This document shows positions 1-56,439 of a stretch of DNA of 56,439 nt, one piece after another (positions within the stretch are counted from its first letter, which is position 1; each line of letters begins with the position of its first letter). Source of the DNA: a virus. Where the stretch lies: positions 1 to 56,439 of IMG/VR virus record IMGVR_UViG_3300015264_000006; one strand, written 5' to 3'. Made by a program: the position numbers and the translations under genes. The notes below the pieces were generated by a model. That model had not been told where the DNA came from. It did not search any database and worked only from the letters and a program-made list of their open reading frames with translations.

Positions 1-77
1 ACCGGAGTTCGAGCCCCGTCCCCCCGACCCCGGCATATCCGCAGTTCAGCAGGAGTATGAGGAGATGTGTCGCAGCA
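1..77. repeat. Terminal overlap, left copy (77 bp, identical to 56363-56439)
   Basis: The first 77 bases are identical to the last 77. The repressor frame reads through the join without interruption, so the molecule is circular and one copy is redundant. The length of 77 matches a common assembler k-mer; a natural terminal repeat is less likely. Confidence 0.95.
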
Positions 78-139
78 CATTGACCCCCTGGGGCACTTCG
101 GTGTCTCCTATCCCGTTGACGGCAGGCGCGGCAGCGTGA
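1..139 (+). CDS. Immunity repressor, C-terminal part (continues from 56130)
   Basis: This is the downstream part of the HTH repressor that starts at 56130. Joined over the 77-base overlap, the protein is 123 residues and ends ...TAGAAA with TGA at 137-139. The segment is proline-rich and acidic (EYEEM) and has no recognised domain. The stop overlaps the GTG of the integrase (GTGA, 136-139), so repressor and integrase are probably translated from one message. Confidence 0.85.
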   Translation, partial: PEFEPRPPDPGISAVQQEYEEMCRSTLTPWGTSVSPIPLTAGAAA

Positions 140-1065
140 CTACTCTCCGCTTATCACTAATCGCCACCCCGCGGGACGGCACAGGTGCCGGCATGGACGA
201 CTCTCACCGTCAGGAGATCAACGCCCACATCACCCACATCACCCTCGAAGGGTTAGCCCCCGGAACCATCTACGGGCGCCGCCAGTGCCTCATCCGCCTC
301 GCCGACTACCTCGAAATGCCCCTCACCGAAGCCACCGCCGACGACCTCCTGCACTGGCGCGCGGCACTCCAGCACCTGTGCGCCGGGACGATCTACAACT
401 ACTGCACCCACGCCCGCGAGTTCTACCGGTGGGCCGCCCTCCGCGGCCTCCTCCCCCGCGGCGAGGACCCCACCGAGGGCCTGCCTGTCCCCAGGCGCCC
501 GCAGCGGATCCCCCGGCCCATCTCCGAGCCGGACCTGATGGACGTCGTGGCCGCCGCGCCGCGCCGGATCAGGCTGTGGCTCGACCTGGCCGCCTGGTGC
601 GGGTTAAGAGCCTGCGAGATCGCCCGGCTGCGATGCGAGAACATTCACCTGGGGCCGGACCCCTACCTGCATGTCGCCGCCGACGCGACGAAGGGGATCC
701 GCGAGCGGATCATCCCGCTGTGCGACTACGTCGTCGCCGAGATCATCGCGGCCCGGCTCCCGCCGCGCGGGTGGGCGTTCACCCGCCGCGACTGCCGGGC
801 CGGCCCGGTCAACGCCGGGCTGGTCTCCAAGATCGCCAACCGGCACCTGCTGCGCTGCGGGGTGTCCGCGACGCTCCACCAGCTGCGGCACCGCTTCGGC
901 ACGCAGGCCTACCGGGCCAGTCATGACATCCTGGCTGTCAAGGAGCTGATGGGCCACCAGTCCACCGCGACCACGACGCTGTACACGCTGGCCGACCAGC
1001 CCGCGCAGGTCGCCGTGGTCCAGGCCCTGCCCGTGCCGCCGCCGGCGCTCCGCGCGGCCGGGTAG
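136..1065 (+). CDS. int: Tyrosine integrase
   Basis: Site-specific recombinase for integration and, with an excisionase, excision of the prophage. The GTG at 136 overlaps the repressor stop and gives 309 residues; ATG 193 (MDDSHRQEI) is the alternative. A SAM-like N-terminal core-binding domain is followed by the catalytic domain. Numbered from GTG 136, catalytic residues are about R158 (CGLRACE), K186 (DATKGIRE), H248 and R251 (LHQLRHRFG), H274 (LMGHQS) and nucleophile Y283 (TTLYTLA). The set is complete, so the enzyme should be active. The protein is compact compared with typical 370-400 residue phage integrases, with no clear arm-binding domain when started at 193. Confidence 0.93.
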   Translation: MTTLRLSLIATPRDGTGAGMDDSHRQEINAHITHITLEGLAPGTIYGRRQCLIRLADYLEMPLTEATADDLLHWRAALQHLCAGTIYNYCTHAREFYRWAALRGLLPRGEDPTEGLPVPRRPQRIPRPISEPDLMDVVAAAPRRIRLWLDLAAWCGLRACEIARLRCENIHLGPDPYLHVAADATKGIRERIIPLCDYVVAEIIAARLPPRGWAFTRRDCRAGPVNAGLVSKIANRHLLRCGVSATLHQLRHRFGTQAYRASHDILAVKELMGHQSTATTTLYTLADQPAQVAVVQALPVPPPALRAAG

Positions 1066-1111
1066 GATTGCCCCCGGGGCCAACGGCGGGCCCCGCGCGG
1101 GGTGCAGGGAT

Positions 1112-1149
1112 GAGGGCGGCAGCTAGAGCGCAAGCTCGCTGCCGCCCTC
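1112..1149. terminator. Strong hairpin after the integrase
   Basis: A perfect 12-bp inverted repeat (GAGGGCGGCAGC / GCTGCCGCCCTC) encloses an inner GAGC-GCAA-GCTC stem with a GNRA-type loop. It lies 46 bases past the integrase stop. There is no U-tract, as is common for actinobacterial terminators; a recombination or RNA-processing role is possible. Confidence 0.6.
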
Positions 1150-1150
1150 A

Positions 1151-1200
1151 GCTGCTGCTAGCCGCGCCGGGATTAGCAGCTAATTAGCAGCCGGGCCGGG
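1151..1200. other. Candidate attP repeats
   Basis: The gap between the integrase and the next gene holds ATTAGCAGC twice (1172-1180 and 1183-1191), a palindromic GCTAATTAGC across them, and an inverted relative GCTGCTGCTAGC at 1151-1162. Repeats next to an integrase gene are typical of attP. No host sequence is available to define the crossover core, so this is inference. Confidence 0.35.
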
Positions 1201-1210
1201 CTCGGTGCCC

Positions 1211-1513
1211 TCAGTGCCGCATCAGGTGCTCAGGCGGCAGCTCGCCCAGGACGACATCAGCCGGCGCCACCTCGGCAGGAGAGCCGGTCGCCGGATCCCG
1301 GTAGCGGCACCCTTCCTCATCGCGGGCGTACCGGAAGACGCGGGCGAACGGCACATCTGCCAGCCAGAACTCGATGCGGTGGGTGTCCTCGCCGGCGCCG
1401 CAGTGCTGTATCGCCCAGGCGAACGCTTCCTCCCGCAGCGGTGAGAGGAAGAAGCTGGGCACGGCGGCGTCCCACACGGCCAGCGGGGCCACTGCGATAC
1501 TGCTCATGGTCAC
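1211..1513 (-). CDS. Hypothetical protein
   Basis: 100 residues from GTG 1513 (VTMSSIAVAPL), with a GAGAGGACC ribosome site just upstream; ATG 1507 is the alternative. No family recognised. The sequence is mixed alpha/beta with a hydrophobic aromatic N-terminus (VWDAAVPSFFLS) and an acidic C-terminus. It lies 19 bases downstream of the GntR-type gene on the same strand, so the two probably form one leftward transcript facing the integrase. Confidence 0.65.
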   Translation of the reverse strand: MTMSSIAVAPLAVWDAAVPSFFLSPLREEAFAWAIQHCGAGEDTHRIEFWLADVPFARVFRYARDEEGCRYRDPATGSPAEVAPADVVLGELPPEHLMRH

Positions 1514-1532
1514 CGGTCCTCTCGCACTCCAG

Positions 1533-1835
1533 TTAATCAGCAGGCGGCCGGACGACGAACGTGCCCCGGCCCGGTACCGTGCGGATGAGGCCCTCGCTGA
1601 TGAGGACGCGGACGGCCCGGCGCACCGTCATGGGAGACAAGCCCGATTCGGCCTCTATGTCGGTCAGCGCCGGGATGCGCACCGTGTAGGTGCCGTCTGC
1701 GATGCGGGCGCGGAGGATCGCGGCGAGCTGGGCGAACGGGAACTCCTCGGCATCCGGGTCGATCTCCACGAGACCAGTGTTGCGGGTGTGACCAGGCGAA
1801 AGCCAGATCGGGTGGTCTCTGGCAGTATCGGGCAC
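1533..1835 (-). CDS. GntR-family winged-helix regulator
   Basis: 100 residues. The central part reads FAQLAAILRARIADGTYTV, then DIEAESGLSPMTVRRAVRVL and GRGTFVV, which matches a GntR winged helix (recognition helix SPMTVRRAVRVL, wing GLIRTVPGRGTFVV). No C-terminal effector domain follows, so it is a bare DNA-binding form. The GTG at 1835 is 8 bases after a -10-like TAGCGT, so it may be leaderless. It is transcribed divergently from 1856 and is the obvious candidate to control that promoter region. Confidence 0.8.
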   Translation of the reverse strand: MPDTARDHPIWLSPGHTRNTGLVEIDPDAEEFPFAQLAAILRARIADGTYTVRIPALTDIEAESGLSPMTVRRAVRVLISEGLIRTVPGRGTFVVRPPAD

Positions 1836-1855
1836 GCTCCCGTACGCTACCGGTC
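1836..1855. promoter_or_regulatory. Divergent leaderless promoter pair
   Basis: CGTACGCTAC supplies a rightward -10-like TACGCT (1843-1848) 7 bases before the ATG at 1856. Read leftward, it supplies TAGCGT 8 bases before the GTG at 1835. The core is near-palindromic. Neither start has a leader long enough for a ribosome site, so both messages are probably leaderless. Confidence 0.45.
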
Positions 1856-2050
1856 ATGAGCATCCCTCACCCGCGCCCCGCCGCCGAAGACACCGACAGC
1901 ACCCCCCCGCCCGCTGCCGCCACGCGGCCTCCCGGCCGCCGCGACGGCCACGCCGGGGAAATCCGCGACCGCACCGCCCGCCGTTACGCCAGCATTGCCG
2001 AGGCATACCAGCAGCTCGGCGCCGGGCTCCCCGACCGCATGACGACGTGA
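1856..2050 (+). CDS. Small hypothetical protein
   Basis: 64 residues. The N-terminal half is proline/alanine-rich and probably disordered; the C-terminal half (RDRTARRYASIAEAYQQLGA) is a short amphipathic helix. No family recognised. It is the first rightward gene beyond the GntR-type regulator and is followed after 4 bases by the next reading frame. Confidence 0.55.
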   Translation: MSIPHPRPAAEDTDSTPPPAAATRPPGRRDGHAGEIRDRTARRYASIAEAYQQLGAGLPDRMTT

Positions 2051-2054
2051 CCCC

Positions 2055-2297
2055 GTGCGCGAGCCAGACGACACCATCAAGGCCCGCATCACCGCGGCGT
2101 GGCCCGCCGTCCGCGTCCGCAAGGACACTGAGACCGGCCGGTGGCACGCCGCCGTGCCCGTCGCCGCGTCCGGCACTGTCGGCGTGTCCCGCCGCAGCCT
2201 CGCCGCGTTAGAGGACGCGGTCCACGATGTCCTCAACGGCGCCGAGCGCGCCGAGCGGGAGCAGCGCCGGGCCGCCGCCGGGCGGCGCACCGTCTAG
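2055..2297 (+). CDS. Small hypothetical protein
   Basis: 80 residues from GTG 2055. The pattern IKARITAAWPAVRVRKDTE-GRWHAAVPV-SRRSLAALEDAVHDVL looks like a small beta-alpha domain with a two-stranded sheet and a helix, followed by a charged tail (ERAEREQRRAAAGRR). The layout superficially resembles HicB-type folds, but no toxin partner lies beside it, so function is unassigned. Confidence 0.55.
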   Translation: MREPDDTIKARITAAWPAVRVRKDTETGRWHAAVPVAASGTVGVSRRSLAALEDAVHDVLNGAERAEREQRRAAAGRRTV

Positions 2298-2307
2298 GCT
2301 GCCCGGC

Positions 2308-2598
2308 ATGAGCGCCAACCCGCGCTACAAGCACGACCCTGAGTACCTGGCTGCCCAGCGTGCTTACGTCGCCGACTATCCGTCAGCCTCCGAGGCATTC
2401 CGGGCACGTAATGCCGCGACAGAGACGATGGACCGCGTCGAGAATGCCTACGCCGCCGACCCCGACCTCGGCCGACTCTCCGAGATAGATGAGTGGGCGC
2501 GCGAAATCGCGGACACGCTGCCGCCGTTTACGCCTAAGCAGATAACAGAGATCGCCCTGCTAGCTGCCAAGATCGAAAAGCGCATAGCCGCCCAATAG
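2308..2598 (+). CDS. Hypothetical helical protein
   Basis: 96 residues, almost wholly helical and charged (DPEYLAAQRAYVADYPSASE, then FTPKQITEIALLAAKIEKR). No family recognised. A TAGGCT -10-like element at 2295-2300 ends 7 bases before the ATG and no ribosome site is visible, so a leaderless start is likely. A strong hairpin follows the stop directly, which makes this a probable single-gene transcript. Confidence 0.65.
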   Translation: MSANPRYKHDPEYLAAQRAYVADYPSASEAFRARNAATETMDRVENAYAADPDLGRLSEIDEWAREIADTLPPFTPKQITEIALLAAKIEKRIAAQ

Positions 2599-2603
2599 CA
2601 AAG

Positions 2604-2629
2604 GCCGGCCCTGCGCCCGCAGGGCCGGC
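2604..2629 (+). terminator. Intrinsic-type terminator hairpin
   Basis: A perfect 11-bp stem (GCCGGCCCTGC / GCAGGGCCGGC) with a 4-base loop begins 5 bases past the stop of the preceding gene. No U-tract follows. A diverged copy of the same hairpin stands after 3697. Confidence 0.7.
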
Positions 2630-2653
2630 AGCAGCAGCGAGAGGATGCCCGGC

Positions 2654-2752
2654 ATGAGACACGACCCCCGCCGCGCAGGACCGCCCCCGCCATCCGTGCC
2701 GCCGCTGGCCGGCCCGCCGCTGGCCCGCTGGCCGCAGGAGGCCGCCCGGTGA
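2654..2752 (+). CDS. Possible 32-residue leader peptide
   Basis: This short frame is rich in proline and arginine. Its TGA overlaps the GTG at 2749 (GTGA), the same coupling used throughout this genome, and an AGAGG lies upstream of its ATG. The composition is low-complexity and could arise by chance in GC-rich DNA. Confidence 0.3.
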   Translation: MRHDPRRAGPPPPSVPPLAGPPLARWPQEAAR

Positions 2753-3084
2753 GCGTCATCCGGTACCAGCGCAAGCCGAAGCCCGAGCCGGAGGGCATCC
2801 TGCACGCCGCCCGCTACGACCCCGGCCAGCCGCTCAGCGACCTCATGAAGGTCGCCCGCATGGCCGACCACTACGCCGGGGACGCCGAGCTGGCCGAGGT
2901 CAGCCTGCCGTCCGGGCCGGTCCTCCTGGTCCGCTACTGGCGCGGGCGCGATGACGGGCCGGCGAAACTGGAGTGGGAAGTGGTCCGGCCCGGCGAGTAC
3001 CTGACCTGGAGCGAGTCCTACGACTTCCTGGGCACCGACACCGAGGACGGCCTGGCCCAGTGGTACGAGGAGATGAAGCGGTGA
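2749..3084 (+). CDS. Hypothetical phage protein
   Basis: 111 residues from GTG 2749. The N-terminus VIRYQRKPKPEPEGILHAARY and the later VRPGEYLTWSESYDFLG recall the layout of PGDYG-type phage proteins (a strand, then a P-G-[DE]-[WY] turn), but similarity is weak. It is the first of three coupled genes, with GTGA overlap to the DUF6221 gene and then an overlap to 3488. Confidence 0.6.
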   Translation: MSVIRYQRKPKPEPEGILHAARYDPGQPLSDLMKVARMADHYAGDAELAEVSLPSGPVLLVRYWRGRDDGPAKLEWEVVRPGEYLTWSESYDFLGTDTEDGLAQWYEEMKR

Positions 3085-3491
3085 CCCTGCCCGAGTTCGT
3101 GGCCGCGCGGCTGGACGAGCGGGAGTCGGCGGCGAAGGGTCCGCCCGGCTGGAGGCTGGAGCACTGGACCGCCGTCCGGTACGCGGACAAGGACAGCGGC
3201 CGGAACTGGCGCGTTGATGCCGAGCCGAGATGCGTAGTCGACGCGGTCGCTGAGGAAGACGCAGCGTTCATCGCCCTGAACGACCCGGCGCGGGTGCTCC
3301 GCGAGGTGCAGGCCGGGCGGAAGATCATGGCCCTGGCCGACGAGGCCGACCGCATCGAGGAGATGCGTGACCAGGAGTTCCGGGTTCCCGGCGATCCCGT
3401 CCGCCCGTCCGCAGGCCAGCAGATCCGCTGGCAACTCGCCGCCGTCGACAGTGACCACCCTGATTATGACCAGGGGTGGGTGCCCGCATGA
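3081..3491 (+). CDS. DUF6221 family protein
   Basis: 136 residues. The opening TLPEFVAARLDERE, the central NDPARVLREVQAGRKIM and the C-terminal SDHPDYDQGW follow the pattern of DUF6221, a family frequent in Streptomyces genomes and their phages. Function is unknown. The GTG start overlaps the upstream TGA and the stop overlaps the next ATG, so it is the middle gene of a coupled trio. Confidence 0.75.
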   Translation: MTLPEFVAARLDERESAAKGPPGWRLEHWTAVRYADKDSGRNWRVDAEPRCVVDAVAEEDAAFIALNDPARVLREVQAGRKIMALADEADRIEEMRDQEFRVPGDPVRPSAGQQIRWQLAAVDSDHPDYDQGWVPA

Positions 3492-3697
3492 GCGAGCGGG
3501 GGGCCGGGGACGGTGCCGCGCCGGAGCTGCCGGCCCGTGCCCCCGGCATGCTGTGCGCCGTGCCATACGCGATCGACGACGCGGGAGACGACGTCGTGGC
3601 GTGCGGCCTGCACCGGGGCCACCCCGGCCCGCACATGGCGATCGTGTGGTGGACCAGCCCCGGCCACATGTGGCCGCCCCGCGAACCCGGCCCCTGA
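3488..3697 (+). CDS. Small hypothetical protein with C/H pattern
   Basis: 69 residues. A disordered N-terminus precedes MLCAVPYAIDDAGDDVVACG and LHRGHPGPHMAIVWWTSPGH. The two cysteines and HxGHPGPH motif resemble small zinc-binding phage proteins that carry C..C...HxGxH, although the metal site is not complete. Last gene of the trio, followed by a hairpin. Confidence 0.6.
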   Translation: MSERGAGDGAAPELPARAPGMLCAVPYAIDDAGDDVVACGLHRGHPGPHMAIVWWTSPGHMWPPREPGP

Positions 3698-3706
3698 ATG
3701 CAAAAA

Positions 3707-3744
3707 GGCCGGCCCTGCGCCCGAGGGGGGACGCAAGGCCGGTC
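3707..3744 (+). terminator. Terminator hairpin; 3745-3933 otherwise empty
   Basis: GGCCGGCCCTGCG (3707-3719) pairs with CGCAAGGCCGGTC (3732-3744) with two mismatches, preceded by AAAAA and followed by TCTCTTA. The left arm repeats that of the hairpin at 2604. I see no gene in the following 190 bases up to the tRNA. Confidence 0.6.
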
Positions 3745-3933
3745 TCTTACTGCGGATGGTCGGGGAGACAGGGAGCGGCTTCCAGGCTGCCGCCGCCCGC
3801 CGGGCACTGCCGCCGAAGCGGGGACCCCGGACATCCCATCCCTGAGCGTCTCCCCTGGCGGGAATCCTGCGCCCCCGGCCTGACGGACGCCCGCTCCCCT
3901 GGAGCAGCCGCTACCCGACGACGCGGGGGCTAG

Positions 3934-4009
3934 TGGCGCGGACCGGATTTGAACCGGTGGTCTCTGGCTTATGAGGCCAGCGAGGACAGCCGAGCTCCTC
4001 TACCGCGCT
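3934..4009 (-). tRNA. tRNA-Met (CAU)
   Basis: The leftward strand folds as a full cloverleaf: acceptor AGCGCGG/CCGCGCC, D-stem GAGG/CCTC, anticodon stem CTGGC/GCCAG with loop CTCATAA (anticodon CAU), and T-stem ACCGG/CCGGT with TTCAAAT. The discriminator is A and CCA is not encoded. The first acceptor pair is an A:C mismatch. The anticodon stem lacks the GGG/CCC of initiators, so it is elongator Met, or Ile-CAU if modified. Confidence 0.9.
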
Positions 4010-4048
4010 AGCCGCGATGCTAGCGGACGAGCAGCGGCACCCGGGGGC

Positions 4049-4088
4049 TTGACGGTAGTTACTACCTCTTGCTAAGGTAGTAACTACC
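4049..4088 (+). promoter_or_regulatory. Promoter with two GGTAGTWACTACC operators
   Basis: A TTGACG -35 (4049-4054) and TAAGGT -10 (4073-4078) are 18 bases apart. Palindromes GGTAGTTACTACC (4054-4066) and GGTAGTAACTACC (4076-4088) cover the two elements, with centres 22 bp apart, two helical turns. A repressor on both sites would block the promoter. The RHH protein encoded at the end of this operon is the natural candidate. Confidence 0.75.
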
Positions 4089-4107
4089 CGAGCGAGAGGA
4101 ACCCCCG

Positions 4108-4290
4108 ATGTACGAGATCTACCTCACCGAGACCAGCGGCACCGATGCGCACCCGCACCGCGTCTGCGACCTCACCGGCGCTGAGGGGCCGGCCGAGGCC
4201 AGCGACATCTGCACCGCCCTCCAGCCCTGGCTCAAGGACGGCGTCGAGGCGCACTTCGCCCGCCAGGACGAGCCGGGCGAGAGGCGATGA
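4108..4290 (+). CDS. Small hypothetical protein of the operator cassette
   Basis: 60 residues, MYEIYLTETSGTD... then ASDICTALQPWLKDGVEAHF. A GAGAGGAAC ribosome site lies upstream of the ATG. No family recognised; it looks like a small beta-beta-alpha domain. It is the first gene behind the double operator and overlaps the next ATG (ATGA). Confidence 0.65.
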   Translation: MYEIYLTETSGTDAHPHRVCDLTGAEGPAEASDICTALQPWLKDGVEAHFARQDEPGERR

Positions 4291-4670
4291 CAGACACGAC
4301 CGCCATGAGCGACAGTGAGTTCTGGGAGTTCCTGCGCTCGCTCAGGCCGCAGTACCCCAGCTCGGTCGACGCGGACGTGATGGACGACGCTGAGCGCCGC
4401 GACCCCGAACTCGGGCAGCTGATGCGCCAGCGCCTCGCCATCTTCGCGGCAGCCAACAGGCGTCGCGTCCAGCTTGAGGAAGCGGGGAACTGGGACGGCT
4501 GCTCGTCAGTGAGCGAGATGCGCACCCCCGCCGAGGTCGGGGAATGCCGCCGCCTCCTCAAGGCCTACCATGCCCGTTTCAGTGTCCTGATGGCCAGCCC
4601 CGTCAGCGACCGGGGACCAGGCCTGATGCCCGGGGGCCGAGTGGGTCCTGATGGACAACATCATAGGTAG
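4287..4670 (+). CDS. Hypothetical protein of the operator cassette
   Basis: 127 residues, mainly helical and acidic at the N-terminus (SDSEFWEFLRSL, VMDDAERRDPELGQLMRQRL), with a disordered glycine-rich C-terminus. No family recognised. Its TAG lies inside the third operator (4666-4678), so regulation of the downstream promoter and the end of this gene share sequence. Confidence 0.6.
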   Translation: MTDTTAMSDSEFWEFLRSLRPQYPSSVDADVMDDAERRDPELGQLMRQRLAIFAAANRRRVQLEEAGNWDGCSSVSEMRTPAEVGECRRLLKAYHARFSVLMASPVSDRGPGLMPGGRVGPDGQHHR

Positions 4671-4680
4671 TAACTATCAG
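4652..4680 (+). promoter_or_regulatory. Second promoter with a third operator copy
   Basis: TGGACA (4652-4657) and TATCAG (4675-4680) are 17 bases apart and enclose GGTAGTAACTATC (4666-4678), one base off the palindromic operator. The following GAGCGAGAGGAAC ribosome site duplicates the one before 4108, so operator plus leader (about 28 bp) has been copied as a unit. Confidence 0.6.
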
Positions 4681-4696
4681 AGCGAGAGGAACGGAA

Positions 4697-4927
4697 ATGG
4701 GCCACCAGCAGATCAGCAAGGCCGCGGCTGCCGCCGATAACGACACCGAGCGCACCGCCAGGGCGGCCTATCGCGCCGCTTATGAGGACGCGCTGCGCCA
4801 GTACCAGGAAGACGGCGGACACGCCGCGTTCTCGGCCCGCTGCGAGGCGGCAGCAAGCGACTACAAGGCGGCAGTAGAGCCCGTGCGGGCGCGCCGTAAC
4901 GCGGTCCTTGACCACGTGGACGACTGA
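4697..4927 (+). CDS. Hypothetical alanine-rich helical protein
   Basis: 76 residues, almost all helix with alternating charge and alanine (TARAAYRAAYEDALRQYQED). No family recognised; a helical hairpin or coiled coil is likely. A GAGAGGAAC ribosome site is well placed before the ATG. The stop overlaps the ATG of the RHH gene (TGATG). Confidence 0.6.
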   Translation: MGHQQISKAAAAADNDTERTARAAYRAAYEDALRQYQEDGGHAAFSARCEAAASDYKAAVEPVRARRNAVLDHVDD

Positions 4928-5091
4928 TGACCGGCAAGAACAGGCACCCGCTGATCGGCGGCCACGTCCCCGCCGAGCTGGGCGCCTGGGCCAGGGCCGA
5001 AGCTGCGCGGCGCGGCGTGCCGCTCGTCGTGATCCTCACCGAGGCGCTGGAGGCCTACCGGGCCTCTGTCGAGAGCAGCGCGGCCAGCTAG
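4927..5091 (+). CDS. Ribbon-helix-helix DNA-binding protein
   Basis: 54 residues. GGHVPAE fits the beta-strand, LGAWARAEAARRG helix A and PLVVILTEALEAYRAS helix B of an RHH (CopG/Arc) dimer. It resembles the RHH protein at 16441 (shared AW-A-ARR-G spacing and ALxEYR/ALEAYR end). It is the last gene of the cassette with GGTAGTWACTACC operators, which fits autoregulation. The stop overlaps the stop of the convergent gene (CTAG, 5088-5091). Confidence 0.65.
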   Translation: MTGKNRHPLIGGHVPAELGAWARAEAARRGVPLVVILTEALEAYRASVESSAAS

Positions 5092-5267
5092 CGGACGAGC
5101 AGCGACACCGCCCACAGGCACAGGCCGGCGGCCACGCACGCCGGCCACGTCCCCCCCGCGCGGGCGCTGCCCCGCGCGCCCAGCACCGCGGCGATGGTGG
5201 CGGTGAGGAACGGAAGCGCGGCGGCCAGGTGCAGCCACCCGTCCGCGCCGGCCACGGTGAAGCTCAC
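5088..5267 (-). CDS. Small membrane protein
   Basis: 59 residues from GTG 5267, whose codon overlaps the upstream stop (GTGA). Two hydrophobic segments, LHLAAALPFLTATIAAVLGA and WPACVAAGLCLWAVSLLV, are joined by a short basic loop. It is the last gene of the leftward late block, beside two other membrane proteins, so a holin-type or accessory lysis role is possible but unproven. Confidence 0.6.
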   Translation of the reverse strand: MSFTVAGADGWLHLAAALPFLTATIAAVLGARGSARAGGTWPACVAAGLCLWAVSLLVR

Positions 5268-5674
5268 GGCGTCCTGCTGGCAGCAGGCCCCGGCCGGGCG
5301 GGCGGGGGGGTGAGGTGCGCGCAGTCACGCGGCGCGAAGATGACCAGCAGGTGACGCTCGAACCGGGCCACCCGCGCCCGGCCCGCCGCATCCCGCGGCC
5401 GCGGCGACTGGCGGATCACGTACTCCCACAAGCCGACCTGCTCCATCCTGGCCGTGTTAGACGCCTGGCACAGCGCCATCTGCGACGCCGACGACCGGGC
5501 CGCCTTCCGCGCCGCCACCGCCGCCTCCCTGGCCGCGACCGTCGCTTTCCGGTCGGCGGCCGTCACCGATGTGACCTCATGGGCGAGGAACAGGTACCCG
5601 GCGGCGATCAGCGCCAGCATCACCAGGAACAGCACCGCGACCGCGCGCACCGGGACCATCCGCGGCTCACTCAC
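5264..5674 (-). CDS. Single-pass membrane protein with coiled coil (spanin-like)
   Basis: 136 residues from GTG 5674. An N-terminal membrane segment (VRAVAVLFLVMLALIAAGYL) is followed by an alanine/charged helix (KATVAAREAAVAARKAA) and a C-terminal domain with two cysteines. The topology, N-in with a long external helix, resembles lysis-accessory proteins near phage holins. The role is inferred from topology and neighbours. Confidence 0.6.
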   Translation of the reverse strand: MSEPRMVPVRAVAVLFLVMLALIAAGYLFLAHEVTSVTAADRKATVAAREAAVAARKAARSSASQMALCQASNTARMEQVGLWEYVIRQSPRPRDAAGRARVARFERHLLVIFAPRDCAHLTPPPARPGPAASRTP

Positions 5675-5930
5675 CGGAAGCCGCCCGAGACGACGACGGC
5701 GGCGGAGCCGGCCCAGAACCCGGCGACGGCCGCGATGACGGCCCACCGGACGACCCGCCGAGAAGCGCTTTCAGGTTGCCGCGGACCGCGGGGACCGCGA
5801 GTCCCACGCCGGCCAGGATGAGCGCGTCGCTCGGATGCGCCGAGAAAGACTGCAGCGCCACCAGGTAGATGCCGAACCCGGTCAGGCCCACGTCCCGGAT
5901 CAGTTCCCATGCTTGCGCCCACGCTCGCAC
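5667..5930 (-). CDS. Holin-like membrane protein
   Basis: 87 residues from GTG 5930. After a short amphipathic start (AWAQAWELIRDVG) come two hydrophobic segments (LTGFGIYLVALQSF and ALILAGVGLAVPAV), then a serine/proline tail. Size and topology fit small class II holins. It lies downstream of the papain-like peptidase gene and overlaps the coiled-coil membrane protein. Confidence 0.6.
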   Translation of the reverse strand: MRAWAQAWELIRDVGLTGFGIYLVALQSFSAHPSDALILAGVGLAVPAVRGNLKALLGGSSGGPSSRPSPGSGPAPPPSSSRAASGE

Positions 5931-5979
5931 CCCGCTCCCTCCATGCCCCGCCGCACGCCCGTTACCGCCAGCCGCCCGG

Positions 5980-6900
5980 TCACAGGCCCCGCGCCGTCCG
6001 CCAGGCCGTGAACGACTTCGCGGCCCGCCCGTTCGCCCCGGCGTGCCGGCCGGCGGCCCACGCGATCATGTCCGGCGACGCGTGCGCCACGTCGGCGGGA
6101 CTGGCCGGGTACGGCGGCGGGGCAGGTGCGGGCGGGACGGGCACCGGGACCGGCGCGGGCTGCGACAGCGGCACCGACACGGTGGCGTCGCCCTGCTCGG
6201 CCAGCAGCCGCTCCAGCGTCGCCCAGGCCATCGACATGCTGCCGTGCAGGCCGAACGACGTGCCCCACGAGTTGTCGCCGAACACCGTCCTGCCCGGGAC
6301 GTCGCACCCGCGCCACACCGTCTCGTGGCCGCCCCGGACCTGCGCGCCCGGCGAGATGGAGACCAGGCCGCTGCTGGCCGGCTCATCCATCGAGTCATAC
6401 CAGTTGCATCCGACGATCACCGGCCCCGACTGGAGAGCGTTGAGCACGTCCTCCAGGGAGAGGCAGTGGACATAGCCGGAGATCAGCCCGGCGCTGCGCG
6501 CGGCCTCGCAGGCCGACAGGCCCGAGCTGCCGTCATCCTCCGACGGGAGCCCAGCGCCGCCGTCGATCCGCTCGGCGGCCGAGTACAGCGCGAGTGCCAT
6601 CGGCTCGTCCGGGGGCCGCTTCCCCGCCGGGGCCAGCGTCGCGAACAGCGGGTCAGCGGCCAGCGCCCCCGCTTCCGCCTGCCCGGTGCACGATCCCGTG
6701 TGCCCCTGGTCCCAGATGGGGGCGTGCCGGGCGTGCAGCACAGACACCAGCGGCGCGCCGCTGGCACGGCGGTACGGGTAGGCCAGCGACCGGCTGTCGT
6801 GCCTGACGTGACGGCCGAGCGGCAGGTCCCGCCCCGTCCGCCCGGCGGCCGGGTACCAGGGGATATCCCGGCGGGTCACGGTCCACGTCTCTGCTGGCAT
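5980..6900 (-). CDS. Papain-like (C1) cysteine peptidase
   Basis: 306 residues. The catalytic set of the papain clan is visible: Q65 and C71 in WDQGHTGSCTGQA, H192 in GGHETVW and N210 in GDNSWGTSFG. A proline-rich linker (PAPVPVPVPPAPAPPP) joins this to a small C-terminal helical domain (DMIAWAAGRHAGANGRA). No signal peptide. Such peptidases occur in some actinophages near the tail/lysis genes; it could act as a virion-borne or host-envelope protease. Confidence 0.85.
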   Translation of the reverse strand: MPAETWTVTRRDIPWYPAAGRTGRDLPLGRHVRHDSRSLAYPYRRASGAPLVSVLHARHAPIWDQGHTGSCTGQAEAGALAADPLFATLAPAGKRPPDEPMALALYSAAERIDGGAGLPSEDDGSSGLSACEAARSAGLISGYVHCLSLEDVLNALQSGPVIVGCNWYDSMDEPASSGLVSISPGAQVRGGHETVWRGCDVPGRTVFGDNSWGTSFGLHGSMSMAWATLERLLAEQGDATVSVPLSQPAPVPVPVPPAPAPPPYPASPADVAHASPDMIAWAAGRHAGANGRAAKSFTAWRTARGL

Positions 6901-7209
6901 TCAGGCGCTCCCTGCGGGCGGCGCAGCATCCTGCTCGACGCGCTCCGGCCAGTGCCAGGTGCCGCCATTGTGCGCTTGCTCGTCCTGCGGGACGCCCTGG
7001 TTGAAGAACATCCCTGTCGGGTTGAGCACGCACAGGTCGGCGAGCTGAGCATCGCCCGGCCCGAGGTCATCGATCCCGTCGCCGTGAACGGGATACTCCA
7101 GCATCTCGCCCAGGCCAGTCACCACGGCCGCGCGGCATTTGCTGCCGTACTCTCCGCCGGGCGTGCCGTAGCTGACGTAGTGGACGATCCGTCCGACGCT
7201 CGGCTTCAT
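6901..7209 (-). CDS. Conserved phage hypothetical protein
   Basis: 102 residues. The strand-rich N-terminus, PSVGRIVHYVSYGTPGGEYG followed by KCRAAVVTG, matches a small beta-barrel family that is common in actinophage and tail regions; a late segment GGTWHWPERV ends the domain. Function unknown. The ATG overlaps the stop of the upstream holin-like gene. Confidence 0.7.
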   Translation of the reverse strand: MKPSVGRIVHYVSYGTPGGEYGSKCRAAVVTGLGEMLEYPVHGDGIDDLGPGDAQLADLCVLNPTGMFFNQGVPQDEQAHNGGTWHWPERVEQDAAPPAGSA

Positions 7210-7439
7210 GCGGGCCTCTCTGTGCTGCTTGCAGGAACCGCCGGCGGGACCGCCGGCGGCTTGTCGCGGGTCAGCCAGCCCGCCGCGAACGTCAGCACCG
7301 CAGGGACCGCCGCGTACACCTCGGCTGTCTCCGCCGCGTCCAGGGCGCCGTGCACGACGTAGCGGCCCAGCAGCCACACGACGACGCCTGACACCGCGGC
7401 GGCGGCGGTGCTGGCCTGGACCTTCCGGCGGACGGGCAT
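7206..7439 (-). CDS. Holin-like two-segment membrane protein
   Basis: 77 residues from ATG 7439, chosen because AGGAGG sits 4 bases before it. Basic N-terminus (MPVRRKVQAS), then AAAAVSGVVVWLLGRYVVHG and AAVPAVLTFAAGWLT as two membrane segments, then a proline-rich tail. This matches the small r1t-type holins of actinophages. A weaker upstream ATG at 7460 would add seven residues. Confidence 0.7.
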   Translation of the reverse strand: MPVRRKVQASTAAAAVSGVVVWLLGRYVVHGALDAAETAEVYAAVPAVLTFAAGWLTRDKPPAVPPAVPASSTERPA

Positions 7440-7456
7440 GATGCCTCCTGTGGCGG

Positions 7457-7699
7457 TCATGGCAGCGGCTGGACTGGCGCGTCGACCCGGATGGCCTGCA
7501 CCCGTGACAGCGGCGCCGCGTACAGCGCCCCGCCGGGGTCGGTGAACCGGAGCCACGGGCCGCCCTGCGGCGTCTCGGACAGGCCCGTCGCCGGGTCGGC
7601 GAACGACGGGTCCCGGTCCATGGCCGCCGACCCGGCCGCCATCTCATGCCAGCCGTCGGCCAGCAGCACCGCGTTCACCTCCGTGATCACGTACTCCAC
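7457..7699 (-). CDS. Hypothetical protein
   Basis: 80 residues from GTG 7699. It starts EYVITEVNAVLLADGWHEM and has GPWLRFTDPGGALYAAPLSRVQAIRV, a probable small beta sheet. It lies between the holin-like gene and the rightward island at 7732. No family recognised. Confidence 0.55.
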   Translation of the reverse strand: MEYVITEVNAVLLADGWHEMAAGSAAMDRDPSFADPATGLSETPQGGPWLRFTDPGGALYAAPLSRVQAIRVDAPVQPLP

Positions 7700-7731
7700 G
7701 CCGCGCCTCCGGTCTGTGGTACTTGTGGTAT

Positions 7732-7965
7732 ATGGCGATGGGCAAAAGGACGAGCGTGTACCTGACCGCCGCCGACCAGGCGCGGCTGGAAGCCTGCGGC
7801 CTGCCGCTCCCGGAGGTCATCCGCAGGGGCCTCAACGCGGCACTGAGCATGCGGGTCGATGTCGCGCCCGGCTGCGCGGTCGTGAACGGCCGCGTGTTCA
7901 GGTCCGACCTGCCGGCTTACGTCGTCCTGCAGGACCGGGCCGCCGCAGACAGCGAGCAGCCATGA
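7732..7965 (+). CDS. Ribbon-helix-helix protein, island 1
   Basis: 77 residues. GKRTSVYLTAADQARLEACG then LPLPEVIRRGLNAAL is a textbook RHH motif at the N-terminus; a 35-residue tail (VDVAPGCAVVNGRVF...) follows. It is transcribed against the surrounding late genes. A TGTGGTACTTG stretch gives a -10 about 7 bases before the ATG at 7732, and no ribosome site is present, so the start may be leaderless; ATG 7738 is equally possible. Confidence 0.7.
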   Translation: MAMGKRTSVYLTAADQARLEACGLPLPEVIRRGLNAALSMRVDVAPGCAVVNGRVFRSDLPAYVVLQDRAAADSEQP

Positions 7966-8180
7966 CGCTGGACGTGCGCCCGGTCTACCACCGCTGCCCG
8001 CCCGACGGCGGCGACTGCTATGCCCAGATCGACGTCAGCACGTACTCTGACCCGCCAGGCAGCAAGTTCATTCCCGGCGCCTGCAGGCACTCCCGCACGG
8101 TGCCTGTCGACTCAGCGACCGGGGAGACCCTCGCGTCCCTGTGCCTGTGCTGCGACCGGCAGCTCCCGGTGCGGTCCTAG
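7962..8180 (+). CDS. Cysteine-rich small protein, island 1
   Basis: 72 residues with six cysteines: RCPPDGGDCY, GACRHS and LCLCCDRQL. The pattern fits a zinc-binding domain. Coupled to the RHH gene by ATGA overlap. Its TAG shares CTAG with the stop of the convergent tail gene at 8177, so the island is packed exactly between two late genes. Confidence 0.6.
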   Translation: MTLDVRPVYHRCPPDGGDCYAQIDVSTYSDPPGSKFIPGACRHSRTVPVDSATGETLASLCLCCDRQLPVRS

Positions 8181-9292
8181 CGGGACTCCAGGTTGCGCAG
8201 CCTGCGCAGCGACGCGGCGATGTGCCTGCCGAGCCGGAACGGGATCGCCCCGGCCTGCACCGTCACCCGCTCATCCCCGTCGTCGCCGATGGCGATGGCC
8301 ACCTCGACCACGCGCAGCAGGTCGTTCACCGCCAGCCGCCCGGACTGGATCCGCACCGTCACCTCGTCGCCGATCCAGATGTGGCCCGGCCCGCCCCACG
8401 CGTTCGCCGCCAGGACAACCGAGTACGACGGGATGACCACCTGCGCCGACGCGAGCTCGAACGCCGCCCGGCTGGCCAGCCCCCCCGACGTGAGCTGCGT
8501 GGTGCCGACGACCTGGTCCCAGCGGCCCTCCGGCGCGGTGGCGATGCCCGCCGCCTCGGGCTGCTGCGCGGTCAGCGACGCCGACGGGTCACCCGTCACC
8601 AGCAAAGCGTTCGCGAACGCCGACGGGTCCACCGTCCGCGTCATCGACGCGACCAGCGACGACCCGTACTCGAGGACCACGCCGCGGCTGGCGCCCCGGA
8701 ACGGCGACCAGATGTCGAGGCGCAGGTCCTGCACGCCGTAGCTGCTGATGTCCCAGTCGAACCCGGCGTCCATCTGCGCCATCTGCGTGATGGCCGGGCC
8801 GATGAAGTCGCCGGCCTGGAACGTGATGGTCCGCGGGATCCCGGTGTGCGCCCCGGCGCCCGCGACGATGCCGAGGCTCCCCCCGGCGCGGCCCTGCGTG
8901 GCGTTAATGAGGCTCATCGCGATCACCGACTGGTCGGCCGCGGTGAACGCCAGCGTGTCGGAGGAGAACAGGCGCCGGCGGGCCAGCACCTCCCGGTAGT
9001 CCATCGCGGTGACCGCCACCTTGTGGCCCGCCGCGTCCAGCTGGTCGGAGGTCGGGCCGATCCGGCCCTGGAACACCGGGACCGGCCAGCCGTCCCGGAA
9101 GCACCACAGGTCGGCCTGCAGCTCGGTGAACGACGCGGCCTGCGGGTCCTTCCCGTTCAGGGTGAACGACGCCTCATGCTGCTGGTCGGGGCCGAGGCGC
9201 ACCGTGACCGTCTTGCCGGTGGCGTTGGCCAGCGCCACCGACGGTGACCCGCCCGGCGGGGTTCCGCCCGCCGCGAACGTCCAGCTCACCAC
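8177..9292 (-). CDS. Minor tail protein
   Basis: 371 residues. The segment TVRLGPDQQHEASFTLNGKD, then WCFRDGWPVPVFQGRIGPTSD and VAVTAMDYREVLARRRL follows the pattern of actinophage minor tail proteins that sit after the distal tail gene and form the baseplate hub region. Adhesin-like beta domains fill the C-terminal half. It lies downstream of the tape measure, distal tail and fibre-like genes. Confidence 0.75.
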   Translation of the reverse strand: MVSWTFAAGGTPPGGSPSVALANATGKTVTVRLGPDQQHEASFTLNGKDPQAASFTELQADLWCFRDGWPVPVFQGRIGPTSDQLDAAGHKVAVTAMDYREVLARRRLFSSDTLAFTAADQSVIAMSLINATQGRAGGSLGIVAGAGAHTGIPRTITFQAGDFIGPAITQMAQMDAGFDWDISSYGVQDLRLDIWSPFRGASRGVVLEYGSSLVASMTRTVDPSAFANALLVTGDPSASLTAQQPEAAGIATAPEGRWDQVVGTTQLTSGGLASRAAFELASAQVVIPSYSVVLAANAWGGPGHIWIGDEVTVRIQSGRLAVNDLLRVVEVAIAIGDDGDERVTVQAGAIPFRLGRHIAASLRRLRNLESR

Positions 9293-9296
9293 GCGG

Positions 9297-10229
9297 CTAC
9301 ACCGGCACCAGCGTGAGCACCGACCCTGCCTCCAGGGTGATCGTCCCGCCCGTCGTGGTGTTGCCCGTCAGGCCGAACTGGCCCGCCGCCGTGAACGTGA
9401 TGACCGCCTCGAACTCGCAGAAGAAAAACGCCGCCGCCGCGTACGCGGGCGACGTGATCGCCGTGGCCAGCGCCGTGGTGTGCGCCGAGTTGACCGTGCC
9501 CCCGGCCGCGTCCTGCGTGTAGTCCGAGAAGATCCGGATCCCCGTCGCGGACGGCCCCTGGAACTTGAGGTTGAACCCCGGCGTGCCGCCGCCCTGCTGG
9601 AAGCTCAGCGTCCCCCGCACGTGGTACTGGCGGGCCGTCACCGGGATGGCCGTGATCCCCGCCACGGCCACGTCCGACGTCGATGTGTAGGCCTGCCCGG
9701 TGGCGACGAACCGGGTCTTGGCCGACGGGGCGAGGAAGGTGATGTTGGCGTTCGTCACCGAGACCTGGCCGACGGTCTCCGACACCAGCGCCAGCGTCAG
9801 CGCGCTCGCCGGCTCAGCCGGGGTGCCCGCCCCCGTGTCCTGCAGCAGGCTCAGGATGCAGTCGTAGGTCGTGTAGGTGCCGTTGCTGACCTTGTCGCGG
9901 ACCTGCAGGACCAGGCGGTGGTTCCGTGTGCCCGACCCCGGCGCGGCCGGGCACGCGACGTTGACCGTGGCGTCATTCCACGCCAGGTATAGGCCCTGGC
10001 TGGCGATGTCGTCGCCGGTCACCCCGCACAGGCCGGCCGCGACGTCCACGCTGAAGTTCGCGCCCGCGCCCCTCTGCGTGACGTTGAAGTCCGCCGGGGT
10101 CAGCACCGCGTTGCCCGTGATCACGCCGAGCGCCGTGTGGTACATGCGGATTTCCTGCGCGGTGTACGTCAGGTCCGGGTCGGTGCCCGCCGTCAGCTCC
10201 TGCATCAAGAACGGGACATGCAACGCCAT
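9297..10229 (-). CDS. Tail fibre / minor tail protein
   Basis: 310 residues from ATG 10229. The N-terminal part (TYTAQEIRMYHTALGVITGN, then NFSVDVAAGLCGVTGDDI) looks like a tail-attachment domain of appendage proteins. The remainder is strand-rich, serine/threonine/glycine-rich and ends TITLEAGSVLTLVPV, typical of trimeric receptor-binding tips. Host recognition is inferred. Confidence 0.7.
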   Translation of the reverse strand: MALHVPFLMQELTAGTDPDLTYTAQEIRMYHTALGVITGNAVLTPADFNVTQRGAGANFSVDVAAGLCGVTGDDIASQGLYLAWNDATVNVACPAAPGSGTRNHRLVLQVRDKVSNGTYTTYDCILSLLQDTGAGTPAEPASALTLALVSETVGQVSVTNANITFLAPSAKTRFVATGQAYTSTSDVAVAGITAIPVTARQYHVRGTLSFQQGGGTPGFNLKFQGPSATGIRIFSDYTQDAAGGTVNSAHTTALATAITSPAYAAAAFFFCEFEAVITFTAAGQFGLTGNTTTGGTITLEAGSVLTLVPV

Positions 10230-10240
10230 GTGAGGCTCCC

Positions 10241-11128
10241 CTAGGCCAGCCGCGCCGGGCTGAAGGTCAGCACGGCGCCGGACCCGGCGCCGCTGGTCGG
10301 GTGGTAGCGGATGAAGTTCGTCACGCCTGGCTGCAGCGCCCACCACGACGTGTGCGCGAAGTCGAGCAGGCCCAGCTGCGACTGGGCCGGGTCGGACAGC
10401 AGGTTCGCCGTGCGCCCGGAGGAGATCTCCACGTACTGCCCGGCCGCCAGGACCAGCGAGTCGAGGAAGGCGATGTCCAGCCCGGCGGTGTCGTTGGCCA
10501 GCTTCGGTCCCACGCAGGGGCCGTACAGCTTCGCTTTCCACGGCGGCGGCGCCGACCCCGCCACGGTCACGAGCGACGGCGACAGCCCCGACGACGCGGT
10601 GAGATGGACGCCCGTCACCGGCACGGAGTGCAGCCCGCTCCCCGCGGCCAGGTGCAGGCCCCCCGTCGGCGCCAGCAGCGCAGCCAGGTCGTACTCGACC
10701 GGGGCCGCGTCCTGCCACACCCCCGACGGGACTTTCCACGAGATGGCCACGTCGGTGCTGACCGGGTTGTCCACAGGCGCGGTCTTGCTGTCGAACCGCA
10801 GGGTCAGCGTCCGCGGGCTGGCCCACTGGTCGTTCGTCACGGTCAGCACCGGGCGGCGGAACGGCGCCAGCAGCGGCATGATCTCGTCGATGAAGTCCTC
10901 CGCAGTGAACCCCGCCGCCGAGGTGAACAGCCGCAGCGTCAGCGTCAGCGCCGCCGCCGCCAGGAACTCGCTGACGTCGTTCTCCCCGTCGCCGCCCGGC
11001 ACCGGGTCCGACTGCGCCCGCACCCCCGGCTGCACGTCCAGCGTCATCACCGACACGCCGTCACGGGGCTGGATGATGCTGGAGAGCCCGCTTACGGGAT
11101 CCGCAAGCGTCATGCTCGTGTAGGTCAC
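10241..11128 (-). CDS. Distal tail (Dit-like) protein
   Basis: 295 residues, directly after the tape measure with ATGA overlap. It starts TYTSMTLADPVSGLSSIIQP and has the region LRLFTSAAGFTAEDFIDEIM-LLAPFRRPVLTVTNDQW, which fits a tail-tip ring protein with an added galectin-like beta domain. The position in the tail module is the main support for the assignment. Confidence 0.7.
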   Translation of the reverse strand: MTYTSMTLADPVSGLSSIIQPRDGVSVMTLDVQPGVRAQSDPVPGGDGENDVSEFLAAAALTLTLRLFTSAAGFTAEDFIDEIMPLLAPFRRPVLTVTNDQWASPRTLTLRFDSKTAPVDNPVSTDVAISWKVPSGVWQDAAPVEYDLAALLAPTGGLHLAAGSGLHSVPVTGVHLTASSGLSPSLVTVAGSAPPPWKAKLYGPCVGPKLANDTAGLDIAFLDSLVLAAGQYVEISSGRTANLLSDPAQSQLGLLDFAHTSWWALQPGVTNFIRYHPTSGAGSGAVLTFSPARLA

Positions 11129-14100
11129 CCGAAGCCGGCCCGGGTCACCGTGAACGACAATTGCTGCGCCAGGATTGTTACATCAGCGACCTCGCGCGGA
11201 TTGAAGTTCTCGATGTGCACCAGCGGGCCGGGCCGCTGCGCCGGCGGGGGCGTGCTGGTCGTGCCGCTGAACCGCTCATAGCCGCTCTCCGCGAACGTGT
11301 ACGCCTGCCCCGACGCCCCGTACCCGAGCACCGGCTCGGTGAGGACCCCGCCCGACGCGAAGCCCTTCGGGCGGCGGCCCTTCGGCACCCGGAACCACCG
11401 CGCCGCCTCCTCGCCGAGGGTCTTGCCGAGGTCCCGGAACAGGTGCTCCAGGCCCGCCCGGTCCCCCTGCAGCTGCTGCAGGAAGTGGCGGCCCGGCTGG
11501 TACTTGCCCTCGAACACGCTGCTGGCCGCGCCCCGGGAGATGTTCAGCTCCGCCTGGCCGATCGCGGACTCCTCACGGTTCAGCGCCCGGATCAGCCTCG
11601 GGCCGCCGGACAGCAGCTCCTGCCCGTACGCCACGCCCGCGACCGGGTCGGACTGGCCGATCGCGACTACCTGCCGGATCAGTGACGCGTCAGCGTGCGC
11701 CGCTGACAGCTTCCCCAGGACCTGCCCGAACTTCTTGAGGCTGGACAGCCGCTGGCCCAGCTGGCCCTGCAGCGACGCCCCCGCCGACAGCGTCCGCGAG
11801 CCCACCATCGACCCGCCGAGCGTGGTGGTGGACAGGTCCGCGTATCCCGACAGGCCCTGCTGCACCGACTGCTGGTAGGAGCGCGCTGAGGCCAGGCGGC
11901 TGCCCAGCGTGCTGAGCTGGTTGCGGACGTCGATGAGGCGGCCCGTCTGCCGCTCCACGGCCTTGTCCCGCCACTTCGCGCTGGTGCCCTCGAAGTACTT
12001 CGCGATGTCGCGGAGGTAGCGGGTCTCCTCCGACCGGATCCCCGCGGCCGTGCCCGGCGAGGCGTAGTAGTTCACCAGGGACAGGCCCGCGGTCTGCTCT
12101 TTCCGGAGGTTCCGCGCGGCCAGGGCCGCCGCCTGCTTCGGCGTCAGCGTCCCGGCCGCCAGGCCCGGCCGGCCGCCCATCCCGGCCTGCACCGACTGGG
12201 AGTGCGAGAGGACCGGTTCCCCGCCGCGCATGTAGGCCAGCTCCGGGCCGCGCTCGCCGAGCACCGTCCACCCTGGCGTCGCCACGCCGCCGCTGGCCAT
12301 GTACTTGAGGTAGGCGCCGTTGTTGAACGTCGTCCACGGGCTGAACCCGCCCGCGCCCCGGTACTTCGCCACGGCCGCGCGGGCGTTGGCCGGACCCGTG
12401 AGCAGCTGCGCGTCGATGCCCGCCTGCGGCTCGGAGTTGCCCGGGGTGATCTGCCAAAGGCCCCACCCGGTCGTCGCGTACGGCTGGCCCTGCTGCACGG
12501 CCCGCACGTTGAACCCCGACTCCGGGCCGGTGATCGCCGCGGCCACGTGCGCGGTGCCGCCGCCCGGGCCGCCCGCCTGGATCCACCAGTTCTCGATCTG
12601 CCGCAGGCTGGCGCGCCCCAGGCCGCCGCCGAACGTCTGCGCCGACGCGGTGGCCTGCGCCTTGCGCATCCCGGCCAGCGTCGCCATCGCCGTCGCCGAC
12701 TCGACCGCGCGGAGGGTGGCCGCGTTCTCCCTGCCGATCCACGACCCGAGCCCGGCCAGCGACCCGGGACCGTAGGAGCCGACGACGCCGCCCTGCGCGA
12801 AGCCGGGTATCTTCCCCCGCAGGTGATCGACCGCGCCCGAGCTGACGATCGGGGTGGGCACGACCAGCTCACCGGGCATCGCCATGATCGGCACCGAGTC
12901 ACGGCCCGGGACGCCACCGCGGATCAGCCCGCCCGCCGCCAGTGACGTCTGCTTGCCACCCGGGCCCGTCCTCAGGCTCGTGACGCTGAAATGGCCCTTG
13001 CCGTCGACCGTGATGCTCACATGCTCGGACTTGACGGGCAGCGTGTCCTTCAGCTTCTGGATCTCCAGCCGCAGCGCCTTGTTGTGCCCGGCTGCCTTCT
13101 CCAGCCCTGGCAGGGCGTTGTTGATCACCCTGTTGTAATCGCTGGTCTTGCCCGTGGCGGCCTGCGCGTCCGTGGCGGCCAGCGTGACCTGGCTGATGTA
13201 GGTGTCGAACGCGCCTCTGGCATCGCGCTGCTTCTGGGTCAGCAGCCCGGTGTTGCCACCCGACGCCTTGAGCGCCTTCGCCAGCGCCACCTGGTCGTCT
13301 TTCAGGGTGATGAGGTCCTGGTCGGCGGCGACGGCCGGGTCGAAGAACAGCTTCAGCGCGTTGGTCAGCGCCGTGGTCCGGGTCGCCGCCGTCAGCGTCT
13401 TGTTCGCGAAGTCCTGCATGTCCTGCGCTAGCTGCGTCGTGGGCCGCTGCGCCGCCAGGTTCGAGTTCGCGTACGCCTCGGCCTGGGTGACGGCATCCCT
13501 CATCGACTGGCCGCCCTTATCAACCTGGCTGGCCAGCACCCCCGACTTCCTGGCGAGCGAGACCGCTGACTGCTGGGTCAGCCCGTATTTGTCCTGCAGG
13601 ATCCCCAGGAACGTGGTCTGGTTCCGGTAGGCGGTCAGATTCTCCTGGACCGCAGCGGTATTTGTCTGCGTCGCGCCGGTCAGGTCCCCGACGCTGGTCG
13701 TCCCGGTCACCATGCCGGTGTGCACGTTGCGCAGGGTGACCTGCTGCTTCTCCTGCTGGGCGTTCGCCGCCGCAATGGCCTTCGCGGCCGCGAAATAGCC
13801 CGCCGTGTTGAACCCCTGCGCGTTCGTCTGCTTCTCTATCGAGGTCACCTGGCGGTCGGTGGCCGTCTTCACCTTCGAGGCCCAGAACGCCAGCGCGCCG
13901 AGCCCGGCGACAGCAGCCGCTACCCAGAAGAACGGGTTGACTTCATCCAGCGCGGTCATCGCCGCGGCCAGGACTCCCGTCTCAGCCGCCGTCGCGACCT
14001 CCGCGCCGCCCAGCGCCGCCGTCGCCACCGCTGCGGCGTCAGCTTCCACGGCTGTTGCCGCCATGGCCGCCTTCGCCGCGGTCAGTGCGCCGGCGAGCCC

Positions 14101-15021
14101 CGACAGCCTCAGCAGCGGCATCAGCACGCCGAGCTTCGCCAGGGCCAGCGCCAGGCCGCCGACGCCCAGCGCCGCGCCCTCCAGCGGCCCCGGCAGCACC
14201 GAGATCACCTTGTCGAGAGCCTGCAGCCCCGCGGTCAGCAGCCTCAGCTCGAACAGGCCCGTGCCGCCCGCCGCCTGCGCCAGCGTCAGCACCGAGTGCA
14301 CCAGCGTCGTCACGTCGGTGCCTAGCAGCCCGATGGCCTGCGGCGCGACCGTGGACGCCCAGCCGATGAACTTCTGCAGCCCCGCGTCGTTCTCGAACTG
14401 CACCAGGAACCGCTCGACGCCCGCACCCGAGGCGGCCGCGAGCTTCCCCAGCGGCCCCAGCAGGCTGTTAGCCGTGGACAGCGCCGTGTTGAACACCTGG
14501 AAGGTGCGGGGCTGCAGGCTCGCCGACAGCGCGTCGTACCGGGTTTTCAGCGCCTCGACCCCGGCGGCGGCCGTTTTCTGCCGGGCGTTCAGCGACGCCC
14601 ACCCGGCGGTCAGGCCACCGGGGCCGCTCATCGCCTTCACCACCGGAGCCAGCGACCCTGCCGCGAGCAGCCCGAATGCGCTGAACGCCAGGCCCCCGGC
14701 CGCGAGCGGCCCCGTCAGCGGAGCGCCCAGCCCGATCGCCGCCGCGATCCACGACCCGCCGCCGCCCTTGGACCCCAGGCCCTTCTTCGTCCCGTCCGCG
14801 ATCCCGGCACCCAGAGCCTTGCCCGCCGCGTCGCCCTGCGCTTTCAGCTCGCCGCGCAGCACCGCCATCTGCCGCAGCGCGGCGGACTTCTCGATGGCCG
14901 GCTTGATGGTGGGGTTCAGCTTCCCCAGCGCCACCGCCTCGTTCATGATGGCGTCCAGCTCGGCCTGGGCCTTCGCCGTCTCTGCGAATAGCTTGAGGTT
15001 GACAGTCCTGGTCAGAGCCAT
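11125..15021 (-). CDS. Tape measure protein with embedded transglycosylase domain
   Basis: 1298 residues, the longest gene here. An alanine-rich helical N-terminus (KAQAELDAIMNEAVALGKLN), hydrophobic membrane-active stretches near residues 95-125 and 270-380, and long helices set the tail length. Around residues 800-880, HVAAAITGPESGFNVRAV, GWGLWQITPGNS and NNGAYLKYM form an SLT/lysozyme-like fold, with the catalytic Glu in GPESGF. This would cut peptidoglycan during DNA entry. The C-terminus carries more helices and ends in the typical tail-tip contact region. Confidence 0.9.
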   Translation of the reverse strand: MALTRTVNLKLFAETAKAQAELDAIMNEAVALGKLNPTIKPAIEKSAALRQMAVLRGELKAQGDAAGKALGAGIADGTKKGLGSKGGGGSWIAAAIGLGAPLTGPLAAGGLAFSAFGLLAAGSLAPVVKAMSGPGGLTAGWASLNARQKTAAAGVEALKTRYDALSASLQPRTFQVFNTALSTANSLLGPLGKLAAASGAGVERFLVQFENDAGLQKFIGWASTVAPQAIGLLGTDVTTLVHSVLTLAQAAGGTGLFELRLLTAGLQALDKVISVLPGPLEGAALGVGGLALALAKLGVLMPLLRLSGLAGALTAAKAAMAATAVEADAAAVATAALGGAEVATAAETGVLAAAMTALDEVNPFFWVAAAVAGLGALAFWASKVKTATDRQVTSIEKQTNAQGFNTAGYFAAAKAIAAANAQQEKQQVTLRNVHTGMVTGTTSVGDLTGATQTNTAAVQENLTAYRNQTTFLGILQDKYGLTQQSAVSLARKSGVLASQVDKGGQSMRDAVTQAEAYANSNLAAQRPTTQLAQDMQDFANKTLTAATRTTALTNALKLFFDPAVAADQDLITLKDDQVALAKALKASGGNTGLLTQKQRDARGAFDTYISQVTLAATDAQAATGKTSDYNRVINNALPGLEKAAGHNKALRLEIQKLKDTLPVKSEHVSITVDGKGHFSVTSLRTGPGGKQTSLAAGGLIRGGVPGRDSVPIMAMPGELVVPTPIVSSGAVDHLRGKIPGFAQGGVVGSYGPGSLAGLGSWIGRENAATLRAVESATAMATLAGMRKAQATASAQTFGGGLGRASLRQIENWWIQAGGPGGGTAHVAAAITGPESGFNVRAVQQGQPYATTGWGLWQITPGNSEPQAGIDAQLLTGPANARAAVAKYRGAGGFSPWTTFNNGAYLKYMASGGVATPGWTVLGERGPELAYMRGGEPVLSHSQSVQAGMGGRPGLAAGTLTPKQAAALAARNLRKEQTAGLSLVNYYASPGTAAGIRSEETRYLRDIAKYFEGTSAKWRDKAVERQTGRLIDVRNQLSTLGSRLASARSYQQSVQQGLSGYADLSTTTLGGSMVGSRTLSAGASLQGQLGQRLSSLKKFGQVLGKLSAAHADASLIRQVVAIGQSDPVAGVAYGQELLSGGPRLIRALNREESAIGQAELNISRGAASSVFEGKYQPGRHFLQQLQGDRAGLEHLFRDLGKTLGEEAARWFRVPKGRRPKGFASGGVLTEPVLGYGASGQAYTFAESGYERFSGTTSTPPPAQRPGPLVHIENFNPREVADVTILAQQLSFTVTRAGFG

Positions 15022-15022
15022 G

Positions 15023-15180
15023 TCAGCCTCCCTGCGCGCCGGGCCGAGTCTTGCGGATGTACTTGATTAGGTAGTCGAATTCTGCGACGCGGAGTCCGTA
15101 GATGTCGGCGGGCTTGTAGCCGAAGACCTGGGCGAAGGCTCCGAGGTACTCCCAGACGGCGGCCCTGATCCGGGGGCCCC
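15023..15180 (-). CDS. Tail assembly chaperone, -1 frameshift extension
   Basis: In the -1 frame relative to the chaperone, an open segment reads IRAAVWEYLGAFAQVFGYK, then EFDYLIKYIRK, and stops at 15023-15025, two bases from the tape measure start. WEYLGAFxQVFGY...EFDxL is the conserved second part of actinophage tail chaperones. The shift probably takes place in the GGGGCCCCC tract (15172-15180). This gives a long G-T type product beside the short G product. Confidence 0.75.
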
Positions 15181-15525
15181 GGTAGGGTCCGCCGCGGCCT
15201 TCGCCGCCTCGGCCTCAGCCTCGGCCTTCGCCGCCTCGGCGGCGGCCCGCGCTTCCGCGATCACCGCCAGGCGCGCCTCCAGCCACGCCGCCGACAGCCT
15301 GACGACCGGGAAGTCCACGCTGGCGATCGGCACGTCAGGGCTGCCGCCGTGGAAGACCAGCCACCCCAGCGCCTGGATGCAGACAGTCCGGCCCGCCCCT
15401 AGGCCATCGTCGAAGTCCGCGAGATTGCCCTTGATGTGCTCCTCGACGGCGATGCCCTGCAGGACGGTCAGGTCCTCATCGTCGTAGGACCAGGACTTGC
15501 CGTCGTACTCGCACTTGATGATCAT
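15067..15525 (-). CDS. Tail assembly chaperone, unshifted product
   Basis: 152 residues. The N-terminal domain KCEYDGKSWSYDDEDLTVLQ, then EEHIKGNLADFDDGL and TVCIQALGWLVFHGG matches the first tail chaperone of actinophages, with an alanine/glutamate helix next. After the slip site the zero frame becomes serine/proline-rich and ends SASQNSTT, as expected for a non-selected readout of the overlapping frame. Confidence 0.8.
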   Translation of the reverse strand: MIIKCEYDGKSWSYDDEDLTVLQGIAVEEHIKGNLADFDDGLGAGRTVCIQALGWLVFHGGSPDVPIASVDFPVVRLSAAWLEARLAVIAEARAAAEAAKAEAEAEAAKAAADPTGAPGSGPPSGSTSEPSPRSSATSPPTSTDSASQNSTT

Positions 15526-15534
15526 TCGGGGCTC

Positions 15535-15966
15535 CTACCTGAATCCGTGAGCCTTGGCCCACCCGGTGATAGCGGCGTTACCCCACGCGTCGGCGGCCTT
15601 CGTCGCGGCCCGGTCAGCCGCCGCGGACAGGAAGGGGCGCGGAACCTGTTTTCGCCATGTCCAGTCCCTCCGGGACTGGTCCGGGCGGCCGAACACGGGG
15701 TGGCTGACCCACTGGCCGCCCGGCGCCTCGAACGTGAACGCCATCGGCGCCTCAGCGCCCCCGGCGGTGATCTCCGCTGACTTGCCGTCAGCGGCGACCG
15801 TGACCCTGATGGAGCGGGGGATGCGCTCCGACCAGGCACCCGCGATCGCACGCGCCTCGGCCGCGATGATCTCGGCCGCCTCCCGCATCGGCTTGCCGCC
15901 CGCGCCGAGCGACCCGACAGTGACGCCCTGCCCGGCCGGGAGGCGGTGAGAGGCCAGGCTGGGCAT
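15535..15966 (-). CDS. HK97 gp10-like head-tail protein
   Basis: 143 residues. The helix REAAEIIAAEARAIAGAWSE followed by strands IRVTVAADGKSAEITA, and the C-terminal RPFLSAAADRAATKAADAWG, resemble gp10-type tail completion proteins. It lies between the tail tube gene and the chaperones. The assignment rests on fold pattern and position. Confidence 0.6.
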   Translation of the reverse strand: MPSLASHRLPAGQGVTVGSLGAGGKPMREAAEIIAAEARAIAGAWSERIPRSIRVTVAADGKSAEITAGGAEAPMAFTFEAPGGQWVSHPVFGRPDQSRRDWTWRKQVPRPFLSAAADRAATKAADAWGNAAITGWAKAHGFR

Positions 15967-15987
15967 GGTGTCTCCTAGGTTGACAGG

Positions 15988-16004
15988 TGGTATACCATCT
16001 GGAC
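15988..16004 (+). promoter_or_regulatory. Extended -10 promoter of island 2
   Basis: TGGTATACC gives an extended -10 (TATACC 15991-15996) ending 8 bases before the ATG at 16005. GGTATACC is also a perfect 8-bp palindrome that could be an operator. A TTGACA at 15980 is too close (5 bases) to serve as -35. The message is probably leaderless. Confidence 0.55.
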
Positions 16005-16448
16005 ATGGGACGCATCTTAGGAACCATCGCCGCCGCCGCCCTGCTCATCGCGCTCGCCGCCTGCGGCGCTCCTGCCGCTAAAGCGGACCCGGTAGCGGCC
16101 GTGAAGGCCCGCGAATGCGCCGTCTACGCCAGGGTCCGCGACCAGATCCGCAGCGCTACGGCTCACGGCACGGAGGTTTTCGAGCTCATGTCAGCCATGA
16201 CAGCGCAGGGAACGCCACCCTGGGGCAGCGAGCTCAGCCGGGCCGCGAAATATGCTGACGTCCCGTCCGTCCCCCTCGGCGGCAACCCCGCGCGCGAGGT
16301 GGCCGCGGCGCTCAGCAACCTGGCGCTGCAGATCGATGACCTCGACCTGGACGCCACCGCCAGCAACCTCTCCGGCGTCCCGAACATCCCCAGCGACTGG
16401 AACCGGATCCTGGACGCCCAGGCCACGGTGGCTGCCGCCTGTGGCTGA
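16005..16448 (+). CDS. Predicted lipoprotein, island 2
   Basis: 147 residues. MGRILGTIAAAALLIALAAC is a signal peptide ending in a lipobox (LAAC), with lipidated Cys20 followed by GAPAAKAD. The mature domain is helical, with cysteines near its start and end. Phage lipoproteins made in lysogens often block superinfection at the envelope; that role is inferred. First gene of a three-gene rightward operon embedded in the tail module. Confidence 0.75.
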   Translation: MGRILGTIAAAALLIALAACGAPAAKADPVAAVKARECAVYARVRDQIRSATAHGTEVFELMSAMTAQGTPPWGSELSRAAKYADVPSVPLGGNPAREVAAALSNLALQIDDLDLDATASNLSGVPNIPSDWNRILDAQATVAAACG

Positions 16449-16620
16449 CCTGCACCGGCAGAAGCCGCTGTGCTTCCGGCCGTCCGGGGACGACCGCGCA
16501 TGGCTGGCAGAGTATGCCCGGCGCGCTGGCCGCTCCGTCTACGCAGTCCTCGCCGACGCCCTCGCCGAGTACCGGCACCGGCATACGGCGGAAGAAGCAG
16601 AGAAAAGGGAAAGATCATGA
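16441..16620 (+). CDS. Ribbon-helix-helix protein, island 2
   Basis: 59 residues from GTG 16441, overlapping the lipoprotein stop. QKPLCFRPS is the strand, DDRAWLAEYARRAG helix A and SVYAVLADALAEYRHRH helix B of an RHH fold. A charged tail ends RERS. It resembles the RHH protein at 4927. The stop overlaps the ATG of the next gene (ATGA). Confidence 0.7.
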   Translation: MADLHRQKPLCFRPSGDDRAWLAEYARRAGRSVYAVLADALAEYRHRHTAEEAEKRERS

Positions 16621-17402
16621 ACCGACGCACGTTATTCCTGATCGCCATGGCTGCCGTCATGATTGCCGCGTTCCTCGCGTTCCTCGCGATGTACCAGGGG
16701 CCTCCCGCTGGTGCCGCCACGCAAGCGCCGCCCCGGCACTGGCTGATCAGCAAGCCTGAACTCGCCCGTATCCGCGCCGCCGGGGCCACCGCAGGTTTCG
16801 GGTGGGTCATGTGCGACCCGGTTCCCCAGCGGTCACTGGGCTGCCCGGTACCCACGTTCACCAGCTACTACGCGTTCCGCCAGTGGGTCCTGGCCGGCGG
16901 CGCCGGCACAGCAGAGATCGACTACGAAGGGTCGGTCACCCCGCACTGGCAGATGACGCACCTGCTGTTCTACGTCCGCCTCACCGCCCAGCTCGGCCGC
17001 GCGCACGGCGTGTTCACCATCCTGTCCCCGATCACGTCGCGGGCGTCGGTGCCCACGTCGATGCTCGCGGTGGACGAGCAGGCCGCCCGGTACGGCGCGG
17101 GTGCGGTGGACATCCAGCTGCAGTGGATGGAGCAGCACCCGTGGCGGTACGCGGCCCTCCTGGCGTCCTGGGTGCCGCAGATCCGTCAGGCCGGGCCGGG
17201 CACGCTGGTTCTCGCCGGCCTGGCGACCGACCCGGAAGGCACCCCAGTGACCCCGTGGATTCTGACCCGCACGTACAGCCTGACCCGGGACATGGTGGAC
17301 GGGTACTGGCTGAACGTCCACCCGTGGCCCGGGCACCCCGGCTGCGCGCCGCAGGGCTGCCCGCAGGTAGCGGTCACGTTCCTGCGGAACATCGGCGCCT
17401 GA
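16617..17402 (+). CDS. Secreted protein of unknown function, island 2
   Basis: 261 residues. A basic start (MNRRTLFLIAMAAVMIAAFL) gives a signal peptide or anchor that ends near AGAATQ. The mature domain, with segments AGFGWVMCDPVPQR, GGAGTAEIDYEG, SPITSRASVPTSMLAVDEQA and VDGYWLNVHPWPGHPGC, looks like a TIM-barrel-like exported enzyme. Two cysteine pairs could form disulphides. No catalytic set is recognised. It would be exported from the lysogen. Confidence 0.7.
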   Translation: MNRRTLFLIAMAAVMIAAFLAFLAMYQGPPAGAATQAPPRHWLISKPELARIRAAGATAGFGWVMCDPVPQRSLGCPVPTFTSYYAFRQWVLAGGAGTAEIDYEGSVTPHWQMTHLLFYVRLTAQLGRAHGVFTILSPITSRASVPTSMLAVDEQAARYGAGAVDIQLQWMEQHPWRYAALLASWVPQIRQAGPGTLVLAGLATDPEGTPVTPWILTRTYSLTRDMVDGYWLNVHPWPGHPGCAPQGCPQVAVTFLRNIGA

Positions 17403-17425
17403 TAGACTGGGACCAATACGGACAA

Positions 17426-17911
17426 TCAGGCAGGAATGGTGATATTCTCGACGGGCGCCGACGTCGGGGTGAACTGAAGCTCGATGGTGGTCGGGTTGCC
17501 GCCGATCGAGCTGGACGGCGCCGACTGGAGCACCTTGATCGCGAACGCGTTCATTTTCCTGCCCGGGACGTCGCCGCCGGGCAGGACCAGCATGAACCCG
17601 GTGGTGTTGCGGGGCAGCAGCGTCCGGACGTCCGCGCTGGCCACGTCCGCGTACATGCTCAGCGTCGTCCCGTCCGCCGACAGCAGCCCGGGGATCGACG
17701 GGACGAACGTCGACGCCAGGTCCGGGGTCGGCACCGCCGCCCCGATCACGGCCCACGTCCCGTAGGAGGCGACCTGCGGGGACAGGTCAGTGCCCGCGTT
17801 GATCTCCGCCCGCGTCGGCGATGACAGGATCGCGATCGCGGGCAGGAAATTGAAGTGCCACGTGCCCTCCGGGATGTACCGGCTGGCCACGCTGATCGGG
17901 GTCGCTGGCAT
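17426..17911 (-). CDS. Major tail (tube) protein
   Basis: 161 residues. Starts ATPISVASRYIPEGTWHFNF and ends with a strand-rich domain (KMNAFAIKVLQSAPSS, TIELQFTPTSAPVENI). Size, beta content and position between the connector genes and the chaperones fit a tail tube subunit. The rightward island 2 separates it from the gp10-like gene. Confidence 0.75.
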   Translation of the reverse strand: MPATPISVASRYIPEGTWHFNFLPAIAILSSPTRAEINAGTDLSPQVASYGTWAVIGAAVPTPDLASTFVPSIPGLLSADGTTLSMYADVASADVRTLLPRNTTGFMLVLPGGDVPGRKMNAFAIKVLQSAPSSSIGGNPTTIELQFTPTSAPVENITIPA

Positions 17912-17914
17912 CGC

Positions 17915-18136
17915 TTACTCGCCTTCCCTGGTGTCGTCGGCCCCGGCGGCTGCCGCTGCCTCTGCTTTCGCCTTCGCCGCGCTGGCCCGCACCGGCTTCG
18001 GGGGGTCCGGGTCCGGCTCGGGGGACTCGTCCAGCAGCGCCCACCCGGCCCGGTAGTGGTGCGGCAGCGACGACTCGGGCACCACCGCGGTGCCCTGCGT
18101 CTCCGGGTGGATGATCTTCACGTATCCGGGTTCCAT
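17915..18136 (-). CDS. Small structural-module protein
   Basis: 73 residues. EPGYVKIIHPETQGTAVVPE and LPHHYRAGWALLDE form a small domain that recurs next to tail tube genes in actinophages; an acidic/alanine tail follows. Function unknown. It abuts the tail tube gene with only three bases between them. Confidence 0.65.
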   Translation of the reverse strand: MEPGYVKIIHPETQGTAVVPESSLPHHYRAGWALLDESPEPDPDPPKPVRASAAKAKAEAAAAAGADDTREGE

Positions 18137-18137
18137 G

Positions 18138-18497
18138 TCAGGCTCCGATCGCGATGACAGCGGCCAGGACGTTCGTGAGCGTGCCGGACACCGCGAAGGT
18201 CGCCACCGCGGTCACCGGGTCAGCGAGGTAGCCGACCAGCGGCAGCACCCCGTAGCCGGGAGACGCGACCGTCAGCGACCGGGTGCCGTTCACCGCCGTC
18301 CCGGCGACCGGGAGCCCGTCGAAGCTGGAGGCCGTCGGGATGGCCACGCTCACCGTGATGCTGGTGCCGCCCGACGGGTTGATGAGCAGCAGCCCGACGC
18401 CGTTCCCGCACGGCGCCGTGTTGCCCGACGCGGCCGGCGCGGCCGTCGTCAGCGTCGCCCCCGCGTGCGAGGGATTCTGGATGGTGTAGGCGGCCAT
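18138..18497 (-). CDS. Beta-rich structural protein
   Basis: 119 residues, rich in alanine, threonine, glycine and valine (AAYTIQNPSHAGATLTTAAP ... GTLTNVLAAVIAIGA). Consistent with a head or tail decoration protein. Its position upstream of the tail tube gene supports a virion role. Confidence 0.6.
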   Translation of the reverse strand: MAAYTIQNPSHAGATLTTAAPAASGNTAPCGNGVGLLLINPSGGTSITVSVAIPTASSFDGLPVAGTAVNGTRSLTVASPGYGVLPLVGYLADPVTAVATFAVSGTLTNVLAAVIAIGA

Positions 18498-18538
18498 CTC
18501 TAGGTCTCCGTCCGGTCAGTCACGTGGAACTCCCTTGC

Positions 18539-19003
18539 CTAGGTGGCGGTGTAGGCGTCCACCTGGACGCCGAACTCGACGATCGCGCGGGCACCCTGCG
18601 ACGGGTCCAGGCGCAGCGCCGCCCCGGATATCCCGGCGCGCAGCACCAGCCCGGACAGGGTCCGGTTCGCGGCCAGCGCCGCGCCGCATGCGGTGACGAG
18701 CTGGAAGGCGCGGACGGTGGCCTCCATCAGGTCCCCGCCGCCGTCCAGCACCAGCGCCGAGCACCGGATCACGTACTGCTCCCGGTCCGGGTTCCCGGCC
18801 AGGCCCTCGGCGGCCAGCGTGCCGTCAGCGGCGAGCGTGTCGGACGCCTGCCCGCCCCAGCCGACGATCACGACCTGCAGCGCCGGCGAGCTGGTCACCA
18901 CAGGCCCGTAGCGGACCTCTACCGGCGCCGCCAGCGCCGGCGCAGACTGGAACAGTCCCAGGATCGCGGCGAGCGCGGCCGGGGTCGTCGGCGACCAGGC
19001 CAT
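18539..19003 (-). CDS. Tail terminator / completion protein
   Basis: 154 residues from ATG 19003, which overlaps the upstream stop (TGATG). Helix TPAALAAILGLFQSAP, then VEVRYGPVVTSSPALQVVIVGWGG, and a C-terminal strand ARAIVEFGVQVDAYT. This strand-helix order fits tail terminator (gpU/gp17-like) proteins, and the position after the connector agrees. Confidence 0.65.
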   Translation of the reverse strand: MAWSPTTPAALAAILGLFQSAPALAAPVEVRYGPVVTSSPALQVVIVGWGGQASDTLAADGTLAAEGLAGNPDREQYVIRCSALVLDGGGDLMEATVRAFQLVTACGAALAANRTLSGLVLRAGISGAALRLDPSQGARAIVEFGVQVDAYTAT

Positions 19004-19824
19004 CAGGCGATCACCGGGCGCGGCGGCCCGCACCACTCCTTAGCCTTGGCCGGGACGGTGAAGAACTCGCCGGGCTGCCTGGACTGCTCCTCCGGGCCGA
19101 TAACGCCGGACTGCATGGTGCCCACGCCGCGCTGGGTCTCCCACAGGTGCTCGATCATGACCAGCGCGCCGCGCCGGTACCGGGACGGGACCTGCTGGTA
19201 CCCGGCGACGTAGGTGACGTCGACCAGGCCGGTGACGGGGGGTCCGGTCATGACCCTGATGATGCCGCCGGGGCTGACCCGCATCGTCGTGACGTCCCAG
19301 GTGATCGCGGCGTCCCACGAGACGACGGAGGTGAGGGAGATGACGGGCGGGTCCGCTGCGACGCTGAACTCCCGCACTTCGCCGTAGCCGCACAGGTCGA
19401 TCTCGTCGGTGATCACCCGCCGGACGATGGTCTCGTGCTTGTAGTCCTCGATCGCGCCCGTGGTGCCGGCGAGGAAGTCGAGCAGCTCGTCGTCGTAACT
19501 GTGGTTGGCCGGGTCGATGTTGAGCTGCTTCTTAGTGTCGGCCAGGGACACGATCGCGGGCCACGGGGTGGGGTCCACGTCCCACTCGTCGTCCCACGAG
19601 GTGACGGGCCCGGTGGTGACGGCGTGGGCGGTGTACCGGCCGGGAATCGTGGTCTGGTAGGAGAGGCGGTACTGGCCGGGGACGGCCGCGTCGGTGATCG
19701 CCGGGGTGGCCGTGGTCGCGTCGGGCAGGGTGACGGTCAGGGTGGCCGTGGCCGCGTGGGCCAGGGCGCCCGTGGCGTCCAGGACGTCGAACGCGATGGG
19801 GTACATGCCGCCTGCGCTGATCAA
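19003..19824 (-). CDS. Head-tail connector with N-terminal Ig-like domain
   Basis: Residues 1-90 form an immunoglobulin-like beta domain (FDVLDATGALAHAATATLTV, GQYRLSYQTTIPGRYTAHAV). After it, SLADTKKQLNIDPANHSYDDELLDFLAGTTGAIEDYK is the helical core of gp6-type connectors. The start is TTG 19824, which overlaps the previous stop (TTGA), or ATG 19806. The connector joins the portal ring to the tail terminator. Confidence 0.75.
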   Translation of the reverse strand: MISAGGMYPIAFDVLDATGALAHAATATLTVTLPDATTATPAITDAAVPGQYRLSYQTTIPGRYTAHAVTTGPVTSWDDEWDVDPTPWPAIVSLADTKKQLNIDPANHSYDDELLDFLAGTTGAIEDYKHETIVRRVITDEIDLCGYGEVREFSVAADPPVISLTSVVSWDAAITWDVTTMRVSPGGIIRVMTGPPVTGLVDVTYVAGYQQVPSRYRRGALVMIEHLWETQRGVGTMQSGVIGPEEQSRQPGEFFTVPAKAKEWCGPPRPVIA

Positions 19825-20840
19825 CCGAACTGCCCTCCCTGCGCTCTCGGGATGGTCATGGTGCCCGCCACCGCGCGGGCGGCGGTCGTGCTGGCGTCTC
19901 CCGCGCGGGCGGCGGGAAGAGGCATGGCTGCGTGCCGCGCGGTCCCGTACAGCACCGGCGGCCCGGCGGCGGGCGGAGGGTTCCACCAGCAGCTGCGGCG
20001 CAGCCGGGCCGGCCAGCGCGGCCGGTGCCCCGCCTGCCGGATGAGCGGGGCGGTCAGCGGCCCGGGTGAGGTGCTCGCCGGGCGCGCCGCGGGAACCTGG
20101 AAGATGCACCCGCGGCGGGGCTGCGCGGCCCGCGAGACGGCCCGGCGGCGCAGCTGCGGCGGGATGCCGGGGGACGCGTGCGGGACGCCCCAGATGCAGC
20201 CCCGGCGCGGCAGCCGTGCCCTGGCCGGTGGCTGCCGCGGGAACTGGGCCGGAATCGCCGCCGGGGGCGGCGCGGCAGCGCCCTGCCACGGCGGCTCGGA
20301 GCGGTGGCCGCGGGGTATGCGGAGCGGCTGGGCGCGGCGCTGGCGCAGGTGCGGGGAAACCAGCGGCCCCGGCGCTCCGGGAGCCGCAGCCGCCGGGGGC
20401 AGCGGGAAGAACCGCCCGCGGGGGGGACGGGCGAGCCGGGACGCACGGCGCGCCGTTCCCGGCGGCACGGAAGCAGCCGCCGCGGGTACCGCGAACCCGG
20501 CGGCCGGCCTGCGCGGGGGAAGCCACCGGCGGCCGGCCTGCCGCATCTGCGGTAGCGCAAGTGCCGGGGACGGCGCGGCGGCCTGCGGGAAGAACTGGCC
20601 CCGGCGCGGGACGATGAGGCGCCGGCCGGGATGGCGGGCGACCCGGGCGACGAGCGGGCCCGGCGCCGGGGGCGGCGGCGGCTGCGGCAGCCCCCAGAGC
20701 CGGCCGCGGCGCGGGACGGCAAGCCGCCGGTCGGCCTGCTGGATGAACGCGGCGATCAGGCGGGCCTGCGCCGCGGCCGGGCGCGGGGGAACGCCCCAGA
20801 ACATGCCGCGGCGGGCCAGGAGGTTACGCCACCGCCTCAC
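19821..20840 (-). CDS. Arg/Pro-rich repeat protein
   Basis: 339 residues, strongly basic. Seven or so diverged repeats of 40-50 residues centre on [PR]RRG-x-[FWI]-[WF]-x-[VLP]-P: RRGMFWGVPP, PRRGRLWGLP, PRRGQFFPQA, PPRGRFFPLP, PRRGCIWGVP, PRRGCIFQVP. Each is preceded by a G-P-L-[VT] segment. Coding pressure is evident because these motifs persist in frame. Position in the head module suggests a virion protein, perhaps DNA-contacting; function unknown. Confidence 0.65.
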   Translation of the reverse strand: MRRWRNLLARRGMFWGVPPRPAAAQARLIAAFIQQADRRLAVPRRGRLWGLPQPPPPPAPGPLVARVARHPGRRLIVPRRGQFFPQAAAPSPALALPQMRQAGRRWLPPRRPAAGFAVPAAAASVPPGTARRASRLARPPRGRFFPLPPAAAAPGAPGPLVSPHLRQRRAQPLRIPRGHRSEPPWQGAAAPPPAAIPAQFPRQPPARARLPRRGCIWGVPHASPGIPPQLRRRAVSRAAQPRRGCIFQVPAARPASTSPGPLTAPLIRQAGHRPRWPARLRRSCWWNPPPAAGPPVLYGTARHAAMPLPAARAGDASTTAARAVAGTMTIPRAQGGQFG

Positions 20841-20884
20841 GGCTTACCTCCCGGACTGGCCTCACGGCACTAGAGCAGGACCCT

Positions 20885-21355
20885 TCACTCCTCCCACTCG
20901 ACGCTGAGCGAGATCTGGTGCCCGGCGGGCAGCGCGACCAGCCGGTTCACGAACGCGATGCCCAGCGACGTCGACCCGCCGATCCGCCATTCCTCCAGCA
21001 GCTCCCACGGCAGGTCCGCGCCGGACTGGCTGTTGAACGACACGGTAAACGCGTCCGCCGCGGTCGCCGCGAGGGTCGGCGGCGTCGCGAACGTCGATGC
21101 CAGGCTGACCGCGTTCGCGGCCGAGGACGGGTCGAGCTTGTTGGTCGTCGTGTTCGTCGGCGTCACCACGGCGCCGGTCGTCACGTTGAAGCCCACCCGG
21201 ACCTGCTGACTGGTCGGCACGACCGCGGTGGTCGTCGACACGCCTAGGGTGACCCGGCGCAGCCGGGCAACGGTGGCGACGTACCCGAAGTAGCCGAACG
21301 CGGTGTCGGCGGCGACTGCCGCCGCTGAGAGTAGCTGCGAGTTGTAGCGAGCCAT
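20885..21355 (-). CDS. Structural protein, beta-rich
   Basis: 156 residues from ATG 21355. AADTAFGYFGYVATVARLRR, then VTLGVSTTTAVVPTSQQVRV and a C-terminal SLGIAFVNRLVALPAGHQIS. The layout resembles capsid- or tail-associated beta-sandwich proteins in actinophages. It follows the duplicated fibre-like gene on the same strand. Confidence 0.6.
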   Translation of the reverse strand: MARYNSQLLSAAAVAADTAFGYFGYVATVARLRRVTLGVSTTTAVVPTSQQVRVGFNVTTGAVVTPTNTTTNKLDPSSAANAVSLASTFATPPTLAATAADAFTVSFNSQSGADLPWELLEEWRIGGSTSLGIAFVNRLVALPAGHQISLSVEWEE

Positions 21356-21378
21356 GCCGGGCCTCTCCTGGTGATCTC

Positions 21379-22659
21379 TTAGAATCTTCCGCCGTACTGG
21401 CTGACCAGCGGCGCCGGGACCGGCGTCGTAACCCGGGCGATCCACACCCCGGCGTAATCGGCGCCTGAGGCGTTCGCCTTGATTTTCTCGGCCCAGGCCA
21501 GGCCGCCGCCGGACACGGTCATCGTGGTGACGCCCGCGCCGCCGTCCGAGGAGACCAGGGCGACCAGCCACGACAGGGGCGGCGGGGTGAACGCGTTGCA
21601 CGACACCGACGTGCCGCCCGTGTTCACCGCCACCGGAGGCGCCGAGGCGTCCTCGGTGATCGTCCCGGCTGCCAGGACCTCCAGCAGCGCCGCGCCGCCC
21701 CCCGTGCTGCTGGTGAACCCGTGCAGCGTCGCGCCGGGCGTGCCCGTCGCCGACGTCGCCGAGAACGTCAGGTACTGCTCGGTGTTGACGCCGTCGCCCA
21801 CGCTGTCGACCTGCGTGGACAGCGGCTCCGCGGTGTAGGTGCCGTTCGGCGTCGCGACCGCCGCGCCGTACACCCGCGAGCCGGTCACCGTCGTGGTGAT
21901 CGTGGCGTGCTGCGACGTGTTCGCCGACAGCGTGGCGCCCGTCTGCGCCGCCGCCGCGCCGGTCAGGACCTTGATGCGCAGCAGGATGCCGTTCGCCCCG
22001 CCAGCCGACGCCGCCGTGATCACCGGGTCGCCCGGCGGGGGGGCCTGCGCCACCCACACGCCTGCATAGTCATTGCCGGACGGGTTCTGCTCGACCATCG
22101 GTGCCCAGGTGACCCCGCCGCCCGACACGGTCATGCTGGTCGTGCCGCCGCCGCCGTCCGAGGCGACCAGCGCCACCAGCAGCGCCCCCGCCGGCGGGAT
22201 GAAGCTCGCCGTCGTCACCTGCGTCGCCGACGTCGTCGACGCCACGGGCGGCCCGGAGGAGTCCTCCGAGATCGCACTGCCCGAGCCGTCCGGCAGGATC
22301 TCGGCCAGGGCCACCCCGCCCGAGTTCGACGTGTTCTCCCCGATGGCCGTCGCGCCCGGCGTGCCCGTCGCGGCGGTCGCCCGGAACGTCAGGTACTCCT
22401 CGCCGTTGATCCCGTCAGCGATGTCGTCGATCTCGGTCGTGGCGGCCGACAGCGGCGAGTAGGAGCCGTTCGGGCTCGCCACCGCCGCGCCGTACACCCT
22501 CGAACTGGTGACCGTCGTGGTGATCGTGGCGGACTGGGCGGTGGCGGCCTGCGCGGTCGCGCCGTTCTGCAGGCTCGCCGCGTTGTTCAGGACCAGGACG
22601 CGCAGCGCCATCCCGGCGGCCGTCGCCCCGCCCTGCTGCGCGGTGATGGTGACCGCCAC
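21379..22659 (-). CDS. Tandemly duplicated fibre-like protein
   Basis: 426 residues formed of two related halves of about 200 residues. Matching segments include TITTTVTSSRVYGAAVASPN and TITTTVTGSRVYGAAVATPN, GTPGATAIGENTSNSGG and GTPGATLHGFTSSTGGG, and LVALVASDGGGGTTSMTVSG and LVALVSSDGGAGVTTMTVSG. Low charge and high Ser/Thr/Gly/Ala are typical of surface fibres and of glycosylated virion proteins. It lies near the glycosyltransferase gene. Confidence 0.7.
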   Translation of the reverse strand: MAVTITAQQGGATAAGMALRVLVLNNAASLQNGATAQAATAQSATITTTVTSSRVYGAAVASPNGSYSPLSAATTEIDDIADGINGEEYLTFRATAATGTPGATAIGENTSNSGGVALAEILPDGSGSAISEDSSGPPVASTTSATQVTTASFIPPAGALLVALVASDGGGGTTSMTVSGGGVTWAPMVEQNPSGNDYAGVWVAQAPPPGDPVITAASAGGANGILLRIKVLTGAAAAQTGATLSANTSQHATITTTVTGSRVYGAAVATPNGTYTAEPLSTQVDSVGDGVNTEQYLTFSATSATGTPGATLHGFTSSTGGGAALLEVLAAGTITEDASAPPVAVNTGGTSVSCNAFTPPPLSWLVALVSSDGGAGVTTMTVSGGGLAWAEKIKANASGADYAGVWIARVTTPVPAPLVSQYGGRF

Positions 22660-22687
22660 GGGCCGTCACCACCTCACGAGATCAGGG

Positions 22688-22703
22688 CGTATACGCTGTA
22701 AAC
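22688..22703 (+). promoter_or_regulatory. Leaderless promoter of island 3
   Basis: GCGTATACGC is a 10-bp palindrome that contains TATACG (22690-22695), 8 bases before the ATG at 22704. The spacing is the same as for island 2 (TATACC then 8 bases). No ribosome site is present. Confidence 0.5.
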
Positions 22704-22916
22704 ATGGAAGGAACTCCCGTCACAGTCCGGCTCGACGCCCCGACTCTCGCCACAGTCGATGAGCTTGCGGCTTCGGCCCGCAGGATCCCCGTGTTCGCCG
22801 CGATGCCCCCCGCCACGCGCTCTGACGTCATCAGGATGATGGTCACCGGATGGCTTCACGACCACCGCCGGGACGTGAGCGAGATGCTGGCCGGCCGCGA
22901 GCGGGGCACGTCATGA
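22704..22916 (+). CDS. Ribbon-helix-helix-like protein, island 3
   Basis: 70 residues. TPVTVRLDAPTLATVDELA gives strand plus helix A; after a loop longer than usual (ARRIPVFAAMPPA), TRSDVIRMMVTGWLHDHR gives helix B. The 10-residue loop insertion makes the RHH call less firm than in islands 1 and 2. Overlaps the downstream membrane-protein gene by ATGA. Confidence 0.6.
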   Translation: MEGTPVTVRLDAPTLATVDELAASARRIPVFAAMPPATRSDVIRMMVTGWLHDHRRDVSEMLAGRERGTS

Positions 22917-23251
22917 TCATCGTCGCGGCTGCCGTCATCGTTGTCGCCGCTTACCTGGTCACCGGCTTCCGCTTCGTCGCCCCGGCGTGGGTGACACGCC
23001 AGGTCGCCAGGAACATCAGCAGCTACCCGGAGCTGGCGCGGGACCCGCAGTACGTCGAGGAGTGGCGCCGCGATTTCGCCGGGCTGGGTATCGGCGTCGC
23101 CCTGATCTGGCCCGCGTTCCTGATGATGCGCTTCCTGGCCGGCGGTATCGCCGCCCGGTCGCCGCTGACCAGTCACGAGGCTGCGCAGAAAGCCAGCGCG
23201 CAGGACGCGCGCATAGCCGACCTGGAACGCCAGTTGGGCATCAGGCCGTGA
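22913..23251 (+). CDS. Membrane protein, island 3
   Basis: 112 residues. Hydrophobic segment 1 (IIVAAAVIVVAAYLVTGF) lies at the N-terminus and segment 2 (GLGIGVALIWPAFLMMRFLA) in the middle, with a charged domain between and a C-terminal helix (AQDARIADLERQLG). It ends two bases before the stop of the convergent late gene. A role at the lysogen membrane, such as exclusion, is possible but unsupported by homology. Confidence 0.65.
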   Translation: MIIVAAAVIVVAAYLVTGFRFVAPAWVTRQVARNISSYPELARDPQYVEEWRRDFAGLGIGVALIWPAFLMMRFLAGGIAARSPLTSHEAAQKASAQDARIADLERQLGIRP

Positions 23252-23253
23252 CG

Positions 23254-23562
23254 TCAGACGACGCCGGTCAGCAGCTTGGCGTTGAACAGGAAATCGTTAT
23301 TCGCGGCCACGAACGCCTGCCCGTTAGCCACCCGGTACAGCGAGTTACCCGTCCCGCCCAGGTCGAGGAACCCGCTCTTCATCAGCGTCACCTCCGCCTG
23401 CGTGTACCCCAGGGCGATCATCGCCGCGTCAGTGAGGGTCGCGTAGTTCTGCAGCTTGAAGCAGAACGCGGAGCAGTTGATCAGCGAGTCACGCACCGCG
23501 ACCACCAGCGACCCGGCGCGGGAGTCGATGTCGGACTTGCCGGTCGGGAATCCTGCGGACAT
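23254..23562 (-). CDS. Hypothetical protein of the head module
   Basis: 102 residues: MSAGFPTGKSDIDSRAGSLV, RDSLINCSAFCFKLQNYA and LGYTQAEVTLMKSGFLDLG. The core is a helical domain of the kind found between capsid and tail genes in actinophages, where the product is unassigned. Expected to be made late. Confidence 0.6.
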   Translation of the reverse strand: MSAGFPTGKSDIDSRAGSLVVAVRDSLINCSAFCFKLQNYATLTDAAMIALGYTQAEVTLMKSGFLDLGGTGNSLYRVANGQAFVAANNDFLFNAKLLTGVV

Positions 23563-23585
23563 CAGGTCACCTTTCCTGTCATCAC

Positions 23586-23645
23586 TTAGCCGGCCGCCAG
23601 GAAGGCGACGCTGCTGGTCCCCGCCGCGGCACTGGAGCTGGTCAC
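23586..23645 (-). CDS. Possible 19-residue peptide
   Basis: VTSSSAAAGTSSVAFLAAG. Its GTG overlaps the TGA of the glycosyltransferase gene (GTGA) and it fills most of an otherwise empty 80-base gap. The overlap is the only support, so this is tentative. Confidence 0.3.
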   Translation of the reverse strand: MTSSSAAAGTSSVAFLAAG

Positions 23646-25567
23646 CGCGGCCTGGCCAGCAGGTACTCGCCGGGCACCGGCACGTCCCGGATCCCGTCCG
23701 GCATCCACACCGTCTCCCCGGAGTACGCCACCTCCCACCCGTAGCCGAGCCTGGACAGCGCGGCCTCCAGGTCGGCGCGGTCGTAGTAGCCGTAGATGGA
23801 GTGGTCCTCGATGAGCAGCACCGGGCGCAGCCGCTCCAGCAGCCCGGCCATGCCCTCGATCGCGTGGATGTCGGCGCCTTCCACGTCGAGCTTCACCAGG
23901 TCGAGGCGGTCCAGGCCGGCGAGCTCAGGCTGCGCGTCGAGCCGCCCGGCGGCCACCAGGCCGCCAGTGCCTGCCTCCGCGGGCAGGACCCGCGTCGAGC
24001 CGCCCTCGGCCTGCCCGTTCGGGTCGGACAGGGCCAGTGCCGTCTGTTCATCCCACGCCGCCAGCTCCACCACCTCGACCACGGCGCCCAGGTCGTTCAT
24101 CGCGATGTGGCGGCGCAGCGTCTTAGCGGTCGCCGGGTTCGCCTCCACCGCGATCACCCGCGACGCCCTCGCGGCGAGGCGCAGCGACCAGTGACCCACG
24201 TGCGCGCCGACGTCCAGGAACACGCCGCCCTCGGGCAGCAGGCCCTCCAGCACCGGGGCCAGCCCGGCCTCGTGGTCACGCCAGCCGATCCCGTCGCCCG
24301 TGCCCGGGCCGCGGTCAATCCACAGCAGCCCGTCCGCCTCCCGCACCGTGGCGGGCCGCACCGGCCGCGGCCCGGACTTCGCCAGGTCCGCGCGCTTCGC
24401 CTCCAGCACGCCCCCGAACTTCGCCAGCACCGGCTTCCAGTACCGCTCCGTCACCACGTCCGCGTCGTAGTCCTGCGCGAACGCGTACGCCTCCGCCCGC
24501 ATCGACTCATCGCGGGCCTTCTCATACGCCTGCTCGTAGGCGTCCGCGATGTCACCTATCCGGGGGACAGCCGCCCACCCGCCCTGGCTGTCGTGCCACG
24601 TCCTCTCCCAGCCGACCTTCCACCCGGAGCCGCACAGCTCCGGCATCGCCGTCGCGTCCGTCACGATCACCGGGGTGCCGCACGCCTGCGCCTCCACGAT
24701 GGGGATGCCGAACCCCTCCCCGTAGGAGCAGTTCGACAGGACATCGGCGGCCCGGTGAACGTCAGCGACCGCGGACGGGTTCAGGCCCTTGCGGTAGGTG
24801 TAGATGTCGGTGTAGGTGTAGGAATCGCGCGGGAGCATGTGCTCCAGGAACGCCCGCAGCCGCATCCCCGACGGCTGGTCCACGTCGGTGTGCAGGACCA
24901 GCATCGCGTCGGAATGCCGCCTGCGGAGCTGCGCGAACGCGGCGACCTGCTCGGCGAACGCCTTCCGGTTGCCATCCCGCCCGACGTTGTTCGCGACCAT
25001 CGCCACCACGAACGCGTCCTCCGGCAGCCCCGCCGCGGCGCGGGCCGCGGCCTTGTCACCAGGGCAGAACACGCTGGTGTCAATGCCGTGCGGCACGTAC
25101 AGCGGGTTCAGGCCCGCACGCTGCAGCGCCGCCTCACCGAAGCGGGACATGGCGATCGGGATGGCGCCCATCACCCCGAACCAGCCCGCCACCACATCCG
25201 GGACGTCCAGGTGATCGACCGGCACCCACGAGCCGACGCACAGCTGGTCCAGCAGCGGCGACTCGAACGTCCACACGTCACCCAGGGTCAGGATGATTCC
25301 CCTGGCCGAGGCTTCCTCCATGCTGCGGCACTTCTCCGCGCCGAAGTGGTGCAGGGCGTGCGGGACGATCACGTCGGCGCCGTACGGCGCCGAGTAGGAC
25401 GGGTAGCAGGTCATCCCGTTCCAGTCCATCTGGGCACCCTGCAGGCCGTAGTAGACCGACAGGGCCACATCGTGGCCGAGGTCACGGATGCGGGGCGTCA
25501 TGATGCCGGTCTGCATTCCGTAACCGGTGGGCGCCCACGGCGCCACCGAATGGAACAAGATCTTCAA
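23642..25567 (-). CDS. Glycosyltransferase-FkbM methyltransferase fusion
   Basis: 641 residues. Residues 1-390 are a GT-B (GT4-like) glycosyltransferase: KILFHSVAPWAPTGYGMQ, VPHGIDTSVF, and the donor-binding NCSYGEGFGIPIVEAQACGT with its E-x7-E pair. Residues 430-640 are a SAM-dependent FkbM methyltransferase: FLDVGAHVGHWSLRLA (motif I), VIAVEANPATAKTLRRH and LVKLDVEGADIHAIEG. GGAGG precedes the ATG. It lies within the structural block, so it probably adds and O-methylates a sugar on a virion protein. Confidence 0.85.
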   Translation of the reverse strand: MKILFHSVAPWAPTGYGMQTGIMTPRIRDLGHDVALSVYYGLQGAQMDWNGMTCYPSYSAPYGADVIVPHALHHFGAEKCRSMEEASARGIILTLGDVWTFESPLLDQLCVGSWVPVDHLDVPDVVAGWFGVMGAIPIAMSRFGEAALQRAGLNPLYVPHGIDTSVFCPGDKAAARAAAGLPEDAFVVAMVANNVGRDGNRKAFAEQVAAFAQLRRRHSDAMLVLHTDVDQPSGMRLRAFLEHMLPRDSYTYTDIYTYRKGLNPSAVADVHRAADVLSNCSYGEGFGIPIVEAQACGTPVIVTDATAMPELCGSGWKVGWERTWHDSQGGWAAVPRIGDIADAYEQAYEKARDESMRAEAYAFAQDYDADVVTERYWKPVLAKFGGVLEAKRADLAKSGPRPVRPATVREADGLLWIDRGPGTGDGIGWRDHEAGLAPVLEGLLPEGGVFLDVGAHVGHWSLRLAARASRVIAVEANPATAKTLRRHIAMNDLGAVVEVVELAAWDEQTALALSDPNGQAEGGSTRVLPAEAGTGGLVAAGRLDAQPELAGLDRLDLVKLDVEGADIHAIEGMAGLLERLRPVLLIEDHSIYGYYDRADLEAALSRLGYGWEVAYSGETVWMPDGIRDVPVPGEYLLARPR

Positions 25568-25589
25568 GGCTGTTTCCTCCGGGATATGC

Positions 25590-25627
25590 GGCAGCCCTCC
25601 GCTCCCGGAGGGGGACGAAGGGCTGCC
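25590..25627. terminator. Hairpin between capsid and glycosyltransferase genes
   Basis: A 9-bp outer stem (GGCAGCCCT / AGGGCTGCC) contains an inner CTCCG/CGGAG stem. It separates the head gene cluster from the glycosyltransferase gene. With no U-tract, it may be a partial terminator that lowers downstream expression. Confidence 0.5.
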
Positions 25628-25639
25628 ACGTAGTTGGTT

Positions 25640-25864
25640 TCAGCGGCGGGGCTGCGCCGCTGCCGCTGGCTTCTCCTGCCTCGCCGGAGCCTTCGCGGCC
25701 ACGTCCTCGACGAGGGTGGCCATCCCGGACGCGATGAACGACCTGGCCCACGCGACGGCCTGCCTGTCGCCGTCATCCACCTCGACGTCCTGGTCGGGTG
25801 CCCAGGACGTGATCATGCCGTCCGGGCCGGGCCCGGCGGCCGGGCCGTGCACGATGACCTTCAT
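25640..25864 (-). CDS. Small head-module protein
   Basis: 74 residues: KVIVHGPAAGPGPDGMITSW, EVDDGDRQAVAWARSFIASG and a Lys/Ala/Pro tail. The first strand plus helix is seen in small actinophage proteins between capsid and connector genes. Unknown role. Its ATG overlaps the previous stop. Confidence 0.55.
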   Translation of the reverse strand: MKVIVHGPAAGPGPDGMITSWAPDQDVEVDDGDRQAVAWARSFIASGMATLVEDVAAKAPARQEKPAAAAQPRR

Positions 25865-26088
25865 CAGGGGCTCCCCGGGTCGCCGTTGCCGGCGTACCCC
25901 TGCCCCGCCGCCGCGCCGTAGCGCGTGGCGGCCAGGCGGGGGCTGACCGGCTCCCCGTCTGAGGTGGCCACCACGTCCGCCACCGGGGGCGCCACGTCCT
26001 CATCAGACATGGCGCCGATATCCGGGATCGCCGCGCCCGCCACCTGCTTCCCGCCGCCCAGATCGCCGAAAACTGCGTCTGCCATCAT
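25864..26088 (-). CDS. Small acidic protein with VFGDLGG motif
   Basis: 74 residues starting MMADAVFGDLGGG, preceded by GGGAGGC. It shares its N-terminus with the gene immediately upstream (MADSVFGDLGG). The remainder is disordered and acidic. The two are tandem paralogs; a short peptide that recruits a partner through its N-terminus is an attractive reading. Confidence 0.55.
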   Translation of the reverse strand: MMADAVFGDLGGGKQVAGAAIPDIGAMSDEDVAPPVADVVATSDGEPVSPRLAATRYGAAAGQGYAGNGDPGSP

Positions 26089-26333
26089 CTGCCTCCCTGG
26101 CCGCCCGGGTCGCTGCCCGGGATATTGGGGATCATCGCGCCGCCCGTCTGGCTGGCGACCCCGCCGCCCGGGTCGCCGAACACGCTGTCATGGGCGGGCA
26201 CTTCACCGCCGCCGCCGGACGGGTTGTTGCTCGGGTTGCCCAGGGCGTTGTGCGGGCCGTCCTGAATCGGGGGCAGCTCGGTCCCCTGCTGCTGCCCCGG
26301 GCCGCCCAGGTCGCCGAACACGCTGTCTGCCAT
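26085..26333 (-). CDS. Gly/Pro-rich protein with repeated VFGD motif
   Basis: 82 residues from ATG 26333 with GGAGG upstream. MADSVFGDLGG at the start is repeated internally as AHDSVFGDPGGG, separated by a disordered glycine/asparagine stretch. Three copies of VFGD in two adjacent genes point to a conserved short binding motif. Function unknown. Confidence 0.55.
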   Translation of the reverse strand: MADSVFGDLGGPGQQQGTELPPIQDGPHNALGNPSNNPSGGGGEVPAHDSVFGDPGGGVASQTGGAMIPNIPGSDPGGQGGR

Positions 26334-26343
26334 CACTGGCCTC

Positions 26344-26733
26344 CTAGAAGAAGTACGCGCTGATGCTGTTCAGCACGTTGGTGTTCGCCGACATCGTCAC
26401 CCGCAGGTAGCGCCACGGGTAACCGGCCAGCACATACCGGCGGGTCGTCGTCGCTGTGGTCACCGGGCCGAACGTGGCCACGCTGACCACCGTCGGGGAG
26501 GCCGGGTCCGCGTACGGGATGGCGAAGAAGCTCGTCCCGTCCGCCGACCCCTCCACCAGGTAGGTGCAGGTGGGGGTGGCACCGACCGTGGTGATGACCT
26601 CCAGCAGCACCGGGCCGGTACGCCCGCCGCGGTCGATGATGTTCGTCGTCGGCACCGACCCGGCCAGCGCCGTGCACAGGCTGACCGCGGCGGGCGAGTA
26701 CGGGGCGCCGACGTCAACGGCGAGCGTCGCCAT
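26344..26733 (-). CDS. Head decoration-type protein
   Basis: 129 residues, beta-rich: TLAVDVGAPYSPAAVSLCTA, YLVEGSADGTSFFAIPYADP and RRYVLAGYPWRYLRVTMSAN. The last part resembles a carbohydrate-binding-like beta-sandwich used by capsid decoration proteins. Directly downstream of the capsid gene with TGATG overlap. Confidence 0.6.
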   Translation of the reverse strand: MATLAVDVGAPYSPAAVSLCTALAGSVPTTNIIDRGGRTGPVLLEVITTVGATPTCTYLVEGSADGTSFFAIPYADPASPTVVSVATFGPVTTATTTRRYVLAGYPWRYLRVTMSANTNVLNSISAYFF

Positions 26734-27983
26734 CAGACCAGGTACTTGGCGAACGCAGCCGGGCGGATCACGTCCCCGCCGACACGCTCCTTGAACAGGA
26801 ACCCGACCAGGCCCTGGTCCGCGTAACGCTCGTCGAGGCGCTGCACCGTGATCCGCTGCCGGTCGCCGATCATGTACCCGGAGCGGATGTCGCCGAACAG
26901 CACCGACGGCGCGGAACCCGGCGCCGGGAGCCCGGACACCCGGTAGAACGCCCGGCCGAACAGCCGGTCCGGCTGCCCCGCCTGGTTAGACGGCTGCCAC
27001 AGGTAGTTCGACGTCGAGTCCTTGAGCAGCGCGATCGACTGCGTCGCGAGGTCGGAGGCGACGTAGGAGCCGACGTTCGCGAACCGGGACAGGATCACGT
27101 ACTGCAGCTTCTTCAGGTCATCCGGCACGATCACCGCCGACGTCGCCGCGGTGACGCCCTGCGCGGCGGGGATCGCCCCGCCGATCGTCGCCCGCGTCGC
27201 GATGCCGAACGGCTTGCTCGTGCCGTTCCCGGCGGCGAACGCGTCGTCTTCCATCTCGGCGAATTTCTGCCCCACGATCTCCTGCACCAGCGACACCAGG
27301 TTCGAGTCGGTGTCCTGCAGCTCATCGACGCCGATCTGCACCAGCGCCACCAGGTCCTGCACGGTGACCGTGTTCGGGCCGGTCGCCGCGATCGCCGCGT
27401 CCGTCGGCGGCGTCGCGCCACCCGCGTTCGTGAGCTCGATCTGCCCCCAGCCGGCGGTCACGCCGGTCAGCGCCCGCACGTCCACCAGGTTGGAGGTGGT
27501 CGGCCTGACCAGCGCCAGGTCCCGCAGCACCCCGAGGCGCGGCAGCTGCAGGAAGATCGGCCCCGCCAGGTCATGCGGGACGATGATCTGCCCGGTCGAG
27601 TTCTCGATGATCGCGGCCTTCTCCTCCATGTTCAGCGAGGAGGCCCCGGTGCGCAGCGCCTTCGCGAACCATTCCGTGGCCATCCGGCCGGACGCCTCAG
27701 CGGCCCGGCCGCCCGGCGGGGTCCCGCCGACGGCGGCCTTGACCTGCGCGTCCAGCACCGGGTGCGGGGTTTCCGGGGCGGCGGACCACGACTCCAGGTC
27801 GTTGTGCTCCTTCTCGGCCGCAGCCAGGTCCCGGAGCCGGAACGCCTCCTTGTTCAGGGCCTTCATGTTCGCCAGCTCATCGGCGGGCATCTTCGTCGGG
27901 TCCGGGAACCTGTCCTTGATCGCCCGGGCGAGGTGAATGCAGTTCAGTGACTTGTCGGTCAGCTCCTGCAGGCGGGTGGTCAT
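26733..27983 (-). CDS. Major capsid protein, HK97 fold
   Basis: 416 residues. An N-terminal helical delta/scaffold region of about 110 residues (KALNKEAFRLRDLAAAEKEH) precedes the shell domain. RPTTSNLVDVRALTGVTAGW, GVDELQDTDSNLVSLVQEIV and FGDIRSGYMIGDRQRITVQR are typical of the HK97 E-loop, spine and A-domain. The order protease then capsid agrees. The delta domain would be removed by the upstream protease. Confidence 0.9.
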   Translation of the reverse strand: MTTRLQELTDKSLNCIHLARAIKDRFPDPTKMPADELANMKALNKEAFRLRDLAAAEKEHNDLESWSAAPETPHPVLDAQVKAAVGGTPPGGRAAEASGRMATEWFAKALRTGASSLNMEEKAAIIENSTGQIIVPHDLAGPIFLQLPRLGVLRDLALVRPTTSNLVDVRALTGVTAGWGQIELTNAGGATPPTDAAIAATGPNTVTVQDLVALVQIGVDELQDTDSNLVSLVQEIVGQKFAEMEDDAFAAGNGTSKPFGIATRATIGGAIPAAQGVTAATSAVIVPDDLKKLQYVILSRFANVGSYVASDLATQSIALLKDSTSNYLWQPSNQAGQPDRLFGRAFYRVSGLPAPGSAPSVLFGDIRSGYMIGDRQRITVQRLDERYADQGLVGFLFKERVGGDVIRPAAFAKYLV

Positions 27984-29080
27984 CGTCTTCCTTCCTGGAG
28001 CTCGGCCTCGAGCCGGTCCATGTCTTCTGCCGCCCGGCCGATTTCGAGCTGGGCGAGGGGACCGGCGAGTGCCTGGGGCGGCTCACCGCCGGGTGCGCCG
28101 TCACGCGGCCCGGTAGGGGTGATGAACGACAGCGCGTACCTGGCGCTGGCCTCATCACTGATCACTCGTTCCGCAGTGCCCTCGCCTGGGGCGGCTGCGC
28201 CCGCAGTGGGTTCCGGCCCGCCGGCCGTCCCGGCTGCGTCGTCATCGTCAAGGGGCTGGTACGCGGCGACCAGGAGGTCGGCCGCTGCCTTGGCCGCGGG
28301 CCTGTACGTGATGCTGAGCGCCTTGCCCATCAGGTCGCTGAACTGGCCGAAGTCGAGGCTGGACGACTCTGTGACCTTGCTCCCGAACTTCTCCTGCGCC
28401 GCGCGCACCTTCGGCAGCGCCTGCTTCCCGAACTCCGCCCCCTGGGCGATCCGGACTGCGGCATTATCCGCGTGGGCCCTGTCGTGGACAGGGAAGTGCC
28501 GCAGCGACCTCGGGGTGGTCTTCCCCTCGGCGTCCTTGCTGCCTCCGGGCTCAATGTAGGCGAACGCGGAATCCGGCAGGTCATTGATGCTCGCGGAGGT
28601 CATCGCTGCTTTCGCCGACGCCGTCGCCAGCTCGTTGATGGGGAACGGCGACACCGTCACCTCGAACAGCTTCAGCTCCTGCAGGAACCGCGCCGACTTC
28701 CCGGCATGCTGCCCCAGGTAGTGCTTCACCGCCTGGTAGGTGAACGACATGCCCTTCAGGTGGCCCTCGACCATCTTCGTCCGGACCGACTGGGCCTTCT
28801 GGTCGGAGGAGAACCGGGCCCGCACCCGCAGGCCGGTGGCGTCTTCCCGCGCGTCGTGGACGCTGCCGATCACCCCGGCCGTGGACAGGTCGTGGTCAGC
28901 GATCAGCGGCAGCGGCTGCCGCGAGTGGGACCAGTCGGTGAGCGTCTTCTTGAACGCCCCGGGCATGACGACGTCACCGTCGGCGTCCACGTTCCCGAAC
29001 ACGCTGGCGTAGCCCTCCAGCTCACCCGGGCTGCCGGAGGCGGCTTTCCACTCGACCGGCACGATCATGTGATCCGGCAT
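27980..29080 (-). CDS. Prohead protease (HK97 family, S78/U35)
   Basis: 366 residues. The N-terminal domain reads GYASVFGNVDADGDVVMPGA, LIADHDLSTAGVIG with catalytic H63, GHLKGMSFTY with S112 and KLFEVTVSPFPIN with E140, the H-S-E triad of this family. Past residue 160 comes a long extension with an alanine/proline linker, which may act in scaffolding. The stop overlaps the capsid ATG. Confidence 0.9.
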   Translation of the reverse strand: MPDHMIVPVEWKAASGSPGELEGYASVFGNVDADGDVVMPGAFKKTLTDWSHSRQPLPLIADHDLSTAGVIGSVHDAREDATGLRVRARFSSDQKAQSVRTKMVEGHLKGMSFTYQAVKHYLGQHAGKSARFLQELKLFEVTVSPFPINELATASAKAAMTSASINDLPDSAFAYIEPGGSKDAEGKTTPRSLRHFPVHDRAHADNAAVRIAQGAEFGKQALPKVRAAQEKFGSKVTESSSLDFGQFSDLMGKALSITYRPAAKAAADLLVAAYQPLDDDDAAGTAGGPEPTAGAAAPGEGTAERVISDEASARYALSFITPTGPRDGAPGGEPPQALAGPLAQLEIGRAAEDMDRLEAELQEGRR

Positions 29081-29089
29081 CGGTGCTCC

Positions 29090-30556
29090 TTACCGGCCGT
29101 GGCCGTTGACGCGGGCCAGGTCTGGCCGCTTGCGCGCGAGATCAGCGAGGAACTCGCCGGCGTAGGACGCCACCCGGACCTGCGGCAGCGGCGGCGCCCC
29201 CGGCTCCAGCCCCGGCTGATCACCCGGCGGCTGCGCGCCGATCACGTCACCGGCCTGCGGCAGCGCCCCCATCGGCAGCGGCACCGCGCCGCGGGGCAGC
29301 AGGAACACGTCCCCGGCCGCGTCGGTGTCCAGGCCCACGATCCGCCGGAAGTCGTTGACCGTGATCCCGCCGTGAGACAGGGCGTTCACCGCCCGCTCCC
29401 ACTTCGACGACTCGGCCTCCTGCAGGGCCAGCACCTGGCTGTTGTCCCACCGGACAGCCACCCGCGCCCGGCCCGTCCCGGAGAACTCCGCCAGCAGCCG
29501 CGTCTCCACCGGGTCACGGAACCGCCGCTGCAGGGAAAAAATGGCTTCTTCCCACAATTGTTTACGCGCTTCTTGGTAATTCGTAAAAGTGCTTCTATCC
29601 AATCCTACCTTTGCGCCGACAAGGATTGGGGGAACTTGCATTGCGGCACAAATGCGCGATTCTGAAATGGCCCGCAGGTCCGGGAACTCCAGGTCCCGCA
29701 GGTTCATCCCCAGCGGCTGCACGTCCATCCCCGCCTGCAGCACCGCTGGCTCACCGCGGCGGGCGCCGGCGAACGCGGCCTTCCACTTGCGTTTCAGCAT
29801 GTCCGCGACGGCCTGCGTCGTCTCCGTCGCCGTCTTGATCACCACGCCCGGCACCGCGTAGTTGCGCAGCAGCGTGTCCACGAAATCGGTGGCCGAGTTG
29901 TCCAGCGACACCGCCCGCGCCGCCGGCCGCAAGGGCGGCTGCCCGAAATAGGCGCTCAGCGGGTTCGGGTACTTCACGTGGATGATGTCCCGGTACGCGA
30001 TCGGGATGATCGCCGCCGTGACGTTGCGCGGGCCCGTCGTCGGGTCCAGGACATACCCGTAGGACCACACCCGCGGGTCGGTGGTCGGGAAGATGCGGAT
30101 CAGGTCCGGGCGCACCGGCCACAGCTCCGCCGGGAGGCCGTCGCGGCCCCGCTGGATCAGCCAGTAGGAGTTCCCCGCCAGGTCCAGGTACGTGACGCTG
30201 AGCTCGAAGAACTCGAACTCGCCGGTCACGGGGTTCGGCCGGGAGATCAGCCGCCGCAGCCGGTGGCTCTCCAGCGGCTCCCCGTGCGCCACGGGCTGGT
30301 CCCCCGGGTAGACCCGCAGCACCGACTGGGGCAGGTTCTCCGCCCGCTCCCGGATGCACGCGTAGACGAGCTCGTTGCGGCCGTACCCCGCCGACGCGGA
30401 CGACTGGTAGGACGAGTCCGGGTACAGGGCACCGTCGAGGTTCGGCTTCCCCCCGGCGAACGGCGGGACCTGGATGACGTTCTGGGTGCCGTCACCGCGG
30501 GGCAGCAGCAGCGCGGACGCCTTGCGCTCCGCCGCCGACCCGTCAAGCCAGCCCAT
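29090..30556 (-). CDS. Portal protein, HK97 family
   Basis: 488 residues. AYACIRERAENLPQSVLRVY, LDLAGNSYWLIQRGRDGLPA, DIIHVKYPNPLSAYFGQPPL and the conserved CAAMQVPPILVGAKVGLD stem/clip region identify an HK97-type portal. It forms the dodecameric DNA channel at one vertex. Residues of about 296-341 are encoded by an AT-richer patch (29535-29670). The disordered C-terminus is proline-rich. Confidence 0.92.
   Translation of the reverse strand: MGWLDGSAAERKASALLLPRGDGTQNVIQVPPFAGGKPNLDGALYPDSSYQSSASAGYGRNELVYACIRERAENLPQSVLRVYPGDQPVAHGEPLESHRLRRLISRPNPVTGEFEFFELSVTYLDLAGNSYWLIQRGRDGLPAELWPVRPDLIRIFPTTDPRVWSYGYVLDPTTGPRNVTAAIIPIAYRDIIHVKYPNPLSAYFGQPPLRPAARAVSLDNSATDFVDTLLRNYAVPGVVIKTATETTQAVADMLKRKWKAAFAGARRGEPAVLQAGMDVQPLGMNLRDLEFPDLRAISESRICAAMQVPPILVGAKVGLDRSTFTNYQEARKQLWEEAIFSLQRRFRDPVETRLLAEFSGTGRARVAVRWDNSQVLALQEAESSKWERAVNALSHGGITVNDFRRIVGLDTDAAGDVFLLPRGAVPLPMGALPQAGDVIGAQPPGDQPGLEPGAPPLPQVRVASYAGEFLADLARKRPDLARVNGHGR
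29535..29670 (-). other. Low-GC patch inside the portal gene
   Basis: About 61 of 130 bases counted (29541-29670) are G or C (47 percent). About 27 of 46 codons end in A or T, such as GAA, CAA, AAA, AGA, ATT and TTT. On both sides codons almost always end in G or C. The amino acids encoded are the most conserved portal segment and the frame is intact, so this is foreign or recoded DNA in a working gene. Confidence 0.85.
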
Positions 30557-30735
30557 TACGGCGCGGCCAGCCCGCGGGTAACGATGGCGGCATCACCGAA
30601 GTGGTCCTGATTCCATCCGCATCCGAGGAGGCACACCAGTCCCGGCGGAGGGCTGGTGCCGGCGCCATGACGGTAGAACAGCGGTTCACCGCAGTCCGGG
30701 CACGGGCTTCCGTCGGTGAGTCCGGGAAGGTTCAC
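30556..30735 (-). CDS. Small zinc-ribbon protein
   Basis: 59 residues from GTG 30735 (GTGA overlap). CPDCGEPLFYRHGAG and LVCLLGCGWNQDH supply two CxxC/CxxxC pairs of a zinc ribbon. It lies between the membrane protein and the portal; its TAA overlaps the portal ATG. A binding role in packaging is possible but not shown. Confidence 0.6.
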   Translation of the reverse strand: MNLPGLTDGSPCPDCGEPLFYRHGAGTSPPPGLVCLLGCGWNQDHFGDAAIVTRGLAAP

Positions 30736-31076
30736 GCGCCCTGCCCCGTCAGCAGGCTCAGCCCGATCAGCAGGCCGCCCGCCGCGGCCACCCCTGCGCC
30801 AGCCCCGGCCCACAGGCCCAGCCCGGCCGGGACCAGCGCCAGCCCGCCGCCCATGCCCGCCGCCGCCACCGCCCGCCGCGGCGCCGAGACCGCAGCCGCA
30901 GCCGCCCGCCGCGCCAGGCCGCCAGCCCGCCGGGACGCCGCGGCCAGCACCGAATCCGCACTGCCAGGCACCAGCGCAAACACCAGCAAAGCTCCCGCAA
31001 GCAGCGCCCAGCCCGGCCCGGCGAGCACGTAAGCACCCGCGGAAGCCAGGCAAGCCGCCAGCACGGACCGGGCCAT
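30732..31076 (-). CDS. Membrane protein of the packaging region
   Basis: 114 residues. VLAACLASAGAYVLAGPGWA-LLAGALLVFALVPG and GLALVPAGLGLWAGAGAGVA-GGLLIGLSLL form three or four hydrophobic segments around a basic alanine/arginine helix (RRAGGLARRAAAAAVSAPRR). Between terminase and portal. Function unknown. Confidence 0.6.
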   Translation of the reverse strand: MARSVLAACLASAGAYVLAGPGWALLAGALLVFALVPGSADSVLAAASRRAGGLARRAAAAAVSAPRRAVAAAGMGGGLALVPAGLGLWAGAGAGVAAAGGLLIGLSLLTGQGA

Positions 31077-31104
31077 CAGATCTCCCTCACTGCATACTGG
31101 CGGG

Positions 31105-31515
31105 ATGACCCCGCCGATCAGGCCATGGCAGAAACTGCCGTACGTGTCCTGTTACTGCTGTCCCGCCCAGGCCACGTACCGTGCCGCAGCGGCATCCTTG
31201 GTGCCCGATGACAGATACGAAGGCGACGGGATCGCGCTGACTTTCACAGACGAGCCGGAACGCGCGAGCCTGCTGGCCTGCGATGAGCATTTTGAGCAAG
31301 CCATGCAGTCAGTTAGGGAGACCTCAGACGCGGACGGCTCCATCGGCGGGCCGCTGCGGCTTCCCTGGCGGTGCTGGTTTCTCTATTACTCGACGACCGG
31401 GCGGCCGATCGGGGACTTCGCCGTGAAGCTGTCCAACTGGAGGTTTGAGCGGTGGTCGGCTAGGGCCGATGACTCCCTGATAGCTCAGAAAACGTCAGGC
31501 TCAGGCGGAACCTGA
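31105..31515 (+). CDS. Hypothetical protein, island 4
   Basis: 136 residues, read against the surrounding late genes. N-terminal VSCYCCPAQATY and LACDEHFEQAM give a CxxC...C..H pattern that may bind zinc; the C-terminal half has WRCWFLYYSTTGRPIGDFA. CATACT (31093-31098) ends 6 bases before the ATG, so the message is probably leaderless. The last 31 bases overlap the terminase 3-prime end. Confidence 0.55.
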   Translation: MTPPIRPWQKLPYVSCYCCPAQATYRAAAASLVPDDRYEGDGIALTFTDEPERASLLACDEHFEQAMQSVRETSDADGSIGGPLRLPWRCWFLYYSTTGRPIGDFAVKLSNWRFERWSARADDSLIAQKTSGSGGT

Positions 31516-33032
31516 ACCCCGAACGTCGCATGGCCGTGGCGGGCCAGGGTGACCGCCTCCAGCGGGCTCACAGGCGCCGCGGCACCGCGCCACGACCACG
31601 CCCACGCATCTGCCAGCGACCGGGTCCGGGCACCCTCTGCGGCCGCGTCCAGCGGCCCCTGCCCGAGATGCCGCCACCGGCCGTTCTTCACGTCCTGGGC
31701 CAGCGCGCCGCAGCCCTGCGCGTACTCCCGCATGGACGTCATCTGCAGCCGCCGCTTACCCGGCGGCGGGTCCTTCCCCGGCGCCGTCACCGCGAACCCG
31801 CGCCCGATCAGCTCTTTCGCGAACGCGCCGGCCGCCCCGGCCGGGTTCATCACCAGCACGCACGGGTCATGCGCATCCGCCAGCTCGCACAGCCGGTCAG
31901 CCAGCCCCGCCGTGTCCTCATGCGGCGGCTCGGTCAGCTCCCCGTGGCCCAGGCCATCCGCCCGGCGGCCCGCCACCGCCACCGACCACGTACCCGGCCA
32001 CGGCGACTCATCAGGCTCCACCGCGAACGCCAGCGCCACCGGCCCGCTGATCTGCGACGCCGGGTCAGCCAGGCCCGCCCACGCCGCGACGAAACCAGCA
32101 CCGGCCCTCATCCCCGACCGGTCCGGGACATTCCCGTACGCCCGGGCGAACTCAGGTGCTTCCATTGACACCCGCTCACTGCGGATCGCGTCCAGCGTGA
32201 TCGTGTGCCGCCACTTCCCGCCGCCGCACCGGCACGGAGGCGACGGGCACAGCGCCGGCATGAACCCGAAGTAGGAGTCCTCGTCCAGCGGGTCCCAGCC
32301 CTCCGGCGCCGAGTACTCGAAATAGGCGATCCCGTGCCCGGAGTCCTCCCGGGCCGCGGCACGGCCCAGCTCCATCTGCCGGTCCAGCACCACCGACGCC
32401 GCAGTCCCCGCTGTCGAGCACACCAGCACCTGCGCATCAGCGATCGTGATCATCGCCGGGCCCAGGCCCTGCTCCCGGCGGTTGTCGGTGTCATGCCAGA
32501 TCTCGTCTAGCACCGACTGGTGCAGCGTCTTGGAGTGCCCCGACGACGACGACGTCGACAGCAGCCGGATCAGCGACCCGTTCGTGAACGAGATGTACTC
32601 GTTGCCCATGCCCTCATAGATCCGCCGGACCAGCGGCTTCAGTTTCCTCGACCGGCGGATCAGCGGGAACAGCTCATCCAGCCACTTATCCCGCGCGTCC
32701 TTCCCCGACTGCGCCGTGAACGCCGACCGCTGCGGATGCGACCACCTCGGCGCAGTGCACCGGTGGATCTGGAACGCCAGGAACAGCGTCGTCTTCCCCG
32801 TCTGCCGGGGCACCGTGACGATGATCTTCCGGTAAGCCGGCAGCCCCGTCTGCCCGTCGATCTCCCCCCCGACCATGGCGATGTCCCGCTGGTGGGGCAT
32901 GAACGGCTGGCCCAGCGCCGCGCCGATCCCGGTCAGCTCACCGCCGAACGACTCCCGCTCAGGCCTGCGCCTCGTCGCGTACTTCGGGGAACAGCTCGGC
33001 AAGAGCCGCGTCGGCGGAGCCGTCATCGTCAT
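31485..33032 (-). CDS. terL: Terminase large subunit
   Basis: 515 residues. Walker A VPRQTGKT (74-81), Walker B VLDEIWH (174-180) and a C-terminal RNase H-like nuclease starting near VALAFAVEPDESP. It packages DNA by ATP hydrolysis and cuts concatemers. A CRCGGGK segment is an added cysteine pair. The ATG lies 74 bases inside the small-subunit frame; no better later start is seen. Confidence 0.92.
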   Translation of the reverse strand: MTMTAPPTRLLPSCSPKYATRRRPERESFGGELTGIGAALGQPFMPHQRDIAMVGGEIDGQTGLPAYRKIIVTVPRQTGKTTLFLAFQIHRCTAPRWSHPQRSAFTAQSGKDARDKWLDELFPLIRRSRKLKPLVRRIYEGMGNEYISFTNGSLIRLLSTSSSSGHSKTLHQSVLDEIWHDTDNRREQGLGPAMITIADAQVLVCSTAGTAASVVLDRQMELGRAAAREDSGHGIAYFEYSAPEGWDPLDEDSYFGFMPALCPSPPCRCGGGKWRHTITLDAIRSERVSMEAPEFARAYGNVPDRSGMRAGAGFVAAWAGLADPASQISGPVALAFAVEPDESPWPGTWSVAVAGRRADGLGHGELTEPPHEDTAGLADRLCELADAHDPCVLVMNPAGAAGAFAKELIGRGFAVTAPGKDPPPGKRRLQMTSMREYAQGCGALAQDVKNGRWRHLGQGPLDAAAEGARTRSLADAWAWSWRGAAAPVSPLEAVTLARHGHATFGVQVPPEPDVF

Positions 33033-33219
33033 CCGCCGTCAGCTCCCTCAGCACCACGTGGTACTGCCGCCACAAAGCCGCATTCGACGGGTCCTCGTCA
33101 AGCGCGAACGCCATCGAGCGGAGCGACTGGACGGTCGCGGCGTCGACCTTCTCGACGCGGCCCAGGCGGCGCAGCTCCCTCAGCGTCTGCTCCAGCTGGC
33201 CATGGTTCGTAGTCCGCAC
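32959..33219 (-). CDS. Terminase small subunit candidate
   Basis: 86 residues from GTG 33219. LEQTLRELRRLGRVEKVDAA, VQSLRSMAFALDEDPSNAAL and WRQYHVVLRELTADDDDG: a helical domain that fits small terminase-like proteins that precede TerL in actinophages. It would bind the packaging site, and the gap just upstream is a candidate for that site. Confidence 0.65.
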   Translation of the reverse strand: MRTTNHGQLEQTLRELRRLGRVEKVDAATVQSLRSMAFALDEDPSNAALWRQYHVVLRELTADDDDGSADAALAELFPEVRDEAQA

Positions 33220-33334
33220 GCACGCCCCCCCCGGTCAGCGAAAAATCGGCGCCGTAAATAAATCCCAGACGGCTGCGGAGTCGCACGTCAGCGATCCGCA
33301 ATCGTGATCTTGCCCTGGGGTCTGGGCTAATGGT
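33220..33334. other. Packaging-region gap, candidate cos site
   Basis: 115 non-coding bases between the HNH gene and the small terminase gene. It contains an AT-richer GAAAAATC ... GTAAATAAATCCC segment and the imperfect repeats GTCAGCGA (33234-33241) and GTCAGCGATC (33288-33297). HNH-terminase neighbourhoods of HK97-like phages usually hold cos here; the cut is not identifiable from sequence. Confidence 0.35.
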
Positions 33335-33895
33335 CTACCAGCGGCGCGACGTGGCCATGATGGTCTCGGCGCGGGCCGCGCTCACCCGCGCGGTGACGCC
33401 GGGCCCGGGCGCGCCGGGACGCTGCTGCCACCTGGGCGCGCCTGGCTGGCGTGGTGCCCGGAGCCCGAGCGCCCTGTTCCGCTTTCGCAGCTCGGTGCCG
33501 CATGCGCGGCTGCAGCTGCGCTGAGGTGCGTGGTTAGGGTGGTAGTGCGCGCCGCAGATCTCGCAGCTGCGCGCGGCGTAGTGGTAGGGCTTGCCGCATG
33601 CCTGGCAGGTGGTGTCGTGTCCTGCGCCGAGGATCAGGTGCGGCTGCGCCTGGTTGCCTGCGGTCGCGCCGGCGCTGCGGTTGCAGGATGCGTGCTCCAG
33701 GACGGCGGGCCCGTTCGTGCCGCCCTTGGCCCGGTCGGTGATGTGGCCGCGGTCGAGTGCCTGCGTCCTGTACATGGGCTGGCCGCACCGCCAGCACGGG
33801 GTGCCGTCAACGTGAGCTGCAAGCAGCCGCTTCTTGTCCGCGACGTGCGGTGAGCCGAGGCCCCTTTCGGCTGTGGTTCCCCGGTAGCGCGCCAT
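33335..33895 (-). CDS. HNH endonuclease beside the terminase
   Basis: 186 residues. CWRCGQPMYRTQALDRGHIT, then DRAKGGTNGPAVLEHASCNR: the D-H, N and H positions of HNH/EndoVII-like nucleases. A second C-terminal region (CQACGKPYHYAARSCEICGA, then CSRACG) is a zinc ribbon pair. HNH proteins next to terminase genes take part in cos cleavage in HK97-type phages. Confidence 0.85.
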   Translation of the reverse strand: MARYRGTTAERGLGSPHVADKKRLLAAHVDGTPCWRCGQPMYRTQALDRGHITDRAKGGTNGPAVLEHASCNRSAGATAGNQAQPHLILGAGHDTTCQACGKPYHYAARSCEICGAHYHPNHAPQRSCSRACGTELRKRNRALGLRAPRQPGAPRWQQRPGAPGPGVTARVSAARAETIMATSRRW

Positions 33896-34044
33896 CAGCC
33901 CGTCCTCACCGTGGCGGTGCGCGGCTCGTGCTGGCAGTCGCACAGTGCGCTGGCCGCCCGCTCGGTGACGGTGAGGTCACGCCGCTGGCGGGCCTTCTCG
34001 GGGCAGGCGCCGTGCTGGCCGTCGCGGCAGGGCTGGCAGACCAT
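33895..34044 (-). CDS. Small zinc-finger-like protein
   Basis: 49 residues: MVCQPCRDGQHGACPEKARQ, later LCDCQHEP. The CxxC-x4-H-x2-C ... C-x-C-x-H pattern is shared by small actinophage proteins of unknown role. The TGA overlaps the HNH ATG (TGATG). Confidence 0.6.
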   Translation of the reverse strand: MVCQPCRDGQHGACPEKARQRRDLTVTERAASALCDCQHEPRTATVRTG

Positions 34045-34046
34045 GG

Positions 34047-34160
34047 TCAGTCCGCGTTCTCGGTCAGCCAGCGGGTGACGCGGTAGCCGAGCTCGATCAG
34101 GGCCATGGTGTAGCTCGTGCTGGTGAGGTCACGCTCGTCGCGGTCCGCGGTGTCAGTCAT
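34047..34160 (-). CDS. Possible 37-residue peptide at the head of the late block
   Basis: MTDTADRDERDLTSTSYTMA then LIELGYRVTRWLTENAD, a short helical peptide. It lies 2 bases from the next gene and 30 bases after the bidirectional terminator, so it may be the first late gene. An upstream in-frame ATG (34187) lies close to the terminator. Confidence 0.45.
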   Translation of the reverse strand: MTDTADRDERDLTSTSYTMALIELGYRVTRWLTENAD

Positions 34161-34189
34161 TGCCCGTTGCCCTGCCTCCCCGCGCATGG

Positions 34190-34235
34190 AAAAGGCCCCG
34201 GTGCCCGGATCCGGGCATGAGGTCTCAGGCCTTTT
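34190..34235. terminator. Bidirectional terminator between early and late blocks
   Basis: AAAAGGCC (34190-34197) and GGCCTTTT (34228-34235) form the outer stem; TGCCCG-GATC-CGGGCA forms an inner hairpin. Each strand ends with a run of four T after the stem, so it can work in both directions. It separates the long early operon from the late genes, which therefore need their own promoter or antitermination. Confidence 0.75.
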
Positions 34236-34245
34236 GTAGCACACG

Positions 34246-34506
34246 CTAGTTACCTGCGGGAACGCAGAGCGCTTCCGCGGCGCGCAGCCAGGGCTGGAGC
34301 GCGGTGTGCAGGCGGCTGATCCCGGCCCAGTCGTAGCAGGCGACGGGGTGGCCGCGGCCGGTGCCGGGGTGCCGCCATCCGGCGGGCTGCACGCCGAGCG
34401 CGCGGACGATGACGCGCAGCTGCGCCTCGGTCATGCGGGGCCTGAGCAGGCCGGCGGCCTCGGCCAGGGTGACCAGGACGGCGGCAGGCATGCCCGATTT
34501 TCGCAT
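34246..34506 (-). CDS. Small HTH-like regulator candidate
   Basis: 86 residues from ATG 34506, or 81 from ATG 34491. AAVLVTLAEAAGLLRPRMTE, then AQLRVIVRALGVQPAGWRHP, and later YDWAGISRLHTALQPWLRAA: a helix-turn-helix and wing arrangement of the MerR/HTH_17 kind. Its position at the early/late boundary suits a late regulator. A perfect 13-bp inverted repeat overlaps both possible start codons. Confidence 0.6.
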   Translation of the reverse strand: MRKSGMPAAVLVTLAEAAGLLRPRMTEAQLRVIVRALGVQPAGWRHPGTGRGHPVACYDWAGISRLHTALQPWLRAAEALCVPAGN

Positions 34507-34515
34507 GCCTGCCGC
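34481..34515. promoter_or_regulatory. 13-bp perfect inverted repeat over start codons
   Basis: GCGGCAGGCATGC (34481-34493) and GCATGCCTGCCGC (34503-34515) flank a 9-base spacer. In the leftward message, each arm contains one of the two candidate ATG codons, so a folded hairpin would hide both. As DNA, it could be an operator for the encoded regulator. Confidence 0.65.
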
Positions 34516-34632
34516 GCCGGGCCATAACCTGCCGAGTCCCGGCCCGCGATGCCGCGCCGATCCTGCCTGGCCAGTGCTGGCCGTGCCCCGCGCCTATAGC
34601 AGACCTAGCCCAGGCCGGCGCGGGGCCACCCC

Positions 34633-34666
34633 GGACGGCAGGGCCACGCCAATGGCCCTGCCGTCC
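34633..34666. terminator. 14-bp perfect hairpin upstream of the tRNA-like gene
   Basis: GGACGGCAGGGCCA and TGGCCCTGCCGTCC flank CGCCAA with no mismatch. A second inverted pair (CCCCGCGCC near 34587 and GGCGCGGGG near 34617) lies just before it. The 160-base stretch 34516-34671 has no clear gene; it is structured DNA that ends the early operon read leftward. Confidence 0.55.
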
Positions 34667-34671
34667 CACAT

Positions 34672-34742
34672 GCGCCCGTAGCTCAGAGGAAGAGCAAACC
34701 ACTCGCAGGGTCAGGCCGCAGGTTCGAATCCTGCCGGGCGCG
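34672..34742 (+). tRNA. tRNA-like gene with irregular anticodon arm
   Basis: Acceptor GCGCCCG/CGGGCGC (7 bp), D-arm GCTC-AGAGGAA-GAGC and T-arm GCAGG-TTCGAAT-CCTGC are perfect. The 22 bases between D and T arms do not form a normal 5-bp stem; the best pairing is ACC/GGT with an 8-base loop ACTCGCAG, so no anticodon can be assigned. It may be a degenerate or unusual tRNA, or a tRNA-derived attachment or structural element. Confidence 0.55.
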
Positions 34743-34816
34743 CGTGCCCATACAGGCTACAAGGTTTCTTGCCAACGAGCTCCCTGGCGGAGTTGCTTTC
34801 GTCAGGGAGCTGGCCG

Positions 34817-35185
34817 TCACCCGGGCTGCGGCACATGCCGCAGCACCGGCCGGGGGACGGTCACCTCGCGGGCGCGGCGGACGAGTGCGTCGCGCAGGGC
34901 CCGGGATTTCGCGCCGAGCACCGCGGCGGCTTTCCGCTTCCGGCGCCGCTTCCGCCGCTCGTTCCACCACGACCAGGCGCACAGTGCGCCGCAGAACGCG
35001 AACCAGGCCGCCGCCAGGTACCCGTGCTGCAGCAGGTAAAAGACGACCAGGCAGGCGTCCAGCAGGGCGAACAGCCCGGTCATGTACTCGAACCCGCGTT
35101 CCATCAGGCCCGCGAGCCGCAGCACGCCGCAGGCGACGGCCACGCCCATCAGGCACGACTCAGCAACGGTGAACATGATGATCAT
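34817..35185 (-). CDS. Membrane protein, possible holin
   Basis: 122 residues from ATG 35185 (ATGA overlap). Three hydrophobic segments (SCLMGVAVACGVLRLAGL, MTGLFALLDACLVVFYLL and LAAAWFAFCGALCAWSWW) are followed by a strongly basic tail (NERRKRRRKRKAAAVLG). It is the last gene of the early operon, about 1.4 kb after the endolysin, so a holin role is possible; two other holin-like genes exist near 5.7 and 7.3 kb. Confidence 0.65.
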   Translation of the reverse strand: MIIMFTVAESCLMGVAVACGVLRLAGLMERGFEYMTGLFALLDACLVVFYLLQHGYLAAAWFAFCGALCAWSWWNERRKRRRKRKAAAVLGAKSRALRDALVRRAREVTVPRPVLRHVPQPG

Positions 35186-35787
35186 GTGACCAGCCCGTCT
35201 GCCCACTCGATGACCGGGGTGACCTGGTCGACGGGGCTGTAGCCCATCCGGCCGACCGGGTGGCTGCCGTCACTGTCGGTGCAGTCGCCTTTCAGGCAGG
35301 TCACCAGGCGGTCGCGGACCAGGGCGCTGAGCATGGGGCAGGTGCAGTACGGGCAGGGCGCCGGGATCCGCTGCGGCCGCTCGGCCTCGTCGATCGCGGG
35401 GAGCTGCAGGATCGCCGTCACGCACCCGTTCAGGTCACGGACGGCCCGGCAGTACTCGCAGCGGCACGGCTTCCCGGCGCGCGAGTGCTCCTGCGGCATG
35501 GCGCAGCCGAGGCGCCCGATGGCCTCCAGTGCCCTGGCGGTGTTGCGGTCTGACCAGCCGCGGCGGGGCCGGGCCCGGCCGGTGACGGCCTGGGCGAGGA
35601 TCTGCTCGGTGTCGCGGATGAGGGCGTGCGCGGTGCCCCAGGCCGCCGCGGCCTGGCTGTTCCACGGCGGGGTGCTGCCGGGCTTGCTCCCGCCGCGGGT
35701 GCCGTCGGCGTCGGGCTCGCCGAGCAGGGCGGCGGCGGTGCGCAGCAGCGGCCCCAGGTCGGCGCACGCCTCGCTCAGGCTGGTCAC
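35182..35787 (-). CDS. Hypothetical protein with cysteine clusters
   Basis: 201 residues from GTG 35787. VTSLSEACADLGPLLRTAAA at the start; central CRCEYCRAVRDLNGC and PCPYCTCPML ... TCLKGDCTDSDG give two metal-binding clusters; QVTPVIEWADGLVT at the end. Conserved in actinophages, function unknown. Its first 15 residues are repeated in the small remnant at 36140. Confidence 0.65.
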   Translation of the reverse strand: MTSLSEACADLGPLLRTAAALLGEPDADGTRGGSKPGSTPPWNSQAAAAWGTAHALIRDTEQILAQAVTGRARPRRGWSDRNTARALEAIGRLGCAMPQEHSRAGKPCRCEYCRAVRDLNGCVTAILQLPAIDEAERPQRIPAPCPYCTCPMLSALVRDRLVTCLKGDCTDSDGSHPVGRMGYSPVDQVTPVIEWADGLVT

Positions 35788-36143
35788 CGGCCGCCTTCCA
35801 TGTCGCGGACGATGCCGCCGAAGACGGCATCGTCACGGAGCTGCCGGAACGTCTCCTGGCCTTCGGTGCTGGACGCCCACGCGTCCGCTTCCTCCTTGGT
35901 CGCGTCGAAGTCACCGTCGACGACTCGCTGGGCGAGGGATGCCAGGGCTGCTCTTGCTTTCGGGCCGGTCGCCGGCTGCTTCGCGAGCGCTTTCAGGTCG
36001 CTGACGAGCTGGATCTCCGGGAATATCAGCGGCGAGAGGTAGTCGTGGTAGTAGCCGTCCACGGCGCGGGTGATCATGTCGCGCGGCATTCCCGGCACTT
36101 CGCGGAGCGCCTGGGCGAGCTTGGCCGTGGTGTGCTCGCTCAT
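35784..36143 (-). CDS. Hypothetical protein, inserted gene
   Basis: 119 residues, helical: AKLAQALREVPGMPRDMITR, VSDLKALAKQPATGPKARAA and FRQLRDDAVFGGIVRD. No family recognised. It stands between a truncated copy of the downstream gene start (36140-36202) and that gene itself, so it was probably inserted at the start of the 35182 gene. Confidence 0.6.
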   Translation of the reverse strand: MSEHTTAKLAQALREVPGMPRDMITRAVDGYYHDYLSPLIFPEIQLVSDLKALAKQPATGPKARAALASLAQRVVDGDFDATKEEADAWASSTEGQETFRQLRDDAVFGGIVRDMEGGR

Positions 36144-36202
36144 GTCGTGCCTCCTGTGAGCAGCGGGCCCAGGTCAGCGCACGCCTCGCTCAGCGACGTC
36201 AC
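36140..36202 (-). pseudogene. Truncated duplicate of the 35182 gene start
   Basis: A 20-residue frame, VTSLSEACADLGPLLTGGTT, whose first 15 residues equal the start of the gene at 35787. About 45 bases are duplicated with few changes. GTGA at 36199-36202 and ATGA at 36140-36143 preserve translational coupling to both neighbours. It looks like the footprint of an insertion event. Confidence 0.7.
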
Positions 36203-36615
36203 AGCAGGCCGGCCAGTACGATCAGCGGCAGGGCATTCCATATGTCCCACACGTCAGAGCTGGACTGCCAGAGGTGGCCGTCAGTGTCGCCGTGCGGGTG
36301 CTCGCCGCATCTGAGATAGATGACCTTGTCGCCATTGCAGGTGGCGGAGCTAAACTCCCGTCCGCGAAAGTCACATCGATACCGCTCGCGAACTTCGGCT
36401 GAACGGACAAGCGAGCCGTCAAGCGAGCCGATGACCTCGATTATGCCGGTGGCAGCAAACGGCTTGCGAGCGCCAGTGCGAATGCGGCCGAACGGCTTGA
36501 TCAGGAAGGGATCTACCTCGTCAAGCTGACGAGCGACGCTCAGGGTGACCTGCCGTGAGCCGACCATCAGCACGCGGACCTCAGCGGTCAGTACCTCAAC
36601 CGTCGCGGTGCTCAT
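36199..36615 (-). CDS. Hypothetical protein conserved in actinobacteria
   Basis: 138 residues. MSTATVEVLTAEVRVLMVGS, then RQVTLSVARQLDEVDPFLIK and PFGRIRTGARKPFAATGIIE: the VGSRQVTLSVxRQLD segment recurs in actinobacterial genomes and phages. The C-terminus (IWNALPLIVLAGLL) is hydrophobic. Function unknown. Overlaps the endolysin stop by ATGA. Confidence 0.65.
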   Translation of the reverse strand: MSTATVEVLTAEVRVLMVGSRQVTLSVARQLDEVDPFLIKPFGRIRTGARKPFAATGIIEVIGSLDGSLVRSAEVRERYRCDFRGREFSSATCNGDKVIYLRCGEHPHGDTDGHLWQSSSDVWDIWNALPLIVLAGLL

Positions 36616-37493
36616 GCCGTGCCGCCTGGCAGCCACAGCGGCAGCCCCGCCCGCATGACCGCATCCCACCCGATGCGCCCGGTCAGGACGCCGTTCACGT
36701 ACTCCGCGAACGCCGGCGGGAGGACGCCGCCGGGCGAGTGCGCCAGCGTCAGCCGCACGATCACCGACGGGTCCGTGCCGTGCTGGCGGGCGAGCCCGGC
36801 CAGGGACGACTGCCCGGCGGTCACGTGCAGCACCGGGCCGGACGGCCTGGGCGGCGGCGCGAACAAGCGGATCCACGCGTCCAGGTCCGCGCTCGTGCCG
36901 TTGAACGCGTCGCGGTCCACCCCGTTGCGGATGCCGTACTGCCAGAATTTCCACGACGACCACGGCTTCACCTCCGCCGGCGACGGCGCGGTAGCGGCGG
37001 GGTGGGCGATCCACAGGGCGTACCGGTCCAGGCCCGCGCAGTACCCGCCCTTGGCGAAGCTGAGGAACGTGTAGACGCCGCGCGGGTTGCGGGGGCACAG
37101 CTTGTCCAGCTCAGCCATGAACGCGCGGGCGCACGCCGCGGTCTCGCGGAAGCCGGGGTTGGCCGGGTTCTCGTTGTCGAGCCACAGCATGTCCTGCGGG
37201 GTCAGGCCGAGGTCGTGGTAGGCGGCGGCGAACCGGGCGGCCTGGGCGGCGCCGGACTCGAACGGGTCGAGGAAGTGGTAGGCGCCCCTGTGCAGGCCCC
37301 TCTTGGCGATCTCGGCGTGGTTCCACTGCGCTGTGGGATCAGGCGAGTTGGTGCCGGGCGTGGACAGGCCCTGGGTGAGGCGGTGGATGCCGAACGACAG
37401 GCCGGACGTGGCCGACCAGGCGAACTTCCCCTGAAAATTGGACACGTCCAGGCCCTGGGCGGAGCGGACGGTGGTAGCTGCGGGGTGGGTCAT
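36612..37493 (-). CDS. Endolysin, GH25 muramidase
   Basis: 293 residues. GLDVSNFQGKFAW, HRGAYHFLDPFESG, DMLWLDNENPANPG with the catalytic acids, GVYTFLSFAKGGYCA and WKFWQYGIRNG are the GH25 lysozyme pattern (residues 13-215). After a proline linker, LHVTAGQSSLAGLARQHGTD ... YVNGVLTGRIGWD is a LysM-like wall-binding domain. It cuts between MurNAc and GlcNAc to release progeny. Confidence 0.9.
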   Translation of the reverse strand: MTHPAATTVRSAQGLDVSNFQGKFAWSATSGLSFGIHRLTQGLSTPGTNSPDPTAQWNHAEIAKRGLHRGAYHFLDPFESGAAQAARFAAAYHDLGLTPQDMLWLDNENPANPGFRETAACARAFMAELDKLCPRNPRGVYTFLSFAKGGYCAGLDRYALWIAHPAATAPSPAEVKPWSSWKFWQYGIRNGVDRDAFNGTSADLDAWIRLFAPPPRPSGPVLHVTAGQSSLAGLARQHGTDPSVIVRLTLAHSPGGVLPPAFAEYVNGVLTGRIGWDAVMRAGLPLWLPGGTA

Positions 37494-37957
37494 GCGGTGC
37501 CTCCTGCGGGCTCGTACGTGGCTTCGAAGATGTCGGGCTTGGCAATGCCGAATAGGAAATCTGCTGCGCGCAGTAGCAGGGTTGGGTTGTCCCTGAAGAA
37601 GCCGAGTCCCTTGTTGCACGGTGCGCAGAGGCGACCTCGAACCCGGCCTGTCTGATGGCTGTGATCGATGCAGAGGCGCTCGGTCGCACCACAGATGACG
37701 CAGACCATTGGCATTGCATCCCACTGGGCCTGCGTTAGGCCGAATGCGCTCCTGGCCTTATGGGCCGCCACGCGCTCTTTGTTCTCGGTCACCCACGCCT
37801 TGTGGGCAGCCTTGGCCTTCTCCGTGTTGGCGGCGTAGTAAGCGCTGCTTGCAGCCTGGCTGCATGCCTTGCACCAGCTCGTCGGCTTCGCCCTGGTCTT
37901 GTCGCGGTAGAACTCGCTCAGCGGCTTGGCTACACGGCACTTCGAGCACGTCTTCAT
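37490..37957 (-). CDS. Endonuclease VII-type HNH protein with a captured tail
   Basis: 155 residues. Zinc ribbon KTCSKCRVAKPLSEFYRD with CKAC, then CVICGATERLCIDHSHQTGR, RGRLCAPCNKGLGFFRDNP: recombination endonuclease VII. The last residues, KPDIFEATYEPAGG, are not part of this family but are the standard C-terminus of PGDYG proteins, and the upstream gene is a PGDYG protein. The gene appears to have entered a PGDYG gene and kept its 3-prime end. Confidence 0.85.
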   Translation of the reverse strand: MKTCSKCRVAKPLSEFYRDKTRAKPTSWCKACSQAASSAYYAANTEKAKAAHKAWVTENKERVAAHKARSAFGLTQAQWDAMPMVCVICGATERLCIDHSHQTGRVRGRLCAPCNKGLGFFRDNPTLLLRAADFLFGIAKPDIFEATYEPAGGTA

Positions 37958-38232
37958 TCGCTCACGGCCTCGTAAGTCAGGGCGAAAACATCTGCGGCGC
38001 AGGGGTAGAGCTCGGACTTGACGCCGCGGATGATCCAGTCGCCGGGGCGGAATTCCATGTCGCCCTCCAGCGTCGTGATGTAGCCGCCGTCGTTGGTGCG
38101 GCTTTTCCACGTGTGGCCAGGAGCCGATGAGCCGCCGAGGAATGCGGTTACCTCGGTGCAGCTGTCTCCGCTGCCGGTGAACTGGACGGCCTCGATGACG
38201 ACGGGCTTCTTGCGGTACCGCTGGCTGGTCAC
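37954..38232 (-). CDS. PGDYG-family protein
   Basis: 92 residues from GTG 38232. YRKKPVVIEAVQFTGSG, ITTLEGDMEFRPGDWIIRGV and ELYPCAADVFALTYEAVSE fit the small phage family with the PGDxI motif. Function unknown. Its C-terminus, ADVFALTYE, is paralogous to the KPDIFEATYE tail on the adjacent HNH protein. Confidence 0.8.
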   Translation of the reverse strand: MTSQRYRKKPVVIEAVQFTGSGDSCTEVTAFLGGSSAPGHTWKSRTNDGGYITTLEGDMEFRPGDWIIRGVKSELYPCAADVFALTYEAVSE

Positions 38233-38444
38233 GTGGTGCCTCCTGGGGTGGTCATGGTCGTGCGGTGGTACCAGCGGGGCATGGGCTCGCCGGGCGGCGG
38301 GCCGGGGTCGGAGCCCAGCGGGCGCATGAACCACTCCCAGTACTCGGCGTCGAAATCGCCGACGGTGCCGGGGTCGGTGGCGTGGGGGCAGTCGCGGCCG
38401 GGGTGGCCGAACACCGTTGGATCGGGGCAGCAGCAGGCGGTCAC
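38229..38444 (-). CDS. Small hypothetical protein with Cys cluster
   Basis: 71 residues: CCCPDPTVFGHPGRDCPHAT, then FDAEYWEWFMRPLG. The C-x-C ... C-x-H pattern resembles small zinc-binding phage proteins. First gene after the putative origin; the GTG start lacks a strong ribosome site. Confidence 0.55.
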   Translation of the reverse strand: MTACCCPDPTVFGHPGRDCPHATDPGTVGDFDAEYWEWFMRPLGSDPGPPPGEPMPRWYHRTTMTTPGGTT

Positions 38445-38576
38445 AGCAGGCTCCGGCTTTTTGTCTTTTCCATTTCAATTCCGCTTTTCCCGCGCGCATC
38501 GCGCGTTGCCAGTCGTTCAAGATTTCTGCGCGTCAGTTAGGTGGGGTCTCCGTTAGTCCGTCCGTCCGTCCGTGCT
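38445..38576. other. AT-rich segment beside the iterons
   Basis: CGGCTTTTTGTCTTTTCC-ATTTCAATTCCGCTTTTCCC (about 38455-38494) is the most T-rich stretch seen in the early region. It is followed by a CGCGCATCGCGCG palindrome and a TCCG tetranucleotide run at 38558-38573. It could be the unwinding element of an origin. Confidence 0.5.
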
Positions 38577-38729
38577 CTTGTGACAAGCATTGTGACAAGC
38601 ATTGTGACAAGCATGTTTCCGCAGGTCACACGGCGTTTTGAGCATCGTGACAAGCATCGTGACAAGCATCGTGAAACGGACATTGAGCATCGTGACATCT
38701 GAGTTTCACCTGGCCTGAGCATCGTGACG
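38577..38729. repeat. Iteron array, candidate replication origin
   Basis: Eight related 12-bp units with consensus AGCATYGTGACA. Three are in tandem at 38579-38614 (the first with a diverged left half), then units begin at 38641, 38653, 38665, 38686 and 38718, spaced near multiples of the helical turn. The last unit is inside the 3-prime end of the neighbouring initiator-like gene. Iterons with an AT-rich flank are typical of theta origins. Confidence 0.8.
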
Positions 38730-39116
38730 CTGCCCACGGCTCTTGCGCTGGCGAGCGGCGTCACTCAGCGGCTCGTGACCGTTCCAGCGCGCCTGAGCTG
38801 CGGACTGTGCCCGGATGCGCCGCTTCTTGGTCTCGTCGTTGCTCTCCTGGAACTCATCCCAGCCATGGATAAGCCAGCCCCCAGGCTGTGGATAAACGAA
38901 TCCGTGCGTGACAAGCCGCGTGACATCCGCGTGACGAGCGTGCACGAACGGGAGCGCCTCGCGCGGGATGAACCCGTCGGTGCCCTGCTCGCCGGAATAG
39001 GAAAGCATGCACAGATAGGCGAGCGCGGCACGGTAGCCGTCCTTCTCGGACAGCAGGGCGAGCAGCTTCGGGTTACGCGGGAACGTGGTATCCAGGCGCA
39101 CCCACGGAAGCGGCAT
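38706..39116 (-). CDS. Replication-initiator-like winged-helix protein
   Basis: 136 residues. PLPWVRLDTTFPRNPKLLAL, YRAALAYLCMLSYSGEQGTD and ADVTRLVTHGFVYPQPGGWL, WDEFQES resemble the N-terminal domain of phage replisome organisers. The basic C-terminus (KKRRIRAQSAAQARWNGHEP) would bind DNA. It lies against the iteron array, which supports a role in origin recognition. Confidence 0.7.
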   Translation of the reverse strand: MPLPWVRLDTTFPRNPKLLALLSEKDGYRAALAYLCMLSYSGEQGTDGFIPREALPFVHARHADVTRLVTHGFVYPQPGGWLIHGWDEFQESNDETKKRRIRAQSAAQARWNGHEPLSDAARQRKSRGQRHDAQAR

Positions 39117-39715
39117 CAGTAGCTGCCCTGCTGCGCAGTCAGGGGAATGTGGATTTCGCCGGGATGCGGATCGGCGTCAGCATTGAGCACCATGCATTCA
39201 CCGTCGTCGCAGCACGGGCCCCTGTGATACCACTGGGCCTCGATTCCGTGTCTGCCGTACTGGTCCATTCCGGCCCACATCACGGCTGGAGCACCGGGGT
39301 CCTGGCTCCATGTCCACCAGTCGGACCCCTGGCACGGGCTGAATACATGCAGGGCCGGGTAGCGGCTTCCGTATGACCAGAAGACGAGCTCCAGCAGTGC
39401 GTCCGGGCGGCTGGCCCAGGCGATGGTCATGCGCCGGAGAATGCCGTCCACGTGCGCGATCATGTCGGCCGACTCCAGCAGGGGGCCGACTGGCTTGACC
39501 TCGGTGAAGCTCCGGAACGGGCGCTCGTCGCCGTCGCTGAGCATGTCGCTGCCGAAGTCAGGCAGCCACTGGCCAGCCGGGCTGGCGAAGCAGTCGGGCT
39601 CATACTCCCACCGGCAGCCGATGGAGCTGAGCCATGCGGCGAAGTCCGCTTCGAGCCGTGACCGCATGCGGATGCCGTTGTAGGTAGTGGGCCGCGCCTT
39701 AATAGTCTCGGTCAT
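39116..39715 (-). CDS. PD-(D/E)XK-type nuclease
   Basis: 199 residues. TYNGIRMRSRLEADFAAWLS, CRWEYEPDCFASP, QWLPDFGSDML and SFTEVKPVG supply the E ... PDF ... ExK motif of restriction-like nucleases. A C-terminal domain with CCDDGEC is extra. Between RusA-type genes and the origin, it probably acts on recombination or replication intermediates. Confidence 0.75.
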   Translation of the reverse strand: MTETIKARPTTYNGIRMRSRLEADFAAWLSSIGCRWEYEPDCFASPAGQWLPDFGSDMLSDGDERPFRSFTEVKPVGPLLESADMIAHVDGILRRMTIAWASRPDALLELVFWSYGSRYPALHVFSPCQGSDWWTWSQDPGAPAVMWAGMDQYGRHGIEAQWYHRGPCCDDGECMVLNADADPHPGEIHIPLTAQQGSY

Positions 39716-39757
39716 CCCCGGAGCCTTTCTGCGGACGCGGATGGTGAAGCGGTGTGG

Positions 39758-39853
39758 CCCGTCCTGGCGGCCTCCGGGGGGATGGCGGCACGCCAGGACG
39801 GGGTGGATGCCCCCGGCCCGCCCGGCGTTGCTGCGCGCGGGCGGCCGGGGACG
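39758..39853. terminator. Two consecutive hairpins
   Basis: Hairpin one: CCCGTCCTGGCG (39758-39769) with CGCCAGGACGGG (39791-39802). Hairpin two: CCCCGGCCCGCCCG (from 39811) with CGGGCGGCCGGGG (about 39838-39850), with one bulge. They fill a rare gap of 138 bases in the early operon, so transcription may be partly stopped here. Confidence 0.55.
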
Positions 39854-40075
39854 CTAGGGGGCGGGCGGCATCAAGGGCGCGGGCCGTGTTCCCGGCGCGT
39901 ACGGCTGGGTGCCGAGGATGCCCAGCAGCCAGTCAGCGGCCCACCCGTACATCCGCTCGCAGACGATGGACTGCCGCCAGCCCTCATCGCAGACGATCAT
40001 GTACTGCGTCGTGGGCAGCCCGTCGTCGTGGCTGACCTTCCGGTAAGCGGGGCTGGGCTCGGCTGCGTCGGTCAT
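39854..40075 (-). CDS. Small hypothetical protein
   Basis: 73 residues: MTDAAEPSPAYRKVSHDDGL, TTQYMIVCDEGWRQSIVCER and MYGWAADWLLGILG. A small domain with a C-terminal helix that ends in a proline tail. No family recognised. Confidence 0.55.
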   Translation of the reverse strand: MTDAAEPSPAYRKVSHDDGLPTTQYMIVCDEGWRQSIVCERMYGWAADWLLGILGTQPYAPGTRPAPLMPPAP

Positions 40076-40085
40076 GCGGGGTCTC

Positions 40086-40262
40086 CTAGGGGGTGTGGTG
40101 GCCGTCGCGGATGGCGGCCTCCCGGCGCTGGAAGTGGACCATCCGCGTGGCCGCCTTCCCGTTCGTGCAGGGCATGCCGGGCAGGGCGGAGCACCTGGGG
40201 CAGGGGGACTTACGGCAGTTCTCCTCAGCCGGGCTGAGCCGCGCGGCTCTTGATACGGCCAT
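40086..40262 (-). CDS. Small zinc-finger protein
   Basis: 58 residues, MAVSRAARLSPAEENCRKSP then CPRCSALPGMPCTNGKAATR and HFQRREAAIRDGH. C-x2-C-x7-C with a histidine downstream is the pattern of a small zinc-binding family widespread in actinophages (CPxCxAxPGxPC). It stands beside the RusA-like gene. Confidence 0.7.
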   Translation of the reverse strand: MAVSRAARLSPAEENCRKSPCPRCSALPGMPCTNGKAATRMVHFQRREAAIRDGHHTP

Positions 40263-40274
40263 GGGGGGTCTCCT

Positions 40275-40766
40275 TTACGGGCTGAGCTGGCGGATGGTGA
40301 TGACCGCGCCGGGCAGGCCGAGGCTGGTGAGGCCGCCGGTCGTGCAGCACGGGTAGTCCTTGACGGCCAGGACCCGGACGGCCTGGGCGTCGTCGTGCCA
40401 GACCCCGGCAGCCGTCAGTGCGTCGAAAGTGGACCGGACGTACTTGTCGATGTCGGGCCGCTTGTCCGGCCAGGTCCGCCGTGTCTTCGGCGCGCTGGCT
40501 GGCCGGCGGACGGTGAAGTGGATGACGACGTCGAGCGGCCCGTCGTAGGGCGGGTGCTCACCCCAGCCCATGGCCTCCCCGGCGGCGTTCCGGACGTCCT
40601 GCCGCCAGTTCGTGACGCCTGCCTTGGCTGACTCGGCCATGGACACGCGGGCCTTCCCGCCGCCCTTGGGGATGTAGGCCCGTGCTGTCTTCGACCCCTG
40701 CGGCGCGGGGGTGCCGTGCACGGTGATGGTGACCGGCGGGCGCGGGCCGGCCAGCGGGGCGGTCAC
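40275..40766 (-). CDS. RusA-like Holliday junction resolvase
   Basis: 163 residues. VTITVHGTPAPQGSKTARAY, PLDVVIHFTVRRPASAP, WPDKRPDIDKYVRSTFDALT and GVWHDDAQAVRV: the conserved D-x-D(K) ... DA-L ... DD-Q pattern of RusA, with acids that bind metal. It resolves recombination junctions in replicating phage DNA, which fits the RecE/RecT-like pair in the same operon. Confidence 0.85.
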   Translation of the reverse strand: MTAPLAGPRPPVTITVHGTPAPQGSKTARAYIPKGGGKARVSMAESAKAGVTNWRQDVRNAAGEAMGWGEHPPYDGPLDVVIHFTVRRPASAPKTRRTWPDKRPDIDKYVRSTFDALTAAGVWHDDAQAVRVLAVKDYPCCTTGGLTSLGLPGAVITIRQLSP

Positions 40767-41029
40767 GGCGCGTCCCGCGTGGCGATGAACACCGGGCTGC
40801 CGTAGCCATCGCCCCGGAACGCCACGAGCCCGTGCCCCATGGCCGTGGCCATGTCGCCGCTGCGCTCGGGCCGCCCGTCGCGCAGCAGCGCCAGCACGGC
40901 CTCGCGGTCCCAGTCGGCGCCGATGAGCGTCAGGCCCCCGTCGAGGAGCGTGTGCACGGTCTCGCCGTCCGGCAGCAGCGCCACGGCCTGCTCATAGCCC
41001 AGCGCGTACTCCGGGTCGCCGCCTCTCAC
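40763..41029 (-). CDS. Hypothetical protein
   Basis: 88 residues from GTG 41029 (GTGA overlap). ALGYEQAVALLPDGETVHTL, LTLIGADWDREAVLALLRDG and SGDMATAMGHGLVAFRGDGY. The DGETVHTL/W-R segment recurs in actinophage proteins of unknown role. Confidence 0.6.
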   Translation of the reverse strand: MRGGDPEYALGYEQAVALLPDGETVHTLLDGGLTLIGADWDREAVLALLRDGRPERSGDMATAMGHGLVAFRGDGYGSPVFIATRDAP

Positions 41030-41202
41030 TGCTGCCTCGCCTCCTCGAATGCCTCGCGGCTCTCGTACACCACGAGGCCGCTCTGGTCCGGGTCGCAGAC
41101 GACCCGCTCGGCGGTGCTGCCGTCCGGCAGGGTGATCCGCAGGATGACGTACCAGCGGTGGGCGTTGATCTCCACCTGGCTGCATTCCACGACCTCAACC
41201 AT
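41026..41202 (-). CDS. Small hypothetical protein
   Basis: 58 residues: MVEVVECSQVEINAHRWYVI, LRITLPDGSTAERVVCDPDQ and YESREAFEEARQQ. A short beta-hairpin domain, probably a small structural fold. Overlaps its neighbours at both ends, which supports translation. Confidence 0.55.
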   Translation of the reverse strand: MVEVVECSQVEINAHRWYVILRITLPDGSTAERVVCDPDQSGLVVYESREAFEEARQQ

Positions 41203-41566
41203 CGCCGTCCTCCCCGTCCTGGCCGTCGAGGCGCTCGCCGGTCCTGGGGTCGATCTGCCGGAACGCGAGCCGCATGTCGTCTTCCAGGTCGAGCGGCAGG
41301 ACGGTGCGGCCGTTGCGGGACTCCAGGGCGCGGCGCATCAGCTGCTCGGCGACTGGCAGGTCATCGCGGAGGACGACCTCGATGCGGCGGATGCGGGCGG
41401 TGGGGACTACCTCGCCGGTGTCGTTGTCGGTGGTGACCTTCTTGCAGTCGATGATCGACAGGATGACGTGGAAGCGGTGGGGCTCGTCGATGAGCATGCG
41501 GACCACGGGTCCGATGCCGTTCGCGTCGCCCTTCGGCAGCGAGCCGGAGATACCAGGACCGCTCAC
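41195..41566 (-). CDS. Conserved actinophage hypothetical protein
   Basis: 123 residues: GPVVRMLIDEPHRFHVILSI, IDCKKVTTDNDTGEVVPTAR and IRRIEVVLRDDLPVAEQLMR. The pattern (beta strands, then RRIExVxxxDxxxAExLLRRA) is common in early regions of actinophages. The C-terminus is acidic (DGQDGEDGDG). Function unknown. Confidence 0.65.
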   Translation of the reverse strand: MSGPGISGSLPKGDANGIGPVVRMLIDEPHRFHVILSIIDCKKVTTDNDTGEVVPTARIRRIEVVLRDDLPVAEQLMRRALESRNGRTVLPLDLEDDMRLAFRQIDPRTGERLDGQDGEDGDG

Positions 41567-41594
41567 GCGGGCCTCCTTCGTCTTGGGTCGGGGG

Positions 41595-41637
41595 TGCCGC
41601 GGCCCCGGCGGACGTCCGCCGGGCCGGGGCCGCGGCA
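41595..41637. terminator. Long GC-rich hairpin
   Basis: TGCCGCGGCCCCGGCGGAC pairs with its complement on the right except for a 5-base bulge. It fills the gap between the gene that starts at 42063 and the one at 41566. Another U-less hairpin of the early operon; termination or RNA stabilisation are both possible. Confidence 0.55.
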
Positions 41638-41655
41638 GGCACCCGGGGCCGGTGC

Positions 41656-42063
41656 TTAGTCGGCGATGAGGCGCTCTTCGGCGGCCTGCTCACGCTGGCG
41701 GCGCAGCACGTACGTGCCGGCCGCGATGCCGGCGTAGGCGTGCTCGGGGTGCGCGACGTAGGCCGTGCCGGTGCACTGCAGGGTGCCGATGTCCTGGCCG
41801 CCGCCCGGGTCAGCGACGAACACGGCGGTGCCGGGCGTGCCCGCGAACAGGCGGTGCTCGTGACCGGACCCGACCGGCGCGATCACCGCGACCCCGGCGG
41901 GCGGGACGGTCTTCCCGGGCACGTTCCGGTGGCCGACGGGGACGATGGCCAGGTCGCCCTGGAACTGCAGGCCGGCGAGCACCGGGACCTCGGCGGAGGT
42001 GTCGCAGTGGTCCAGGACGTCGAAGCCGTGCCGGTCGACCAGCTGGGCGATCGTGGTGGTCAT
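41656..42063 (-). CDS. Hypothetical protein
   Basis: 135 residues from ATG 42063. TIAQLVDRHGFDVLDHCDTS, LQFQGDLAIVPVGHRNVPGK and YVAHPEHAYAGIAAGTYVLR. A beta-rich protein conserved in some actinophages, function unknown. A GGAAC ribosome site precedes the start. Confidence 0.65.
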   Translation of the reverse strand: MTTTIAQLVDRHGFDVLDHCDTSAEVPVLAGLQFQGDLAIVPVGHRNVPGKTVPPAGVAVIAPVGSGHEHRLFAGTPGTAVFVADPGGGQDIGTLQCTGTAYVAHPEHAYAGIAAGTYVLRRQREQAAEERLIAD

Positions 42064-42100
42064 GATGTTCCTTTCATCGGGATGAGTGGTACCGGGCGGT

Positions 42101-42418
42101 TTAGGTGCGGCGCCGTAGACGCCGGATGGTGCTGATAAGGCGCGGGACGTCGTCGCTGTACCAGGCCCGCTCGTGCTCGCTGCCGTCGGTAGCGCGGTCG
42201 AGCATGGCCTGCAGCTGGCCGGCGAGGATCGCGAACTCGGCATCGGCGGCAGTGACGATGCCGTCGTGGATGGCGAGCCGGAGGATGGCCACTGGGTCGC
42301 GCGGCGCGTAGTCGCCCCATGTCCGGCGGGCAACGGAGCGCAGCCACGCGTCCCGCAGCCGCTGGCAGCGCAGCGGGATCAGCGTGATCGGGATCTGCCG
42401 GGAGAAGGCGCCCCTCAT
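42101..42418 (-). CDS. Hypothetical helical protein
   Basis: 105 residues. RCQRLRDAWLRSVARRTWGD, ILRLAIHDGIVTAADAEFAI and WYSDDVPRLISTIRRLRRRT. Helical, basic at both ends. No family recognised. ATGA overlap with the DUF6745-like gene. Confidence 0.55.
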   Translation of the reverse strand: MRGAFSRQIPITLIPLRCQRLRDAWLRSVARRTWGDYAPRDPVAILRLAIHDGIVTAADAEFAILAGQLQAMLDRATDGSEHERAWYSDDVPRLISTIRRLRRRT

Positions 42419-43536
42419 GTGCGCCTCTGGGCGGCGGCGTACTCGTCACGGGTGAGGTTGTAGGTCCAGGCGGCTGCCTCGACGGGATCGCTGATCTCCG
42501 CAGGTATCGTCAGCCCGTACCGGCGGCGCGTGCCGTCGCGCTCGGCCGAGCCGTTGGTGCACATCAGCAGGCGCACGCGGGAGCCCCACAGCCGCTCCGG
42601 CACGTCATAGAGGACCAGGTGCTGGCCCGGGTTACCCGGGTCGGGGACGCGGGCGTTGCACAGCTCCGTGCTCGCCTGCCGGGTACCCGGCGTGAGGCCG
42701 ACCGGGACGAGGCCGGCTTCCTCGGCGAACCGGGACCAGCCCATCGCCTCGATCGCGCACCGGCGGACCTCGACATTCTGCTCGGCGCCGATCGCCTCGA
42801 CGGTCGGCGCCCCGATGACCCACGGGTCGACGCGGCGGCCGTGCCAGGCGTGGAACCCCCAGCCGTCCGGGTAGACGATCGCCGGGCCCGTCGCGGAGTG
42901 CAGCGCGCCGTCCGGGTCGCGGTGCAGCTGCGCCGGCCGCTCGGTCGCGATGGCGAAACCGGAGTAGGCCCACCACCAGCCGCACGACCGGGCGGCCTGC
43001 TGCTGCCCGTGGACGGGCTCCAGGCCGGTGACGCCGAGCCGTTCCATCGCGTCGTAGAACGACAGGTAGCCGGCCCAGTGCTGGCCGTACATGCAGCCTT
43101 CCCACCAGCCCAGCAGCCGCCCCCGGACAGGCTCATCGCCGGCGCCGCGCACCTGGCCGTCCACCTGGCCGCGCACCTGGCCGTCCACCTGGCCGCGCAC
43201 CTGGCCGCGCACCTGGCCGTCCACCTGGCCGCGCACCTGGCCGTCCACCTGGCCGTCCACCTGGCCGCGCCGGCGCGGCGGCTTCCCGGCGTCGAGCAGC
43301 GCGGCGTCGATGATCTCCGGTGCGATGGCCTGGGCGATGGTCCCGGCCCAGGGTGAGCCGAGCCAGACGATGATGCGCGGTGGCGGAAGGGCGGCCGCGG
43401 CGTAGGCGGCGCGGATGCCGGCTTCGGCGGAGGGCCGGTCGGCGGCCTGCGTGGACAGGCCGATCGCCAGCCACTCGTCGCGGATCCGGGGCAGGAGGGC
43501 TTCCTGCTCTGCGGTGAGTTTCGTGATCTTCTTCAT
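42415..43536 (-). CDS. DUF6745-like protein with 4-residue tandem repeats
   Basis: 373 residues. Near residue 90, ten tandem GQV[DR] units form a flexible, charge-alternating linker. The rest (WEGCMYGQHWAGYLSFYDAM, SATGPAIVYPDGWGFHAWHG and YGLTIPAEISDPVEAAAWTY) fits DUF6745, an actinobacterial family of unknown function. The N-terminus (RIRDEWLAIGLSTQAADRPS) and the last 30 residues are also typical of that family. Confidence 0.75.
   Translation of the reverse strand: MKKITKLTAEQEALLPRIRDEWLAIGLSTQAADRPSAEAGIRAAYAAAALPPPRIIVWLGSPWAGTIAQAIAPEIIDAALLDAGKPPRRRGQVDGQVDGQVRGQVDGQVRGQVRGQVDGQVRGQVDGQVRGAGDEPVRGRLLGWWEGCMYGQHWAGYLSFYDAMERLGVTGLEPVHGQQQAARSCGWWWAYSGFAIATERPAQLHRDPDGALHSATGPAIVYPDGWGFHAWHGRRVDPWVIGAPTVEAIGAEQNVEVRRCAIEAMGWSRFAEEAGLVPVGLTPGTRQASTELCNARVPDPGNPGQHLVLYDVPERLWGSRVRLLMCTNGSAERDGTRRRYGLTIPAEISDPVEAAAWTYNLTRDEYAAAQRRT
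43151..43270. repeat. Ten tandem 12-bp coding repeats
   Basis: ACCTGGCC followed by GTCC or GCGC, ten times without a break. Each unit encodes Gly-Gln-Val-Asp or Gly-Gln-Val-Arg on the leftward strand. The order of the two variants is irregular, so units have been gained and lost one or two at a time. Confidence 0.95.
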
Positions 43537-43949
43537 GGGGTTGTTGCTCCTGGGTCGGGGAACAGCAGTGGTGGCTGGGCGGGCTGGCCGGGCTCGCGCA
43601 CGGCGGGCGGGCGGCGGCGGCGGTGCCGGCTGTCAGCGGCGAGGGCGGCGAGAGCGGCGGCACGGCGGAACTCCGCGGCGTCCGGGCACGTGTCGAGATG
43701 ATTCGTGAATCTCGACTCGCCCTCCGCAGGCTTCTCATCCTTGGCGAGGAACCGGCCCGGCTCGGTGGTGTACGGGCGGGCGGCGACGGTGCCCGTCTCG
43801 GACGGGGCGGCTTCGAGGGGGAGGCGCAGCAGCCGCCCCCCGGCGGGCGGCTGGACGGTCTTCATCCACACCAGGGCGGTGCAGTGCGGGCCGCGGCAGG
43901 CCGCGGGGTGCCGGGGTGAGCTGGGCAAGCCGGGCGGGCGGCTAGGCAC
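43533..43949 (-). CDS. Small zinc-ribbon-like protein
   Basis: 138 residues from GTG 43949. CRGPHCTALVWMKTVQPPAG, LPLEAAPSETGTVAARPYTT and GRFLAKDEKPAEGESRFTNH-LDTCPDAAEFR. The opening and closing pattern resembles the phage family that uses two split C-x-C and H-x-C pairs to bind zinc. The tail is arginine/proline-rich. Confidence 0.6.
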   Translation of the reverse strand: MPSRPPGLPSSPRHPAACRGPHCTALVWMKTVQPPAGGRLLRLPLEAAPSETGTVAARPYTTEPGRFLAKDEKPAEGESRFTNHLDTCPDAAEFRRAAALAALAADSRHRRRRPPAVREPGQPAQPPLLFPDPGATTP

Positions 43950-44247
43950 GGGGCACCGCCAGCGGCGAGCGGGCCATCTGGCGCAGCGGGCAGCGGTGGC
44001 CGTCGGCTTCCCGGCACTCGCCGCAGAGCGCTATCCCGGCGGTGAGGTCGCCGGCGTGCGGAGCGCACAGCTCGCGCAGGCCGAGGTGCTCGTGGACGCA
44101 TCCGGCCATGACCATCACCGTCGCTGCCCGCTCGCAGTCATGGCCCGACTCGAAGTTGTAGGCCATGCAGGTCTCATCCACTGGCGTCAGCCCCCTGCCG
44201 CTGAGAGGCAGGCTGTAGTCGGCGGTGACGACGGTGACGTCATCCAT
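43942..44247 (-). CDS. Cysteine-rich hypothetical protein
   Basis: 101 residues: MAYNFESGHDCERAATVMVM, CVHEHLGLRELCAPHAGDLT and LCGECREADGHRCPLRQMAR. Seven cysteines and several histidines fit two small metal-binding knuckles. Overlaps both neighbours by 8 bases. Function unknown. Confidence 0.6.
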   Translation of the reverse strand: MDDVTVVTADYSLPLSGRGLTPVDETCMAYNFESGHDCERAATVMVMAGCVHEHLGLRELCAPHAGDLTAGIALCGECREADGHRCPLRQMARSPLAVPRA

Positions 44248-44452
44248 CGCCGGCCTCCTGGTCATGGCGGCGCAGCTTCCCGCACCAGCACGCGCCCCGG
44301 TCCGCGCAGCCTTCGCGGCAGTGCCGGTCGATGAGCGGGTTCCGGCCGTGGCATGGCCGGGAGGTGAGCAGCGCACTGTGCGCGTTCGCGGGGCAGATGC
44401 CGGGGAGGCGGCGCAGCAGGCCCCACAGTTTCCAGCGCAGCCGCTCAGTCAT
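44240..44452 (-). CDS. Small cysteine-rich protein
   Basis: 70 residues. Basic helix TERLRWKLWGLLRRLPGIC, then CHGRNPLIDRHCREGCADRG and ACWCGKLRRH. Metal-binding pattern C...H-x-C-x3-C...C-x-C. No family recognised. Confidence 0.55.
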   Translation of the reverse strand: MTERLRWKLWGLLRRLPGICPANAHSALLTSRPCHGRNPLIDRHCREGCADRGACWCGKLRRHDQEAGDG

Positions 44453-44648
44453 CGCCGGCCTCCGTCGCGGGCCGGGCGTACGTGGTGCCCTCCTGCGGGC
44501 CGCAGCGGTGCGACCTGGACCCGTTGTGGAACCAGCCCTTGCACTGCGGCGGGCAGGGCGGCGTGCCGTGCGGCCGGGTGATGCACTGGCGGATGGCCTT
44601 CCCGCAGCCCGGCTGCCCGCACCGCGGCATCCGGACGCGGCTAGCCAC
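44445..44648 (-). CDS. Small zinc-finger-like protein
   Basis: 67 residues from GTG 44648. RCGQPGCGKAIRQCITRPHG, CPPQCKGWFHNGSRSHRC. Several C-x-C/C-x3-C pairs suggest a compact zinc-binding fold. One of a series of such genes here. Confidence 0.55.
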   Translation of the reverse strand: MASRVRMPRCGQPGCGKAIRQCITRPHGTPPCPPQCKGWFHNGSRSHRCGPQEGTTYARPATEAGDD

Positions 44649-44829
44649 GGCCGGCCTCCTTGCCGCGCATGTCCCGGGCGAGGAACCGCACCGTCTTGCC
44701 GACCTGCCGCCAGGCGATCTCGAACTCGTCGTCGGACAGTCCGTGCAGCGCGTCGGCCAGCAGCTCAGGCCAGTTGGCCGGAAGGCCGGGCACTGTCACT
44801 GGCGGCCGGTGCGGCACGCGGCTAGCCAT
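44641..44829 (-). CDS. Small hypothetical protein
   Basis: 62 residues from ATG 44829: PGLPANWPELLADALHGLSD, DEFEIAWRQVGKTVRFLARD. A short helical domain. The ATG overlaps the TAG of the gene upstream. Unknown function. Confidence 0.55.
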   Translation of the reverse strand: MASRVPHRPPVTVPGLPANWPELLADALHGLSDDEFEIAWRQVGKTVRFLARDMRGKEAGRG

Positions 44830-45208
44830 CGTCGTCGTCCAGCTCGTCTTCGGAGACGTCGTCCAGCTCGCCGTCAACGATGTCGGCGTCGACGTAGTCC
44901 GGGTCGCCGGCCGCGATCGCGGCCCACGGGTCCGGGCGGGCGGTCACCTGCCACTGGGCGACGGGCATGTCGTCGCGGATGGACAGGGCGCCGACCTTCC
45001 GCGCCATGTCCTCGGTGCACGGCGTCAGGCAGTACACCGGGTAGCTCGTGAACTGGGTAGCCGCAGGCGCGGCGGCGTCACCGGGGTAGATGTCGACCTT
45101 CAGCCGGGTGGCCTGCATCAGGGGAGCGTCGGCGGTGACGTACCCGGCGAGGCGCCGGCGGCCAAGCAATTCGCATATCGCCCAGCCCTCGAAGGGATCC
45201 GCACTCAC
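44822..45208 (-). CDS. Conserved actinophage hypothetical protein
   Basis: 128 residues from GTG 45208. SADPFEGWAICELLGRRRLA and GYVTADAPLMQATRLKVDIY, then TQFTSYPVYCLTPCTEDMAR. FEGWAICELxGRRRLAGY is a widespread early-gene motif in actinophages. The C-terminus is very acidic (DELDDDDG), which would suit a DNA-mimic or chaperone-like role; function unknown. Confidence 0.7.
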   Translation of the reverse strand: MSADPFEGWAICELLGRRRLAGYVTADAPLMQATRLKVDIYPGDAAAPAATQFTSYPVYCLTPCTEDMARKVGALSIRDDMPVAQWQVTARPDPWAAIAAGDPDYVDADIVDGELDDVSEDELDDDDG

Positions 45209-45732
45209 GCCGCGCTCCTCATGTTGTGGCCGCTCATGAAGCGCCGGTCACGGCCTTTGCTGTCTGGTGTCTCGATCTGCTCGCCGCACCCGCAGGCACA
45301 CGCGATCAGGACTCGGGGCTTGCGCCTGGCGGCCACTGCCTGCGCGATCGTGACCTGCCGAAGTCCAGTCCTGTATGCGTGCCGCATGTTGTCCGGACGT
45401 GTCAGGTACTCGAGATTCCAGGCGGCCGGCTGCTGCTTGTCGCCGTCCTTGTGATTGACCTCATGGCCAGGCGGGCACGGCCTGATGAACGCAGCGGCAA
45501 CGAGGCAGTGAACGAGTCGCGTTGACGGCCGGCCGTCACGCCAGAGCTGCACAACCAGATAGCTGCCGGGTGCCACCTCGTGCGCCTTGAGTACGCGGCC
45601 GATGCGGGCGCCCCCGCCATGCCCGGCGCCGTTGCGTGCGGCCCGGCCGATGCGTCGCACCCGGCCACGGTCGCTCACTTCGTAGGCCGGGAAGCCCTCG
45701 ACGATGGCCCAGCCCTCGAACGCGTCAGCCAT
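45205..45732 (-). CDS. NUMOD4-HNH homing-type endonuclease
   Basis: 175 residues from ATG 45732. EGWAIVEGFPAYEVSDRGRV is a NUMOD4 domain; LVHCLVAAAFIRPCPPGHEV, NHKDGDKQQPAAWNLEYLTR is the HNH core; a C-terminal CACGCGEQIETPDSKGRDRR-FMSGHN is a small zinc domain. Free-standing nuclease inserted between recT and the FEGWAI-family gene; it may promote its own spread. The EGWAI start is similar to the next gene. Confidence 0.85.
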   Translation of the reverse strand: MADAFEGWAIVEGFPAYEVSDRGRVRRIGRAARNGAGHGGGARIGRVLKAHEVAPGSYLVVQLWRDGRPSTRLVHCLVAAAFIRPCPPGHEVNHKDGDKQQPAAWNLEYLTRPDNMRHAYRTGLRQVTIAQAVAARRKPRVLIACACGCGEQIETPDSKGRDRRFMSGHNMRSAA

Positions 45733-46825
45733 CGGTGGCCTCCCCGCTGGCGTCCTGCTCGATGCGGGTGGCGGCGGCCAAGAGGCCGGCGCGGTCCTTG
45801 ATGCCGTTGAGCCGGCCGATCGCGGTCCGGGCCTGGGCCTCGGTGAGGTCCTTAGTGGACTCCAGGTCATCAGGGACGCCGGCGAGGCGGGCGGTGAAGA
45901 CCAGGCGCTCCTCGCGGTCGTGGTCCTCGTAGCCGAGCTTGCTGAACGCGGTGCGGATGATGCCGACCTGCCCGCTGCTGGCCCGCGCGGGCGGCCGCTC
46001 AGCGCCGTCGCCGCGCGGGTCCGCTGGCTCATCGGGCGGCAGGGGCACGTCGAGCCTGGCGGCCATCTTGCCGGGCTGCTCAGCCCAGTCGTCGCGGGTC
46101 CGCTGCTGGCGGGGCGGCCGGCGGGTGGTGATGTCCTCGGCGGTGATCCGGACAGCCGCAGGCGCGGGGTCGCCGGGCCCGCCGGCGGGCTGGACCTCCT
46201 CGGGGATGTAGATCCCGCCGAGGTCGTGCGGGAACGCGCGGCGCAGCGCGAACGCCTCGGCGCACTTCTCGATCATGTGGTCGGGCTGTGTTTTCCACTG
46301 CCCGGCCGGTTCGCCGCCCTTGGTGAGCTGCATGTACGAGGCGGTGCGGCAGACGCCGGGGTACCGCTTGCCGTCCTTGAGGACGACGACTTTCGCCGCG
46401 GCGGGCGGGTAGTCCCAGAGCCACACGCCGTGCTGGCCTCCGTCGCCGTCGTACCAGATGGTGTCCTCGTACTCGACGGTGAGGCCGAGGCGCTGGGCGA
46501 TGCGGTCGCGGATGACCTGGAAGCCGCCGATGCCGACCTGGATGGTCCACTTGGTGACCCACTGCTCCTGCCACTGCCCGCGGTCGTCCTGCCACTTCTC
46601 CTTGTTGCGGCGGCCGATGTAGTAGATCTGCCTGCTGAACGGGTCGAGCTGGGTTTTCTGGCAGTAGTGCATGAACACGGCCAGCTCAGCGTCGGAGCAG
46701 TCCTTGATGCCGAGGACGGCCAGGCCCGCCTTCTGCTTCTCGTTGAATGTCTCCTGGCCGGGCTTGATGACCAGGCCGGACAGGGGTGCGGGACGGGTGG
46801 CGATGCCGTTTCCGGGGGTGCTCAT
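45725..46825 (-). CDS. recT: RecT-family single-strand annealing protein
   Basis: 366 residues. FNEKQKAGLAVLGIKDCSDA, FMHYCQKTQLDPFSRQIYYI, TIQVGIGGFQVIRDRIAQRL and MIEKCAEAFALRRAFPHDLG are the RecT/Bet core. The C-terminal 130 residues are a low-complexity linker and a small helical domain (SGQVGIIRTAFSKLGYEDHD). It anneals complementary strands produced by the RecE-like exonuclease encoded nearby. Confidence 0.92.
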   Translation of the reverse strand: MSTPGNGIATRPAPLSGLVIKPGQETFNEKQKAGLAVLGIKDCSDAELAVFMHYCQKTQLDPFSRQIYYIGRRNKEKWQDDRGQWQEQWVTKWTIQVGIGGFQVIRDRIAQRLGLTVEYEDTIWYDGDGGQHGVWLWDYPPAAAKVVVLKDGKRYPGVCRTASYMQLTKGGEPAGQWKTQPDHMIEKCAEAFALRRAFPHDLGGIYIPEEVQPAGGPGDPAPAAVRITAEDITTRRPPRQQRTRDDWAEQPGKMAARLDVPLPPDEPADPRGDGAERPPARASSGQVGIIRTAFSKLGYEDHDREERLVFTARLAGVPDDLESTKDLTEAQARTAIGRLNGIKDRAGLLAAATRIEQDASGEATDG

Positions 46826-47031
46826 GATGGCTCCACGGGGGTTGCGGGCGCGATGTGCTCGCGCCAGGTGAGCAGCTCGGATACCGGGTCTATGACCCGG
46901 ATCGCGCGGGCCGGGTCGAATTCGGCGGTGATGTAGGCGGCGAAGGCGTCAGCGACGGCCTGGTCGCTGAACAGGCCCCAGCACGCGGAGGAGTGGTAGG
47001 GCAGGTGGCTGCCGAGCACGACGACCCACAT
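46822..47031 (-). CDS. Small hypothetical protein
   Basis: 69 residues: MWVVVLGSHLPYHSSACWGL, FSDQAVADAFAAYITAEFDP and ARAIRVIDPVSELLTWREHI. A small alpha/beta domain of the kind often seen in actinophage early regions. TGATG overlap with its neighbour and ATGA with recT. Confidence 0.6.
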   Translation of the reverse strand: MWVVVLGSHLPYHSSACWGLFSDQAVADAFAAYITAEFDPARAIRVIDPVSELLTWREHIAPATPVEPS

Positions 47032-47255
47032 CAGGAGGCCCCTTTCGGCGGCCGGGTGGTGACCTCGAAGAGCGGCAGGATCTGCCAGTTGTCGTCGCCC
47101 ATGCCGGGCAGCCGCTGGAGGCTCTTCATCGCGCCCTCGGCCGCGACCGGATTCTCGTAGGGGCCGTAGACGCCCTTGACGGCTGAGCCGTCGTAGTAGC
47201 TGACGACGATGACGGCGCGGCGGTAGGTCTCGCCGGCGTTCGGGCTGGCGGCCAT
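47031..47255 (-). CDS. Small hypothetical protein
   Basis: 74 residues: RRAVIVVSYYDGSAVKGVYG, PYENPVAAEGAMKSLQRLPG and DDNWQILPLFEV. Similar in plan to the next gene (a strand, helix, strand domain with an exposed acidic loop). Unknown function; lies between the exonuclease and RecT genes. Confidence 0.6.
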   Translation of the reverse strand: MAASPNAGETYRRAVIVVSYYDGSAVKGVYGPYENPVAAEGAMKSLQRLPGMGDDNWQILPLFEVTTRPPKGAS

Positions 47256-48100
47256 CAGTAACCGGTGTCCTCTCGGGTGGCCCACGCGGGCAGGGTGATC
47301 TCGGTGAGGCCGTCGCCGTAGCCCGGCCAGTCCCCGGTCTCGGTGCATGCCCGGTAGACGTCGATCGCCCGGCTGTTGCGATTGCGGCCGATGCGGACCG
47401 CATCAGGGATCAGCTCGATGACGTTGACGAGATAGGGAGGGCTCTTTTCCTGGGCCACGAACCAGAAAGCAACATCCGCCCCGGTCACCGCGGCCAGGCC
47501 GTCTTGGTAGTGGGCGTGCTGCTGGTGATATCCGTAGTCCGCGCAGGCCTTCCCGAACTTGCCCGGGTCAGCGGAATCGGCGGTCTTGTAGTCGACGATG
47601 ATGAGCTGGCCGGTGCCGGGGTCATACATCCAGTCGAGGCGGGCGCGCAGCTGCGTGCCGGTGCGCTGGTCGGCCCAGTACACGGACTGCTCGGCCTGCC
47701 CGTGCTCGGGGTCTAGGAGGTTCCACGCGAGCGGGTGCTCTTCCAGCGCGGCGGCCATGGCCCGGCACTGAGCCAGCTCCCTGGTCAGCAGCGGGATCTT
47801 CCCCCCGGCGCGGGCGTCGTCGCGCTGCTGCTTCGCGGCCTTGGTCATCCAGTTGTCGCAGGTGACCTCTACGATGTCGGGGCCGTTGCCGAGGACGAGG
47901 TTGTGGGCGCCGGATCCGAAGTCCCACACCTTCTTGCGCTCGGGGTGGTCCTGGCGCCAGAAGAACTTAGCCGGGCAGTACGGCGGGAGCAGGAGCTTGG
48001 CGCCGGAGCAGGACAGCGCCCACGTGTCGCCGAAGTAGTCGGCCTCGGGGATGTCGTGGATCCCGGCGGCGCGCGGCGGGGCATCGGCGGTGGCTGTCAC
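47255..48100 (-). CDS. RecE-like PD-(D/E)XK exonuclease
   Basis: 281 residues from GTG 48100. ADYFGDTWALSCSGAKLLLP, CPAKFFWRQDHPERKKVWDF-GSGAHNLVLG, TQLRARLDWMYDPG and LIIVDYKTADSADPGKFGK give the H, D and D-x-K (IVDYKT) active site of RecE/Cas4-type exonucleases. With RecT and a RusA-like enzyme, it forms a recombination module. Confidence 0.85.
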   Translation of the reverse strand: MTATADAPPRAAGIHDIPEADYFGDTWALSCSGAKLLLPPYCPAKFFWRQDHPERKKVWDFGSGAHNLVLGNGPDIVEVTCDNWMTKAAKQQRDDARAGGKIPLLTRELAQCRAMAAALEEHPLAWNLLDPEHGQAEQSVYWADQRTGTQLRARLDWMYDPGTGQLIIVDYKTADSADPGKFGKACADYGYHQQHAHYQDGLAAVTGADVAFWFVAQEKSPPYLVNVIELIPDAVRIGRNRNSRAIDVYRACTETGDWPGYGDGLTEITLPAWATREDTGY

Positions 48101-48393
48101 TCTGGCTCCCTGCGCATCTGCTCTTCCATCTGCCGCGCCCACTGCGCATGCTCGGCGGCGCGGTCCCGCTCGGCGCGGACGGCGGTGTGGCGGGGACACC
48201 AGATGCACCCGCACTTGTGGATGGTCACGCCGGGCAGCACGTGGACCCGCTCGGCGGTGGCGTCGGCCAGGGCCGAGATGCGGGGGTCCTGCTCCGGCGG
48301 CGGGATAGTGGCGCCGCGCAGGACCCGGCCGAGCAGCGGCGCGCCGATCAGCACGCCGAACGCGTAGAGGGTGATGGCGTCAGGCCACGTCAT
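48097..48393 (-). CDS. Membrane-anchored small protein
   Basis: 98 residues from ATG 48393. WPDAITLYAFGVLIGAPLLG is a membrane segment; the rest has HKCGCIWCPRHTAVRAERDR, a C-x-C-x2-C-x-H zinc-like knuckle followed by a helix. Function unknown. Coupled to the exonuclease gene by GTGA. Confidence 0.6.
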   Translation of the reverse strand: MTWPDAITLYAFGVLIGAPLLGRVLRGATIPPPEQDPRISALADATAERVHVLPGVTIHKCGCIWCPRHTAVRAERDRAAEHAQWARQMEEQMRREPE

Positions 48394-48584
48394 GACTTCG
48401 GCTCCCTGGCGGCTGCGGCGGCGAGTGCTGCGCGGCGCTCGGCGGTGATGCCGCCCGTGTAGACGGCGTAGTCGTCGGCGGCCTGGAGGATGACTTCCAT
48501 GGCCAGCTGGCGCGTCTTCGGCACCGGGCACGTCAGGGCCGTCGACTGCCGCCAGACCAGCGCCTCCAGCTCGTCGCGGGTCAC
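48390..48584 (-). CDS. Small helical protein
   Basis: 64 residues: TRDELEALVWRQSTALTCPV, RQLAMEVILQAADDYAVYTG. No family recognised. ATGA overlap to the next gene; GTG start overlaps the upstream stop. Confidence 0.55.
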   Translation of the reverse strand: MTRDELEALVWRQSTALTCPVPKTRQLAMEVILQAADDYAVYTGGITAERRAALAAAAAREPKS

Positions 48585-48784
48585 GGCGTCACCTCCGGCG
48601 GCTGCGGCCCGATGATGACCAGCCGGGACTGGATGACGCGGACCCGGTGGCCCAGGCCGCCGCGCGCGTGCTCAGCGGCGGCCTTCTCGGCGGTGGTGTC
48701 GTCGCCGCTGGTCAGGAAGACCTCGCAGTCCTCGCACCAGCCGGCAGCGGACAGGACCTGGTAGCGGCGGGTCAGCCTGGTCAC
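48581..48784 (-). CDS. Small hypothetical protein
   Basis: 67 residues: RRYQVLSAAGWCEDCEVFLT, AEKAAAEHARGGLGHRVRVI-QSRLVIIG. A single CxxC (CEDC) and a beta strand may form a small zinc or sheet fold. No recognised family. Confidence 0.55.
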   Translation of the reverse strand: MTRLTRRYQVLSAAGWCEDCEVFLTSGDDTTAEKAAAEHARGGLGHRVRVIQSRLVIIGPQPPEVTP

Positions 48785-49128
48785 CGGGTGCCCTCCAGTT
48801 CCCAGAGGTGGAAGCAGGTGTCGTGCAGGCTGAGGTACTCCGCGCGGGGCGGCAGCAGCATCGCCACCCGGATCTCATCCGGGATGAACCGGTAGCGGGC
48901 CTCGGTGATCTCGTCCCAGTCCGGGTACCGGCCCGGGCGCGGCGGATGGGTACTGGTGCGGTGGCTGATGGACAGGTGCCACAGCGGCCGTGAGTACGCC
49001 GGGTCGGGCTCCAGGCCGGCGAGGACCATCAGGTGCCCGTCGGCGACGTCGCGCTGCCACGCGCGGGTGCCGGGGAAGCTGGCCTTCATGACCGGCCCGG
49101 GGTCGACGCGTACCCACTTCACCTTCAC
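48781..49128 (-). CDS. Conserved hypothetical protein
   Basis: 115 residues from GTG 49128. RVDPGPVMKASFPGTRAWQR, HLMVLAGLEPDPAYSRPLWH-LSISHRTS and PDWDEITEARYRFIPDEIRV. The LxxSISHRxxxPxxxxPxWxE pattern is found in many actinophage genes of unknown function. Confidence 0.65.
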   Translation of the reverse strand: MKVKWVRVDPGPVMKASFPGTRAWQRDVADGHLMVLAGLEPDPAYSRPLWHLSISHRTSTHPPRPGRYPDWDEITEARYRFIPDEIRVAMLLPPRAEYLSLHDTCFHLWELEGTR

Positions 49129-49406
49129 CGGGTCACCGCCGTGACGTCAAAAAGGTGCCAGACGAAGCCGTCTCCGGTGCGCGGGCACGTCCCGGCCCAC
49201 TTCGCGCCTTCGGGCAGCGCGTGGCCGGTGCCGAACACCTGGTACGCGCGGTCATGCTCTGGTGCCCCGTCGGTGTGCTCGGCCCAGAACTCGACGCCGT
49301 ACGACGTGCTGAGCGCGGCGACGGCCACGGGGCTGCCGGTCAGCCTGACGCTGTGCGCCCGGTCGTCGATCGGCACCTCGTAGCGGCGCATCATCCGGAG
49401 GTTCAC
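49125..49406 (-). CDS. Hypothetical protein
   Basis: 93 residues from GTG 49406. RRYEVPIDDRAHSVRLTGSP, VEFWAEHTDGAPEHDRAYQV-FGTGHALPEGAKWAGTCPRT. The mixed beta pattern FWAEHxxxxPxxxRxxQVFGTGxxLP is widespread in actinophages, often read as a small beta-barrel. Function unknown. Confidence 0.65.
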   Translation of the reverse strand: MNLRMMRRYEVPIDDRAHSVRLTGSPVAVAALSTSYGVEFWAEHTDGAPEHDRAYQVFGTGHALPEGAKWAGTCPRTGDGFVWHLFDVTAVTR

Positions 49407-50050
49407 CGGGTCACCGCCAGGACGCCGATGAGCTGGCGGCCGACGTGCTCGGTATAGGCCGGCGGGATGGCCTGGCTCATCTCGGCGCCGGTCATCCAGT
49501 CGATGCCCATGAGCTGGCGCCAGTCGGCGAAGGTGGCGTGCCGCTGCCGGGACTTGGTTGCGCCCGTCCCGGTGACGCTGATGGCGCGGCCGACATGGTG
49601 GCAGCCGGGACGCATCTCGAATGCACGCCAGCTTGTCTCGAACCACCGCTCGCGGATGAGCTGCCCAGCGGGAGTGCGCAGGCCGAACATGCAGCCGCAC
49701 AGCTTGAGATCGGGCCGCATCGGCGCGCCGGGGACGTTCTCGATGACCCACGGCCTGCCGCTCCGGGCGAGCAGTTCACGAACGGGGCCGATCTGGTCAG
49801 GGTGACTGGCGCGGGTGCGCTCCGGAGTGGAAGCGCTGTACCGCTTGCAGACCGGGCTGACGTGGATCGCGGCCACGCCGGCGAGGCTGGCGCTGGCCAG
49901 GAACTGGAGCATGTCGGCCTGGACGAACCGGAACGGATAATGCGGCTGCGGCTGGATGTCGACGCCGAGGATGTCGAACCCGGCACGGTGGTAACCGGTC
50001 CCGGCACCGCCGGCCTTGCAGAAGCCGTCAAGCAGCAGAGGCCGGGTCAC
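49403..50050 (-). CDS. C5-cytosine methyltransferase-like protein
   Basis: 215 residues from GTG 50050. LLDGFCKAGGAGTGYHRAGF (AdoMet site) and DIQPQPHYPFRFVQADML, HVSPVCKRYSAS at the motif IV position and RPWVIENVPGA (motif VI). In most members motif IV is PPCQ; here it is PVCK, although the catalytic Cys remains. Compact actinophage form without a large target domain. It could protect phage DNA or alter methylation. Confidence 0.8.
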   Translation of the reverse strand: MTRPLLLDGFCKAGGAGTGYHRAGFDILGVDIQPQPHYPFRFVQADMLQFLASASLAGVAAIHVSPVCKRYSASTPERTRASHPDQIGPVRELLARSGRPWVIENVPGAPMRPDLKLCGCMFGLRTPAGQLIRERWFETSWRAFEMRPGCHHVGRAISVTGTGATKSRQRHATFADWRQLMGIDWMTGAEMSQAIPPAYTEHVGRQLIGVLAVTR

Positions 50051-50883
50051 GTCGCCCACCCGCCGTCTTCCCACTCGGGCCGGATGGGGCTGAGGCAGCG
50101 GGGCGACTGCCCGGCGAGCACGGCGTCGACCCAGGACCCAAGCTCGGAGCGGCCCGGCCCGGCGAGGGTGGACGCGACGTACTCGCGGAGGTCGGCGGGG
50201 GGTGTCCACGGCGGCGGCTCGGGGACGTCGCCGCAGTGGCGGGGCGGCCAGAAGGGCGTGAACGACGGCAGCGGCGGCAGCGTCGCCTCCACGGCGGGCG
50301 CGGCCAGGAATCCGGAGTACGGCTCCGGGCCGTCGACGGGGTCGACGAACTCGCGGTAGAAGCGCGTCTCAGCCTCGGTGCCGGGCGACGGCCGACTCGC
50401 GGCCGACTCGCGCAGCGCCTCGCGGAATCCCTCCCGGAACCGCTCCATCTGCTCCTCGGTCAGCTCGCCGTCGAACGGCCGGATCTCCAGGCTGGGCTGG
50501 CAGTCGTCGTGGAGGTCGGAGGGTCCGCCGCCGCAGTCCGGGCCCGGGTCCTCGCCACCGCCCGGCTCGCCGTCGACGGGGTCGACGAACTCGCGGTAGA
50601 AGCGGATCTCGGCTGGAGACGGCAGGGGGTCGCCGATGTCCAGTCCGAGGTCTTCCAGGATCCGGGCGGCGGCCCCGGCGTCAGGCGGCGACGGCGGGTG
50701 CACGATGATCGTGCCGCCCTCCAGCCACGGCGCAGGGCCGTCCTGCCCGCTGTCCCACCCTTCGCTGTGGCCGTGGTGGCGCGGTCCGGCGTGGCTGGGT
50801 GAGTGCCGGCGGAACGCGCCGTGCAGCGTGAGCACGGCCACGGCCACTACCAGGACGGCCAGGGGGATCATGAGCCACGTCAC
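50047..50883 (-). CDS. Membrane-anchored acidic repeat protein
   Basis: 278 residues from GTG 50883 (GTGA overlap). N-terminal membrane segment WLMIPLAVLVVAVAVLTLHG; cytosolic or exposed remainder is acidic and proline/glycine-rich with two exact copies of RFYREFVDPVDG. ELTEEQMERFREGFREALRE is a charged helix; the C-terminus is a folded domain (LREYVASTLAGPGRSELGSW). Function unknown. Confidence 0.6.
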   Translation of the reverse strand: MTWLMIPLAVLVVAVAVLTLHGAFRRHSPSHAGPRHHGHSEGWDSGQDGPAPWLEGGTIIVHPPSPPDAGAAARILEDLGLDIGDPLPSPAEIRFYREFVDPVDGEPGGGEDPGPDCGGGPSDLHDDCQPSLEIRPFDGELTEEQMERFREGFREALRESAASRPSPGTEAETRFYREFVDPVDGPEPYSGFLAAPAVEATLPPLPSFTPFWPPRHCGDVPEPPPWTPPADLREYVASTLAGPGRSELGSWVDAVLAGQSPRCLSPIRPEWEDGGWAT

Positions 50884-51062
50884 TGGGTCACCGCCGCGCT
50901 GGTCTTCTCGTGGGCGCGCTGGCAGGCGGAAGGGCTGCGCCCCCGGCATACGCCGCACAGCCCGTCCAGGCCGTCAGCTCCCACGCCCAGGTTGTGGCCA
51001 GCGTGGCACCAGCAGTACCCGAAGCCCGCGTCTCCGCTCTCCATGATCATGGTGTTTTTCAC
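50880..51062 (-). CDS. Small cysteine-rich protein
   Basis: 60 residues from GTG 51062 (GTGA overlap with the TM protein). GFGYCWCHAGHNLGVGADGL, LCGVCRGRSPSACQRAHEKT: C-x-C-x-H and C-x2-C ... C-x3-H patterns fit a zinc-binding fold. Unknown role. Confidence 0.55.
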   Translation of the reverse strand: MKNTMIMESGDAGFGYCWCHAGHNLGVGADGLDGLCGVCRGRSPSACQRAHEKTSAAVTQ

Positions 51063-51226
51063 TGCCACCGCCTCCCCTCGCGGGCGACGCGGGCACGCGC
51101 GGCGGTGAGCGCCTCGCGGGACGGCGGGTACTGCGGCGGCGGGAGCCTCCGCCCGGCACGGGACCGGGCCAGGAGCACGGCCGCGTAGGCGGCAAGGATC
51201 ACGGCGTACAGGACGATGGCGGTCAC
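51059..51226 (-). CDS. Small single-pass membrane protein
   Basis: 55 residues from GTG 51226. TAIVLYAVILAAYAAVLLAR is a membrane helix, followed by a basic tail (ALTAARARVAREGRRWQ). GTGA overlaps at both ends show it is part of the operon. Confidence 0.6.
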   Translation of the reverse strand: MTAIVLYAVILAAYAAVLLARSRAGRRLPPPQYPPSREALTAARARVAREGRRWQ

Positions 51227-51522
51227 GCGGCGGCCCGCCGCTCCGTGATGAGCGCGCGCCACGCGGCGTTCAGCGGGTCGATGTCCTCGAACCGGGCGCC
51301 CCAGTGGAAGCCGAGCTCGACGTCGCGGGCGGAGCTCTCCTCGACGAGGCCGAGGGCGGTGAGGCCGGCGCCGTAGCCGCCGTGCCGCTGGCCGACGACG
51401 CAGTCGCAGGAGGACATGATGTCCAGCCTGTCCAGGTCGAGGCGCTCAGCCCAGCCGGGCTCGCGCTCGTCGAGCAGCGCGGCGCCGGCGGCGACACGCT
51501 CAGCGATGGTGGGGGCGGTCAT
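51223..51522 (-). CDS. Hypothetical protein, paralog of 51519
   Basis: 99 residues. TIAERVAAGAALLDEREPGW, LDLDRLDIMSSCDCVVGQRH and WRALITERRAAA align with the gene directly upstream (TIAERVARGADWLDGNSPGW, WRALIADRRVAA). Tandem duplicates of a family seen in actinophages; unknown function. Confidence 0.65.
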   Translation of the reverse strand: MTAPTIAERVAAGAALLDEREPGWAERLDLDRLDIMSSCDCVVGQRHGGYGAGLTALGLVEESSARDVELGFHWGARFEDIDPLNAAWRALITERRAAA

Positions 51523-51845
51523 GCGGCCACCCGCCGATCAGCGATCAGGGCGCGCCACTCAGCGTCGATCGCCTGCCACGCCTCTACGCTGACCTCGGAC
51601 GTGGTGAGGTCGAAGCCCAGGAAGAGGGGGTCCACGCCCAGCTCGTCCTGAGCCCAGTAGTAGCTGTCGCCGGCGTATTCATCCGCCTCGGCTGCCTCGG
51701 CGAAGACCTGGCCGAGGACGCACAGGCACGCATTGGCCAGGTCGAGGCGTCCCAGGTCGATGCGCTCCTGCCAGCCTGGGGAGTTGCCGTCCAGCCAGTC
51801 CGCGCCGCGTGCGACACGCTCAGCGATGGTGTCCATGGCGGTCAC
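51519..51845 (-). CDS. Hypothetical protein, paralog of 51223
   Basis: 108 residues from GTG 51845 (GTGA overlap); ATG 51836 is possible. DTIAERVARGADWLDGNSPG, CLCVLGQVFAEAAEADEYAG, WRALIADRRVAA. The conserved C-x-C-V-x-GQ segment and shared ends show duplication with 51223; the centre has diverged. Confidence 0.65.
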   Translation of the reverse strand: MTAMDTIAERVARGADWLDGNSPGWQERIDLGRLDLANACLCVLGQVFAEAAEADEYAGDSYYWAQDELGVDPLFLGFDLTTSEVSVEAWQAIDAEWRALIADRRVAA

Positions 51846-52021
51846 AGCAGGTCTCCTTTCATGGTCACCGTCTCGGTCTGCGGCGGCAGCGACTGCCTGA
51901 GCCACGCGGACACGACGGCTATGTACACGTCCAGGCGGGCCAGGGCCTGCGCCGCCTGCTTCTCGATCGCGGTTATCTCCGCCGGGGTCGCCGGGCGGCT
52001 CAGCGGGCCGGGGCCGGTCAC
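51842..52021 (-). CDS. Small helical protein
   Basis: 59 residues from GTG 52021. ATPAEITAIEKQAAQALARL and DVYIAVVSAWLRQSLPPQTE. Short amphipathic helices. GTGA overlaps at both ends support coding. Confidence 0.55.
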   Translation of the reverse strand: MTGPGPLSRPATPAEITAIEKQAAQALARLDVYIAVVSAWLRQSLPPQTETVTMKGDLL

Positions 52022-53379
52022 CGGGCACCGTCCTCAAGGTCGAACATGCCGGGCTGCATCGGCCTGCGCATCCGGGTCATGATCAGGCCGGCGTAGGCCG
52101 GGTCACGCTCGATCAGGATGCAGCGGCGCCGCTCGACCACGGCGGCCTCAGCGGTGGTGCCGCTCCCGGCGAACGGGTCGAGGACGGTCCCGCCGGGCGG
52201 GGTGACGAGCCGGATGAGCCACGCCATGAGGCTGACGGGCTTGACGGTGGGGTGCGCGGTTCCGTCGCCGCCGCGCGGGCGCTCGCTGCTGGCGGCCTTG
52301 GCCTCGTAGCGGAACACCGGGAAGAACCGGGACGCGCCGCCGGAGTCGTCACGGGAGATGCATTCGTAATCCCTCGGCAGGCCCTCGCCGCTGGCGTAGA
52401 TTCCGTTGCCGCTGGCGCGGCCCGCGCCGCCTGTCCTGCTCGGCTTCGCCGCGCGGGTGCCCGAACGCTGCCGGTCAAGCTCAGCGGCGGCGTCAGGGCC
52501 GAGCAGGACGTTCGGCGGCCAGCGGCCGGCGGCGTGCGCCTCGGATTGCTCGCGGGGCTCTCCCGTGCCGTTCATGATTCCGCCGGCACTTTTGCGAGGC
52601 GAGCCAAATGGCGTCGGCTTAGGTCCGGCGACCCGGCACCCGTCGATGTTGAGCGCGCCCGTGCCGTGCTCCTGCACGTTGCCGGCCACCGTCCCGGCCA
52701 GGGGCTTGCGGGCGACGATGACGGGCTCGTGGGCGGGCTTGAGCGCCGTGCCCCAGCCCTCCCAGCGGGCCGCGTCATCGGTGGCGGGGGCGGTGATGGC
52801 TGAGGCGTCGTACTCGCCGCTGTGATCGCCGGCGAAGAACTTGACCGGCCATGCCTGCGTGGGCGTCGCAGCCCTGTCGGTTCGCCGTCCGATGACCTCG
52901 CGCTCTGCCCCGGCTGCCTTGTCGATGGCCTTGGACACGTCCAGGGACTTCGGGAACCCCGACCCGTAAATCCAGTGCATGCTGTCGCGGACCTCGAACC
53001 CGGCATCCTCAATGCCGCACGCCAGCCGGTGATAGGTCCGCGTCCCGCCGAACGCCAGCAGGTGGCCGCCCGGCTTGAGGACGCGCAGGCACTCGGCCGC
53101 CCACGCCTCGCACCAGGACTGGAACGGCTGCCCGGCGATGTAGGACTCCGGCGTGGTCACGACCGACGCGCCCACGGCCGGGTTGGTGCGGGCATCGGCC
53201 CGGGTCCGCAGGCGAGCACCTGACGGCTTGAAGCTGTCCCACTCGCGGCCCATGAACTCCAGGCCGTACGGCGGGTCAGTGACTACGGCATCGACCGAGG
53301 CGCCGGGCATCTCGGCTAGCACCTCCATGCAGTCGCCCAGGTACAGGCTGACGTCGCCGTCCGACCAGTAGGGGGTCAC
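52018..53379 (-). CDS. N4/N6 DNA methyltransferase
   Basis: 453 residues from GTG 53379. DPPYGLEF at residues 35-42 is catalytic motif IV; VLDPFAGSGTTAEAAV near residue 410 is the AdoMet motif I. Order catalytic, target recognition, AdoMet matches the beta class. The long centre (HEPVIVARKPLAGTVAGNVQ) would choose the target site. No endonuclease partner is nearby, so it probably acts alone, protecting or marking DNA. Confidence 0.92.
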   Translation of the reverse strand: MTPYWSDGDVSLYLGDCMEVLAEMPGASVDAVVTDPPYGLEFMGREWDSFKPSGARLRTRADARTNPAVGASVVTTPESYIAGQPFQSWCEAWAAECLRVLKPGGHLLAFGGTRTYHRLACGIEDAGFEVRDSMHWIYGSGFPKSLDVSKAIDKAAGAEREVIGRRTDRAATPTQAWPVKFFAGDHSGEYDASAITAPATDDAARWEGWGTALKPAHEPVIVARKPLAGTVAGNVQEHGTGALNIDGCRVAGPKPTPFGSPRKSAGGIMNGTGEPREQSEAHAAGRWPPNVLLGPDAAAELDRQRSGTRAAKPSRTGGAGRASGNGIYASGEGLPRDYECISRDDSGGASRFFPVFRYEAKAASSERPRGGDGTAHPTVKPVSLMAWLIRLVTPPGGTVLDPFAGSGTTAEAAVVERRRCILIERDPAYAGLIMTRMRRPMQPGMFDLEDGAR

Positions 53380-53462
53380 CGGGCACCTGCCAGGGCCAGG
53401 GCGGCCAGCACCAGCAGGACAGCCCATGGGCCCGGGCGGCTCAGGGGGTCCGGGCCGGTCAC
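53376..53462 (-). CDS. 28-residue membrane peptide
   Basis: A very short frame (VTGPDPLSRPGPWAVLLVLA then ALALAGAR) that is almost only a membrane helix. It overlaps the upstream TGA and the methyltransferase GTG by GTGA at both ends. It fills the only gap between these genes, so it is probably real. Confidence 0.5.
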   Translation of the reverse strand: MTGPDPLSRPGPWAVLLVLAALALAGAR

Positions 53463-53662
53463 CGGGCACGCACCAGGATGCCGCCGTCGCCGCGGGCCTC
53501 GACCGTCAGCCACGGGCAGGGCTGCGGCCGTAGCTCGCCGGGCGTGATCTCAGCCTCGCCGCCGTAGCGGCGCAGCAGCGCGTGGATGAGCGACGGGCCG
53601 TCCGGGATGACGCGCAGGACGAAGCAGCGCTGGCCGCAGAAGCGGCAGTAAGGGCCAGCCAT
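53459..53662 (-). CDS. Small zinc-finger-like protein
   Basis: 67 residues: GPYCRFCGQRCFVLRVIPDG, later ELRPQPCPWLTVEARGDGGI. CRFCGQRCF is a metal-binding knuckle typical of small actinophage proteins. One base separates it from the preceding gene. Confidence 0.6.
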   Translation of the reverse strand: MAGPYCRFCGQRCFVLRVIPDGPSLIHALLRRYGGEAEITPGELRPQPCPWLTVEARGDGGILVRAR

Positions 53663-53663
53663 G

Positions 53664-53906
53664 TCAGGCCACCTCCGGCAGCAGCGCGGTCATGACCGCG
53701 GTGGCGGCCGGGGAAGTGACCGCCACCACGGCAGCGGGCGCACCGCCGGCGGCGATGCCGGTGAGCGCCCCGGTGCACGCCGCGCACTCGCGGGCGTGGG
53801 CCAGCGCGGCCCCGGAGTCCAGGCGGCGGCCCTGCCCGCCGCACAGGTACCGCAAGTAGAGCCACGCGTCGGGGCCGAGGTAACCCAGCGTGATCCCGTC
53901 AGCCAT
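53664..53906 (-). CDS. Anti-sigma-like small protein
   Basis: 80 residues from ATG 53906. LGYLGPDAWLYLRYLCGGQG and AALAHARECAACTGALTGIA. An H-x3-C-x2-C pattern resembles the zinc anti-sigma motif, with a hydrophobic alanine/valine helix after it that may cross the membrane. This is similarity in pattern only. Confidence 0.5.
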   Translation of the reverse strand: MADGITLGYLGPDAWLYLRYLCGGQGRRLDSGAALAHARECAACTGALTGIAAGGAPAAVVAVTSPAATAVMTALLPEVA

Positions 53907-54321
53907 GAGCCACCTCGCGCGGCGCAAGAACCGGCTGGCAATCCCAGGTGACGACATCGACGGTCTCGGTGACCTTCTCCACCACGGCCGGGGTGATGAC
54001 CTTCTCCACCTCGCGTTCCTCGGTGCCGGTCACCACGCGGGTGCACACGGCGTCGCGCTCGGCGACCAGCTCGACCTTGAGTCCGGCCAGCTTGCCGGCC
54101 ATCCGCATGAAGCTCTCGCTGACGGTCTTGTCCCATGACGGGCACGGGAGCGCGCGGGCGGTAGCCGCCAGCCGGCCGCGGGCGTCATCGCCCCAGAAGG
54201 TGAAGCCCAGGGGAAGGGTCAAGCCGTCGGAAGGCAGCTGGATCTCCTCGTGCTCCTCCAGCGCGCCGGCGAGCTGGAGGAGGCCCTCGATGTACGCGGC
54301 GCGGGTGTCGTCGGCGGTCAT
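53899..54321 (-). CDS. Hypothetical protein
   Basis: 140 residues. DDTRAAYIEGLLQLAGALEE, LPLGFTFWGDDARGRLAATA and DKTVSESFMRMAGKLAGLKV. A C-terminal low-complexity valine/glutamate region (EREVEKVITPAVVEKVTETV) is probably a beta strand pair. Resembles early actinophage proteins of unknown function. Confidence 0.6.
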   Translation of the reverse strand: MTADDTRAAYIEGLLQLAGALEEHEEIQLPSDGLTLPLGFTFWGDDARGRLAATARALPCPSWDKTVSESFMRMAGKLAGLKVELVAERDAVCTRVVTGTEEREVEKVITPAVVEKVTETVDVVTWDCQPVLAPREVAHG

Positions 54322-54995
54322 GACGTCGCTCCGGCCTGCTCATCGACCGCGGCCAGGACCGCGCGGAGCTGGTGGCTGAGCAGCGCCTGCGCGGCGAGGA
54401 ACCGGGCCGAGTCGTAGCTGCTGAGCCGGGACATGGCGGCCAGCTCGTCGTAGGCGGCCAGCGCCGCGCGGGCCTCCGTGACGGCGGGGGCGGTGCGCAG
54501 CCGCGAGCCGATGTACAGCCGCCAGCACGGCGGCCAGTGCGTCGGCTCGGTGCCGGTGCCCCCGCAGTCCGGGCAGGTGTACGTGGGGACGCGGCGGGCC
54601 TCGGCCAGGTTCGCGCGGCCGTCGGTCTCGGTGCCGTCCAGCTCCGTGGCGTAGCCGGGGCAGCAGTCGGTGCTGAGCTCGCGGTTGACCGGGGCCGGGT
54701 CCTGCGCAGCGACGCGGGAGTCCGGGCCGGCTCCCGGCGGGGCGGCCCCGGGGTCCTGCGGCCAGGTGTACCTGCGCATCTCCTCGTCGTCGCGGGCGCC
54801 GCCGTAGGGGACGTGGTCCCCGGCGTGGCCCCGGGCGGCCAGGCAGGTGAGGCGGCCGCCCGCGGTCGCCCTCTCGGCAGCACAGTCCGGCTCATTGCCG
54901 GCTGCGCGGGGCGCCAGCGGGGCGGGGGCCTGGGTGCGGTCGCGGGCACGGCCGAGGTGGCCGGCGGGGGGCGGGGGGGTGTCTGGCTTGTCCAT
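54318..54995 (-). CDS. Hypothetical protein with Cys-x2-Cys domain
   Basis: 225 residues. Proline-rich N-terminus, then CAAERATAGGRLTCLAARGH and RRVPTYTCPDCGGTGTEPTH. TCPDCGGTG is a DnaJ-type zinc knuckle. A helical C-terminus (EARAALAAYDELAAMSRLSS) follows. No assigned function. The last 83 bases to the next gene (54996-55078) hold nothing clear. Confidence 0.6.
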   Translation of the reverse strand: MDKPDTPPPPAGHLGRARDRTQAPAPLAPRAAGNEPDCAAERATAGGRLTCLAARGHAGDHVPYGGARDDEEMRRYTWPQDPGAAPPGAGPDSRVAAQDPAPVNRELSTDCCPGYATELDGTETDGRANLAEARRVPTYTCPDCGGTGTEPTHWPPCWRLYIGSRLRTAPAVTEARAALAAYDELAAMSRLSSYDSARFLAAQALLSHQLRAVLAAVDEQAGATS

Positions 54996-55078
54996 TCCGG
55001 GTTCCTGGTGTCATAGTTGGGGCGGGTTACTTGGTTGCGGAGGCGTCTCGCCGGGGTCGGCGGGGCGCTTTCCGCATG

Positions 55079-55561
55079 TCAGGGGGCGGCGGCGGCGCCG
55101 TCTTCGAGGTCACCGAGGACGTCGGCGGTGGTCAGGTCGCCGGTCAGGAGCGGCCGGACCTTGCCGTAGGCGCCGTCGAACGCGGCCAGGTCGGCTTCCG
55201 CCGCGTCGATCGCGCCCTGCGCCCGGGTGTGGAGCATGTTGTAAGCCATGTCCCAGTCGTGGCCGTCCATCAGGGCGACCGGCCGCAGGACGCCGGGCCG
55301 GACGTACAGGCGGGCGGGCAGGTCGGGGAACAGCTCGGACTGGCCGGCGGCGGGGAAGCCGGCGGCGCGGCGGGCGCGGTGCCAGGCGTCGAGCTGGCGG
55401 GCGGCGAACTCGGCGGTGATCGCGAGCCGGAACGCTGTGTCGGCGCTGCGGATGATCGCGTCGCGGAGCATGGTGACGGCCTCGGCGCGGGTGATGGACC
55501 GCTCCGCGTTCTGCGCGCCGATGGTGTCGAGCTCGCGGGCGAGCCAGTCGGGCAGGCTCAT
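55079..55561 (-). CDS. Hypothetical early protein
   Basis: 160 residues. LPDWLARELDTIGAQNAERS, ITRAEAVTMLRDAIIRSADT and ALMDGHDWDMAYNMLHTRAQ: all-helical. No family recognised. The start overlaps the upstream stop by ATGA, so it is the third gene of the leftward operon beginning at the immunity region. Confidence 0.6.
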   Translation of the reverse strand: MSLPDWLARELDTIGAQNAERSITRAEAVTMLRDAIIRSADTAFRLAITAEFAARQLDAWHRARRAAGFPAAGQSELFPDLPARLYVRPGVLRPVALMDGHDWDMAYNMLHTRAQGAIDAAEADLAAFDGAYGKVRPLLTGDLTTADVLGDLEDGAAAAP

Positions 55562-55821
55562 GCGTTCCTCCGGATGGGCGTGACGGTGGCGCTGTCACAT
55601 CCGTTGTCACATCCGTGACCCCTGGGGGTCACTTCCGTGACAGGCAGGTGTGACACCTTGGCCTGCTGGGCGTCCCACGCGGCGAGGTCCCGGCGGACGG
55701 TCTCGTAGGACGCGTGGATGCGCGCGCCGATCTGCCGGAGCGACAGGCCCTCAGCGCGCAGGGCGGCTGCCTGCTCCCGGCGGCTGCGCCGGTACGTCGG
55801 CCGCGGCTTGTAAGTCCTCAC
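55558..55821 (-). CDS. HTH protein with iteron-like repeats in its 3-prime end
   Basis: 87 residues. RRSRREQAAALRAEGLSLRQ, IGARIHASYETVRRDLAAWD is a clear helix-turn-helix of the resolvase/ParB-hinge type. The 3-prime quarter encodes a Cys/Asp region and includes repeats CAC[AT]TCCGT. GTG start overlaps the excisionase-like stop. It is probably an early regulator or DNA-binding accessory to replication. Confidence 0.75.
   Translation of the reverse strand: MRTYKPRPTYRRSRREQAAALRAEGLSLRQIGARIHASYETVRRDLAAWDAQQAKVSHLPVTEVTPRGHGCDNGCDSATVTPIRRNA
55585..55641. repeat. Short repeats with TGTCAC core
   Basis: CACATCCGT, CACATCCGT and CACTTCCGT occur within 50 bases, with a GTGACCCC-TGGGGGTCAC palindrome between the second and third. 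The GTGACA core on the other strand is also the core of the iterons near 38.6 kb. The repeats lie inside a gene, so they may be binding sites for its product. Confidence 0.5.
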
Positions 55822-56021
55822 GCCGACTTCGCCTCGGCCCTGGACTCGGCCAGCCGGGCGACGTCGGCGCGGTCGAAGACGTACGCACCATTCGGGCCGG
55901 GCATCTTGTGCTTGGCCGTCAGCTCGCCCCTGGCAACCATCCGGATGAAGGAGTCCCGGCTGGTGATGCCCAGGACTTCCATCGCCTCGGTGGTGCCGAT
56001 GAGTTCGTCTGCGTTCGTCAT
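55818..56021 (-). CDS. Excisionase / Cro-like HTH protein
   Basis: 67 residues from ATG 56021 (MTNADELIG); ATG 56033 and TTG 56057 are possible and would overlap the operators. IGTTEAMEVLGITSRDSFIR, MVARGELTAKHKMPGPNGAY and FDRADVARLAES form a MerR-like HTH_17 fold of excisionase and Cro families. Transcribed divergently from the repressor, it begins the early operon and should promote lytic growth or excision. Confidence 0.8.
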   Translation of the reverse strand: MTNADELIGTTEAMEVLGITSRDSFIRMVARGELTAKHKMPGPNGAYVFDRADVARLAESRAEAKSA

Positions 56022-56030
56022 GTTCGCGAG

Positions 56031-56130
56031 CATCGCATATTTTGCGATGGTCGGCAAGTTGTGTATCGCGGGTAGTTTTCCGCTAGGCGTAAGTTGCGAT
56101 ACTCATCTCAGATGTGCGATGCTCATCGCA
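56031..56130. promoter_or_regulatory. Immunity operators of the genetic switch
   Basis: Inverted half-sites TGCGATG: CATCGCA-TATTT-TGCGATG (56031-56049), a single TGCGATA (56095-56101), and TGCGATG-CT-CATCGCA (56115-56130), whose right arm contains the A of the repressor ATG. GCGATACTCATC and GCGATGCTCATC repeat 20 bp apart. This divergent gap is where repressor and Cro-like protein should compete. Confidence 0.75.
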
Positions 56131-56439
56131 TGAGCGAGCAACCAGCCTTCTCCGCTGGCATCCCCGAGTGGGATGTCGCTGACCGCATGCGCAAGGCCCT
56201 CCGGTACGCCGGAGTGATGCCTGGCCAGATGGCCGCCTATCTCGAAGTCGGCAATAACACGGTCAGCACCTGGATCAACGGCCGAATCACCCCCACACCA
56301 CAGACCATCCGGCTCTTCGCCATGCGCTGCGGAGTCGCCTACGAATGGCTCCGGTTCGGCGCACCGGAGTTCGAGCCCCGTCCCCCCGACCCCGGCATAT
56401 CCGCAGTTCAGCAGGAGTATGAGGAGATGTGTCGCAGCA
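56130..56439 (+). CDS. Immunity repressor, N-terminal part (continues at 1-139)
   Basis: Starts MSEQPAFSAGIPEW. RMRKALRYAGVMPGQMAAYL, then EVGNNTVSTWINGRITPTPQ, a helix-turn-helix of the XRE/CI type with recognition helix NNTVSTWINGR. RLFAMRCGVAYEWLRFG ends the domain. The 123-residue product lacks a RecA-cleavage domain, so it resembles short actinophage repressors. The ATG lies in its own operator, so autoregulation is likely; the message may be leaderless. Confidence 0.88.
   Translation, partial: MSEQPAFSAGIPEWDVADRMRKALRYAGVMPGQMAAYLEVGNNTVSTWINGRITPTPQTIRLFAMRCGVAYEWLRFGAPEFEPRPPDPGISAVQQEYEEMCRS
56363..56439. repeat. Terminal overlap, right copy (77 bp)
   Basis: Identical to the first 77 bases. 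One copy should be removed when the circle is closed, giving 56,362 bp. Confidence 0.95.

Follow-up and report, generated by a model that had tools for sequence, protein, structure and literature searches.

An antisense, lipoprotein-led cassette in the tail module of a temperate, probably actinobacterial phage as a candidate superinfection-exclusion or surface-alteration moron

To characterize an unusual island in the tail module of an uncultured virus, we analysed its entire IMG/VR record as a single window of 56,439 bases, which is possibly a fragment and has a GC content of approximately 71%. The window carries integrase (61-1065), terminase, portal, head, RecT and endolysin genes, which identify the virus as a temperate tailed phage, and its composition and relatives point to an actinobacterial host. 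The tail genes are transcribed leftwards. They include the major tail tube gene (17426-17911, minus strand; Pfam Phage_TTP_16, PF25595, 6.7e-22; phrog_2491, 2.3e-20), which forms the right border of the island, and to its left a gp10-like tail-completion gene (15535-15966, minus strand), assigned from weak HK97-gp10 and phrog_5 matches and with an 87% homologue in the related locus L002, a chaperone-like tail gene (15067-15525, minus strand) and the tape measure gene (11125-15021, minus strand). The last was assigned from its length, its position and a 26% match to the annotated tape measure protein of Streptomyces phage Ponzi; used as a query, it did not find viral relatives. Between the tail tube gene and the gp10-like gene lie three plus-strand genes, here called A (16005-16448, divergent from the gp10-like gene), B (16441-16620) and C (16617-17402). 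They are real open reading frames, with codon-position GC like that of the remaining genes, and they overlap by 8 nt (A/B) and by 4 nt in an ATGA (B/C). The original prediction of a coupled operon inside the tail module was therefore borne out. Elsewhere on the minus strand we observed a tRNA-Met gene (3933-4009) approximately 3 kb from the integrase gene, which could mark an attachment site or host DNA; an 80% GC stretch (about 19821-20840) encoding an imperfect PRRGxxxxxP-type repeat; and, in the head/tail region, a gene for a 641-residue protein (23642-25567) that by eye is an unusual cargo, one half glycosyltransferase-like and the other FkbM-like methyltransferase.

Protein A has 147 residues, is predicted to be all-helical and carries the lipobox MGRILGTIAAAALLIALAAC (LIALAAC). 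The LAAC motif with Cys20 is conserved in three phages (the window, L002 and L004), as expected if A is the lipoprotein that had been proposed. Two further conserved cysteines in the mature part, Cys38 and Cys146, may form a disulphide, which would fit a location outside the membrane. We found no family match for A in Pfam, PHROG, NCBIfam or a PDB profile search, no exclusion or defence family was matched, and PADLOC returned nothing. An AF2 model built from three sequences has five helices at a pLDDT of 62, and a Foldseek search with this low-confidence model was uninformative (best E 0.5). A chromosomal match to A in L057 looks like a substrate-binding protein and was taken as chance; the remaining chromosomal matches covered N-terminal residues only and were rejected.

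Protein B (59 residues, GTG start) was described from the outset as a ribbon-helix-helix (RHH) protein, and this part of the prediction stands only as a pattern: the strand-helix-helix arrangement is visible, but B matched no Pfam RHH family and no PDB entry, and its comparison with an RHH profile was not significant (hhalign probability 3.6%). The counterparts of B in the relatives L006 and L010 do match RHH profiles. An RHH fold is thus plausible by eye for B, and unproven.

Protein C has 261 residues and begins with MNRR followed by a 20-residue hydrophobic segment, consistent with the exported protein originally described, which may be cleaved or may remain anchored. The structure prediction suggested for it was informative for one part alone: AlphaFold from the single sequence gave an N-terminal helix (residues 3-26) with pLDDT above 90 over most of its length, but an overall pLDDT of 39, which is useless. 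C had no match in Pfam, PHROG, NCBIfam, PADLOC or PDB, and sequence searches of phages, plasmids, viral contigs and genome contigs were equally negative. Whole-genome searches alone yielded relatives, at 30-38% identity (E 2.5e-16 to 1.4e-9), in five genomes of one family (G592, G620, G622, G628 and G657), each with several copies, frequently with a lipobox. An alignment of nine of the family's sequences has 14 invariant columns and repeated strand-like motifs, and C carries the family motifs QxQ, AGL(A/S)(T/S)(N/D)PxG and GYWLN; on this sequence evidence, C belongs to a rare actinobacterial family of exported proteins that has no Pfam entry. Because C is closest to proteins of these genomes, the phage probably infects a member or a near relative of that genome family. 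From the sequence, we suspect that C is a TIM-barrel-like enzyme. In three genomes (L072, L075 and L078), a C-family gene directly follows an HlyD-type gene, itself divergent from a GT2 glycan-synthase gene. This locus of GT2, HlyD-type and C-family lipoprotein genes looks like an uncharacterized actinobacterial exopolysaccharide locus. Because relatives of C adjoin HlyD-type and GT2 genes in these genomes, a role at a surface glycan, which C would probably act on or bind, is our best guess for its function. A PDB profile search with the C family gave a best E of 0.58, and a beta-hexosaminidase match to the family (E 0.87) was rejected as evidence.

Searches with the tail tube protein showed that A and B recur together in two uncultured relatives, L002 and L004, and a viral contig scan with A returned the same two contigs only. 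Both carry the pair antisense within the corresponding tail region and retain the 8-nt overlap and the upstream palindrome; identities to A and B are 92% and 90% in L002 and 68% and 79% in L004. The dN/dS values of 0.25-0.65 point to purifying selection on both genes, although very few synonymous changes underlie the value for A against L002. Identity to L002 is 91% across the A-B-gp10 block but 79% from the tail tube gene onwards, and A has a dS of 0.07 where the tail tube has 0.42; the block was therefore probably exchanged recently. Homology to the relatives ends within the 3' end of B. C occupies the third position in the window, but none of L002, L003 and L004 has it; in its place L002 carries a convergent T5orf172-like gene and L004 an Endonuclease_7 gene. 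We conclude that A-B is a stable unit and C an add-on, so A and C need not act as a pair. Of the surface-exposed pair from a prophage that had been envisaged, the predicted envelope location of both proteins and the presence of an integrase stand, whereas the pairing is weakened by the absence of C from both relatives that have A-B. The view that the island is not tail machinery held up, and we reject a tail-protein reading. A related idea is that A or C is associated with the virion, for example as an exopolysaccharide-degrading decoration, and is antisense by chance. C may act on glycan and sits among tail genes, but the export signal, the lipobox, the opposite strand, the separate control region and the loss of C from relatives make this idea barely credible.

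The control region before A (15980-15998, plus strand) consists of TTGACAG followed by the palindrome TGGTATACCA (15988-15997). A -10-like TACCAT (15993-15998) lies mostly inside the palindrome and 6 nt before the ATG of A. The window, L002 and L004 all have TTGACAG-(A)-GTGGTATACCATC upstream of A, invariant save for one inserted base. A consensus scan found neither a sigma-70 promoter with a properly spaced -35 nor a terminator; TTGACA is just 7 nt from the -10-like box, too near to be its -35. A search of viral contigs for the pattern TTGACAG-GTGGTATACCA returned the two relatives and L054 only, and the L054 match was discarded as chance because no related gene lies downstream. GTATAC has only two occurrences in the window (15990 and 22689), each the core of a perfect 10-bp palindrome exactly 9 nt before a cassette ATG. 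The second site, within the palindrome GCGTATACGC, opens another plus-strand cassette (22687-23251) inside the leftward structural module. It comprises an RHH gene (22704-22916; Pfam RHH_1, 21.2 bits against a cut-off of 20.5), with the same 9-nt spacing from GTATAC to ATG as A, and a membrane protein gene that starts at 22913 in an ATGA overlap with the RHH gene. The two palindromes and their identical spacing indicate that the window holds two cassettes of one design. Because the palindrome TGGTATACCA is found with A-B only, it gives no ground for assuming that all the cassettes described below are controlled alike.

To place the island in context, we surveyed the gap between the tail tube and tape measure genes in loci drawn from genome contigs, from prophages in chromosomes and from two scans of viral sequences. 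Of 12 close relatives, counting the window itself (the window, L002-L010, L112 and L114, of which L008 and L009 are nearly identical), 10 have antisense cassettes that encode membrane or exported proteins, as do some distant phages. In the remaining two close relatives, the gap holds a sense-strand HNH-like gene only (L003) or nothing (L005). A typical cassette consists of a small DNA-binding regulator followed by a membrane protein gene, at times accompanied by an HNH or endonuclease VII gene; the regulators are RHH, Phd-like or PadR-like, although the Phd-like and PadR-like labels, and several RHH-like and HNH-like ones that fall below the Pfam cut-off, were read by eye rather than obtained as profile matches. 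L006 encodes an RHH protein (NikA-like/TacA1, above cut-off) and a membrane protein. L007, L008/9 and L112 have a related RHH-like gene and a membrane protein gene, with an HNH-like gene behind them in L008/9 and L112, and L114 combines a Phd-like gene with one for a relative of the L006 membrane protein. In L010 (2698-3026, minus strand), an RHH_1 gene above cut-off overlaps by 4 nt a gene whose product matches Pfam Imm_superinfect (PF14373) at 31.9 bits against a cut-off of 27.9. Among distant phages, L145 carries a different antisense lipoprotein of 173 residues (6962-7483, minus strand), with TATCGT 6 nt before its ATG, and L161, on the same contig as L042, encodes a PadR-like regulator (7442-7696) and a 46-residue membrane protein (7305-7445) on the minus strand with a 4-nt overlap. 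L160, L028, L030 and L148 have short membrane ORFs in the gap. Most of the approximately 50 distant intervals are without a cassette. The 4-nt overlap between regulator and membrane protein genes recurs in both window cassettes and in L006, L007, L010, L112, L114 and L042/L161.

The cassettes also share a start-site signature. In 10 of the 11 cassettes examined, TANNNT precedes the leading start codon by 6-8 nt, and most of these lack a Shine-Dalgarno motif; among all 2338 ATGs of these sequences, 17 (0.7%) have TANNNT at that distance. The motif was seen before it was counted, however, and homologous cassettes are not independent, so a binomial value is no clean test. As a partial hold-out, a search of antisense ATG and GTG starts for TANNNT picked the PadR-like gene of L042/L161 and only then led to the overlapping membrane protein gene; the same search also returned chance ORFs, and the starts in L030, L160, L148 and L028 are without the motif.

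Two alternative explanations bear on the composition of these cassettes. One is that they are addiction or toxin-antitoxin-like modules, in which an RHH or Phd-like antitoxin overlaps a small membrane toxin and serves prophage maintenance or abortive infection. The order of regulator and membrane protein, the ATGA overlap and the antitoxin-type regulators (TacA1/NikA-like above cut-off in L006, Phd-like in L114) all fit such modules. However, the first gene of the island encodes a lipoprotein rather than a regulator, one cassette partner is an Imm_superinfect protein, and models of known toxins matched none of the scanned partners, by which measure the cassettes do not qualify as type II toxin-antitoxin systems; we consider this explanation improbable. 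The other is that the slot is a homing endonuclease target and that A, B and C are passengers with no role for the phage. HNH, Endonuclease_7 or T5orf172-like genes do occur in the gap of L002, L004, L008/9 and L112, and HNH-like ORFs in that of L003 and L028, but the window, L006, L007, L010 and L114 have cassettes with no nuclease found in the gap, and A and B show purifying selection and have kept their own control element. Homing passengers are thus very unlikely, and rank below toxin-antitoxin-like modules.

Together, these data lead us to favour, as probable though far from certain, the interpretation of the island as a moron that is independently transcribed, self-regulated and expressed in the lysogen, most likely serving superinfection exclusion or surface alteration. 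The moron anatomy is well supported: the island is antisense to a uniform late operon; A-B and the control element are kept while the third gene is exchanged; and close relatives replace C (L002 and L004) or have no antisense cassette at all (L003 and L005). Placement antisense to lytic genes is characteristic of prophage accessory loci (PMC7067206). An own promoter is a possibility: the orientation and the leaderless -10 signature point to it, but the consensus scan found neither a -35/-10 pair nor a terminator. We propose that the island is cargo carried in a slot of the late tail operon where insertions recur, on the opposite strand and with its own promoter. Translation of A would start on a transcript with virtually no leader, and the overlapping start codons would then give B and C. 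B would most likely bind the promoter palindrome and hold the cassette at a low or tuned level in the lysogen, where we predict that it is expressed. A would be anchored outside the cytoplasmic membrane and C exported or anchored there, and jointly or singly they would alter the lysogen surface, most likely blocking the entry of competing phages. The strongest pointer to exclusion, which we infer, is the Imm_superinfect gene in the equivalent gap of L010. The leading alternative is lysogenic conversion without exclusion, in which the surface is altered for the benefit of the host, for example in its exopolysaccharide through C, and any effects on phages are incidental. The chromosomal neighbourhoods of C homologues, with their glycan synthase and HlyD-type genes, favour conversion, as does the failure of A and C to match any exclusion family; however, the short membrane proteins and the Imm_superinfect protein in the gap of other relatives suggest exclusion as the common theme, and we regard conversion alone as rather unlikely.

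Several known systems resemble the proposed exclusion moron in part. Ltp of Streptococcus thermophilus phage TP-J34 is a prophage-encoded, membrane-tethered exclusion lipoprotein with a moron-like character (PMC3952083). A shares with Ltp its nature as a prophage-encoded, exported lipoprotein with a lipobox, but Ltp lies in the lysogeny module (PMC3952083) and A in the tail operon; no sequence similarity between them was detected, and Pfam, PHROG, NCBIfam and PDB profile searches found no Ltp-type repeat domain in the sequence of A. The island also has B, whereas the accessible portion of the Ltp report describes no regulator-type partner (PMC3952083). Imm, the family of T4 Imm (PF14373), has a member in L010 coupled to an RHH gene, but neither A nor C belongs to this family. 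Cor of phages phi80 and N15 and gp15 of HK97 are tail-region morons. Their likeness to the island lies in exclusion cargo at the cell envelope, although the hosts are unrelated, and we know of no regulator-membrane protein pairing for either. Receptor inactivation by Cor and the title of a study on HK97 gp15 are listed in PMC11436027. Among actinophages, whose prophages express phage-excluding membrane proteins (near the repressor region in CarolAnn and its relatives; PMC6426606), the defence genes include Sbash gp30/31, CarolAnn gp43/44, Butters gp30/31 and a Charlie membrane protein (PMC6426606, PMC6426596, PMC7542560). Like the proposed island, each is a unit that the lysogen expresses and that includes a membrane protein; the one in Sbash has its own promoter. 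Those of CarolAnn and its relatives are near the repressor/integration centre (PMC6426606), whereas the island is inside the tail operon, and the accessible parts of these reports describe no layout of an RHH, Phd or PadR regulator joined through ATGA to a membrane protein (PMC6426606, PMC6426596, PMC7542560).

Morons and exclusion lipoproteins are thus known already; in the open-access literature, we found no description of a recurring regulator-ATGA-membrane protein cassette in the tail-tube to tape-measure gap. A broader reading, which we put forward tentatively and with less confidence than the moron itself, is that the island belongs to a class of exchangeable envelope modules in uncultured actinobacterial phages that amounts to an unrecognized reservoir of exclusion genes. 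Such modules would be leaderless and antisense in this gap and would consist of an interchangeable RHH, Phd-like or PadR-like regulator and a membrane protein, usually joined through ATGA, with lipoprotein-led variants; C would be a captured host exopolysaccharide-pathway protein that remodels the glycan coat of the lysogen. If true, searches of phages that infect soil actinobacteria for new genes of exclusion or surface conversion could target a single gap in the tail operon, where the cassettes would be recognizable from an antisense orientation, a -10 box 6-8 nt ahead of the start codon and the regulator-ATGA-membrane protein layout. An uncharacterized exported family, that of C, would be tied both to glycan-synthase neighbourhoods and to phages, and the cassettes would offer an inexpensive way to find out whether prophage cargo is controlled by a small repressor of its own.

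Follow-up and report, generated by a model that had tools for sequence, protein, structure and literature searches.

A silently recoded patch in a phage portal gene and a candidate recombination hotspot at the portal motif

How does a portal gene that is otherwise built of G/C-ending codons come to contain one short block of A/T-ending codons, with no evident cost to the protein? The question arises in the window analyzed here, by which we mean the whole stretch of 56,439 bases that makes up a single virus record. The gene encodes an HK97-type portal protein, which scored 208 bits against the Pfam profile PF04860 (Phage_portal; gathering cutoff, 39.1). It is flanked by a terminase-like gene on one side and by the prohead protease and capsid genes on the other, as follows.

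29090 to 30556, minus strand: HK97-type portal protein gene, 488 aa (open reading frame; PF04860, E = 2.4e-61)
29537 to 29668, minus strand: silently recoded patch, portal codons 297 to 340 (likelihood scan of A/T-ending codons; codon table versus relatives)
31485 to 33032: terminase-like gene (Pfam match slightly under the gathering score), a neighbor of the portal gene
27980 to 29080: prohead protease gene, the neighbor on the opposite side
26733 to 27983: capsid gene, on the same side of the portal gene as the protease gene

The first 77 bases of the window (1 to 77) are identical to the last 77 (56363 to 56439), and this sequence identity suggests that the record is complete, either circular or terminally redundant, with a length of about 56.36 kb. 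Elsewhere, the window contains a repeat of 12-base period in about eleven overlapping copies (43120 to 43299), a tRNA-Met gene (3933 to 4009), an unusual tRNA-like prediction whose anticodon has two bases (34672 to 34743), and an N6/N4 DNA methylase gene (52018 to 53469; PF01555).

The initial annotation described a low-GC patch in which 27 of 46 codons ended in A or T while the frame and the conserved protein sequence were kept. Both observations held. By our count 27 of 45 codons (codons 296 to 340) end in A or T, versus 18 of 443 in the remainder of the portal gene (P = 2.3e-26), and GC3 is 0.41 in the patch versus 0.96 across the remaining gene. The reading frame is open across the patch, and the protein gives the strong PF04860 match listed above. 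The GC content of positions 29535 to 29669, 0.452, is the minimum among the 135-base stretches of the window (mean, 0.715; standard deviation, 0.051); two other very low-GC stretches, at 38572 and 55999, are intergenic or at the ends of predicted genes. In the likelihood scan the 132-base patch had sharp boundaries on both sides, and its flanks were collinear with those of its kin. The heptamer GCCATTT (gene strand) is found at both edges (29539 to 29545 and 29665 to 29671) and may be due to chance or to microhomology used in an exchange.

When codon usage was compared among related portal genes, a check that the initial annotation had proposed, the nearest relatives (L005/L048, L126/L018, L007/L020, and L019) proved to be 95 to 100% identical to the window in protein sequence over the patch and to use GC-rich codons there, with a patch GC3 of about 0.79 to 1.00. 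None of about 70 related portals had a comparable contrast between patch and gene GC3. The possibility that the patch is an ancestral trait of related high-GC phages was therefore rejected. Where residues are identical, codons coincide in 29% of cases (L048) and 18% of cases (L018) within the patch, and in 74 to 81% of cases in the flanks for the two nearest kin. Nine codons of the patch agree with L005, and 8.2 ± 2.4 are expected from a random redraw at the patch GC3. The codon identity of the patch with its two nearest relatives is at the level given by random recoding. Deamination hypermutation was also rejected, because transversions are among the differences, as are codon switches at more than one base (CGC to AGA and TCG to AGC).

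The source record is metagenomic, and the contigs of relatives L005 and L007 stop within or shortly past the patch site; both facts could point to an assembly chimera. We nevertheless regard a chimera as extremely unlikely. Two contigs of metagenome 3300015053 (5.1 and 5.6 kb) include the patch and its two flanks at 99.96 to 100% identity to the window and are concordant over both edges. In addition, the patch and the relatives have little nucleotide sequence in common through which an assembler could have joined them, and the hotspot described below is also present in cultured phage genomes. The two contigs overlap across the patch by 3.2 kb, yet they are unmerged, and they may represent separate long sequences. 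In contig L003, the last 15 bases duplicate nearby sequence, which is probably an assembly or read artifact.

We gathered 152 portal open reading frames from related viral contigs and scanned close pairs in 17-codon windows for the strongest silent divergence, using matched windows and calling a window hot at p < 1e-3. In six portal families there was a silent-divergence hotspot at about codons 305 to 323 (PPILVGAKVGLDRST), with the following core.

29588 to 29638, minus strand: recurrent hotspot core, portal codons 307 to 323 (QVPPILVGAKVGLDRST; silent-divergence peak, six portal families)

At the motif, 53 of 386 close pairs, distributed over the six families, were hot, versus 6 of 3,144 control windows elsewhere in the portal gene; the hot pairs are mostly from a single large hot-spring family and share members, so these counts are not numbers of independent events. 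In the pair L033/L036, 0 of 17 codons are in common although the protein is identical (p = 1.5e-10). Further hot pairs were L026/L141, L097/L183, and L090 and L181 versus several of their kin. The derived member of the pair is clearly the window, L181, or L090 where these are concerned, and the low core GC3 of L036 makes it the probable derived member of L033/L036.

When pairs were scanned over the neighboring genes, the portal motif was the top window, above terminase, capsid, and protease; these pairs had been preselected for the portal signal (three comparison pairs lacked it), and the loci had been gathered by means of the motif itself, so other genes are more thinly sampled across families. 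Weaker hot windows occurred in other conserved blocks of the capsid, the protease, and the TerL Walker A region, which favors a reading in terms of homology and selection. Two such weaker silent-divergence windows are in the capsid gene of L259/L266 (IVPHDLAGPIFLTLPRL) and near residue 50 of the hot-spring protease.

The hotspot is not a universal property of portal genes. In a Streptococcus-type portal family whose motif is just as conserved (0.97), 0 of 127 pairs were hot, and in the hot-spring family the TerL blocks of highest conservation gave no hot signal. Conservation alone, therefore, does not predict the hotspot, and the site may be chosen by something besides homology. The Shigella SfII family also had no signal at the motif, but this family is nearly clonal and is a weak control.

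Isolate genomes were scanned over the genes shared by each pair of the Gordonia phages Bosnia, RavenCo17, Madeline, Bunnybear, and Mcklovin. The homologous motif (GVPPVIVGLSEGLAAATYS) ranked first for silent divergence among the windows of all shared genes in 5 of the 10 genome pairs; for Madeline/Bunnybear it had p = 9.5e-8 among 5,523 windows. Because these genomes come from isolates, the hotspot is not a product of metagenome assembly error. All five phages encode both RecE and RecT. A silent-divergence comparison of Brujita-group mycobacteriophages did not reveal the hotspot. Comparisons with mycobacteriophage Xula (L283) gave a different silent-divergence block in the portal, at alignment positions 389 to 405. 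Our literature search found no description of a hotspot at the portal motif. The best reading of the recurrent silent replacement in unrelated phages is that it marks the motif as a hidden recombination hotspot.

The initial annotation also suggested that the patch could be a required RNA or DNA feature. An element of this kind, or a codon-speed signal, maintained by selection would be in keeping with the core GC3 of about 0.43 to 0.50 in four recoded lineages. However, most relatives lack it (the mean difference between core and flank GC3 was −0.03 over the 152 portals), and in L097 the change was toward higher GC. The patch had no unusual fold (z-scores of −0.87 and 0.06 versus shuffled sequences) and no meaningful Rfam match. 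Such an element can be given hardly any credence.

Evidence about the source of recoded tracts came from the hot-spring family. The cassette att ttg gtg ggc gca aat gtc ggN ctc caa aga agc ac is common to L090, L181, L105, and L196, which agree within it at 11 to 13 of 14 codons while their flanks match at just 0.55 to 0.73. Conversely, L090 and L133 match at 2 of 14 codons in the core and at 83 of 90 downstream. From these codon comparisons, a short recoded tract is seen to occur in different backgrounds; for the window's patch no second background was found. The hot-spring cassette cores match the lower-GC members L110 and L088 at 0.46 to 0.62, and the flanks match them at 0.31 to 0.41, which indicates a lower-GC member of the same family as the putative source of the cassette.

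No donor of the window's patch was found in the viral contigs or phage records searched. Exact words from the patch matched only the window's own group, and a looser post hoc pattern added the hot-spring cassette. Positions 29588 to 29623 of the window and the cassette have GGC GCA AAx ... AGA AGC AC in common; this pattern, picked after the data had been seen, occurred in only 9 viral contigs. The best single codon match to the patch, 8 of 11 codons in L150, is unremarkable given the number of comparisons. This lack of a donor, and the GC-richness of every member sampled from the window's own clade, count against a tract from a lower-GC relative. By analogy with the hot-spring cassette, we nevertheless infer that the patch came from an unsampled lower-GC relative.

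A distant donor is unlikely because the patch retains residues that are typical of the clade (M306, Q307, Q328, K332, Q333, and L334). This retention argues against a one-off import, at no special site, from a distant phage whose host is AT-rich, as does the finding that sampled lower-GC portals have only about 53 to 64% of the patch residues. An import of this kind would account for an AT-rich patch inside a conserved block but leaves the recurrence at the same codons unexplained, and we think it very improbable.

We consider it fairly probable that the patch arose by gene conversion, as a short tract received from a lower-GC relative at a site of recurrent recombination. When two phages co-infect a cell, or when a phage meets a prophage, a strand of a lower-GC portal gene of the same family would pair with the portal gene at its most conserved block, and two close exchanges would swap about 130 bp. 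As the protein is nearly invariant there, the recombinant would be functional and only its codons would betray the event. In several phage lineages, exchange would recur at this same block. RecT-type annealing is the presumed machinery of such short-tract exchange, and the window encodes a candidate for it.

45725 to 46825, minus strand: RecT-family annealing recombinase gene (Pfam PF03837, E = 1.3e-19)

Of the three ideas in the initial annotation, recombination at the conserved portal motif with a phage of an AT-richer host is thus the one that fares best: an AT-richer source fits the data, and it is the distance of the donor that does not.

Two readings could explain why this block would be preferred. 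In the first, strand exchange between diverged phages would be easiest at this block, and would leave the protein unharmed, because no other part of the portal is as conserved; the cold Streptococcus-type motif and the cold TerL blocks count against this reading by itself. The second, which is possible, is a site-specific cut at the portal motif by a site-specific nuclease. Against such a cut, the portal matches listed were uninterrupted, and our screens revealed neither an endonuclease gene linked to the site nor a guide copy.

The idea of a cut can be extended to a full alternative, in which conserved portal DNA is cut by a nuclease (a free-standing homing endonuclease or one encoded by a satellite) or by a guide-directed system such as CRISPR, and recoded alleles that lack the target but keep the protein are selected and spread as resistance cassettes. 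The recoding is indeed site specific and recurrent, the clade-typical residues are kept, and the minimal cores, at 12 to 17 codons, come close in length to the target of a nuclease or a guide. Moreover, L033 and L036 agree at none of 17 codons, which is below the match level of random recoding (P = 0.009), and the Streptococcus-type motif is not hot despite equal conservation. However, at 44 codons the window's patch is well beyond what escape would need, and no nuclease gene was tied to the recoded alleles in our screens. The window and 20 loci, screened coarsely for motifs, contained no convincing homing-nuclease motif, and no endonuclease was seen among the Pfam matches of the neighboring genes, a profile search that covered a minority of the small genes. 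Second copies of the unrecoded motif that might act as guides did not stand out in the window, where there were just short matches typical of chance. We therefore hold this alternative to be unlikely. The same doubt applies to its broader form, that some hitherto unknown nuclease or guide system targets portal-motif DNA in actinophage-like and hot-spring phages and is answered by protein-neutral, codon-scrambled resistance cassettes of 12 to 45 codons that circulate by recombination.

Co-conversion during a homing or intron event, the remaining suggestion of the initial annotation, received no direct support, although homing may have been the trigger. The patch would then be the scar of an intein or group I intron whose exon flanks were co-converted and which was later lost. 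A replacement centered at a fixed site of a conserved essential gene would suit this history, and portal inteins are known in cluster C1 mycobacteriophages (PMC5050341). But a pattern search with the N-terminal and C-terminal halves of the motif gave no portals split by an intein or intron among the matches listed, and the phage-record matches listed were likewise uninterrupted. The cores are also centered near codons 313 to 317, without the Cys, Ser, or Thr on which an intein would be seated. Such a scar has very little probability in our view.

If gene conversion at a recurrent site is correct, phage lineages exchange one short stretch of an essential head gene far more often than the surrounding gene, in a manner invisible in the protein, and this affects how portal gene trees are to be read. 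Exchange between diverged phages would continue within conserved genes, and the hotspot would be driven either by homology or by a nuclease. The cultured Gordonia phages, which include both allele types, make this question directly testable.

Mosaic exchange among phages proceeds by relaxed homologous recombination with annealases of the RecT/Red type. The present case is like it in that a short diverged tract lies within a collinear gene and the phage encodes RecT; it is unlike it in being silent, confined to one protein-invariant motif, and repeated at the same codons in unrelated families. The portal-gene inteins of cluster C1 mycobacteriophages provide a likeness at the level of the gene, in that the portal gene is a target of mobile elements, but differ in that no interrupted allele occurred among the portal matches listed here (PMC5050341). 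The third known system is intronless homing and marker exclusion by free-standing endonucleases of the T4 SegF/SegG type (cited in PMC12724721). No endonuclease gene was linked to the recoded allele here, but the two are alike in the local replacement around a conserved site of an essential gene and in the spread of alleles by conversion.
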